From NCBI GenBank assembly GCA_025358575.1, contig JANYJA010000059.1, forward strand, positions 1 to 35,201: DNA of 35,201 bases, written 5' to 3'. Under the pieces are notes generated by a model, which saw only the letters and a list, made by a program, of their open reading frames with translations, was not told the origin of the DNA and did no database searches. The number at the start of each line of letters is the position of its first letter. The first letter of the stretch is position 1. Positions 1-35,201 of the stretch are shown here, in pieces. Both the position numbers and the translations under genes were made by a program. The DNA is from Terriglobia bacterium. GTDB taxonomy: Bacteria; Acidobacteriota; Terriglobia; Bryobacterales; Bryobacteraceae.

Positions 1-160
1 GTTTCAGGACGATCTGGCCTCGCTTTTTTGCATCAAGTAGATATCGATTCCAAGCGAAAGTCTTGCCCACGCCCCAGCGACCGCTGAGGCAACTCACTTC
101 GGGCTCGGCGGTGGATAGGAACCGCGCAATCTCCCGCTCAATCAATTCGGTGGGCGTCAT
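1..160 (-). CDS. KAP-like P-loop NTPase, N-terminal part (runs off left edge)
   Basis: Only the first 53 codons are in the window; the rest lies beyond position 1. The reading frame starts at an ATG (158-160) with a strong ribosome binding site, AAGGAGA, on the minus strand at 171-177. Residues 27-34 are GRWGVGKT, a Walker A nucleotide-binding loop, followed by an aromatic/basic segment (FAWNRYLL). A P-loop this near the N-terminus with GRWGVGKT is typical of KAP-type P-loop NTPases, many of which act in membrane-linked or defence-related roles. The family call rests on this short stretch only. It is divergent from the HEPN/zinc-ribbon gene, with an inverted repeat between them, which suggests joint regulation. 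Another STAND or AAA-type ATPase is possible. Confidence 0.72.
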   Translation of the reverse strand, partial: MTPTELIEREIARFLSTAEPEVSCLSGRWGVGKTFAWNRYLLDAKKRGQIVLK

Positions 161-275
161 CGAACGGAGTTCTCCTTATCCAGGGTTTAGACGAAAAAAT
201 CGGCTCCTCAGCCGCCGTTCAATTCCCCTGCGCTGCGTTTGCAGACCGTGTGGTAAGTTGGCGCGCTCATCAATG

Positions 276-290
276 GTAACAAGTTGTTAC
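276..290. promoter_or_regulatory. Perfect 6-bp inverted repeat between divergent genes, candidate operator
   Basis: GTAACAAGTTGTTAC has perfect 6-bp arms (GTAACA / TGTTAC) around a 3-base centre. It sits in the spacer between the minus-strand P-loop NTPase (start at 160) and the plus-strand HEPN/zinc-ribbon gene, where a repressor controlling both would bind. The rest of 161-334 shows no coding sequence that I trust. Binding is an inference; a 15-bp palindrome can also occur by chance. Confidence 0.35.
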
Positions 291-418
291 GAAGATGCTT
301 TGATTGAGTACCAGAAACTGCGGAATTAGCTTATTTGATCGACGAATTACTCGAGATAGGAGTAGGGCGTTTTAAGAACTCGTATTCTCAGATACGCGAC
401 AATAGTCGTCAACTCACC

Positions 419-1390
419 ATGCCCGCAATCGAACCTAACGATGACGATATTCAGCTCTCGATGTTGGAGAACGGGCTCGATTTCATCCTTTCGGGCCTCA
501 AGCATATTGGTAGCCCGACTTCTAAATTCGATTTGAAATACGCCGTGCTCCACCTCTCGTCCGGCATCGAACTGGTGCTGAAGGATCGACTCCGCCGGGA
601 GGACTGGACGCAAATCTTCGTGAAGCCGGAACAGGCGACAGAGGAAAGGCTCAAGTCGGGCAACTTCAAAAGCGTCAGTCTCTATCAATGCTTGAAACGG
701 CTTGAGGAGCACACTGCGGTCAATCTACCCGATCTCGGCCTGCTGACATCCTTTAAGGAGCGCCGGAATCCGATTGAGCATTTTGGCGTGAACGACAGCC
801 GGGAGGCACTCGAAGCCGCTTCTGCTATTGCCCTCGGCGAGTTGATCGACTTCCTCGCGGAAGCCTTCGAGGAGAGTGAACTTTCAGCAGAAGAGAGCGA
901 GCTTCTCCAGCAGATACGAACTGGCCTTGCGGAGTTCAAACGGTTCACCGTGGCGAGAATGGCCGAAATTCAGCCGGTCCTAGAAAACCACAAGAAGCGA
1001 TATAAACAGATCGTCGTTTGCCCGTCGTGCGTGCAGGATGCTCTGATGGCCGATTGCGACGTCCTCTGCGCTTTCTGTGGATATGCCGCAAGCGCTGAGG
1101 ACGCAGCCGAGCTCTACATTGCAAACACCATCGGCGGAAGTCGCCATTACTACATGAAGGAAGGGGAGGAATATCCTCTCAGGCGTTGCCGCAACTGCGG
1201 TAACAACGCGCTCGTTTTTGAAGAGGGATATACGGAGAGCAATGGCATTTGTTTTGTCTGCGGCGATACTCCGTCCCCGGGCGATTATGTGTCATGCGAC
1301 CAGTGCAATGAGCTTTGCCGCGATGAAGATCGCGCCGGCGGAATGTGTCCAGAATGCTTTTCGGCATATATTTCCGAAGACCATCGATAA
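419..1390 (+). CDS. HEPN-like domain protein with three C-terminal zinc ribbons
   Basis: Unnamed protein of 323 aa from the ATG at 419; an in-frame TTG at 335 would add 28 residues, and neither start has a clear ribosome binding site. The N-terminal two thirds are helical and contain RNPIEH at residues 116-121, an R-x4-H pattern of the kind that forms the active site of HEPN ribonucleases. The C-terminal third has paired cysteines forming three probable zinc ribbons: C201/C204 with C217/C220, C257/C260 with C278/C281, and C293/C296/C300 with C310/C313. HEPN domains are frequent in toxins and anti-phage systems, so RNA cleavage with zinc-ribbon recognition of nucleic acid or protein is a reasonable guess. 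The divergent P-loop NTPase is a likely partner. HEPN assignment comes from the motif and helical context only; a non-catalytic HEPN is possible. Confidence 0.7.
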   Translation: MPAIEPNDDDIQLSMLENGLDFILSGLKHIGSPTSKFDLKYAVLHLSSGIELVLKDRLRREDWTQIFVKPEQATEERLKSGNFKSVSLYQCLKRLEEHTAVNLPDLGLLTSFKERRNPIEHFGVNDSREALEAASAIALGELIDFLAEAFEESELSAEESELLQQIRTGLAEFKRFTVARMAEIQPVLENHKKRYKQIVVCPSCVQDALMADCDVLCAFCGYAASAEDAAELYIANTIGGSRHYYMKEGEEYPLRRCRNCGNNALVFEEGYTESNGICFVCGDTPSPGDYVSCDQCNELCRDEDRAGGMCPECFSAYISEDHR

Positions 1391-1450
1391 GTTGGTGCTA
1401 CACCGAGAAGCCGACTCGCGGTCAGTCCCCACAAACGCGCTTCCCTGCGG

Positions 1451-1675
1451 TCAATCCGACATGAAACTGTCAGGATCTATGCCGGTCTGTTTCAAGATCG
1501 CGCGAAGCGTTCCTTCGGGCATCTCACCAGAATGGTTCGGAATCGTAGTGTATCGGCTGGTAGTTGGATTGAACCAGATTTCTTGACTACCGGCAGCTTG
1601 GCGATCAAACTCAAAGCCGCGCTTCTTCAGCTTACGAATTATTTCCCGATAGCAAAAACCCGCGGGCCGACCCAC
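1451..1675 (-). CDS. hicA: HicA-family toxin with catalytic His replaced by Gln
   Basis: A 74-aa protein of the HicA/YcfA double-stranded-RNA-binding fold, starting at a GTG immediately after the HicB stop codon. HicA proteins are mRNA interferases neutralised by HicB. The family pattern is clear: an N-terminal basic helix (REIIRKLKKRGFEF), the strand GSQEIWFNP, then TTIPNH and the C-terminal helix EGTLRAILKQTGI. In active members the strand normally reads G-S-H, and that histidine is needed for RNA cleavage. Here residue 31 is Gln (codon CAA), so the toxin may be inactive or use another residue. The partner gene lies directly upstream, so the pair is probably one transcript repressed by the HicAB complex. 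Confidence 0.88.
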   Translation of the reverse strand: MGRPAGFCYREIIRKLKKRGFEFDRQAAGSQEIWFNPTTSRYTTIPNHSGEMPEGTLRAILKQTGIDPDSFMSD

Positions 1676-1906
1676 TTAGGCAGCAACTACGATGGTGTAA
1701 TTCCGCCGCTCACTTGCGCCAGGAAAGTTGTGGTTGTCGTCTCGTCCGCGCCGGGCTTCGATCAGCTTCTTCGCAACATCGCCTGCGATTTCGAGCGCCT
1801 CGGCTATAGTCCGCCCCTGGGCAACTAGTCCGGGAACCTCTTCCGAGGTCGCCAGGAAGACTCCTTCCGGCAACTGTTCAACCTGGACCTGAATCGCTAC
1901 TTCCAT
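1676..1906 (-). CDS. hicB: HicB-family antitoxin
   Basis: A 76-aa protein from the ATG at 1904-1906; a GTG six codons upstream (1922-1924) is an alternative start. It matches the short HicB form: a partial RNase-H-like fold with V-F-L-A-T-S-E-E-V-P-G-L near the N-terminus and a helix (TIAEALEIAGDVAKKLIEA) that in this family contacts the toxin. No separate helix-turn-helix or ribbon-helix-helix domain is visible, as in many short HicB proteins. It is the first gene of the minus-strand hicBA pair, and its stop codon abuts the hicA start, the usual coupling for a toxin-antitoxin pair in the antitoxin-first order. Its role is to bind and block HicA. Confidence 0.85.
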   Translation of the reverse strand: MEVAIQVQVEQLPEGVFLATSEEVPGLVAQGRTIAEALEIAGDVAKKLIEARRGRDDNHNFPGASERRNYTIVVAA

Positions 1907-2213
1907 GCGACTTGATCGTACCACTTTAGAATGTCCGCGCCTGTCTATCGCTTGGCTGACTGAGCATTAACTGTAACGGTTCCTCCGGATAACGGATATC
2001 CCAATATCAGTCCCGAGAAATGCGCTTGTGTCCGGATAGCGTCGGCATCGCCGGCCTACTGGAAGTTGGAAGCAAAGACACCGTGCGCGCGATATATCGG
2101 CAAGTTTTCACCGAACTTGCAGTGAAACGGCATTACAAGAATCTGGCCCCGAGGCTGCACAGATTAGGCGGCTACGACGCGAACGTCCTTCCGAAAGCGA
2201 CCCCACGCGCCCG
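1907..2213. other. Intergenic stretch without recognisable gene
   Basis: About 300 bases separate hicB from the end of the next minus-strand gene. It should contain the hicBA promoter near its left end. A 65-codon open frame on the plus strand (2020-2217) has no recognisable family, no good ribosome binding site and overlaps the next gene's stop, so I do not call it. No repeat or terminator with a T-run was seen. Confidence 0.5.
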
Positions 2214-2867
2214 CTAATCCTTACTGGTAACTTTCGCCCCAAGTGCTCCGCCAGCCACGCAAGCTCCCGCAAACAGACTAAACGTGAGCACCAGGCTCAC
2301 CGGCATCACCGTCAGCAGCAGGTTGCGGTCTTCGATAACGCGCAACAGTTCGGCCATTCTGGGGTCTTGCCCCGCGCGGCTTACCAGGAGTTCGCGCATC
2401 ATCGGCCAGTTTGTCGCGATAATCACCACCATCACCGTCAACAACACGGTAAGCAGCACAAGCGTGAGCACACCCGTAATCCAGCCTAGCTTCGCGCCGT
2501 TGCGCACGCTCAGGCCCTGGCCCGTGCGGCGCTTGTAAATCATCACCGCGGCGAATCCCGCTCCGAGCGCCCAGAGCACCGCGAACAGATTCAGAATCGG
2601 CATCAAATCCAGCAGCACCGCCATGCTCGCGGCAAAGAATGACGCCCGCAGCGCAAATGGATTGTCGAAACCTACGGTAATTGAAGTATCAGCCGCCGCC
2701 ATCGCACCCGAAATAGTCGGGGCAGCGGCAGGCACAGCCCTCTGGGTCAGATCGGTCGCGGACTCCTCCGCTTCCGGAACCGGATCGGGCCGCTGCGACT
2801 TCCCGCATTTATGGCAAAACCGCGCGTCGTCGGGTAACTGCGCGCCGCAGGTACAGAATTCTGGCAT
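2214..2867 (-). CDS. Zinc-ribbon membrane protein of unknown function
   Basis: A 217-aa protein from the ATG at 2865-2867; a TTG eight codons upstream is possible but has weaker support. The N-terminus is a short zinc ribbon (C5-x-C7 and C18-x2-C21) of the type found before membrane domains in many soil bacteria. A Pro/Ala-rich linker of about 45 residues follows, then four hydrophobic segments: two close together at about 75-110, one long segment at about 128-155, and one at the C-terminus after a soluble helix. There is no catalytic motif. It is the second gene of a minus-strand pair, 27 bases after the preceding gene, so both are probably co-transcribed. No function can be assigned. Confidence 0.75.
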   Translation of the reverse strand: MPEFCTCGAQLPDDARFCHKCGKSQRPDPVPEAEESATDLTQRAVPAAAPTISGAMAAADTSITVGFDNPFALRASFFAASMAVLLDLMPILNLFAVLWALGAGFAAVMIYKRRTGQGLSVRNGAKLGWITGVLTLVLLTVLLTVMVVIIATNWPMMRELLVSRAGQDPRMAELLRVIEDRNLLLTVMPVSLVLTFSLFAGACVAGGALGAKVTSKD

Positions 2868-2894
2868 TGAGCGAGTGCCGGGAGGGCACAACGT

Positions 2895-3419
2895 CTAGTT
2901 TCCCGCAGGCTCGCCAACGGAAGCAAGCCCGACGTGCGTGCCGTCCCCTTCCTCCCGAATCGAAACGAACCTCTTATAGCCGCCTTTCCGGTACTCCATG
3001 TGGCTCGAACCATCCCGCTTTGTGGTCACAATCCAATGCGGAAGCTTGCCACGATAGAACGCTGCCACGCGCTCGGCTGAGTCCTCCGTGCGGTACTCGG
3101 CAAACACAAAAGAAACGCTGCGGTCGGAGTCGGGAAGTTCGAATTCCAGCGAAGCTCCTGGCGAACCATTGGACTCGCGCACGGCCCCGGGGTACACAGG
3201 CACGCCTAATGTTTCCGGATCGAATTTCCGCTGCTCACGCACATTCATAGCGCCGAATGGCGATTCCACCCTTACCGTATGGCCTGTTGAACTATGGCTC
3301 TCGCCGACGCGAACGTGGGTGGCGATGTACATTCCGCCCAGCACGATGATGCACAGGATAATGGCCGCGCCCGTCAGCAAGCTCATCAGGATGCCGCCAT
3401 CGCGCGATGTTTTCCGCAT
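2895..3419 (-). CDS. Membrane-anchored periplasmic protein of unknown function
   Basis: A 174-aa protein. The ATG at 3417-3419 is chosen over an in-frame start ten codons upstream because it has a good ribosome binding site (AGAGGAAA, minus strand, about 3424-3430). One transmembrane segment at about residues 10-33 is followed by a soluble domain. That domain contains the segment LGVPVYPGA (roughly residues 72-80), a pattern seen in acidobacterial proteins of unknown function, then mixed strands and helices. It probably sits in the periplasm anchored to the inner membrane. It leads the two-gene minus-strand unit with the zinc-ribbon membrane protein and is divergent from the hydroxyacid dehydrogenase gene. 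No enzyme motif was found. Confidence 0.72.
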   Translation of the reverse strand: MRKTSRDGGILMSLLTGAAIILCIIVLGGMYIATHVRVGESHSSTGHTVRVESPFGAMNVREQRKFDPETLGVPVYPGAVRESNGSPGASLEFELPDSDRSVSFVFAEYRTEDSAERVAAFYRGKLPHWIVTTKRDGSSHMEYRKGGYKRFVSIREEGDGTHVGLASVGEPAGN

Positions 3420-3469
3420 GAATTTCCTCTCGAAGCTTATACGTTTCACGTCGGCTCAAAGTTCGCAGC

Positions 3470-3475
3470 TATAAT
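3470..3475 (+). promoter_or_regulatory. Consensus -10 box, possible leaderless promoter
   Basis: TATAAT, a perfect sigma-70-type -10 hexamer, ends only 8 bases before the ATG at 3484. A transcript starting the usual 6-8 bases downstream would begin within one or two bases of the start codon. No ribosome binding site precedes that ATG, which agrees with a leaderless mRNA. The -35 region is poor. Confidence 0.4.
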
Positions 3476-3483
3476 CTTTCCTC

Positions 3484-4437
3484 ATGGACCCTATCACGTT
3501 ACTTGTCGTGGCAAATGCACAAGACAAGCAAATTGGGATGTTGAACGCCCTCGACGCCAGTACCACGGAGATCGCCGTCGGCGACACTCCCGAGTGTTTC
3601 ACGGCACTCGCGCCCCGGGCCGATGTCATTTTCAACTGGTCCGGAAAGCGCGCCGTGCTGGAACAAGTCTGGAAAATGGCGCCGCGCGTCAGGTGGGTTC
3701 ACTCCCGTTCCGCCGGCCTTGACAGCATTCTGTTCCCCGAACTGATCGCCAGTCCGGTCCCGCTGACCAACGGGCGCGGAGTGTTCAGCCAATCTTTAGG
3801 CGAGTTCGTGATCGGCGGCGTCCTATTCTTCGCCAAAGACTTCGGCCGGATGCGCCGCAGTCAAAAGGAAGGCAAATGGGACCCGTTCGACACCATTGAA
3901 GTCAGCACCCAAACCATGGGGATCGTCGGCTATGGCGACATCGGCAAAGCCGCCGCGCGCCGCGCCCAAGCCATGGGGATGAAGATTCTCGCCCTCCGTC
4001 GCCGCCCCGATCGCTCTAAAGGCGAATATGGATGGGAACAGAAACTTGAAATGCTCGCGGAGTGCGATTACGTCGTCGTCGCCGCCCCGCTCACGCCCGA
4101 AACCCATCACATGATCTCCGATGCCGAGTTCGCCGCCATGAAGCCAACCGCCGTCATCATCAACGTGGGCCGCGGCCCCATCATCGATGAAGCCGCCATG
4201 GTGCGCGCCCTCGAATCCGGCCGCATCAAGGGTGCCGCGCTCGATGTGTTCGAAGTAGAACCGCTGCCCGCCGACAGCCCGCTGTACCGCCTGGACAACG
4301 TGCTGCTCTCCCCGCACAGCGCCGACAACACCCCGGACTGGCTCGAAAATGCAATGATGTTCTTCATGCAAAACCTGGAGCGCTTTCGAAGTGGAGAGCC
4401 CTTGTTGAACATCGTCGATAAGCACTCAGGCTACTGA
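3484..4437 (+). CDS. D-isomer-specific 2-hydroxyacid dehydrogenase (NAD-dependent)
   Basis: A 317-aa cytoplasmic oxidoreductase that interconverts a 2-oxoacid and a D-2-hydroxyacid with NAD(P)H. The split catalytic domain is residues about 1-100 and 285-317. The Rossmann NAD domain has the GYGDIG motif at 149-154, followed after the strand by a run of arginines (LRRRP, 171-175), where NADP-preferring members often carry basic residues. The expected catalytic triad is present: R230 in INVGRGP, E259 in FEVEP and H278 in SPHSAD. Length is normal for the family (310-340). Its substrate cannot be told; the glyoxylate/hydroxypyruvate reductase-like group is closest in appearance. The following SIMPL gene starts inside its stop codon (TGATG), so the two were once coupled. 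Confidence 0.9.
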   Translation: MDPITLLVVANAQDKQIGMLNALDASTTEIAVGDTPECFTALAPRADVIFNWSGKRAVLEQVWKMAPRVRWVHSRSAGLDSILFPELIASPVPLTNGRGVFSQSLGEFVIGGVLFFAKDFGRMRRSQKEGKWDPFDTIEVSTQTMGIVGYGDIGKAAARRAQAMGMKILALRRRPDRSKGEYGWEQKLEMLAECDYVVVAAPLTPETHHMISDAEFAAMKPTAVIINVGRGPIIDEAAMVRALESGRIKGAALDVFEVEPLPADSPLYRLDNVLLSPHSADNTPDWLENAMMFFMQNLERFRSGEPLLNIVDKHSGY

Positions 4438-5011
4438 TGCGGCTGCTTGCGATCCTTCTCTTTGCCGCCACGCCAGCCGCGTGCGCGCCGTCCGTGCCGC
4501 GGTAACGCCGTTGGGAATTGCTCAAAAAGATATCCAGACCGATTTTATTCAACTCGGCATGCAATACGAAATCGACGGGGTCACTGCCTCTTATTACTAC
4601 ACCCGGAAGGCGATCGTGCTGACGTTGCACGATGTGAGCCGGATGGAAGAAGTTCTTTCAGCGGCTGTAGATGCCGGCGCGACGCACATACACGGCGTCG
4701 TATTCCAGACGAGCAAGCTGCGTGAGTACCGGGATAAAGCACGCGCGCTCGCAGTCCAGGCGGCGAAGGACAAAGCTCGCGATCTGGCGGCGGCTGCGGG
4801 TTTGAAGTTGGTGAGCACCGCGATAGGAATCTCATCGGGAAGTTACGGCGGAGGATCGTCGTACGGCAGCGGTTGGGGCGGCTCTATCAATGTTCCGCTT
4901 TCGCAGAACGTGAGCATCGACCCGGGCGGCGGCGGTGCTTTCCAGGGTGCGATCGCGCTGGGATTGATCTCCGTGACAGCTTCCGTGTTGATGACGTTCG
5001 CGATTCAGTAA
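4437..5011 (+). pseudogene. SIMPL-domain (DUF541) periplasmic protein, disrupted near N-terminus
   Basis: The ATG at 4437, overlapping the preceding stop, opens a good signal peptide (MRLLAILLFAATPA) but that frame ends at a TAA (4502-4504) after about 22 codons. The body of a SIMPL/DUF541 protein lies in another frame from about 4472 to 5011: SRVRAV..., LGIAQKDIQTDFIQL, a beta-rich core, a glycine/serine loop and a hydrophobic C-terminus. The first roughly 60 residues of the SIMPL domain that should sit between signal peptide and body are missing. The simplest reading is an internal deletion that also shifted the frame. A GTG at 4481 could translate the body (176 aa), but without export signal. 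SIMPL proteins are periplasmic or outer-membrane-linked with poorly known roles. Confidence 0.7.
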
Positions 5012-5037
5012 TCGGACTTCCCGAGCGGTGTGTCCTT

Positions 5038-5472
5038 CTACGCCCGCAAATCCGAAGTGCAATTCGGGCAGCGAATAGCGGCCACCGGAATCGTCGTCGC
5101 GCAATACGGGCAATCCCGTGTGGACACCGCGGCCGCCGCGACCGGCTTCTTGAATCGATTCATCTGCCTGACAATCATGAAAATCACGAACGCCACAATC
5201 AGGAAGTTAATAATCGTATTGAAGAATTGTCCAAACGCGATTACCGGCGCGCCCGCATCCCGCGCCGCTTTCAAACTCTCATAAGTCTGCCCGTTCAGGG
5301 TGACGAAAAGGTCACGGAAATCCGCGTGGCCCAACGCCAGACCAATCGGAGGCATCAAAATATCGTTCACGAGCGACGTTATCACCGCCCCAAACGCAAC
5401 TCCAATGATCACTGCAATCGCGAGGTCAAGCACGTTGCCCCGCATGATGAACGCTTTAAATTCACTCCACAT
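5038..5472 (-). CDS. mscL: Large-conductance mechanosensitive channel MscL with zinc-ribbon tail
   Basis: A 144-aa inner-membrane channel that opens under membrane tension to release solutes on osmotic downshock. The start MWSEFKAFIMRGNVLDLAI matches the MscL N-terminal amphipathic helix and TM1; an upstream in-frame extension lacks family similarity and overlaps the preceding gene. TM1 covers about 15-40 and TM2 about 80-102 (FGQFFNTIINFLIVAF). After TM2 the usual charged cytoplasmic helix bundle is replaced by a short linker and a zinc ribbon, C121-x2-C124 and C135-x2-C138. It is the second gene of a minus-strand pair, 11 bases after the E1-like gene, with its ribosome binding site (GAAAGG) just before the start. 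Identification as MscL is firm; the role of the metal-binding tail is unknown. Confidence 0.95.
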   Translation of the reverse strand: MWSEFKAFIMRGNVLDLAIAVIIGVAFGAVITSLVNDILMPPIGLALGHADFRDLFVTLNGQTYESLKAARDAGAPVIAFGQFFNTIINFLIVAFVIFMIVRQMNRFKKPVAAAAVSTRDCPYCATTIPVAAIRCPNCTSDLRA

Positions 5473-5483
5473 TTGTTTGCCTT

Positions 5484-6506
5484 TCAGTTCCCGACGTAAC
5501 GTGAGTACAGGCTTCGCGCGATCCCCACGTCCGTGGTCCCCTTCACAATACATCTTCCATCGGGGAATAAAGTCAAGTCATAAGGCGAAATGAAGAAGCG
5601 CAGTGCGAACTCATTGGCCCGCACTCCACCTAGCTTCGCGAGCCGTTCCCGAAGATCCGCCAGGTTCAGGGGTCGCCCGCGTTCGTGAATCTGCACCGCG
5701 TTTCGGCCACACAGACTAACCGGCGCCCGCCGTTCTCCGCCAAGCCACGGAAACTCGCGCCGCACGCACGCCGGGCAATCGGCGTCGCGCCGCGCCTGAT
5801 CGATCTCGCGCAGTGGTCCATCCCACACATCCGCAGTGGTGATTTTCAACCGCACGCGGCCCACGTTCCCGCTCAGTATCTTGATCGCGTCAGCCGCCTG
5901 CAAGCTGCCAATCACCGCCGTAATCGTGTTTAAGACTCCACCCGTTTCACAAGTCGGCTGAACCCCCGTAGGCGGTTCGGGATACACGCAGCGAAGGCAA
6001 GCCGAGACGCCCGGCAACACTGGCATGGTGATTCCGTAGCTGCCCACAGCCGCTCCATAGATCCAGGGAACGCTCCGCGACACCGCGAAATCGTTAATCA
6101 GATACCGCGTCTCGAAGTTGTCCGTCCCATCCAGGATCACCCCGCAGTCTTCCAGAAGTTCGGCGACATTATCGGAGTTCAGATCCGCCACCACGGCATC
6201 TACCGCAATCCCCGAATTCGCCCGTTCCAAATGCCGCTTGGCCGCAATCGCCTTGGGGACCGTGTCCAGCAGGTCGTTTTCGTCAAACAGAAATTGCCGC
6301 TGCAAGTTGCTTTCTTCCACGAAATCGCGATCGATTAGCGTCAAACGCCCCACTCCCGCGCGCGCCAGGATCATGGCCTGGATGCTCCCTAACGCGCCGC
6401 ATCCCACAATGGCCGCATGAGCACGCAAAAGGTCGCTTTGCCCGCCCTCACCCAACTCAGCAAAGCGGATCTGTCGCGAGTAGCGTTCGAGATCCTGAAC
6501 TGTCAT
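5484..6506 (-). CDS. ThiF/MoeB/HesA-family adenylyltransferase (E1-like)
   Basis: A 340-aa cytoplasmic enzyme from the ATG at 6504-6506. This family activates the C-terminal glycine of a ubiquitin-like sulfur carrier (ThiS, MoaD or similar) by ATP-dependent adenylation. It opens with the family signature RYSRQIRF, then an ATP-binding GCGALG loop at about 35-40, a downstream D-x-D-x-V-x2-S-N-x-Q-R-Q segment at about 59-71, and LDGTDNFETRYLIND at about 125-139. The conserved catalytic-type cysteine is C186 (QPTCETGGVL) and the structural zinc pairs are C170/C173 and C244/C247. A C-terminal domain of about 75 residues follows instead of a rhodanese domain. No ThiS/MoaD gene is nearby, so thiamine versus molybdopterin pathway is open. 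It is divergent from the BamA-like gene and upstream of mscL. Confidence 0.88.
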   Translation of the reverse strand: MTVQDLERYSRQIRFAELGEGGQSDLLRAHAAIVGCGALGSIQAMILARAGVGRLTLIDRDFVEESNLQRQFLFDENDLLDTVPKAIAAKRHLERANSGIAVDAVVADLNSDNVAELLEDCGVILDGTDNFETRYLINDFAVSRSVPWIYGAAVGSYGITMPVLPGVSACLRCVYPEPPTGVQPTCETGGVLNTITAVIGSLQAADAIKILSGNVGRVRLKITTADVWDGPLREIDQARRDADCPACVRREFPWLGGERRAPVSLCGRNAVQIHERGRPLNLADLRERLAKLGGVRANEFALRFFISPYDLTLFPDGRCIVKGTTDVGIARSLYSRYVGN

Positions 6507-6553
6507 TTGCAACCCGATGGTAGCAAACGTGCTCGATTCGTCCCTACGCTACG

Positions 6554-9538
6554 ATGAGGAAGTTGGGGTACAGTCCTGTTTCACAGTTCATCTTGCTTCT
6601 GCTCGCCGTATCGACGGTCCTCGCCGCTCAAGATCGGCCCCTGCTTCAGGACTATCAAGGCCGCAAGATCGACCTCATCCATTTCGATCCCGCCACGCAG
6701 CCTCTCGATCCCGATGAGTTAAATCAGATTTTGCCCATCAAAGCCGGAACTCCGCTGAGTATGGCGCTTGTGCGCGCCAGCATCCAGCGGCTTTATGCGA
6801 CAGGGCGTTATAAGGATATTCAGGTAGACGCCGAGCCGCGCTCGCCCGATCCCAATTCTCCTCTCGTCATCCGCTTTAGCACGCGAAATAGCTGGTTCAT
6901 CGGTGAGGTGGAAATGGACGGCAATGTCGGAGAGCCGCCCAATCAGGGTCAGATTCTTAATGCTTCACGGCTGGAGTTAGGCGATCCCTTCGCCGAAGAA
7001 AATCTTAAGACCGCGGCTGACAACATCAAGCGCCTACTGGTCGCCAACGGCTATTATGAAAGCGTCGTAACCCCTGGATTCAATTACTCCGATCACGAAC
7101 AGGTCAACATCATTTTCCACGTGACCCCTGGCAAGCGCGCGCATTTCGATACGCCGCAACTCAAGGGCAACTATAAACTCACGCCCGCGCAAATCATCCG
7201 GGCCACCAAGTGGCGCCGCTTCATCGTCGGCGGCTGGAAGCAGATCACGCAATCGCGCGTGCGGCAAGGCATTGAGGGCATCCGCGGAAAATATCAGAAG
7301 AGCAACCGCCTACTGGCTACTATCTCGCTTGACAGCATGGAGTACAATCCCGCGCAACGCCGCGCCTCCCCGCATCTAACTATCGACGCCGGTCCGAGAG
7401 TCGAAATCAAAGCCATCGGCGCCAAAGTTTCGCGCAAGAAACTGGTGGATAACGTCCCCATCTTCGAGGAGCACACGGTGGATCGCGACCTTCTCGTCGA
7501 GGGTCAGAGAAATCTGCGCGAGGAATTTCAAGCGGCGGGATATTTTGAAGCCCAGGTTGAATTTAAAGAACAGAAAGTGGTGAATGACCGCGCGGAAATC
7601 GATTATCTCATCACTCCCGGCATCCGCCACACTTTCGCCCACCTGGAGATTCAGGGAAACAAGTACTTCACCACGCAGAGTATTCGCGAGCGCATGTTCC
7701 TGGAGCCGAAGTCGTTTCAGTTTCGTCGCGGTCGTTATAGCGAAGCCTTCGTGCGTGACGACGAAGACGCCATCACCAATCTCTATAAGTCAAATGGATT
7801 TCGCGACGTGAAAGTAGCCGCGACTCCCATTGACGATTACCAAGGTAAAGTCGGTAACATCGCCGTCGTCATTCACATCGATGAGGGTCCACAGTGGTTC
7901 GTCTCACATCTCACGGTCTCCGGCGCCAAGAAGCTCGATCTCGCCCCTATCCTCTCCACATTGAGTTCATCCGAAGATCAGCCCTTCAGCGAGTTCAACG
8001 TTGCCGCCGATCGCGACGCCATCATTTCTTACTACTTTCAAAATGGCTTCGCTAACGCGAATTTCGAATGGAGCTCCACCCCGGGGGTCAAGCCTACGCT
8101 GGTCGATCTCCAATTCCGCATCGTTGAAGGCGAGCAGCAGTTCGTTCGTGAAGTGCTCACCATGGGGCTTCAAACTACCCGTCCTAAGCTGGTTTATCGC
8201 AATCTGCTGTTAAGTCCGGGCGACCCGCTATCGCCTATTCGCATGAGCGACACGCAGCGCCGCCTCTACGATCTCGGCGTTTTCGCGCAGGTAAATATGG
8301 CGATTCAAAATCCAGATGGCGAGACCGAGCGCAAGTACGTCGTCTATGACATCGAAGAGGCGCGCCGCTATTCCATCACGGGTGGTTTCGGCGCGGAGAT
8401 TGCCCGCATCGGTGGAGGATCTAGTTCGCAAAGCCTCGACAACCCCGGCGGCGCTACCGGTTTCAGTCCGCGAGTGTCCTTCGATGTGAGCCGCATCAAT
8501 CTCTTCGGCCTCGGTCACACCCTCAGCTTTCGCAGCCGCGTTTCAACCCTTCAGAAGCGCGGTTTGATAGACTACCTCGCGCCTCGAATCTTCAACCATA
8601 CGAATTTCGATTTAACTTTCACTGCACTTTACGACGATTCGAAAGATATCAAAACCTTCAAGTCTCGCCGCGAAGAGGGTTCCATCCAGCTCACCCAACG
8701 TTTCTCCAAGCCCACAACGCTCTTTTACCGTTTCAACTACCGGCAGGTGCACGTCAGCGATCTCCACATCAATCCCCTTTTGGCTCCGAGGCTGGCGCAA
8801 TCGGTGCGCATCGGAGAGGCTTCCGTGAACTTAATTCAAGATCGCCGAGACGACCCGACTGACGCTCACAAAGGCATTTACAACACTGTCGACATGGCCT
8901 TTGCATCGAGTGCTTTCGGCTCACAAGCCAATTTTATCCGCATCCTGGCGCGCAACGCCACGTACCGCCGCATCGGAAAAAAACTCGTGTTCGCGCGCGA
9001 AACCACCATGGGAATCGAGCCTTCCTTCGGCACGGTCAAGAATAACCCCGACCTCAGCGACCCCATTCCCTTGCCCGAACGCTTCTTCGGCGGCGGCGGC
9101 AGCTCCCATCGGGGCTTTCCGGAAAATCAAGCTGGCCCCCGCGATCCACTTACCGGATTTCCAGTCGGCGGCTCAGCGCTCCTCTTCAACAGCACCGAGT
9201 TGCGGTTCCCTCTTCTTGGCGCAAACATCGGCGGCGTGATTTTTCACGATATGGGGAACATTTACTCCAGCCTCAGCAAGATCTCGTTCCGCGTTAAGCA
9301 GAAAGATTTGACTGACTTCGACTACATGGCGCACGCTGCCGGCTTTGGCATTCGTTATCGCACTCCCATCGGCCCGGTGCGAGCCGATCTTGCTTATAGC
9401 ATCAATTCCCCGAAATTCAATGGCTTCAAAGGAACATTTACAGAGCTGGTGCAATGCACTGGCCTAGGCACCTGCCAGCGAACCGAGCAGCGCATCAGCC
9501 GACTGCAATATTTCTTTTCCATTGGCCAAACATTCTAA
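6554..9538 (+). CDS. BamA/TamA-superfamily outer-membrane protein with multiple POTRA domains
   Basis: A 994-aa outer-membrane assembly protein. Residues 1-25 form a signal peptide. A long periplasmic part carries repeated POTRA signatures (YATGRYKDIQV at about 81, ANGYYESVV at about 164, AAGYFEAQV at about 332, SNGFRDVKV at about 419, QNGFANANF at about 500, DLGVFAQVNM at about 575). That gives some six POTRA domains, more than the three of TamA and at least the five of BamA. The last 380 residues are a 16-strand-type barrel with the RGF loop motif (SSHRGFPEN, about 853) and a C-terminal phenylalanine that fits the beta-signal. Its partner genes, a SurA-like chaperone and TamB, overlap its end, which favours a TAM-like role in delivering proteins or lipids to the outer membrane. 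It could equally be the cell's main BamA. Confidence 0.92.
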   Translation: MRKLGYSPVSQFILLLLAVSTVLAAQDRPLLQDYQGRKIDLIHFDPATQPLDPDELNQILPIKAGTPLSMALVRASIQRLYATGRYKDIQVDAEPRSPDPNSPLVIRFSTRNSWFIGEVEMDGNVGEPPNQGQILNASRLELGDPFAEENLKTAADNIKRLLVANGYYESVVTPGFNYSDHEQVNIIFHVTPGKRAHFDTPQLKGNYKLTPAQIIRATKWRRFIVGGWKQITQSRVRQGIEGIRGKYQKSNRLLATISLDSMEYNPAQRRASPHLTIDAGPRVEIKAIGAKVSRKKLVDNVPIFEEHTVDRDLLVEGQRNLREEFQAAGYFEAQVEFKEQKVVNDRAEIDYLITPGIRHTFAHLEIQGNKYFTTQSIRERMFLEPKSFQFRRGRYSEAFVRDDEDAITNLYKSNGFRDVKVAATPIDDYQGKVGNIAVVIHIDEGPQWFVSHLTVSGAKKLDLAPILSTLSSSEDQPFSEFNVAADRDAIISYYFQNGFANANFEWSSTPGVKPTLVDLQFRIVEGEQQFVREVLTMGLQTTRPKLVYRNLLLSPGDPLSPIRMSDTQRRLYDLGVFAQVNMAIQNPDGETERKYVVYDIEEARRYSITGGFGAEIARIGGGSSSQSLDNPGGATGFSPRVSFDVSRINLFGLGHTLSFRSRVSTLQKRGLIDYLAPRIFNHTNFDLTFTALYDDSKDIKTFKSRREEGSIQLTQRFSKPTTLFYRFNYRQVHVSDLHINPLLAPRLAQSVRIGEASVNLIQDRRDDPTDAHKGIYNTVDMAFASSAFGSQANFIRILARNATYRRIGKKLVFARETTMGIEPSFGTVKNNPDLSDPIPLPERFFGGGGSSHRGFPENQAGPRDPLTGFPVGGSALLFNSTELRFPLLGANIGGVIFHDMGNIYSSLSKISFRVKQKDLTDFDYMAHAAGFGIRYRTPIGPVRADLAYSINSPKFNGFKGTFTELVQCTGLGTCQRTEQRISRLQYFFSIGQTF

Positions 9539-10173
9539 TGCGCCGCCTCGCCATCATCGCCGCGTCTCTCTTCGTGCTGAATGCACCGGCCGCCGTCATT
9601 GACCGTATCGCGGTGGCCCTCGGCAATCAGGTGATCACCGAGAGTGAAATTATCGAAGAGATTCGCGTGACCGCTTACCTCAACGGCGGGCCGGTCGATT
9701 TAAGTCCGAAGTCCCGCCATCAAGCCGCCGATCGGCTTATCGAACAGAAGCTGGTCCATAAGGAGCGTGAGCTCGAGCGCTACGACGATCCGCCCGGCGA
9801 CACCGCGGCAGCCACGCTCGCCGCCATCGAAAAGCGATATCCCAGCGCGGCTGCATTCGACAGCGCCTTGCGGGAGTACGGCCTCACTCGCGCGGATTTG
9901 CAGGCCCATCTGCTCTGGCAATCCAGCCTGCTTCAGTTTGTGGAACAGCGTTTTCGCCCAGCCGTGCAGGTGACTCGCGACGACGTGAAAAAATACTTTG
10001 ACGAAAAGGTCCTGCCCGCCGCCAAACCCGGGCAGAAGGTGAATCTCGACGACATGCGCGAATCCATCGAAGAAACCTTAACCTCCGCGCTGGCCGACAA
10101 GCAACTGGACGACTGGCTGCGCGATACGCGAGCTCACACCAAAGTCGAATTTTATGACGAGGCGTTCCGATGA
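9538..10173 (+). CDS. SurA-N-like periplasmic chaperone without PPIase domain
   Basis: A 211-aa exported protein whose ATG overlaps the preceding TAA (TAATG). A signal peptide (about 1-18) is followed by VIDRIAVALGNQVITESEIIEEI, the typical opening of SurA/PpiD chaperone domains, and a largely helical body. The C-terminus has helices resembling the last SurA-N helix. Parvulin domains, which SurA normally carries one or two of, are absent. In SurA the N-terminal domain alone holds most of the binding of unfolded outer-membrane proteins, so this short form could hand clients to the barrel protein encoded just upstream. Its stop overlaps the tamB start (ATGA), so it is translationally coupled on both sides. 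Confidence 0.82.
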   Translation: MRRLAIIAASLFVLNAPAAVIDRIAVALGNQVITESEIIEEIRVTAYLNGGPVDLSPKSRHQAADRLIEQKLVHKERELERYDDPPGDTAAATLAAIEKRYPSAAAFDSALREYGLTRADLQAHLLWQSSLLQFVEQRFRPAVQVTRDDVKKYFDEKVLPAAKPGQKVNLDDMRESIEETLTSALADKQLDDWLRDTRAHTKVEFYDEAFR

Positions 10174-13100
10174 CCCGGCCTGCCCGCATAACACTTTACA
10201 CCGTCAGTGGTTTGTTCGCTCTGCTGCTGATTCTCGGGATTGTCGGCGTCTTCGTGGCGCAAAGCGGCTGGTTCCGCGAGAAGGTCCGCGAGCGCATCGT
10301 TGCTGAAGTCGAGACCGCCACCGGTGGCCGAGCCGAGGTCGGCAAGTTTCGTTTCGACTGGCACACTCTCACCGCCGAGCTAGACGATTTTGTGATCCAC
10401 GGGACAGAACCCGGCTCCGGCCCCCCTCTATTGCGCGCTAAGAGAGTGATCGTCGGATTGAAAGTGGTTTCTCTGTTGAAACGTGACATTGATATTGCGC
10501 TTCTCGAAGGCGATACTCCGCAAGCCTATCTTCTGATCTATCCCGATAACCGCACCAACATTCCTGAACCAAAAATCAAAAGCGCGATCAATAAGACCGC
10601 CGCCGAGACCATTCTCGATCTTGCCATCGGTACCTTCAATCTCAAGAACGGCAGCATCACGGTTCAGGCGCAGGGCAAGCTTCCGAAGGTGACGCCCTGG
10701 AGCGCGGTCGGGCAAAACCTGAATTCGAAACTCACCTACGATAAGGCCGGCCCTCGATACGGCGGCGACATTTCAATGCAGCCACTGCAATTAAAGTGGG
10801 GCGCCTACGAACCCCTGCCGCTAACCGTGAAACTTTCTGCTACCTTCGATAAGACCCGGCTGAAGATTTCCAGCGGTCACTTGGCAACCGCTTTTTCGCA
10901 AGTCGATTTAAGCGGCACGTTAGAAAATTTCGCCGATCCGCGCAGCAACTTAACTTATGACGCGCGTCTTTCTCTCGATGAAATTGGCCGCGTTTTGAAG
11001 CTGCGCTCTCGTCAATCTGGCACGGTTCAGCTTGGCGGCAGCGCCCAATACACCAGCGCGGCGGATTATAGAATCACCGGCAATCTGCACGCCCGCGACG
11101 TGAATTTCCGTCAGGGGAGCACTCATGTGGAGCACGTGCGCGCTGATTCCAGTGTCACCATGGACCCCCAGAAAATTCAGTTTGAAGGTTTGCGCGTCGC
11201 CGCCCTTGGTGGCACCATGGCCGGCCGCGCCGAGCTTCGCGACTTCGATCGTTATCACGCCGAAGGCAAACTCGACCATTTCGATTTACGCACCGTCGCC
11301 GCGCTCTTTACCGCGCAACAACTTCCGTGGGACGGTATGATGAACGGCCCATTCGAGCTCACCGGCCGCACCACCACGTCCGCCCAGCAAGCCTCCGCCC
11401 GCATCAACATCTCACCCGCCGGCAAAGGCGCCCCCGTTCACGGCCTCATCGACGCTAAATACGACAGCGCCCGCGGCGGCATCCTGCAATTGGCGAAATC
11501 GTACATCGCACTCCCCGCCACCCGCCTCGATCTTTCCGGCACGCTCGGCCAGCAGTTGCAAATCCATCTGGTCTCGCACAATCTCGACGATCTGCTGCCC
11601 GCCATCCGCGCCGCCGCCACGCCGGGTCGCGGTGCACCGCCGGTTGTCATCCCCGTCGCGTTGAATCAGGGCGCAGCCACCTTCGACGGTACAGTGACCG
11701 GCCCCCTCGCCTCCCCCGTGATTTCAGGCCACCTCACTGGTCAGAATGTAGTTTACTCCGGCGAAACCATCACCTCGCTCGCTGGCGACCTCACCGCGCA
11801 AAAAACCGGCGCGAAGGTCCAAAATGCCAGCGTCGTCTACAAAAACATGCGTGCCCAGTTTCAGGGCTCAGTGGGCCTGCGCAACTGGAAACCAGAGGAT
11901 AACCAGCCATTGACCGCGTCGCTGGCCTTGCAGAATTCGAGCGTCGCCGACCTTCTCACTCTTGCCGGCCAGTCCAGCGTTCCCGTAACTGGTACGCTCT
12001 CCACCACCGCGAACGTCACCGGCACAATCGGAAATCCCCGCGCCAATGCCGACCTCACCATCGTCAACGGTTCAGTTTACGGCGAACCTTTCGACCGCAT
12101 CAGCGCCAACGTCACATCGAACAACAACACGACTCAAGCAGCCACCGCGCAGATTACCGCCGGGCCCAAGCAGATCAACGCCAAAGCCACCTTCGATCAC
12201 GCCGCCACCGACTTCCTGGCTGGGCGATTTGCATTTCAGGTTTCCAGCAACCGCATGGCGATTGCGCAGTTCGAAACCATCCGCAAAATGCGTCCCGATG
12301 CCGCCGGGACCGTGCAGTTGACTGCCACCGGCCAAGCCACCGTCGCTCACACCAATAAGGGCACGGAGTTCCACCTTGCCGACCTCAATGCCGATGCGAA
12401 CGCAACCGGCATTCAGTTTGAAGGCAAAGCACTGGGTGATGCGCGCCTCACCGCCAAGACACAAGGCGATCAACTTACCGCCAATCTGGATTCCGACGCC
12501 GCGCACGCTAACATTCATGGCCAAGGTCAGTGGCGTCTCAGCGGTGCCTATCCGGGCGGCGGACAAGTGACCTTTTCAAAGGTAGACCTGGCCTCGGTGC
12601 GCACACTTTTCCTGCCCCCGACCGCGGCCACCCAGAACATCGGCATCGGCGGCTCTGTCGAAGGCAAGGTCACGTTCAACGGTCCCGCGCTAACGCCGGC
12701 CGCTTGGAACGGAGCGCTGGAGATCCAGCAGCTTCTCGTTAAACCGGTGCCCGCGCGCGGCTACAATCCGAGCCTGAACAATGTCTCTATTCAGAACTCC
12801 GGCCCCATCCGGATCTCGATGAATGATTCAGTTATTCACGTCGACAGCGCGCAGCTGGTGGGCACCGCTAACAACGTGAAGACCACAAATATTTCCGTAA
12901 CTGGGCAAGTCGCGTTGAATCACAAATCGCCTCTCGACCTGCACGTTGATAGCACTCTCGATCTCGGCCTGCTGCAGAGTTTCAATCCCGACATCGTCTC
13001 TTCCGGAAACCTCATCGCGAACGCATCCATTCGCGGCGCCATGGCGCAGCCGCAGCTTTCCGGACGAATGGAACTGAAAAACGCCAACCTGAACATGATC

Positions 13101-14231
13101 AATGTGCCCAACGGCTTGTCCAACGCCAATGGCATCGTTCTCTTCGATGGATCGCGAGCCACCATCCAAACCCTCACTGCAGATTCCGGCGGCGGCAAAA
13201 TTCGCGCCACCGGGTTCGCCGCGTTTGTGGGCGGCAAGCTTTCGTTCCGGATGCAAGCGATAGCCAGTCAGGTCCGTGTAAGGTATCCCGAGGGCGTGAG
13301 CACGGTAGCCGATGCGACCTTGAATTACACCGGCACCACCGATCGCAGCCTGCTCGCCGGAGACATTATGATCCTGCGCACCAGCTTCAATCCCAAAACG
13401 GATTTGGGCTCAGTGCTCTCCAGCTCCGCCGGACCGGTCCGCACGGCATCCACGCAGACCGGACTGCTCGGAGGCCTTCAGTTCGATGTGCAAATCCAAA
13501 CCTCGCCGGACATCAGTTTTCAAACCGGCGTCGCGCAGGATTTGCAAGCCGAGGCAAATTTAAAACTGCGCGGCAGCGTCACTAACCCCATCCTGTTGGG
13601 CCGCATCAACATCACGCAAGGCGATCTCACCTTCTTCGGGAATAAGTACGTCATCAATCAAGGCACCATTGCCTTCTACAACCCCGTGAAGCTGGAGCCG
13701 ATTCTCAATATCGATCTGGAAACGCGCGCGCGTGGCGTTGACGTCACTCTGACCGTATCCGGCCCCATCACCAAACTCAACGTCTCCTACCGTTCCGATC
13801 CGCCGCTGCAATTCTCCGATATCGTAGCGCTGCTGGCCACGGGCCGCGCCCCGTCCGATCCATCGCTCGCCGCGCGTGAAAATGCCACGCCCCAAAGCTG
13901 GCAGCAACTCGGCGCTTCGGCGCTGGTAAGCCAGGCTATCGCCAATCCCGTGGCCGGGCGATTGCAGCGTTTCTTCGGCGTCAGCAAACTCAAAATCGAT
14001 CCGCTGCTCAGTGGTGTTGCCGGCACCGCGGGTAACCTGGGCGCGCGACTGACCATCGAACAGCAAGTCACGCCCGACATCACATTCACCTACATCACCA
14101 ACATCACCAGCACCAATCCCCAGGTGGTCCGCGTCGAATGGGCCTTCAGCAAGAACTGGTCGGCCGTAGCGCTGCGTGAAGAGAACAGCCAGTTCGGCAT
14201 CGACTTCCTCTATAAGAAACGCTTCAAGTAA
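10170..14231 (+). CDS. tamB: TamB-family translocation/assembly module protein (DUF490)
   Basis: A 1353-aa protein anchored in the inner membrane by one N-terminal segment (about 8-30) and spanning the periplasm. The long middle is a regular beta-rich repeat region of the AsmA/TamB type that forms a hydrophobic groove. The C-terminal 350 residues show the DUF490 signature: ITQGDLTFFGNKYVINQGTI, then FYNPVKLEPILNIDLET, SYRSDPPLQFSDIVALLATG, and a final strand ending in LYKKRFK. TamB works with a BamA-superfamily barrel, or with lipids, to build the outer membrane. It is the last gene of the three-gene operon, and its ATG overlaps the previous stop. Length is close to that of other TamB proteins (about 1260-1500). 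Confidence 0.95.
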   Translation: MTRPARITLYTVSGLFALLLILGIVGVFVAQSGWFREKVRERIVAEVETATGGRAEVGKFRFDWHTLTAELDDFVIHGTEPGSGPPLLRAKRVIVGLKVVSLLKRDIDIALLEGDTPQAYLLIYPDNRTNIPEPKIKSAINKTAAETILDLAIGTFNLKNGSITVQAQGKLPKVTPWSAVGQNLNSKLTYDKAGPRYGGDISMQPLQLKWGAYEPLPLTVKLSATFDKTRLKISSGHLATAFSQVDLSGTLENFADPRSNLTYDARLSLDEIGRVLKLRSRQSGTVQLGGSAQYTSAADYRITGNLHARDVNFRQGSTHVEHVRADSSVTMDPQKIQFEGLRVAALGGTMAGRAELRDFDRYHAEGKLDHFDLRTVAALFTAQQLPWDGMMNGPFELTGRTTTSAQQASARINISPAGKGAPVHGLIDAKYDSARGGILQLAKSYIALPATRLDLSGTLGQQLQIHLVSHNLDDLLPAIRAAATPGRGAPPVVIPVALNQGAATFDGTVTGPLASPVISGHLTGQNVVYSGETITSLAGDLTAQKTGAKVQNASVVYKNMRAQFQGSVGLRNWKPEDNQPLTASLALQNSSVADLLTLAGQSSVPVTGTLSTTANVTGTIGNPRANADLTIVNGSVYGEPFDRISANVTSNNNTTQAATAQITAGPKQINAKATFDHAATDFLAGRFAFQVSSNRMAIAQFETIRKMRPDAAGTVQLTATGQATVAHTNKGTEFHLADLNADANATGIQFEGKALGDARLTAKTQGDQLTANLDSDAAHANIHGQGQWRLSGAYPGGGQVTFSKVDLASVRTLFLPPTAATQNIGIGGSVEGKVTFNGPALTPAAWNGALEIQQLLVKPVPARGYNPSLNNVSIQNSGPIRISMNDSVIHVDSAQLVGTANNVKTTNISVTGQVALNHKSPLDLHVDSTLDLGLLQSFNPDIVSSGNLIANASIRGAMAQPQLSGRMELKNANLNMINVPNGLSNANGIVLFDGSRATIQTLTADSGGGKIRATGFAAFVGGKLSFRMQAIASQVRVRYPEGVSTVADATLNYTGTTDRSLLAGDIMILRTSFNPKTDLGSVLSSSAGPVRTASTQTGLLGGLQFDVQIQTSPDISFQTGVAQDLQAEANLKLRGSVTNPILLGRINITQGDLTFFGNKYVINQGTIAFYNPVKLEPILNIDLETRARGVDVTLTVSGPITKLNVSYRSDPPLQFSDIVALLATGRAPSDPSLAARENATPQSWQQLGASALVSQAIANPVAGRLQRFFGVSKLKIDPLLSGVAGTAGNLGARLTIEQQVTPDITFTYITNITSTNPQVVRVEWAFSKNWSAVALREENSQFGIDFLYKKRFK

Positions 14232-14268
14232 GGCCGCTTAGTTTCTCCGCCCCCTTACGGCCCTAAAG

Positions 14269-14274
14269 TATATT
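14269..14274 (+). promoter_or_regulatory. Possible -10 box ahead of the Tad operon
   Basis: TATATT lies 28-40 bases before the possible start codons of the first tad gene, in the short gap (14232-14296) after tamB. The -35 region has no good match, so this is a weak candidate. The gap also has a GGCCG/CGGCC inverted repeat with a long loop (about 14232-14262) that is not followed by a T-run, so it is not a convincing terminator for tamB. Confidence 0.25.
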
Positions 14275-14296
14275 TGGCGTTCAGCCGAATATTCCA

Positions 14297-14770
14297 ATGA
14301 TGCCGCGAATGGATGGGCGCTCATTGCACAAAGGCCGAGAACGGCAAACCGGCGTAGCCTTGGTCGAAATCACGCTGCTTATGCCATGGATTGTCTTCCT
14401 ATTTGTCGGAATTTTGGATGTCGGCTTTTACAGCTACGCTCTAATCGTCACGGAGAATGCGGCACGGGTGAGTGCGATTCTGGCGTCGGCGAGTATCGCG
14501 GCGTCCAGCGACTCGCTGAGCGCGTGTACGGTGGCTTTGCAGGAAATGAATTCGCTGCCGAATACCGTGGGCTTAACCACCTGCGGCGCCGGGACCGTGA
14601 CCACCTCCGCGCCGGTCAGCGTGCAAGCCACTTCGATAGACAACGGTAACGGAGACATCTCTTCACGTGTGACGGTAATTTATCTTACATTACCAATGAT
14701 TCCTATCCCTGGGATTCTCCCCAGCCAGATGACAGTGTCGCGGGCCTCCGAAGTCCGGGTTGGAAGCTAA
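14297..14770 (+). CDS. TadE-like pseudopilin of the Tad pilus
   Basis: A 157-aa protein with several possible starts (14297, 14300, 14309). Near the N-terminus it has TG-VALVEITLL, a prepilin-type cleavage site with Glu at +5, followed by a hydrophobic segment (LMPWIVFLFVGILDVGFYSYA) that would be both membrane anchor and pilus core. The remaining 100 residues are a Ser/Thr-rich periplasmic domain with two cysteines that could form a disulfide. TadE pseudopilins are processed by the prepilin peptidase and are needed for Flp pilus assembly. It is the first gene of the Tad cluster. Confidence 0.85.
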   Translation: MMPRMDGRSLHKGRERQTGVALVEITLLMPWIVFLFVGILDVGFYSYALIVTENAARVSAILASASIAASSDSLSACTVALQEMNSLPNTVGLTTCGAGTVTTSAPVSVQATSIDNGNGDISSRVTVIYLTLPMIPIPGILPSQMTVSRASEVRVGS

Positions 14771-14784
14771 AAGGACGGCTGAAT

Positions 14785-15294
14785 ATGAAGCCCCTATTTA
14801 AGGAAGACCGAGGTAGCACCACCGTCGAAATGACTCTTGTCGGAATACCCATAATCTTCGTATTAATAAGCATCTTCGAAATCGCTCGCGGCATGTGGGC
14901 CTACGACACCTTGGCGTACGCCGTGCGCGATACCACTCGCTACGCGATCGTCCATGGGCAAAATTGCTCGGTGTCCCCAAATTCCTGTGCGATTACCATT
15001 GGCAATATCACGGCACGGCTGGTAGACGCGGGAGTCGGCCTGCCCCCAGGGCAGTTGAATGTGAGCTTACAATCCTTGACTGACAATATAGTCTGCAATC
15101 CCGTTTCGACCTGTCTCGCCAGCAATACTTTGTTCCCTTCGCCCGGTGCGAATGGCGTTGGAAATCCGATTACAATTTCCGCCGCATACAACTTCACCAG
15201 TGCGATCTCAATGTTCTGGCCCGGTGGGGGAGCGCCCGTTGCATTTGCGGCCGTAAATCTTCCTGCAACATCGACTGACTACATACAGTTCTAA
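14785..15294 (+). CDS. Second TadE-like pseudopilin
   Basis: A 169-aa protein starting at an ATG preceded by AAAAGGACGG, a good ribosome binding site 14 bases after the previous stop codon. The segment RG-STTVEMTLV is a prepilin peptidase site with Glu at +5, and the following stretch (GIPIIFVLISIFEIARGMWAYDTL) is the membrane helix. It continues with AVRDTTRYAIVHG, the pattern usual after the helix in TadE proteins, then a Cys-containing, Ser/Asn-rich domain. Together with the preceding gene it gives the two pseudopilins commonly found in Tad systems (TadE and TadF or a second TadE). Confidence 0.85.
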   Translation: MKPLFKEDRGSTTVEMTLVGIPIIFVLISIFEIARGMWAYDTLAYAVRDTTRYAIVHGQNCSVSPNSCAITIGNITARLVDAGVGLPPGQLNVSLQSLTDNIVCNPVSTCLASNTLFPSPGANGVGNPITISAAYNFTSAISMFWPGGGAPVAFAAVNLPATSTDYIQF

Positions 15295-15303
15295 GAAAAG
15301 TGT

Positions 15304-17037
15304 ATGCACTTTTTTGTGAAACATAGGCGGGGGGAGGCAGGACAAGCCACCATCCTAATCACGCTTTCGCTGCTCGCTATGAGTGGCTTGATGGGGCTTG
15401 CGGTGGATTTCGGTTGGGCCTTTTACATTAGAAGATCGGCACAAGCTTCGGCGGATTCGGCGGCCCTGGGCGCGACTCGGGCCGCGCTTCAGTCGGCTTC
15501 GGTAACCATTGATTGCGTCACCATGGGTTGTTCCCCAACACCTACCTCGTGCGATGCCGTCGTTGCGGCGAATCTTGTCGTCGGCTGCTCTTATGCCCAG
15601 CGAAACGGGTTTACTCCGGGGGGCCACAGCGGCCACCAGACTGTCACAATCCAGGCCAATACCGGCAATCCCGCGACCGCGATCGGAGTGACCTCAACCT
15701 ACTGGGTAACGGTGCGCGTCACTGAGACCGTGCCGCAACTCTTCTCGGCTGTTCTAGGAAATCCGCTCGCTACAGTCTCCGCCCGAGCCACGGCCGCGGT
15801 CACGGAGGTCGTCGTCACCGGGTCTTTGATCTTGTTAAACCGAAGCGGAGACGCGTCGCCTACGGTCGGGATTGGCTCCGATCTCGCGGTTGGCGGCGGC
15901 GGAGTAATAACTGCCAGCGGCGGTATTCTGATGGCGTCCAATGCCTCTAACGCTGGCAATCTAGGCGGTTCGTCGCGCGTTATCAACACTGCCTTCACGC
16001 ACCTGCGAGGGAACGGGCAGTACACTGTGGGCGGCGCGGGTGTGTGGCAAAACACGCCGACCAGCGGTTATGCCGACGGTTCTCAATTTTTCGACCCCTT
16101 GCGCGATAAAGGCCAGCCGCCTCTGCCGTCGGCAACATTGCCGAGTGTAGCCGTTGCGGGAGGCACGCTTCTCGGCGGTTCCGTAGCCTCGCCAACCATT
16201 CTCCATCCTGGGAATTACTATGCCACCAGCAGTTGCGGCACAAGCTGTGTCCAGGCGAGCGGAACGCCCATCACATTTGGCGGCGGTTATTTTGCCACCG
16301 ATAACAGCGGCGCCGGCTTCGGCACTTACATTTTTTACGGCGGGCTGTCAACCACGAACGGCACCAATGTCGCATTTGCGCCTGGACGCTATGTGCTTGC
16401 GGGAGCTAACGGTGGCTCCCTGCTTTCAGTCTCCAACAAGACGATATGGACGGATCACACCGCCGCTGCCGGAGTTCCGGCTGTCGATGCGGGGGAAATT
16501 TTTGTATTTACCAACCTCAGTTATCCGGGGATCTCATCTCAGGTTCCAACTTTGGTGCAGGCACGGTCGGGTCTCTTCACTTATGGCAACGTCAGTATCC
16601 TCAGCGGCAATAACTCCAGTTCAGGGATCAATCTCCACGGGCTCAATCAGAGCGATCCGAGTCTGCCGCCGGAACTAAAACCTTTCGCCCCTGTGGTGAT
16701 GTGGCAGGACCAGGGCAACTCGCATGTTAAGTATTCCGCGGACGGCGATGTCGATATAAGTTGCGTCGGCTCAACTATCGATAATCCATGCGTCAACCCC
16801 AGCGTATCCTCGCTTGCCATGTCGCCCCAGTTAACGCTTCAAGGCTCGCCAAACACTCTATTTTCCGGCGCTATCTATCAGCCGCGCGGCGGTTGGACGG
16901 TGATCCAGGGATCAGGCTCCACAACCGGACCGCTGCAAATTGTTACTGGCGCATTGAACGTGCAAGGAAGCGGAACAGTGCTCCTTCGGGGTCTTGCCAA
17001 TCCTCTTACAAGCATCACGGCGGCATTGGTGGAATAA
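15304..17037 (+). CDS. TadG-like pilus-associated protein with large extracytoplasmic domain
   Basis: A 577-aa protein. The N-terminus GEAGQATILITLSLLAMSGLMGLAVDFGW is the TadE/TadG-like hydrophobic segment, and the following SAQASADSAALGATRAAL is the hallmark of TadG proteins. The expected Glu at +5 is Ile here, so processing is uncertain. The remaining 450 residues are Gly/Ser/Thr/Asn-rich with many short strands and look like a beta-solenoid or adhesin-type surface; no von Willebrand A domain with MIDAS motif is visible, although many TadG proteins carry one. Four cysteines appear in pairs (near 316-320 and 495-502). It lies between the pseudopilin genes and the GT-C-like gene, whose ATG overlaps its TAA. 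Confidence 0.82.
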   Translation: MHFFVKHRRGEAGQATILITLSLLAMSGLMGLAVDFGWAFYIRRSAQASADSAALGATRAALQSASVTIDCVTMGCSPTPTSCDAVVAANLVVGCSYAQRNGFTPGGHSGHQTVTIQANTGNPATAIGVTSTYWVTVRVTETVPQLFSAVLGNPLATVSARATAAVTEVVVTGSLILLNRSGDASPTVGIGSDLAVGGGGVITASGGILMASNASNAGNLGGSSRVINTAFTHLRGNGQYTVGGAGVWQNTPTSGYADGSQFFDPLRDKGQPPLPSATLPSVAVAGGTLLGGSVASPTILHPGNYYATSSCGTSCVQASGTPITFGGGYFATDNSGAGFGTYIFYGGLSTTNGTNVAFAPGRYVLAGANGGSLLSVSNKTIWTDHTAAAGVPAVDAGEIFVFTNLSYPGISSQVPTLVQARSGLFTYGNVSILSGNNSSSGINLHGLNQSDPSLPPELKPFAPVVMWQDQGNSHVKYSADGDVDISCVGSTIDNPCVNPSVSSLAMSPQLTLQGSPNTLFSGAIYQPRGGWTVIQGSGSTTGPLQIVTGALNVQGSGTVLLRGLANPLTSITAALVE

Positions 17038-18695
17038 TGGGCGACCCAAAGACAAACTTCCTGGTGCGGATGCTTCCGTCCCTGACGGATATCGCATTTA
17101 TTCTCCCCGTCGTTCTTCTCTTCGCGCGCATGGACGGTGTCAAAACAATGTTGGGCGATGGCGACACCGGCTGGCACGTGCGAACTGGCGAATGGATCTT
17201 GGCCCACCATGCCATTCCCCGACAGGATCTATTCTCGTTTACCAAACCTGATTCGCCCTGGTTTGCGTGGGAATGGCTATGGGATGTGGCCTTTGCATGG
17301 TTGCATCTGCATGGCGGGCTCGCCGCGGTAGTGACCGCGTCAATTCTCTTGATCTGTTTGACGTTTGCGCTGCTCTTTCAACTCCTAATCAGAAACTGCG
17401 AGAACCGGCTTGTCGCCCTTTTGGTGACTTTTCTTGTGGTCGGCGGTTCGTCGGTTCACTGGCTGGCGCGTCCACACCTGTTCACCATGTTCTTTGTTGT
17501 CGTCTGGCTGGCGATTATCGACAAAAACGAGAAGAGTGGCAGCCGCCTGATCTGGTTGTTGCCGCCTCTGACGGTCCTCTGGACGAACTTGCACGGAGGC
17601 TTCTTCGTAGGCATTCTTCTCACCGGGACCTATGCCGTGGGCAAGCTTATTGAAACCCTCTTTGTGAAGGACCCAAAACAGCGGGTCACTCTGATTAGGA
17701 GTAGCGGCCGATACTTCCTGGTTACGGTGGCCAGTGCAGTGGCCAGTTTAGTTAATCCCTACACATACCATTTGCATCGGCACATTTTGGAATATCTGAC
17801 CGATACCAAGCAGCTCGAAAACATAAGCGAGTTTCAGTCGCTCAGTTTTCACGCTCCGTCCGCCATTTTCCTCGAGATCATGCTGGCGCTGGCTATAGTG
17901 GCCGCCACTCACCACGCGCGCCAAAGGCGGTTTACCGCTGTCCTTCTTATCGCCGGATGGGCGCACCTCGCTTTGATGGCGAGCCGCAATATTCCATTAT
18001 TCCTGTTGATTTCCGCTCCGTTTGTCGCTTCGGCGTTAAGTAACTCCCTCAAAGCTGTGCGAGAGAAAAGCACATCGTTACCCGCTTGGATGACCACGGC
18101 TTTCCAGACGCTGCATGAGATTAGCGAAGAGATAACGGTGGTCGACCGGCCATGGCGTATACACACTGGGGCCCTTGCGTCGGCTCTTCTCCTTTGCACC
18201 ATGATTTCAGTTCACGCTCAGGCCTTCAGGCTGCGGGCCGAATACGATCCAAAGCGTTATCCAGCGGCCGCTCTTCGTCTGCTGGTGCCAGGTGCCGGCC
18301 ACCGCCGCATATTTTGCGATGACGAGTGGGGCGACTATCTCGCTTACCAGCTATACCCCGCGGGCAGAGTCTTTATCGACGGGCGCAGCGATTTCTACGG
18401 CGCGCAGTTCGGGCAGGACTATGAAGACATTGTGGGAGTGAAGTACGACTGGGAAACCAAACTTGACCGATACCACGTCGACACACTTCTTCTATCCCCC
18501 AACAGCGCCATGGCTGGGGCCGTGAAACAGTCTGCCCGATGGAAAATCGTTTATGACGACGGCACGGCTATACTCTTTGAGGCCGCCCCCAATAACAGAA
18601 TTTTTACGAACAGTGGAAGTAAAGACGGCGCCGATCAAATTCTCTTAGGAATAGCTCGCGTCGACACTCTTAATTTTAAAAGGACAAAACGATGA
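17037..18695 (+). CDS. GT-C-like polytopic membrane protein, candidate glycosyltransferase
   Basis: A 552-aa protein from the ATG at 17037, which overlaps the tadG-like stop (TAATG); an upstream in-frame extension would merely cover tadG. About ten or more membrane helices fill residues 15-400. The first outer loop holds GDGDTGWH (40-47), an acidic motif, and PWFAWEW, both placed as in the lipid-linked-sugar-dependent GT-C glycosyltransferases. The soluble C-terminus (about 410-552) contains CDDEWGDYLAYQLYPAGRVFIDGRSDFYG, matching the tail of uncharacterised GT-C-like proteins. Its stop overlaps the first flp pilin start (ATGA), so it is translated with the pilus genes. A role in glycosylating pilin or pseudopilins is an inference. 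Confidence 0.72.
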   Translation: MGDPKTNFLVRMLPSLTDIAFILPVVLLFARMDGVKTMLGDGDTGWHVRTGEWILAHHAIPRQDLFSFTKPDSPWFAWEWLWDVAFAWLHLHGGLAAVVTASILLICLTFALLFQLLIRNCENRLVALLVTFLVVGGSSVHWLARPHLFTMFFVVVWLAIIDKNEKSGSRLIWLLPPLTVLWTNLHGGFFVGILLTGTYAVGKLIETLFVKDPKQRVTLIRSSGRYFLVTVASAVASLVNPYTYHLHRHILEYLTDTKQLENISEFQSLSFHAPSAIFLEIMLALAIVAATHHARQRRFTAVLLIAGWAHLALMASRNIPLFLLISAPFVASALSNSLKAVREKSTSLPAWMTTAFQTLHEISEEITVVDRPWRIHTGALASALLLCTMISVHAQAFRLRAEYDPKRYPAAALRLLVPGAGHRRIFCDDEWGDYLAYQLYPAGRVFIDGRSDFYGAQFGQDYEDIVGVKYDWETKLDRYHVDTLLLSPNSAMAGAVKQSARWKIVYDDGTAILFEAAPNNRIFTNSGSKDGADQILLGIARVDTLNFKRTKR

Positions 18696-18874
18696 CTTTT
18701 CTGAAGATTTTTCTAATAGAGGAACAGGGCCAGGACCTGATCGAATACACGCTGCTGCTGGCGTTCGTGGCGCTTGCCGCGGCCGCGCTGTTCACAAACC
18801 TGGGTACGAGCATCTCGGGAATTTGGACCGGCACCAATACGCAGATGGCTGCTGCTTCCACCTCCGCATCTTAA
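18692..18874 (+). CDS. flp: Flp/Fap-type pilin 1
   Basis: A 60-aa major pilin of the type IVb Flp class. The leader ends in EEQG, and the mature protein would begin QDLIEYTLLL, with the Flp-specific Glu+5/Tyr+6 pair, followed by a hydrophobic helix (AFVALAAAALF). The tail ends in a small Ala/Ser/Thr-rich segment that could carry O-linked sugars. CpaA cleaves after the Gly and the pilin polymerises through the helix. Its ATG overlaps the stop of the GT-C-like gene, and AAAAGGAC precedes it. It matches the next gene in 49 of 60 positions by hand count. Confidence 0.95.
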   Translation: MTFLKIFLIEEQGQDLIEYTLLLAFVALAAAALFTNLGTSISGIWTGTNTQMAAASTSAS

Positions 18875-19049
18875 ATCTTGGACTTATTCGCTTTCACGGT
18901 TATTATCGTCGCTTCTATAAAGTCGCGCCGGCATTCAGCCGATCATTAAATGAATAAGTTACTGGCAGTCGAAACATTTGTGGTAAACATCGGCGAGAAT
19001 TAGTGGCTTGAATCTCGCGTCGAAAATCTTAACTTAAAAGGACAAAACG

Positions 19050-19232
19050 ATGAATTTTCTAAAGAACTTTCTCATAGATGAACAGGGCCAGGACCTGATC
19101 GAATACACGCTGCTTCTGGCGTTTGTCGCGCTCGCCGCGGCTGCGCTGTTCACCAGCGTAGGCACCAGCATCACTGGCATCTGGACGGGTGCCAATTCGC
19201 GTATGACCGCCGCCTCGACAGCCGCATCTTAA
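19050..19232 (+). CDS. flp: Flp/Fap-type pilin 2
   Basis: A 60-aa duplicate of the first pilin with the same leader (ending in DEQG), the same QDLIEYTLLL cleavage context and helix, and differences mostly in the tail. The same ribosome-binding segment AAAAGGACAAAACG precedes the ATG. Keeping two similar pilins suggests gene-dosage benefit or two filament variants. The gene lies 175 bases after pilin 1, with a non-coding spacer between. Confidence 0.95.
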   Translation: MNFLKNFLIDEQGQDLIEYTLLLAFVALAAAALFTSVGTSITGIWTGANSRMTAASTAAS

Positions 19233-19241
19233 GCGACCAAC

Positions 19242-19299
19242 CCGCGAAGTATGACGCTCCTTGGGGAACCTGGCGTCCCCTCGGGGCGCAACCTCGCGG
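19242..19299 (+). other. Structured spacer after pilin 2
   Basis: Nested inverted repeats lie in the gap between pilin 2 and pilin 3: CCGCGA (19242-19247) with TCGCGG (19294-19299), GACGC (19253-19257) with GCGTC (19273-19277), and a competing GCG-CCC/GGG-CGC arm around CTCG (19273-19289). There is no T-run, so this is not a standard intrinsic terminator. Such a hairpin could protect the 3' end of the abundant pilin mRNA or reduce read-through into downstream genes. Confidence 0.35.
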
Positions 19300-19377
19300 A
19301 TTGAGTAGTTCCAGGGGTTGAACCTTAAAGCTTCTATTGTGTGAGTGCCTAATGGCCCGGTAACTCGGTAAATATCG

Positions 19378-19542
19378 ATGTATCGATTTTTTCGGCAAGA
19401 ACACGGCCAGGACTTGATTGAGTACACACTTTTGCTCGCTCTTATCGCGCTGGCAGGCGCGGCGGCTTTTATGAGCATGGGTGCGAGTATCAATTCGATT
19501 TGGACCGTTGTGAATAGCCGGTTGGCAGCTAGCGGGTCGTGA
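19378..19542 (+). CDS. flp: Flp/Fap-type pilin 3 (divergent, short)
   Basis: A 54-aa pilin from the ATG at 19378. The leader is very short (MYRFFRQEHG), followed by the same QDLIEYTLLL cleavage context with Glu+5/Tyr+6 and a helix ALIALAGAAAF. The rest differs from the first two pilins (SMGASINSIWTVVNSRLAASGS), so it diverged earlier than the 1/2 duplication. No clear ribosome binding site precedes the ATG. It may be a minor pilin or a tip/initiator subunit. cpaB begins 16 bases after its stop. Confidence 0.9.
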   Translation: MYRFFRQEHGQDLIEYTLLLALIALAGAAAFMSMGASINSIWTVVNSRLAASGS

Positions 19543-19558
19543 TGAATAGCGGACAGTG

Positions 19559-20458
19559 ATGAATAAACGTCTAATAACTGTATTCTTATTTGCTCTGATA
19601 GTTGCCGCGGGCGCCAGCGGCGTCCTCTACCGGCTCGTTTCGCATAAGATGTTTGCGCTCGCCGGTCAGCCCCAGAAGAAAATTGTCGGCGCGGTTCATC
19701 TTCTCGAACTCGGCGCCCTGGTTCGAGCCGAAGACGTAAAACTGATCGATTGGCCCGGCAGTCCTCCAAAAGGGTCACTCGAAACCGTGGATGCCGCTAT
19801 TGGCCGCGGGGTTATCTCTCCGATTTACGACAATGAGCCTTTGGTCGAAACCCGGCTGGCACCGCGCGGGGCGGGAGCAGGTCTGGCCGCCACCATTCCG
19901 CCCGGCATGAGGGCTGTGGCTGTGCGTGTTAACGATCTGGTAGGTGTATCCGGGTTTGTGCTGCCGGGCATGCACGTGGATGTGATCATTTCGGGAAATC
20001 CTCCGGGAAATATTAGCGCAAATACAGGAACCATGAGCAAGACCATCCTGCAGGACATACAAGTTTTATCCGCGGGGCCCAAGTTTCAGAGGGACGAAGA
20101 AGGCAAGCCAATTTCGGTTCCGGTGGTCAACTTACTAGTTACCCCCGAGCAAGCGGAGACGTTAAGTCTCGCCTCAAACGAGATGAAGATCCAACTTGTG
20201 CTGCGGAACCCTCTCGATAAAGACCACACTAAAACGCAGGGGACCGCGGTGGCGACCTTGTTTGGCGGGCCGACTGGTATCTCCCCCGCCCAGCCGGGCA
20301 TCGGGTACCGGCCGATCCGGGCCTCGCACGCAAAGCCGCTGCCTGAAGCAGTGGTGGCGCATGCCGTTGAGCCCGTTCTGATAGAGGTCATAAATGGGGC
20401 AAAGAGAACAGAGTTAAGGTTTGCCCAATCGGAGAAAACTGAAGTGGTAGCGAGATGA
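19559..20458 (+). CDS. cpaB: Flp pilus assembly protein CpaB/RcpC
   Basis: A 299-aa periplasmic protein anchored by one N-terminal helix (about 4-23). A SAF-type domain follows (IVGAVHLLELGALVRAEDVKLIDWP, then GRGVISPIYDNEPLVETRL), and then the RcpC core with IPPGMRAVAVRVNDLVGVSGFVLPGMHVDVI, the best-conserved stretch of the family. CpaB/RcpC works with the secretin in the outer part of the Tad machine. The C-terminal 60 residues are Pro/Ala-rich and end in a small strand. Its ATG at 19559 follows a possible GTG one codon earlier, and the stop overlaps cpaC (ATGA). Confidence 0.93.
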   Translation: MNKRLITVFLFALIVAAGASGVLYRLVSHKMFALAGQPQKKIVGAVHLLELGALVRAEDVKLIDWPGSPPKGSLETVDAAIGRGVISPIYDNEPLVETRLAPRGAGAGLAATIPPGMRAVAVRVNDLVGVSGFVLPGMHVDVIISGNPPGNISANTGTMSKTILQDIQVLSAGPKFQRDEEGKPISVPVVNLLVTPEQAETLSLASNEMKIQLVLRNPLDKDHTKTQGTAVATLFGGPTGISPAQPGIGYRPIRASHAKPLPEAVVAHAVEPVLIEVINGAKRTELRFAQSEKTEVVAR

Positions 20459-22020
20459 CGCACCTGCAATCAATTTCGCGGTTTCTAGCCGTCGCTTTGA
20501 TCCTGGCGTTGCAAATAGGGGCGCCGCAGTCGAGAAGAGACGATCATACGCTTACCATCACTGCGGGTAAAGGCGAGGTAGTCGACAGTTCCGAGGACAT
20601 CCGGCGAGTCGCAGTCAGCAACGGCGACATAGCTGAAGCCGTCGTCGCCAGCCCGAGAGAAATTCTTGTGAACGGCAAGACTGCGGGCGAGACCAGCATG
20701 GTGGTCTGGCAGCAGAGTGGAAATCGCATCCTCTACGACCTCACCATCGTGCGCAACAATTCCGGGTTGGAGGCAGTCCGCCGGGAGATTCAGGCAGAAT
20801 TGCCGGACCAAACGATTGGCGTGGACTTCGAGAATGAGGTGCCAATCGTGCACGGGGTCGCCTCGGATCTCACCAGCGCCAACCGAGCTCTCGCGCTGGC
20901 CAGTACTCTCGGCAAACCGGTGAACCTGTTGAAGGTGAAAGTTCCCAAAACCGATCCGCAAATTCTTTTGAGGATTCGGTTTGCGAATGTCGATCGTTCC
21001 GTTTCGCAGAGTCTGGGGATCAACTTTTTTAGCAACGGTGCGACGAACACGGTCGGTTCGTTCAGTACCCAGCAATTTTCACCTCCAAAACTCGGCACCA
21101 GTGGCCAGAGCGGTGGCCAAAGGCCCTCGACTCCCGCGTTCACTCTCTCAGAGGCGCTGAATGTCTTTTTGTTCCGGCCCGATCTGAATCTTGGCGCAAC
21201 GATTCAGGCGTTGGCAAGCCGCAATCTATTACAAATTTTGGCCGAACCCAATCTCTTGACGCTCAACGAACGCCCGGCTTCGTTCTTGGCCGGAGGCGAA
21301 TTCCCCTTCCCCACCCTCCAGGGCGGTGGAGGAGGTTTGGGAGCGGTTACTATTCAGTTCCGTGAATTCGGAATTCGTTTGAATTTTACGCCGTCTATTA
21401 CGCCGCGCGGAACCATCCGATTGAGCGTTTCGCCGGAAGTTAGTTCACTTGATTATGCCAATGCCCTAATTGTCCAGGGTTACACCATTCCAGCCCTGTC
21501 CACGAGACGTGTATCCACAGAGGTGGAACTAGAAGACGGGCAGAGCTTCGCCATAGCGGGTCTGATCGACAACAGAGTCACCCAGAACCTCAGCAAAATT
21601 CCGGGTCTGGGCGATATTCCCTTTTTTGGAAAGCTGTTTCAATCTCGGCAGGTAAGCAAAAGCAACACCGAACTAATTGTGGTCGTGACACCAGAGATCG
21701 TCAGGCCTATTCCAGCCGGACACGCTCTTCCGGAAATCAATATGCCTACCAAGTTTCTTGCTCCGAATACTAACGCGCCCATGCGTACTCCGCCGCTGGC
21801 TTTGTCCGGCCCTGTGGCGGAGCCAATCGTAAAAGCGATTCCGATGGAAGATCTCACGCGCAGCATGCAGAGCGCGCGGCCGGACGGCACCCCGCAACCG
21901 AGCCCCGCGCTACAATTTGTGCCCATGATGGTTCCCCCAGCCCAGCAATCTGTGCCCGTGCAGCCCTCAGCCGGGCCGCCATCGGCGACGCCGTTGCAGG
22001 CGAATAGCCCAAAGGAGTGA
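20455..22020 (+). CDS. cpaC: Secretin CpaC/RcpA of the Tad pilus
   Basis: A 521-aa outer-membrane secretin that forms the pilus exit pore. After a signal peptide (about 1-24) comes the pilus-assembly N-terminal domain (LTITAGKGEVVDSSEDIRRV..., IREILVNGK-like strand), then a BON-like region (about 105-150). The secretin core begins about residue 160 and includes ALASRNLLQILAEPNL, FLAGGEFPFP, the long beta-barrel-lip region and KIPGLGDIPFFGKLFQS, all classic secretin features. The last 100 residues are Pro-rich, perhaps a periplasmic or pilotin-binding tail. It overlaps cpaB by four bases. Confidence 0.94.
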   Translation: MTHLQSISRFLAVALILALQIGAPQSRRDDHTLTITAGKGEVVDSSEDIRRVAVSNGDIAEAVVASPREILVNGKTAGETSMVVWQQSGNRILYDLTIVRNNSGLEAVRREIQAELPDQTIGVDFENEVPIVHGVASDLTSANRALALASTLGKPVNLLKVKVPKTDPQILLRIRFANVDRSVSQSLGINFFSNGATNTVGSFSTQQFSPPKLGTSGQSGGQRPSTPAFTLSEALNVFLFRPDLNLGATIQALASRNLLQILAEPNLLTLNERPASFLAGGEFPFPTLQGGGGGLGAVTIQFREFGIRLNFTPSITPRGTIRLSVSPEVSSLDYANALIVQGYTIPALSTRRVSTEVELEDGQSFAIAGLIDNRVTQNLSKIPGLGDIPFFGKLFQSRQVSKSNTELIVVVTPEIVRPIPAGHALPEINMPTKFLAPNTNAPMRTPPLALSGPVAEPIVKAIPMEDLTRSMQSARPDGTPQPSPALQFVPMMVPPAQQSVPVQPSAGPPSATPLQANSPKE

Positions 22021-23177
22021 TGGTTAACTTGACAAATGCGGGCATCGTCGTCGAAACGAAAGCTCTCGCGCTAGAACTTCGCTCTTCAGCTGAAGGACTG
22101 CCGGTCAACTTTGTATTTGAACAGCACGAAATTGGGGATTGGACTTCGTTTGCCGAAAGAATCGAACGCCTTCCGATTCAGGCGCTTTTTCTCGAAACCT
22201 CGCATTTAGATGACGTGCCGGGATTAGTCCGGCGGATCCGGGCTTTGTCTTCTCCACCTGCCGTGATCGCCCTGCATACACAAGCGGATTCGAGCGCAAT
22301 CCTCGAAGCTTTGCGCGGCGGCGTGAGCGAATATCTAGTGCCTCCCTTTCGTAGCGCTCTTACTAAGGCATTAGAGCGAATTGCCGCCGAGCGCCCGGCC
22401 CCAGCTGGACCGGAACGGGTGGGAGGAAGGGTGCTGGGGTTTCTTTCGGCGAAGGGCGGTTGCGGCGCCACAACAATTGCCTGCCATCTAGCGCGAGAAC
22501 TGCCAAAACAGACGGCCTCCAAAGCTTTGCTGACCGACTTTGACTTCGACGCGGGGCTGGTCTCATTCGTCTTCAAGACGAAGAGCCCGTATTCGATTGT
22601 CGATCTAGCGGCCAATTTGCACCGCCTCGACTCCAGCTATTGGAAAGCGGTTGTTTCAAATGGAATACCGGGCCTCGATATGATTGGCTCCGCGAGCAGT
22701 GTCAATGTCGGGGCATTGACGCCCGAAGTGATTGAAAAGATATTCCGCTTTTTCAGGGCCGAGTACGACTGGGTTCTGGCCGATCTTGGTCACGGCTTCA
22801 ACGCCTTTCGTCTTTCTCTTTTGACGAATTGTAATGAGGTCTACCTGATCACAACCGCGGAGATCGTGGCACTTCACCATACCCAGCGGATTGTCACGCG
22901 TCTGACTGAAAGCGGCTATAACCCGGAGAATCTGCGCGTCATACTGAACCGGCCGCCGAAGCAGTTCGACGTGACCATTCAGGAACTCGAAAAGATGTTA
23001 GGCGCGCGGATTCATGGAACCATCTTAAACGACTACGACACGCTCCACGAGAGCTATTCACAAGGCAACTTGGCACCCCCGGCGACTGCGATTGGGCGGT
23101 CGATTACGGAGCTTGCGCGCCGCATCGCCGGCCTGCAGTCGGAAAAAAGCAAGAAGTGGTTTTCATTACTCAACTGA
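22020..23177 (+). CDS. cpaE: Tad pilus ATPase-like localisation protein CpaE/TadZ
   Basis: A 385-aa cytoplasmic protein with a degenerate receiver-like domain (about 1-125, including LFLETSHLDDVPGLVRRIRAL and GVSEYLVPPF) and a MinD/ParA-type ATPase domain. The deviant Walker A loop is KGGCGATT at about 145-152, with LLTDFDFDAGLVSFV as the Walker A' region. TadZ/CpaE proteins place the Tad machine at the cell pole. The ATG at 22020 overlaps the cpaC TGA; a GTG one codon earlier and a TTG at 22029 are alternatives, the latter having better spacing from AAAGGAG (22011-22017). Confidence 0.92.
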   Translation: MVNLTNAGIVVETKALALELRSSAEGLPVNFVFEQHEIGDWTSFAERIERLPIQALFLETSHLDDVPGLVRRIRALSSPPAVIALHTQADSSAILEALRGGVSEYLVPPFRSALTKALERIAAERPAPAGPERVGGRVLGFLSAKGGCGATTIACHLARELPKQTASKALLTDFDFDAGLVSFVFKTKSPYSIVDLAANLHRLDSSYWKAVVSNGIPGLDMIGSASSVNVGALTPEVIEKIFRFFRAEYDWVLADLGHGFNAFRLSLLTNCNEVYLITTAEIVALHHTQRIVTRLTESGYNPENLRVILNRPPKQFDVTIQELEKMLGARIHGTILNDYDTLHESYSQGNLAPPATAIGRSITELARRIAGLQSEKSKKWFSLLN

Positions 23178-23187
23178 GTTAACACCT

Positions 23188-24537
23188 ATGTCGAACGCAA
23201 CAGCAAATGGATCCCCAGCCGATAATGCGCAGTCCGGCCGTCCCTTCGATCCGCAGGACTATCCGCCTGAATTTCAGGAACTGAAATTCAGCATCCATCG
23301 AAAGCTGCTTGATCGAATTAACCTGGAAGCCCTCTCCGCGGTGGCTTCCGACCGGAAGCGAGCCGAAGTGCGCGCCGCCGTCGCCAGACTCGTGGAAGAA
23401 GAGAAGTTAGCGCTGAGTGTCGTCGAGAAAGACCGCATAATCGACGAGGTGCTGCATGAAGTATTCGGGTTCGGACCGCTTGAGCCGCTGCTCGCCGATC
23501 CAACCATTTCCGACATCCTCGTCACCACTCCGAAGATGGTGCATGTGGAGCGGGGAGGCAAACTGTATCTCACTCCGGTGCAATTTAAGGACAACGCTCA
23601 CCTGATGCGGATCATCGAGAAGATTGTTTCAGGCGTGGGCCGCCGCGTGGATGAATCCTCACCGCTGGTTGACGCCCGGCTGCCCGACGGCTCGCGAGTG
23701 AACGCCGCTGTTGCACCGGTCGCTATCGACGGCCCGCTCCTATCGATTCGCCGATTTGGAAAGCGGCCGCTGCGCGGGGAGCAATTAGTTCAAAACAACT
23801 CGATGACCGCCGAAATGCTTCGGTTTCTCAGAGCATGTGTTAAGGCGCGGTTAAACATTGTGGTATCGGGCGGAACTGGATCGGGCAAAACAACGCTGCT
23901 GAATGCGCTCTCGGCGGCTATCCCCGAGGATGAGCGGATCATAACCATCGAAGATGCCGCCGAATTGCAGCTGTCGCAGCAGCATGTGGCGCGAATGGAA
24001 ACCCGCCCCGCCAACGTCGAAGGACACGGCGCCATTCGTATCCGCGAACTCGTAATCAACGCGCTGCGTATGCGCCCCGACCGGATCATAGTCGGTGAAG
24101 TCCGCGGGGAAGAAGCCCTCGACATGCTGCAGGCGATGAACACCGGGCATGATGGTTCGCTCACAACAGTGCATGCCAACACACCCCGAGACGCCATCAG
24201 CCGTTTCGAGGTGATGGTCGGAATGGGAAACGCGAATATGGGTGTGCGCGCCATTCGCCAGCAGATCGCCTCGGCTGTCGATCTCTTCGTGCAGATCAGG
24301 CGCTACAGCGACGGCACCCGAAAAATGAGCCACATCACCGAGTGCGTCGGAATGGAAGGCGATCTGGTTACCACGCAGGACATATTTGTGTTCGAGAAGA
24401 CTGGAATTACCGAGGCGGGCAGTGTTACAGGGTTGTTTCGCGCGACCGGAATCCGCCCCACATTCGACGAGCGTTTAGCTTCCGCGGGCCTGGCGATGCC
24501 CGCGAGCATTTTTCAGAGCCGGCTCGAGGTGAAGTAG
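23188..24537 (+). CDS. cpaF: Tad pilus assembly/secretion ATPase CpaF/TadA
   Basis: A 449-aa secretion ATPase that powers pilin polymerisation. The ATG at 23188 opens the protein; an in-frame extension only covers the cpaE end. The N-terminal domain (about 30-110) includes the EVFGFGPLEPLLADPTISDILV segment typical of CpaF. The core has Walker A GGTGSGKTT (228-236), an Asp box (TIEDAAELQL), Walker B region DRIIVGEVRGEEALDML (298-314) and the His box HDGSLTTVHA (321-330). It forms a hexamer at the inner membrane with TadB and TadC. Confidence 0.97.
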   Translation: MSNATANGSPADNAQSGRPFDPQDYPPEFQELKFSIHRKLLDRINLEALSAVASDRKRAEVRAAVARLVEEEKLALSVVEKDRIIDEVLHEVFGFGPLEPLLADPTISDILVTTPKMVHVERGGKLYLTPVQFKDNAHLMRIIEKIVSGVGRRVDESSPLVDARLPDGSRVNAAVAPVAIDGPLLSIRRFGKRPLRGEQLVQNNSMTAEMLRFLRACVKARLNIVVSGGTGSGKTTLLNALSAAIPEDERIITIEDAAELQLSQQHVARMETRPANVEGHGAIRIRELVINALRMRPDRIIVGEVRGEEALDMLQAMNTGHDGSLTTVHANTPRDAISRFEVMVGMGNANMGVRAIRQQIASAVDLFVQIRRYSDGTRKMSHITECVGMEGDLVTTQDIFVFEKTGITEAGSVTGLFRATGIRPTFDERLASAGLAMPASIFQSRLEVK

Positions 24538-25506
24538 ATGGCCGTCCTCTTTGGCTTCTTATTTCTATGCTTGTTTGCAATGCTTCTGGTTGTTATCGCT
24601 TTCGGCCACGGTGTTCTTGAATCTCGCCGCAAGAAGCAAGTGCAAAAGATACTGGAGACGGTTTCAGCGAAACCGCGCGAAGCGCCCGTCGTTTTACTGC
24701 TGAATCTTGCCGAAAAAGAACATTCGTTCCAGCGTTTCATTCAAGGGCTGAACGCTGCAGGTCGCCTCAAGTCTATGCTGGCTCAGTCCGGTCTGGAATG
24801 GACTCTTGGCAAATGGATAACCGCTACACTCGCCTCACTTATCTTGGGGCTTCTGGTCGGTGTCTGGATCGAGCATCGTGGACTTACCTGGTTTGTTATT
24901 CCTATTTTTGCCGCGGGGTTTTCCATGCTTCCTTCGGCATACGTGAGCATTAAACGAAAAAAGCGCATGGGAAAATTTGAAGAACAGTTCCCAGAGGCAT
25001 TGGACTTCCTGGCGCGCGCCATGCGTGCCGGCCACGCCTTTTCCGTGAGCTTCGAGCTGATCTGCGAGGAAATTCCAAATCCGCTCGGCAAAGAGTTTCG
25101 AACCTTCTTCAACGAGCAGAACCTGGGCGCACCGCTGGAAACGGCAATGGCTAACCTGGTGCAGCGGGTGCCGCTCCTTGATGTCCGATTCTTCGCCTCC
25201 GCGGTGATCCTTCAGCGCCAGACTGGCGGAAACCTGGGGGAGATTTTGATTCGCTTATCCGCCGTCATTCGAGAGCGATTTCAGCTCAAGGGAAAGGTGA
25301 AGGCCGCCAGCGCCCACGGCAAAATGACAAGTATCATATTGACGCTTCTTCCGGTCGGAACCATGCTGGGGCTGATGGCGGCGGCGCCGGCTTACTTACA
25401 AGGCATGGCTGACGATCCCGATGGCCGGAAGCTTATCGTTGCCGCAATTTCAGCAATGTTCATGGGCTTCTTAATCATGCGCAAGATTACCAATATCGAG
25501 GTTTGA
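24538..25506 (+). CDS. tadB: Inner-membrane platform protein TadB (T2SSF domain)
   Basis: A 322-aa membrane protein whose ATG directly follows the cpaF stop codon. An N-terminal helix (about 3-24), two helices at about 83-130, a T2SSF cytoplasmic domain with FPEALDFLARAMRAGHAFSVSFELICEEIPNPLG, and two C-terminal helices form the platform that couples the ATPase to the growing pilus. VQRVPLLDVRFFASAVILQRQTGGNL in the domain is strongly typical of TadB. It pairs with TadC immediately downstream. Confidence 0.95.
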   Translation: MAVLFGFLFLCLFAMLLVVIAFGHGVLESRRKKQVQKILETVSAKPREAPVVLLLNLAEKEHSFQRFIQGLNAAGRLKSMLAQSGLEWTLGKWITATLASLILGLLVGVWIEHRGLTWFVIPIFAAGFSMLPSAYVSIKRKKRMGKFEEQFPEALDFLARAMRAGHAFSVSFELICEEIPNPLGKEFRTFFNEQNLGAPLETAMANLVQRVPLLDVRFFASAVILQRQTGGNLGEILIRLSAVIRERFQLKGKVKAASAHGKMTSIILTLLPVGTMLGLMAAAPAYLQGMADDPDGRKLIVAAISAMFMGFLIMRKITNIEV

Positions 25507-25515
25507 ACCTTCAAA

Positions 25516-26448
25516 ATGCTCATCGTTGCTGCGTTAGGATTATTCTTGCTGCTGTCGCTGGCGATCGGCTACTTTGGATATTGTCAGTATGTAAAGCCGA
25601 ATGGCATTTATCGCCGCCTGACTAAAAAACCTGCCGATTCCGGGGCCGGCGAGGCCGAGCCGCGGGAAACGCCCACGCTCCCCATTCAGGTGTTCGAGGC
25701 GCTCGGGAACGCCAGCCCGATTTCTGATGCCGGCGCCTCGCCAACTCATCGCGACTTAGTGGCTGCCGGTTTCCGCTCAGAAAAGGCGTTGAGCGTTTTC
25801 TCTGGAATTCGACTGACGGCCTGCGTCTTATTACCGTTGCTCATTTTCTCGTATCGCTTCGCGTTCGGGGGCACCGGCAAATCGACCCTCATGTTAATAG
25901 CAGCGGCGGCGGGGCTGGGATACATGGGGCCGGGGATCGTGCTGGAGCGTCTCGCCAAACGTCGTCAAAAGCGACTGCGGTTGTCTCTGCCGGACGCGCT
26001 TGACCTGATGGTGGTGTCCGTAGAGGCCGGTTTGGGACTAGATCAGGCAATCTACTACACGGCCAAAGAGCTCAGTTTGGCCCACAAAGAACTGTGTCAG
26101 GAATTGTCACTCATAAGCTTGCAAATCCGGGCCGGTACTAAGCGATCCGAAGCCTTTCGCAACTTGGCTGACCGAACTGGGGAGGGCGAGATCAAAAAGC
26201 TTGTATCGATGCTGATCCAGACCGATCGTTTCGGAACGAGCGTGGCAGATTCTCTGCGTACTCACTCCGATTACATGCGCGTGCGGCGTCGACAGGATGC
26301 CGAGGAGCGCGCTGCCAAGGTAGGAGTCAAGCTTGTCTTTCCAATATTTTTTTGCATTCTGCCGTCGATGATGTTAGTTTCCGCCGGCCCCGGTTTATTA
26401 CAGATTTACAAAAACCTCTTCCCAATGCTTAAAAACTTTGGGCAGTAG
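25516..26448 (+). CDS. tadC: Inner-membrane platform protein TadC (T2SSF domain)
   Basis: A 310-aa membrane protein, 9 bases after tadB. One N-terminal helix, a linker of about 60 residues, two helices (about 95-140), then the T2SSF domain with LPDALDLMVVSVEAGLGLDQAI and ELSLISLQIRAGTKRSEAFRNLADRTG, and the C-terminal helix VFPIFFCILPSMMLVSAGPGLL. This is the usual TadC architecture; TadB and TadC together form the inner-membrane platform. It is the last recognised Tad gene on this strand. Confidence 0.95.
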   Translation: MLIVAALGLFLLLSLAIGYFGYCQYVKPNGIYRRLTKKPADSGAGEAEPRETPTLPIQVFEALGNASPISDAGASPTHRDLVAAGFRSEKALSVFSGIRLTACVLLPLLIFSYRFAFGGTGKSTLMLIAAAAGLGYMGPGIVLERLAKRRQKRLRLSLPDALDLMVVSVEAGLGLDQAIYYTAKELSLAHKELCQELSLISLQIRAGTKRSEAFRNLADRTGEGEIKKLVSMLIQTDRFGTSVADSLRTHSDYMRVRRRQDAEERAAKVGVKLVFPIFFCILPSMMLVSAGPGLLQIYKNLFPMLKNFGQ

Positions 26449-26472
26449 TAACTCACAAAAGGAGCAATAAAA

Positions 26473-26571
26473 ATGAACCAATCGATGATTTCGACGATTC
26501 TCTGGGTAGTGGCAGGCGCCCTTCTGCTTTTCTACATTGCGCGCCGCCGCAAGAGGAGATCCACTAATTAG
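26473..26571 (+). CDS. 32-residue single-span membrane peptide
   Basis: A very small open frame with good translation signals: AAAAGGAG at about 26457-26464, nine bases before the ATG. It encodes MNQSMISTILWVVAGALLLF followed by YIARRRKRRSTN, that is, one membrane helix (about 6-22) and a strongly basic tail that would stay in the cytoplasm. The stop TAG is directly followed by the ATG of the toroid gene, so it is positioned for coupling. No family is recognised. It could be a small regulator or accessory subunit of the Tad platform. Confidence 0.6.
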   Translation: MNQSMISTILWVVAGALLLFYIARRRKRRSTN

Positions 26572-27441
26572 ATGACGGAAGTCTCAAGCCTCCTTACCTG
26601 GCAAAACGCAGACGGCGGTTGGGGATACAATCGTGGGGGCTCTTCCACAGAGCCGACAACTTTTGCCCTTTTGGCTCTATCTGTCGCCGGTTGTGGACCG
26701 ACAGTTCCGGTCGAAAGGGCATTACTTTGGCTAAGGGCCAGCCAGCGCGATGACGGCGGCTGGCCTCCGTGCCGCGCCGTGGACCAAAGCACCTGGGTCA
26801 CGGCATTACCGATGATTCTCCCGAAAATGATGCGCGCCGGGCTCCGCGTCGATCGGGCGAAAGAGTGGGTCTTGTCCCAGCAAGGCCGCGAGTCTACCCG
26901 GCGTGAGCGATTCAGGTCTTTTTTGCTCGGAGCACCGAATCCGCTCGATACTTCTCAAGAAGGCTGGCCTTTTTACCCCGATACTGCCGCTTGGGTAGCC
27001 CCGACCGCCTTCGCCATCTTAGGCCTCGAGAGGTTCCGCTCAGACGTCCGGGCTCAATCGCGTTGCCGCTTGGGTCGGGCCTTCCTTCTATCCCGCATGT
27101 GCGGCGATGGCGGCTGGAACCATGGCAGCTCCCGCGCCCTCGGATACGACCTGAATTCTTATCCGGAAACAACCGGCCTTGCGTTGCTTGCATTGCATGG
27201 CGTGCAGAACGTTGCTATGGAGCGCAGTCTCACCAGAGCGGCAGAGCAGTCCGAGCAATGCCAACCGGAAGAAGCCCGTTGCTGGTTGCACCTGGGTCTC
27301 CTCGCGCATCGGCGGCCTGTGTTCGCAAACACCGAGACTTTCAGACCGCCTCGTTCGGTGATGGAATTAGCACTCACCACGCTTGCTCAGGCAGCCGCAA
27401 ACGGCAACAACATCTTTGTTGACCTCGATGAAAATACATGA
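26572..27441 (+). CDS. Prenyltransferase/squalene-cyclase-fold (alpha-toroid) protein, not a cyclase
   Basis: A 289-aa protein built of repeated QW-like motifs: WQNADGGWGY (10-19), SQRDDGGWPP (57-66) and CGDGGWNHG (about 177-185), with intervening helices such as EPTTFALLALSVAG, APTAFAILGLERF and PETTGLALLALHG. This is the alpha-toroid seen in squalene-hopene cyclases and prenyltransferases. At 289 aa it is less than half a cyclase, and the DXDD acid motif is absent, so cyclase activity is unlikely. No signal peptide is visible. It sits between the 32-aa peptide and the DUF362 gene, whose start overlaps its end, so the three appear to be one unit appended to the Tad operon. Its function is unknown. 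Confidence 0.75.
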   Translation: MTEVSSLLTWQNADGGWGYNRGGSSTEPTTFALLALSVAGCGPTVPVERALLWLRASQRDDGGWPPCRAVDQSTWVTALPMILPKMMRAGLRVDRAKEWVLSQQGRESTRRERFRSFLLGAPNPLDTSQEGWPFYPDTAAWVAPTAFAILGLERFRSDVRAQSRCRLGRAFLLSRMCGDGGWNHGSSRALGYDLNSYPETTGLALLALHGVQNVAMERSLTRAAEQSEQCQPEEARCWLHLGLLAHRRPVFANTETFRPPRSVMELALTTLAQAAANGNNIFVDLDENT

Positions 27442-28390
27442 CATAACGCGCCGGGAATTGCTGACGGGTGCCGCTGCCGCAACGCTCTCGCTCTCGGGAT
27501 GCAATTCGCGGAAGCCAGCCCTGGAATCGATCGTCTCGGTGGTGAAAGCGCCCGCGTACTCGGACAAGCTTTACGACACGGTTCACCGGCTCTTCGTTCA
27601 GCATCGCGTAGCCATCAAAGGAAGGCGGGTCGTATTGAAGCCGAATTTGGTGGAGTTCGATCCCGGTTCTTCCATCAATACCCATCCCATGCTGGTCCAT
27701 GCCGCGCTCGAAGCGGCTCGTTCGCTCGGAGCGGCAGACGTTCGCATCGCTGAAGGCCCAGGCCACCGCCGCCTCACGTTGGACCTGGCTTACGAAGCCG
27801 GATACTTCAGCACAATACCAAATTTCGAAGACCTGTTTACAGATTTGAACCTCGATGAGGTGGCTCTCGTTAAGTTGGCTCGGCCGGCTTCTAAATTAGT
27901 GGAGCTCTACCTGCCTCACACCGTGCTTGGTTGCGATCTTCTTGTCTCCTTACCGAAGATGAAAACGCATCACTGGGCAGGAGTCACACTCAGTATGAAG
28001 AATTTGTTCGGACTGGTTCCAGGGGGGGTATATGGTTGGCCCAAAAACATCCTGCACTGGGCCGGTATTCATGAGTGTGTTGCCGATCTACAACAATTCG
28101 TCCCGAACAGCTTTGCAATCGTCGATGCAATCGACGCGATGGAGGGCAACGGACCGATTCAAGGAAAAACCAAGCATGTCGGCCTGCTCGTTGCTGGCCG
28201 CAACATGGTTGCCGTGGACGCGACCTGTTGCGAGATTATGGCAGTCGATGCGCAAAAAATTGGCTATCTCCGCTTGGCGGGCCTCGACAAGTTCCGCATC
28301 CATCAAATCGGCGAAGATCCTATAAAGCTGCGCACATTTTTCGAGCTATTGCCTCATATGGCGAATCTCCGGCATTCCATATCCAGCTAA
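27428..28390 (+). CDS. Tat-exported DUF362 domain protein, probable lipoprotein
   Basis: A 320-aa protein from the ATG at 27428, which overlaps the end of the toroid gene. The N-terminus has a twin-arginine signal (TRRELLTGAAAATLSLS) and a cysteine at residue 25 in an LSGC lipobox, so it may be a Tat-exported lipoprotein. The rest is a DUF362 domain: VVLKPNLVEFDP, STHPM-like HPMLVHAALEAARSLGAADVRIAEG, and LLVSLPKMKTHHWAGVTLSMKNLFG, a well-conserved stretch. DUF362 proteins often occur with redox or Fe-S proteins, but no ferredoxin cysteines are seen here. Its stop codon overlaps the stop of cpaA on the other strand. Confidence 0.82.
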   Translation: MKIHDITRRELLTGAAAATLSLSGCNSRKPALESIVSVVKAPAYSDKLYDTVHRLFVQHRVAIKGRRVVLKPNLVEFDPGSSINTHPMLVHAALEAARSLGAADVRIAEGPGHRRLTLDLAYEAGYFSTIPNFEDLFTDLNLDEVALVKLARPASKLVELYLPHTVLGCDLLVSLPKMKTHHWAGVTLSMKNLFGLVPGGVYGWPKNILHWAGIHECVADLQQFVPNSFAIVDAIDAMEGNGPIQGKTKHVGLLVAGRNMVAVDATCCEIMAVDAQKIGYLRLAGLDKFRIHQIGEDPIKLRTFFELLPHMANLRHSISS

Positions 28391-28929
28391 TGCCAGCCCC
28401 CGAATACGAAAAACTGGACAGCTAAATAGGCCATCGTGCCCAGGGCAATGGTTGCCCCGTGAGGCAATCGCAGTGCTTTGCCGCTGCGCACATCGAGTTC
28501 CTCGGTCGCGTGATATGGCGCCTGAAAACGCGAGAGTTGATGCAGCATAATGCTGACGTTTAGCAGCGTTCGTTTGAACCGGCCCTTCGCAAGCAAAAGG
28601 ATAACTCCAATCATGCCACCTCCGACGGCGGTAAAGAAGAATATGAGCAGCCAGCTCTTTGGGCCTACCAGGGAGCCGATGGCCGCCATTAACTTCACGT
28701 CGCCCGCTCCCATGGCCCTTAACAGGTAAAAGAAGAAATAGATCGCAAACGCCAGTCCCGCCCCCGAAAACGAGAGCTTTAGTCCGGCCCATTCAAAGAG
28801 CAGTGCATTCAGTGCAAACCCGAGACCCAGCCCCAATACGACCAGCCAATTCGGAATTCTCCGTGTCTTTATATCCGTCACGCCCGCTAGAAAGACAAGC
28901 GCGAAAAGAATCAAATTGATTGTCAGCAC
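28387..28929 (-). CDS. cpaA: Prepilin peptidase CpaA/TadV (A24 family)
   Basis: A 180-aa polytopic aspartic protease that cleaves Flp pilin and TadE-type leaders. It starts best at a GTG (28927-28929), overlapping the DUF192 gene by seven bases; a longer frame to 29037 begins with non-membrane sequence and covers that gene. The two catalytic aspartates are D19 in VTDIKTRRIPNW and D77 in the GAGDVKL motif. Hydrophobic segments fill most of the protein, and the methyltransferase domain of large PilD enzymes is missing, as usual for CpaA. It is on the opposite strand to the pilus operon, in a unit with the DUF192 gene. Confidence 0.9.
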   Translation of the reverse strand: MLTINLILFALVFLAGVTDIKTRRIPNWLVVLGLGLGFALNALLFEWAGLKLSFSGAGLAFAIYFFFYLLRAMGAGDVKLMAAIGSLVGPKSWLLIFFFTAVGGGMIGVILLLAKGRFKRTLLNVSIMLHQLSRFQAPYHATEELDVRSGKALRLPHGATIALGTMAYLAVQFFVFGGWH

Positions 28930-29267
28930 GACGCGGATATTTCCAGCCGATCTCCGCAGCGGGTGCCCGTGGCGGCTGCCGTCCCGGCGGGCACTTCCAA
29001 CACGGAATGCGCTCGCAAACAGGCGGCTAGCCGCCACGCAGTCATACCCGGCCTGATCTTCAAAACTCGCTTGTCACGGCTCAGAAACAGCACGTCAATG
29101 GAAAACTGCATTCCGATCGTATGCACCGATTCGCAGGGAATAATCCAAAGTCCTTCGCCATCCGGCAGCGAGCTTCGGCCCAAGAGCCCGCGCCGCCGGT
29201 CCCCGCTGCTTTCCGCTACCTGCGCCCGAGCGACAACCGCACTGCGATCTAAGTTCGTGATATTCAC
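28923..29267 (-). CDS. DUF192 family protein
   Basis: A protein of about 114 aa if it starts at the GTG at 29265-29267; a TTG at 29276 or earlier starts up to 29399 are possible. The core matches DUF192: VAESSGDRRRGLLGRSSLPDGEGLWI, HTIGMQFSIDVLFLSRDKRVLKI and a C-terminal VLEVPAGTA...GTRCGDRLEI. The family has an unusual beta-barrel and no known biochemical role; members are often secreted or linked to surface gene clusters. No clear signal peptide is seen from this start. It overlaps cpaA, which suggests co-translation and perhaps a role near pilus processing. Confidence 0.75.
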   Translation of the reverse strand: MNITNLDRSAVVARAQVAESSGDRRRGLLGRSSLPDGEGLWIIPCESVHTIGMQFSIDVLFLSRDKRVLKIRPGMTAWRLAACLRAHSVLEVPAGTAAATGTRCGDRLEISASC

Positions 29268-29337
29268 GGTGTCCAATGCAGATTCCCGCCCATAGGTCAA
29301 ATGTCTAGTTGTGGTAGTTCGGCGATAATCTCCCACT

Positions 29338-29377
29338 AAGTGGCCAGTGATCGCCTCGCACTGGCCTACTTCAGGCC
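29338..29377. repeat. Strong inverted repeat with an alternative overlapping hairpin
   Basis: GGCCAGTG (29342-29349) and CACTGGCC (29359-29366) are perfect 8-base arms around a 9-base loop, extended by AAGT/ACTT with one bulged base. A second hairpin, GGCCT (29363-29367) with AGGCC (29373-29377), shares bases with the right arm, so only one can form. It lies between the divergent DUF192 and fucosidase genes. There is no T-run; it could be a protein-binding site or a leader structure for the minus-strand unit. Confidence 0.5.
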
Positions 29378-29389
29378 ACGCCTTCGCAC

Positions 29390-29441
29390 TTGACACCATT
29401 GCTCTCGAGAGTTAACGTTTACTCTGGACTGCAAGCGTTAC
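29390..29441 (+). promoter_or_regulatory. Candidate promoter with LacI-type operators for the fucose genes
   Basis: A consensus -35 TTGACA (29390-29395) is followed after 17 bases by a weak -10 TAACGT (29413-29418). GTTAACGTTTAC (29411-29422), a CG-centred near-palindrome (10 of 12 positions symmetric), covers that -10. A second CG-centred partial site, CAAGCGTTAC (29432-29441), is centred 20 bases further. LacI-family regulators favour such sites, and this family often controls sugar-use genes. No regulator gene is in the window, so this remains a prediction. Confidence 0.4.
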
Positions 29442-29457
29442 CAAGGAGCACCGCCCA

Positions 29458-31023
29458 ATGAAACTCACTCGACGAGAAGCCATCACGCGTTTCGCCGCTG
29501 CCGCATCCGCCGCCGGCTTGGCACGCGACCTCCGCGCTTCCGCAGTTCCCGCGATCCTCCCCGGCCCGTTCGAGCCGACCCGCGATTCTCTGAAAAGGTA
29601 CCAAGCCCCAGAATGGTTCCGCGATGCCAAATTCGGCATCTGGGCGCACTGGGGCCCGCAATCCGCCGCCGAGTACGGCGATTGGTACGCCAGAAACATA
29701 TACATCCAGGGCCACCGACAGAACAATTACCACGTCGCAAAGTACGGCCACCCCTCGAAGTTCGGCCACAAAGACATCATCCCCACTTGGAAGGCCGAGA
29801 AATTCGACCCCGATCTTCTGATGAGCATGTACAAAAAGGCCGGCGCCAAATATTTCGTCAGCATGGGCGTGCATCACGACAACTTCGACATGTGGGATTC
29901 CAAGCTGAACCCCTGGAACGTCGCCAAGATGGGCCCCAAGCGCGACGTCGTCGGGCAGTTCCAGAAAGCCGCGCACAGAGAGGGGATGCGCTTCGGCGTC
30001 AGTGAGCACCTCGCCGTCAGCTATCACTGGTTTCAGACCAGCCATGGCGCCGATAAGGAAGGCGATCTCAAAGGTGTTCCCTATGACGGTGCCGATCCCA
30101 AGTACGCCAGCCTCTATCACGAAACTCACGAAGTCCCCAAGGGCGGACCTTGGAGTGAAGAGAACGTTCCCAAAAAGTGGAAAGAGCACTACTTTCTCCG
30201 CATCAAGGACCTGATCGATCAGTACCAGCCCGACCTCATGTATACCGACGGCCCCATCTTTTTTGGCGACTACGGCGTTGCCCTGATGGCCCACCACTAC
30301 AATGTCGTCGCGAAAAAGTACGGCGGCAAAGAGGATGCCGTATGGGCCAACAAAGGCAAGAACGATTGCGTCAACGGCACCTGCCTGCTCGATCTGGAAC
30401 GCGGCGTGGTCGATCGCATCTGGAGCGAGCCGTGGCAGACCGATACCTGCATCGGCAACTGGCATTACGACAAAGAGGCCGAATACAAGACGCCCAAATT
30501 CGTCATCGACATGCTGGTTGATATCGTCAGCCGCAACGGGAATCTGCTTCTGAATTTTCCGCTCCCATCCAGCGGCATGCTAGACCCCCAGGAACTAAGC
30601 GTCCTCGACGGCATCACCCGGTGGATGGCCGTAAACTCCGAGGCTATCTACAGCACCCGGCCCTGGAAGGTCTTCGGCGAAGGCCCCTCCACGATTGTGG
30701 ATGCCAAGCAGCGCGATACGTCCCATCATCAAGCGGGTGCCTTCAACGAAAGAAATCGCAAGTCGTTTTCGGCCGAAGACATTCGTTATACCCAAAAGGG
30801 TAACGCCCTGTACGTCTTCTCCATGGGTTGGCCCGACAAGCAAGCTAAAATCGCCGGCCTTGCTCTAGGCGGACCCAACGGCGCGGGAAAAGTTAGTAAC
30901 GTCGAGTTACTCGGCTACAAGGGTAAGTTGACCTGGAATCAGGACGCTTCCGGATTATCCGTGGACATGCCACCTGATAAGCCTTCGGACCACGCCATCG
31001 TAATGAAAGTAATCGGGGCGTGA
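29458..31023 (+). CDS. Tat-exported GH29 alpha-L-fucosidase
   Basis: A 521-aa glycoside hydrolase that removes terminal alpha-L-fucose from glycans outside the cytoplasm. The N-terminus has a twin-arginine signal (TRREAITRFAAAASAAG). GH29 features follow in order: PEWFRDAKFGIWAHWGP (51-67), SMGVHHDNFDMWDS (135-148) with the HHD cluster at 139-141, and PDLMYTDG (258-265), whose D264 fits the GH29 nucleophile position. A smaller C-terminal beta-domain begins about residue 400. AAGGAG lies nine bases before the ATG. The transporter gene starts inside its stop, so released fucose would be taken up by FucP. The acid/base residue cannot be fixed by eye. Confidence 0.93.
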   Translation: MKLTRREAITRFAAAASAAGLARDLRASAVPAILPGPFEPTRDSLKRYQAPEWFRDAKFGIWAHWGPQSAAEYGDWYARNIYIQGHRQNNYHVAKYGHPSKFGHKDIIPTWKAEKFDPDLLMSMYKKAGAKYFVSMGVHHDNFDMWDSKLNPWNVAKMGPKRDVVGQFQKAAHREGMRFGVSEHLAVSYHWFQTSHGADKEGDLKGVPYDGADPKYASLYHETHEVPKGGPWSEENVPKKWKEHYFLRIKDLIDQYQPDLMYTDGPIFFGDYGVALMAHHYNVVAKKYGGKEDAVWANKGKNDCVNGTCLLDLERGVVDRIWSEPWQTDTCIGNWHYDKEAEYKTPKFVIDMLVDIVSRNGNLLLNFPLPSSGMLDPQELSVLDGITRWMAVNSEAIYSTRPWKVFGEGPSTIVDAKQRDTSHHQAGAFNERNRKSFSAEDIRYTQKGNALYVFSMGWPDKQAKIAGLALGGPNGAGKVSNVELLGYKGKLTWNQDASGLSVDMPPDKPSDHAIVMKVIGA

Positions 31024-32408
31024 ACCCGCGGAGAAAGGGTCTCTTCATCGCCGAGAACGGCACGAACCTGTTATTCACGTTCCTGCTGGTCAGCTCGCTC
31101 TTTCTGCTATGGGGTTTCTGTAACGGCCTCATCGACGTCATGGACAAGCACTTCCAGGACGAGTTAGGCCTTACGAAGTCCCAATCCGCGTGGGTGCAAT
31201 TCGCGCATTACCTCGGTTACTTCTTGATGGCCGTCCCCGCCGGTTGGCTCGCCAGCCGCCTCGGTTACAAAGGCGGCATCATAGCCGGTCTGCTGCTGGT
31301 TGCCGCCGGTGGCCTGTGGTTCATCCCCGCGACTCATATCAACTCGCTCGTCCACCAGGGAAGCGTCTCTTCCACTACATCGTTCATCGCCTTCCTCGCC
31401 GGTGTCTGCGTCATCGCCACGGGTCTCACTTTTCTCGAAACCATCGCCAACCCTTACACCACGGTGCTTGGCGATCCGCGCTATGCCGCGACGCGGATCA
31501 GTCTGGCTCAGTCCTGCAACGGAATCGGCTGGATCTTCGGCCCGATTGTCGGAAGCATGTATTTCTATTCGAAAAATGCCGAGGGCCAGAGCACCGGCAG
31601 CCAGACGCTGTACATCCCCTACGCCGCCATCGCCGTGATCGTGATCGGCCTCGCGGTGGTCTTTTACTTCGCGCGTGTTCCCGATATCAAGGCTGTGGAT
31701 GACTATCACCTCGACGACGCGTCACATTCCATCTGGTCGCACCAGCACTTCGTGTTCGCCATTGCCGCGCAATTCTTCTATGTTGCCGCGCAAGCCGGAA
31801 TTTTCAGCTTCTTCATCAACTACATGACCGCCGAAGTTCCCGCCATTCCCGCATCCTGGGATTCCACCCTGACTGGCCTGTCCACACACGCTGGCTTCTT
31901 GCAAAGCTGGTTGCAAGGCTGGTTCGAGACAAACAAAAATGGCGTCCTCGCAATCAGCAACAAAGGCGCCTCGAATCTGGCTTCCCTGGGTTTTCTCTGC
32001 TTCCTCATCGGGCGATTCACGGGAGCCGGCTTGTTGCGAACGTTCTCAGCTCACAAGATCCTCGGTCTCTACGCTCTCATGAACGTGGTCGCGACGTTCT
32101 TGATCTTCCTAAAACTCGGCTGGCTGTCGGTAGCATGTGTATTTTTGAGTTACTTCTTCATGTCGATTATGTTCCCGACGATCTTCGCTCTCGGTATCTT
32201 CGGGTTGGGCTCACGCGCCAAAAAAGCATCGGCGTTTATTGTGATGGCGATCATGGGCGGCGCTGTCTTACCCAAGCTAATGGGTTACGTCGCCGACATT
32301 TCCGATATGTCTCGCGGCTTCATCGTCCCAATGTTTTGCTTCGCGTTTGTGGCGTTCTACGCATATAAGTGGCCGAGGTTCAGCAACGCGGAGACGCTGC
32401 AACGGTGA
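31020..32408 (+). CDS. fucP: L-fucose:proton symporter, FucP-like MFS transporter
   Basis: A 462-aa 12-helix transporter of the major facilitator superfamily, FHS family. It begins at a GTG overlapping the fucosidase stop (GTGA). LLWGFCNGLIDVMDKHFQ places D39 where E. coli FucP has its proton-coupling Asp46, and GLTFLETIANPYTTVLG places E140 where FucP has Glu135. The segment AHYLGYFLMAVPAGWLASRLGYKGGIIAGL is also FucP-like. Together with the fucosidase it forms a release-and-import pair; the rest of the fucose pathway is not in the window. Another hexose as substrate is possible because FHS members vary. Confidence 0.88.
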   Translation: MNPRRKGLFIAENGTNLLFTFLLVSSLFLLWGFCNGLIDVMDKHFQDELGLTKSQSAWVQFAHYLGYFLMAVPAGWLASRLGYKGGIIAGLLLVAAGGLWFIPATHINSLVHQGSVSSTTSFIAFLAGVCVIATGLTFLETIANPYTTVLGDPRYAATRISLAQSCNGIGWIFGPIVGSMYFYSKNAEGQSTGSQTLYIPYAAIAVIVIGLAVVFYFARVPDIKAVDDYHLDDASHSIWSHQHFVFAIAAQFFYVAAQAGIFSFFINYMTAEVPAIPASWDSTLTGLSTHAGFLQSWLQGWFETNKNGVLAISNKGASNLASLGFLCFLIGRFTGAGLLRTFSAHKILGLYALMNVVATFLIFLKLGWLSVACVFLSYFFMSIMFPTIFALGIFGLGSRAKKASAFIVMAIMGGAVLPKLMGYVADISDMSRGFIVPMFCFAFVAFYAYKWPRFSNAETLQR

Positions 32409-32472
32409 GCCATAAGCCGAAAAGCGTGGCCCGCCGCTAGACACTCTGCCGCAATTAGGATATCGTATTCCG

Positions 32473-33117
32473 ATGTCGAACATCGCCGGTAAAGCGTACG
32501 CAATGAATGTGATTACTCCGATCCGCAGGTACACTGCATGGATAAATAAGGGGATTTTCATCATAGCGAACCTGATACCGAAAACGACGCTTGGCCTGCG
32601 CACTCTTTCTCTAATCCACTATGCACGTTGGGTCGTGATTACGAACAAGCAATTTCCCCGGCTAAGCCCAGACCAACCGGCGGAACATCTGAAGTATTCT
32701 TACATGTTGTTCTGCAGCAATTTCAATGGCAGCTGGAATCAGTACGTCGATTCCTTTTCTTCCGCGATCCCGGATGGCCTGGATTTTTTCTGGTTCTGGA
32801 ACGTAAAATATCCGCGGTCCCTTCCCATGCTGCCCTTTCACAGATATATTTCTTCGAACCAGATCTGGACGGACCACTACTACAATGCCTACCCAATGGC
32901 GTCGGCTAACGACGTGAAGTCTGGCCAGACGGTGAAAAAAGCCCTATTGACTTTTGTTAGCGACACGCGGACGGTAGATTCGGACACGTTTAAGGCAAAA
33001 TACAACTTACTTCTGCTAGAGCTTCAGCATGACCTGAGCCAGATGGCGCCGAACCTTGTTGTCAGCCTCTCGGCGGCGTCGGTGGAACGCCGGGAACAGA
33101 ACGAATCGAAGGTTTGA
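32473..33117 (+). CDS. Unknown protein, paralog of the next gene, DyP-associated
   Basis: A 214-aa protein with no named domain. The middle contains ARWVVI, YMLFCSNFNGSWNQYVDSF and FWFWNVKYP, which line up with ARFFVL, YLVFSSNFHGELEPYLEGM and the following helix of the next gene, so the two are paralogs. The F-x-S-N-[FY]-x-G-S-W pattern recalls uncharacterised proteins found next to DyP-type peroxidases in other bacteria. The strand-helix-strand pattern suggests a ferredoxin-like fold, as in DyP itself, but this is a guess. No signal peptide or membrane helix is seen. The ATG at 32473 has AGGA about a dozen bases upstream; a second ATG lies ten codons in. Confidence 0.7.
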   Translation: MSNIAGKAYAMNVITPIRRYTAWINKGIFIIANLIPKTTLGLRTLSLIHYARWVVITNKQFPRLSPDQPAEHLKYSYMLFCSNFNGSWNQYVDSFSSAIPDGLDFFWFWNVKYPRSLPMLPFHRYISSNQIWTDHYYNAYPMASANDVKSGQTVKKALLTFVSDTRTVDSDTFKAKYNLLLLELQHDLSQMAPNLVVSLSAASVERREQNESKV

Positions 33118-33132
33118 TCAAGGACGGCTTAC

Positions 33133-33795
33133 ATGGCAAACAAAAGAGGAAACGCATACGGTCTTACGGTGTTCTTTCCGATTCTCCCGCACGGACCCCA
33201 GAATTCCCAAGACGGGGTAAACGGCCAGACTTTCGCGGCGCTGATTCGCTATGAGCTGCAGCGTGTCGGCTGCAATGACGAAAGCCCAATGGCGCAGGTC
33301 CCCAACACCTACCTTGCGCGATTCTTCGTGCTGAACGACGTTGTGCACCAAGGTAAACCCGCCCACCTCGAACACCTCAACTCAAACTACCTGGTGTTTT
33401 CTTCTAACTTTCATGGCGAGCTGGAACCGTATCTGGAAGGCATGTGGAACGCGATTCAAGACACCATACAAGCCGTTCTGCAATACTGCGTTGGTTTCGA
33501 GAATGTGCGGGATGCCCCAGGGTTCGTCGAATACATAAAGAAGTGCCAGGTTACGACGACGTTCTACTTCAGCGGAAGCACCGAGGACTCGCTGGCCGAA
33601 CAACTGAAGGGGCTCTATATAAAGCAGGAGCTTTCTGCATTCGCCTACGAGAATCAAGGTAAACCCGCGGCGGAGTTACAAGCGGCGTTTCGGGAGTTTA
33701 TGAAACGCACTCAGCCGGAGAATCTGGCCGGACCCACCTGGAAGCCAGGCGCTCATCGTCTGGAAGATGCCGTTGTGGAGACATATCAAAAGTGA
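33133..33795 (+). CDS. Unknown protein, paralog of the previous gene, coupled to DyP peroxidase
   Basis: A 220-aa soluble protein of unknown function, 15 bases after its paralog, with CAAGGACGG as ribosome binding site. Residues about 60-125 (NTYLARFFVLND, LNSNYLVFSSNFHGELEPYL and the next helix) align with the preceding gene, while the N-terminal 55 residues (TVFFPILPHGPQNSQDG...) are different. A C-terminal helical segment (about 160-220) is rich in charged residues. Its TGA overlaps the GTG start of the peroxidase gene, so the two are probably co-translated and may act together. Confidence 0.75.
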   Translation: MANKRGNAYGLTVFFPILPHGPQNSQDGVNGQTFAALIRYELQRVGCNDESPMAQVPNTYLARFFVLNDVVHQGKPAHLEHLNSNYLVFSSNFHGELEPYLEGMWNAIQDTIQAVLQYCVGFENVRDAPGFVEYIKKCQVTTTFYFSGSTEDSLAEQLKGLYIKQELSAFAYENQGKPAAELQAAFREFMKRTQPENLAGPTWKPGAHRLEDAVVETYQK

Positions 33796-35201
33796 TTACT
33801 TCATTGGACCTTGGTGACATCCAGGGAAATATCGTTAAAGCGTATGGCCGGTACGGATTCCCGGTTGCCCGCCACGTGTTCTTCCGCGTGGACCGGCCTC
33901 AGGCCGGACGCACATTTGTTACTCGGATTACTCCTCTTATCACGACTTCAATCCAGTGGCCGGACGCGTTGAAAGCCCCACTGGTCACTTTCAACATCGG
34001 CTTTACTTATGAAGGCTTGAAGCACTTAGACATCCCCGAAGACACGCTCCATAGCTTTCCAGACGAGTTTGCCATGGGGATGCAGGCTCGGCGTGACATT
34101 ATTGGCGACACGGGACCGAATCACCCCAAACACTGGGACCCAATCTGGCATTCTCACGATCACTCTCAGCAGATCCATATCGTCATTTCTCTCAATGGGC
34201 GGAATGAGGAATGTCTTGAAAAGGGGTATGTGCAGATCCTCGACATACTGGCGCAAATACCCGGCGTCACGCAGTTATCTGGACATCGCGGCGAGGGTGG
34301 AGACAATCTGGCTTATCAATCGGCGGCGGTGGTGGGAGACGGAAAAGAGCACTTCGGATTCAGCGACGGGATCAGCAACACATACTTCGACGGCTGCGGC
34401 GAGAACCCTAAATTGGTAGTCGGCGGGGGGAAGCCAACGGGCCTTGACCCAAGCACGCTTGCGGGCTGGGCGCCGCTGCAAGCCGGCGAGTTCGTGCTGG
34501 GGCACGTCGACGAATCCTTCACCTATCCAACAGCGCCTAGCCCTCCGCTGTTCTCGCGCAACGGAACCTTCATGGTGTATCGAAAATTGCACCAGAATGT
34601 AGGCACATTCAACTCTTACCTCGATGAACATGGCCAATCCTTCCCAGGAGGCAAAGAGGCCCTCGCGGCGAAGTTCGCGGGGCGCTGGCGCAATGGCGCG
34701 CCGCTGGCATTATTCCCCACTGAGGAAAGTGCAACCCGGTTCGGCGAAGAATTCGAAGCGCTCAAAAAGAAGTCTCATAACAAAACCGCCACAGAACAAG
34801 AAAAGGCGCGTTATGCCGAGTTGCAGGTCCAGTTGGTGGGGTTCGATTACGGCGACGACAAGAAGGGCGCGAAATGCCCCTTCGGTTCACACACCCGTCG
34901 CACGAATCCGCGCAGCGCGCTACAGTTCGAGAGCGATAAAGCCTTCGCGACACCGGGTGCGCTCAGCAACCGGCGCCGGGTTTTACGCCGCGGCCTGACG
35001 TATGGCAGAGTGACGGATCCGGCCAGGGACGACGGCGATCATGGAGTCATCATTTTAATTCTGAATGCGGATTTGAGTCGTCAATTCGAGTTTGTGCAAC
35101 AACAATGGATTAATTTCGGAAATGATTTTAGATTGGGAAACGATCAAGACCCGCTTCTCGGAAATCACGGGATTAACGAAAACGCGCGTGGAAGGGGCAG
35201 G
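33792..35201 (+). CDS. DyP-type heme peroxidase, C-terminus beyond the window
   Basis: An open frame of 470 codons without a stop, from a GTG overlapping the previous stop (GTGA), running off the right edge. DyP peroxidases oxidise dyes and other bulky substrates with hydrogen peroxide using heme. The N-terminus LDLGDIQGNIVKAYG is a family opening. The distal motif GXXDG is GFSDG at 189-193 (D192 the acid-base Asp), and the proximal heme ligand is H367 in CPFGSHTRRTNPR. The long form (over 470 aa) fits the class without an export signal, and none is seen here. The two paralogous genes upstream are its likely functional partners. Confidence 0.93.
   Translation, partial: MITSLDLGDIQGNIVKAYGRYGFPVARHVFFRVDRPQAGRTFVTRITPLITTSIQWPDALKAPLVTFNIGFTYEGLKHLDIPEDTLHSFPDEFAMGMQARRDIIGDTGPNHPKHWDPIWHSHDHSQQIHIVISLNGRNEECLEKGYVQILDILAQIPGVTQLSGHRGEGGDNLAYQSAAVVGDGKEHFGFSDGISNTYFDGCGENPKLVVGGGKPTGLDPSTLAGWAPLQAGEFVLGHVDESFTYPTAPSPPLFSRNGTFMVYRKLHQNVGTFNSYLDEHGQSFPGGKEALAAKFAGRWRNGAPLALFPTEESATRFGEEFEALKKKSHNKTATEQEKARYAELQVQLVGFDYGDDKKGAKCPFGSHTRRTNPRSALQFESDKAFATPGALSNRRRVLRRGLTYGRVTDPARDDGDHGVIILILNADLSRQFEFVQQQWINFGNDFRLGNDQDPLLGNHGINENARGRGR

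Follow-up and report, generated by a model that had tools for sequence, protein, structure and literature searches.

Paralogous SNF proteins as probable dedicated partners of a large group of family-V-like DyP-type peroxidases

The end of a 35,201-nucleotide contig from a Terriglobia bacterium (G000:C120, analysed whole and called the window here) raises the question of what two small proteins of the SNF family contribute to the DyP-type peroxidase encoded directly behind them. All three genes lie on the forward strand. Gene A (32473–33117) encodes an A-type SNF protein of 214 amino acids, gene B (33133–33795) a B-type SNF protein of 220 amino acids, and the peroxidase reading frame (33792–35201) starts with GTG and runs for 470 codons without a stop until the contig end interrupts it. 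Because this GTG start sits in the TGA stop of B, so that the two genes have the four nucleotides GTGA (33792–33795) in common, their translation is likely to be coupled. Overlaps between SNF and DyP genes of 8 nt in Granulicella and of 4 nt in locus L065 were found among relatives. Fucosidase and transporter genes lie upstream of A; we rejected them as members of the module because the annotated plasmid neighbourhoods examined contain no fucosidase. A search of the organism's own genome did not find the rest of the peroxidase outside the window, nor a P450 gene elsewhere, the latter result being weak because that search had no positive control. A third component of this module, if any, would lie past the contig end.

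The preliminary description of this DNA had taken A and B for paralogues with a common ARxxV and SNF-x-G core, the second gene overlapping the peroxidase start, and each of these points is borne out. A and B are full-length paralogues, aligning over 198 columns with 22% identity (BLASTP, E 4e-10), and profiles of 10 A-type and 10 B-type proteins match over 183 columns with a probability of 99.0 (E 2.8e-18). The core reads ARWVV (32623–32637) and SNFNG (32716–32730, within SNFNGSW) in A, and ARFFV (33316–33330) and SNFHG (33403–33417, without the subsequent SW) in B. In a tree of the window and 47 further loci, from which near-copies were excluded and into which only SNF matches under E 1e-10 were admitted, the A clade (supports 100/100) and the B clade (100/97) were both recovered, and B grouped with the N-type domains of two-domain proteins (97/86). 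The F-x-S-N-[FY]-x-G-S-W proteins that the same description named are a real family, whose homologues recur beside DyP genes. Neither of the two outcomes that the description gave as refuting, a lack of profile homology between A and B or homologues without a link to DyP, was therefore obtained.

SNF is an undescribed protein family. A had no match in Pfam or NCBIfam up to E 1, and B had no credible match in either, a Pfam CID-domain hit at E 0.026 being below the family cut-off and judged to be chance. The same judgement applies to AcrIC5, which was matched by one of 41 SNF members (Pfam, E 0.0031). No NCBIfam match was obtained at E 0.01 among 19 members, and searches of PDB sequences with profiles of the A type, of the B type and of both together yielded matches no better than chance (best E 0.047). 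In titles and the openings of abstracts, with subscription journals mostly outside the scope of the search, no publication dealing with SNF proteins or with fusions of the P450-SNF-DyP type was found; a paper on a Leptospirillum operon was unrelated.

The third reading frame is identified as a DyP-type peroxidase by its motifs, and its activity is predicted. It matches PF21105 with 49.2 bits (E 8.5e-13, cut-off 27.5) and TIGR01413 with 64.6 bits (E 9e-18), the latter below the cut-off of 100.5 for a protein that is interrupted by the contig end. Its nearest solved relative is the family V (class C/D) enzyme of Deinococcus radiodurans, DrDyP (DR_A0145; 8re2/8re3), to which it is 31% identical over 437 columns. 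The GXXDG motif appears as GFSDG (residues 189–193, 34356–34370) with Asp192, and by motif Arg264 (34581–34583) and His367 (34890–34892) would correspond to the catalytic Arg248 and the axial His324 of DrDyP (PMC10820274). G189, D192, Arg264 and His367 are invariant among 19 DyPs. The DrDyP gene itself has an SNF gene directly upstream, one where the window has two, and is followed by a gene of the catalase family. The DrDyP paper contains neither the word 'operon' nor the word 'neighbor' (PMC10820274).

The link between SNF and DyP is very strong. A DyP gene lies just downstream on the same strand in all 80 genome loci returned, which are 80 of 308 confirmed relatives, include 49 records named Mesorhizobium and were sampled with a bias, since DyP-linked proteins had served to build the scan pattern as well as the profiles of SNF. 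In 64 of the 80 loci SNF and DyP form a single ORF (40 of these 64 proteins were used in alignment A4). A draw of 297 Acidobacteriota genomes contained SNF in 14 and a DyP of this kind in 16, and in 14/14 of the SNF-bearing genomes the DyP gene was adjacent and on the same strand (Fisher p 3.4e-22, not corrected for shared ancestry); the association exceeds chance. On plasmids, DyP adjoins SNF in all 23 neighbourhoods examined out of 59 SNF records. Seen from the DyP side, for which the SNF table held 51 records and was part of the full lists, 81 plasmid DyP records comprised 42 listed with at least 33.8% identity to DrDyP, 18 listed below that value and 21 unlisted. The first group adjoins SNF in all 41 cases covered out of the 42 listed. 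Among the 18 listed below 33.8%, SNF was present by coordinates in 5, and among six of the other 13 (H103, H104, H107, H112, H114 and H120) in 2. HMM searches placed an SNF gene immediately before DyP in L134 and L135. The six DyPs without SNF form a single branch (96/87) of a DyP tree of 53 rows, from which L008 was excluded as too short, and one SNF gene (L119) had no DyP within about 5 kb. Across eight phyla the adjacency is near-obligate in the samples searched, and the preliminary idea of a conserved peroxidase module is supported; the fusions, the third heme enzyme and the DyP branch without SNF go beyond that description.

Many of these modules contain further heme enzymes. The fusions observed are of the types P450-SNF-SNF-DyP, SNF-SNF-DyP (L075) and DyP-P450 (L098), and a single ORF in L121 carries both DyP and catalase matches. 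The module is often completed by a P450, fused or encoded by a neighbouring gene, or by a catalase-family protein, and many modules had no match to either in the stretch examined. In L025, L031 and L065 a P450 gene comes after that of DyP. PF00067 scored above its cut-off in L014, L015, L025, L031 and L065 and below it in L013. The cysteine of the ligand motif FxxGxHxCxG was present in all of the 33 distinct rows listed, some of which had one other substitution in the motif. No reductase domain was detected by Pfam in the three P450 fusions scanned. Canonical O2-activating P450s carry an acid before the I-helix threonine, which is used for O2 activation, whereas this acid is replaced by proline in 66 of 72 module P450s and kept as Asp or Glu in the other six; the threonine that follows is kept in 65/72.

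Several known systems resemble this arrangement in part. CYP152 peroxygenases have Arg-Pro in the I-helix, with a salt bridge to the fatty acid, and P450 fusions of the PPO type join a peroxidase/dioxygenase to a P450. P450 peroxygenases are reported to lack the acid-alcohol pair (PMC10988616), and CYP5619 to be a P450-peroxidase/dioxygenase fusion (PMC5919972). Like the peroxide-using CYP152 enzymes and the CYP5619 fusions, the module P450s have an altered I-helix acid and may share one chain with a peroxidase, although the peroxidase of the module fusions is a DyP and the threonine after the proline is mostly kept. Encapsulin-associated DyPs, in turn, have a dedicated protein partner, as the SNF-linked DyPs would, but the DyPs studied here best match family-V structures, and we know of no SNF protein that forms a shell.

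The predicted fold of SNF, which is weakly supported, is a ferredoxin-like alpha+beta domain, the building unit of dimeric alpha+beta barrels. In a model of the fused L075 protein (pTM 0.61, with no readable interface), both SNF parts follow the order beta-alpha-beta-beta-alpha-beta, and the model of B from the window shows the first five of these elements, the fourth strand not being assigned. VIA matches of window B reached Z values of 5.4–7.6, the best (7.6) lying under the level that the tool calls safe; judged by title or by general fold class, the 50 matches listed belong to the dimeric alpha+beta barrels. Foldseek returned nothing at E 1e-3 for B, and in its top rows dimeric barrels stood alongside peptidases of the M16 and M20 families. 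The fold search with the fused model is uninformative on the SNF parts because its matches, DyPs that include encapsulin-associated ones, cover roughly residues 473–943 in the rows listed, and the absence of a family from that list is no evidence. SNF would resemble the superfamily of ABM, EthD, NIPSNAP, IsdG, chlorite dismutase, DyP and EfeB in its predicted beta-alpha-beta-beta-alpha(-beta) domain, but it had no credible sequence match to any solved structure or Pfam family. Profile comparison found no kinship with DyP (hhalign probability 0.3 over 10 columns), and thus gave no support to an origin of SNF by duplication of one half of DyP.

We propose, with a probability of roughly 60%, that A and B are diverged paralogous SNF subunits and the dedicated partner of a large group of family-V-like DyPs, working in a multi-heme, peroxide-using complex. 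A would pair with B, as would the two SNF domains that are linked in a fused protein, and the pair would dock on DyP, where it could control the access of bulky substrates or peroxide to the heme and could hold DyP beside a second heme enzyme. Such a complex would most likely be driven by peroxide or an organic hydroperoxide, not by O2 and NAD(P)H, because of the I-helix proline of most module P450s and the lack of a reductase domain in the three fusions scanned. The inactive, low-spin state at pH 7.5 of DrDyP made without the product of the SNF gene in front of its own also speaks for the partnership. Against it stand the weak fold support for B, the lack of profile kinship with DyP, the lone SNF gene of L119, the six P450s that keep the acid, the modules with neither P450 nor catalase match and the sampling bias. 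A lipid-like substrate is a guess, made because some linkers are transmembrane and a few neighbouring genes belong to lipid metabolism; a hydropathy scan (19 residues, threshold 1.6) placed hydrophobic segments between the SNF domains of L008 and L075 and detected no single-pass segment in A or B (maxima 1.16 and 0.71, respectively).

A different reading of the same fold is that SNF proteins are enzymes in their own right, small cofactor-free alpha+beta-barrel catalysts (like antibiotic-biosynthesis monooxygenases, EthD/NIPSNAP proteins, polyketide cyclases or muconolactone isomerases). They would catalyse a step that precedes or follows that of DyP in the same pathway, and fusion would merely join successive steps. 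Enzymes of this kind are numerous among the structural matches listed for B, a NIPSNAP gene lies within the L109 module, and polar core residues (the Arg of ARxxV, Ser-Asn, Trp and Tyr) are conserved within SNF types. Nevertheless, one Gly only reaches 90% conservation in a wide alignment of 19 rows, the D. radiodurans type has lost the Ser-Asn, the Z values of the fold matches are moderate, and most P450 fusions have a degenerate first SNF domain (its HMM match weak or absent), as would not be expected of a catalytic domain; we consider this reading unlikely, though the likeliest of the alternatives. It is improbable that SNF proteins are instead heme-handling or assembly factors with an IsdG/Cld-type fold, whether by loading DyP with heme or by binding heme of their own. 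Heme-binding alpha+beta barrels exist (PMC4835899), and one fold match of B is the heme oxygenase IsdI (4fnh, Z 5.4), but no His, Cys or Tyr is conserved at 90% in the 19-row alignment. SNF shows neither a conserved heme ligand in that alignment nor, by profile, the sequence kinship with DyP expected of the heme-binding Cld/DyP/EfeB group. In addition, crystals of DrDyP that had been produced in E. coli from the DrDyP gene contained heme (PMC10820274), and a loading factor permanently fused to its client would be unusual.

Mere co-regulation of stress genes, with no joint mechanism, could account for the observation that DR_A0145 and the catalase-family protein DR_A0146 are both among the raised or stress-related D. 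radiodurans proteins under UVC/vacuum (PMC5731708). The one-ORF fusions and the near-obligate adjacency demand more than this, and we hold such an explanation to be very improbable.

The proposed partnership may be extended to a bolder form, which we offer as speculation and hold to be unlikely. SNF proteins could be the subunits that organise a multi-heme oxidase, widespread and working without a reductase, in which an SNF barrel would keep DyP face to face with a P450 of the proline variant (or with a protein related to catalase), peroxide or hydroperoxide and product would be passed between the hemes, and DyP would stay silent until SNF docks. This silence would explain the behaviour of isolated DrDyP, which, made from its own gene alone, was inactive and low-spin at pH 7.5; DrDyP and some other homologues showed no activity at physiological pH, and both the substrates of DyPs and their role in the cell are described as unclear (PMC10820274).

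In summary, should the activity of a large group of DyPs depend on a partner omitted from past assays, those assays have used an incomplete enzyme. The P450-SNF-SNF-DyP fusions would be an undescribed way of running a P450 without a reductase. Because the solved DrDyP, inactive by itself at neutral pH, has an SNF gene adjoining its own, the partner idea is directly testable now.

Gene A (32473-33117, + strand, 214 aa) and gene B (33133-33795, + strand, 220 aa), both ORFs of a protein family labelled SNF here, lie 15 nt apart directly before a DyP peroxidase gene that runs on the same strand from a GTG at 33792 through 470 codons, with no stop, to the last base of the contig (C120 of the source genome, of which the window is the entirety). 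As the preliminary description held, B overlaps the peroxidase start, the final 4 nt of B being also the first 4 nt of the DyP gene. A gap of 64 nt separates A from the end of an MFS transporter gene, which follows an alpha-L-fucosidase gene (PF01120; 29458-32408 for the two, with a mutual 4 nt overlap); the two genes appear to serve fucose use and to have no connection with the peroxidase module.

Judged by sequence, A and B are paralogues. This had been proposed in the preliminary description, which named non-homology by profile comparison as the result that would count against it; profiles of A-type and B-type proteins (10 each) aligned over 183 columns with a probability of 99.0 and E 2.8e-18, and pairwise BLASTP of A and B gave E 4e-10 at 22% identity. 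A and B fall into separate groups (support 100/100 and 100/97) of a tree built from 67 SNF domains, so that the A/B split predates the operons compared. B joins the first (N-type) domain of two-domain SNF proteins (97/86) and A lies, with weak support (72/71), on the side of the second (C-type) domain and the single-domain proteins; the order of A and B in the window may thus be swapped relative to that of the fused proteins. No Pfam match was found for A and only one below threshold for B, with a single stray match over 41 SNF members; NCBIfam gave no match for A, B or 19 members, and PDB profile searches with SNF sequences returned no credible solved structure. SNF is a family found in none of these searches nor in the literature searched, attached to a known enzyme.

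The earlier observation that similar proteins recur beside DyP genes is real and was under-stated; the linkage is near-obligate across the samples examined. Scanning of a genome collection with one peptide pattern gave 327 stretches and 308 confirmed relatives, and among the best 80 of these 308, DyP (custom HMMs) lies just downstream on the same strand in 80/80 and shares one ORF with SNF in 64/80, although the draw is biased, being redundant (49/80 records carry the name Mesorhizobium) and based on a query profile built from proteins already linked to DyP. With a slash for a gene border and a hyphen for a shared ORF, the arrangements are P450-SNF(-SNF)-DyP (60 of 80; P450 match weak in L035), A/B/DyP as in the window (5), SNF-SNF/DyP/P450 (4), SNF-DyP (3), SNF/DyP (2), A/B/DyP/P450 (2; L031 and L065), and one each of SNF/DyP/P450 (L025), SNF-SNF/DyP (L051), P450/SNF-SNF-DyP (L075) and SNF-SNF/DyP-P450 (L098). 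The last, from an Acidobacteriota genome, contains a natural DyP-P450 fusion of 957 aa (L098:6499-9372) directly 3' of the SNF-SNF gene. The DyP ORF at L031:3618-4580 is short (320 aa) and contains unread bases, so it is the record of this copy that is incomplete, and the gene itself is not clearly broken. Among 59 plasmid records matching a single-domain SNF protein, DyP was detected by HMM in 23/23 neighbourhoods examined; it lies upstream of SNF in Rhizobium rosettiformans (L016) and downstream in all the others. Co-occurrence analysis, also proposed earlier, covered 297 Acidobacteriota genomes: B as sole query was found in 7, a wider SNF profile in 14 (3 of which had supplied profile rows) and DyP in 16, and DyP adjoins SNF on the same strand in 14/14 (Fisher p 3.4e-22, shared ancestry ignored). 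The exceptions are two DyPs without SNF (L117, L118) and an extra SNF gene without DyP within ~5 kb (L119:5307-5876, - strand), in a genome that has an SNF-SNF/DyP module elsewhere; by eye, this gene resembles the Nostoc type. Overall, SNF-DyP occurs in Acidobacteriota, Pseudomonadota, Myxococcota, Bacteroidota, Gemmatimonadota, Actinomycetota, Deinococcota and Cyanobacteriota.

The association was also approached from the peroxidase. A tblastn search of plasmids with Deinococcus radiodurans DyP (DrDyP) matched 81 records; among the 60 listed, coordinates place SNF no more than 3 kb from DyP in 40/42 with at least 33.8% identity, a 41st (L129) has it by HMM, and the 42nd was judged by coordinates alone. 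Of the 18 listed records below 33.8%, coordinates show SNF in 5; HMM examination of six among the remaining 13 placed SNF right before DyP in two (L134, L135) and found none in four (L130-L133). In a DyP tree of 53 rows, the six SNF-less enzymes (L117, L118, L130-L133) group together as a single branch (96/87), whose neighbour is a long-branched, SNF-linked Myxococcales DyP (L028). In this small sample, the SNF partner is thus a feature of one part of the DyP tree, not of DyPs generally. A different conserved partner may belong to the SNF-less branch: its DyPs at L131:3586-4989 (Bradyrhizobium) and L132:3763-4983 (Nostoc) are each preceded by a hypothetical gene other than SNF, and these two genes are related (33% identity, 260 columns, E 2e-37).

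Many modules include a third heme protein. Besides the P450s, catalase-family genes (PF00199, matches from E 6e-23 down to below threshold) lie next to SNF and DyP at plasmid loci L016-L020, L022, L107, L108, L112 and L114; at L121:5320-8064, DyP and catalase-family matches lie within a single ORF right after an SNF gene. The modules examined on Streptomyces (L111:4511-5524) and Nostoc (L021:6810-7850) plasmids carry instead a protein of 337-346 aa without a Pfam match. The two copies are 62% identical, which hints at an additional module component and at its movement from one phylum to another. The other modules gave neither a P450 nor a catalase-family match in the stretch examined around each. 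TPR-repeat genes, one with an adenylate/guanylate cyclase domain, lie 5' of the module in three alphaproteobacteria (L014:878-2509, L015:884-2647, L022:1656-3455) and are possible regulators. In Sinorhizobium chiapasense (L109:5904-6815), DyP is followed by a gene of the NIPSNAP family and by another SNF gene, the second of that module.

Alignment of 72 module P450s with one another, a set as redundant as its loci, fixed the position that we take to be the acid of the canonical I-helix motif: 66 have Pro there (65 Pro-Thr, 1 Pro-Gln), 3 have Asp and 3 have Glu; both P450s after window-like A/B/DyP (L031, L065) have Pro-Thr. This loss of the acid in most module P450s argues against ordinary O2 activation, in which the acid-alcohol pair has a role according to PMC9112060.

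The comparison with the ferredoxin-like fold of DyP that was suggested earlier was made by structure prediction. In a predicted model of the natural SNF-SNF-DyP fusion of L075 (943 aa, 40-row alignment; mean pLDDT 74.5, pTM 0.61), both SNF parts have the order beta-alpha-beta-beta-alpha-beta (E3-12, H14-27, E48-57, E64-73, H76-95, E126-130 and E307-313, H317-333, E351-356, E362-367, H373-383, E428-431), hydrophobic helices lie in the stretch that separates the two, and the DyP part best matches DrDyP (8re2, Z 34.9, rmsd 2.9, 395 aligned). In the model of window B alone (41 rows; pLDDT 79.6, pTM 0.64), the fourth strand is unassigned; its VIA matches (best 3gz7, Z 7.6, rmsd 2.9, 97 aligned; others down to Z 5.4) are singly weak and belong to one fold group, antibiotic-biosynthesis-monooxygenase-like and other dimeric alpha+beta-barrel proteins, and Foldseek returned nothing at E 1e-3, with mixed folds in its top rows. 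SNF and DyP profiles did not match, so the two would share a fold at most.

The DyP of L020 is DrDyP itself, identical to 8re3 over 445 residues except at two positions, one of them engineered. Its gene, DR_A0145, has an SNF gene directly upstream. In PMC10820274, DrDyP is described as inactive at physiological pH, with a six-coordinate low-spin heme, and the authors speculate that it has partner proteins, naming encapsulin as an example; their text contains neither 'operon' nor 'neighbor'. We propose that A and B would pair with each other and that the pair would dock on DyP, where it could gate or feed the heme and bring the peroxidase close to a second heme enzyme, the probable oxidant being peroxide.
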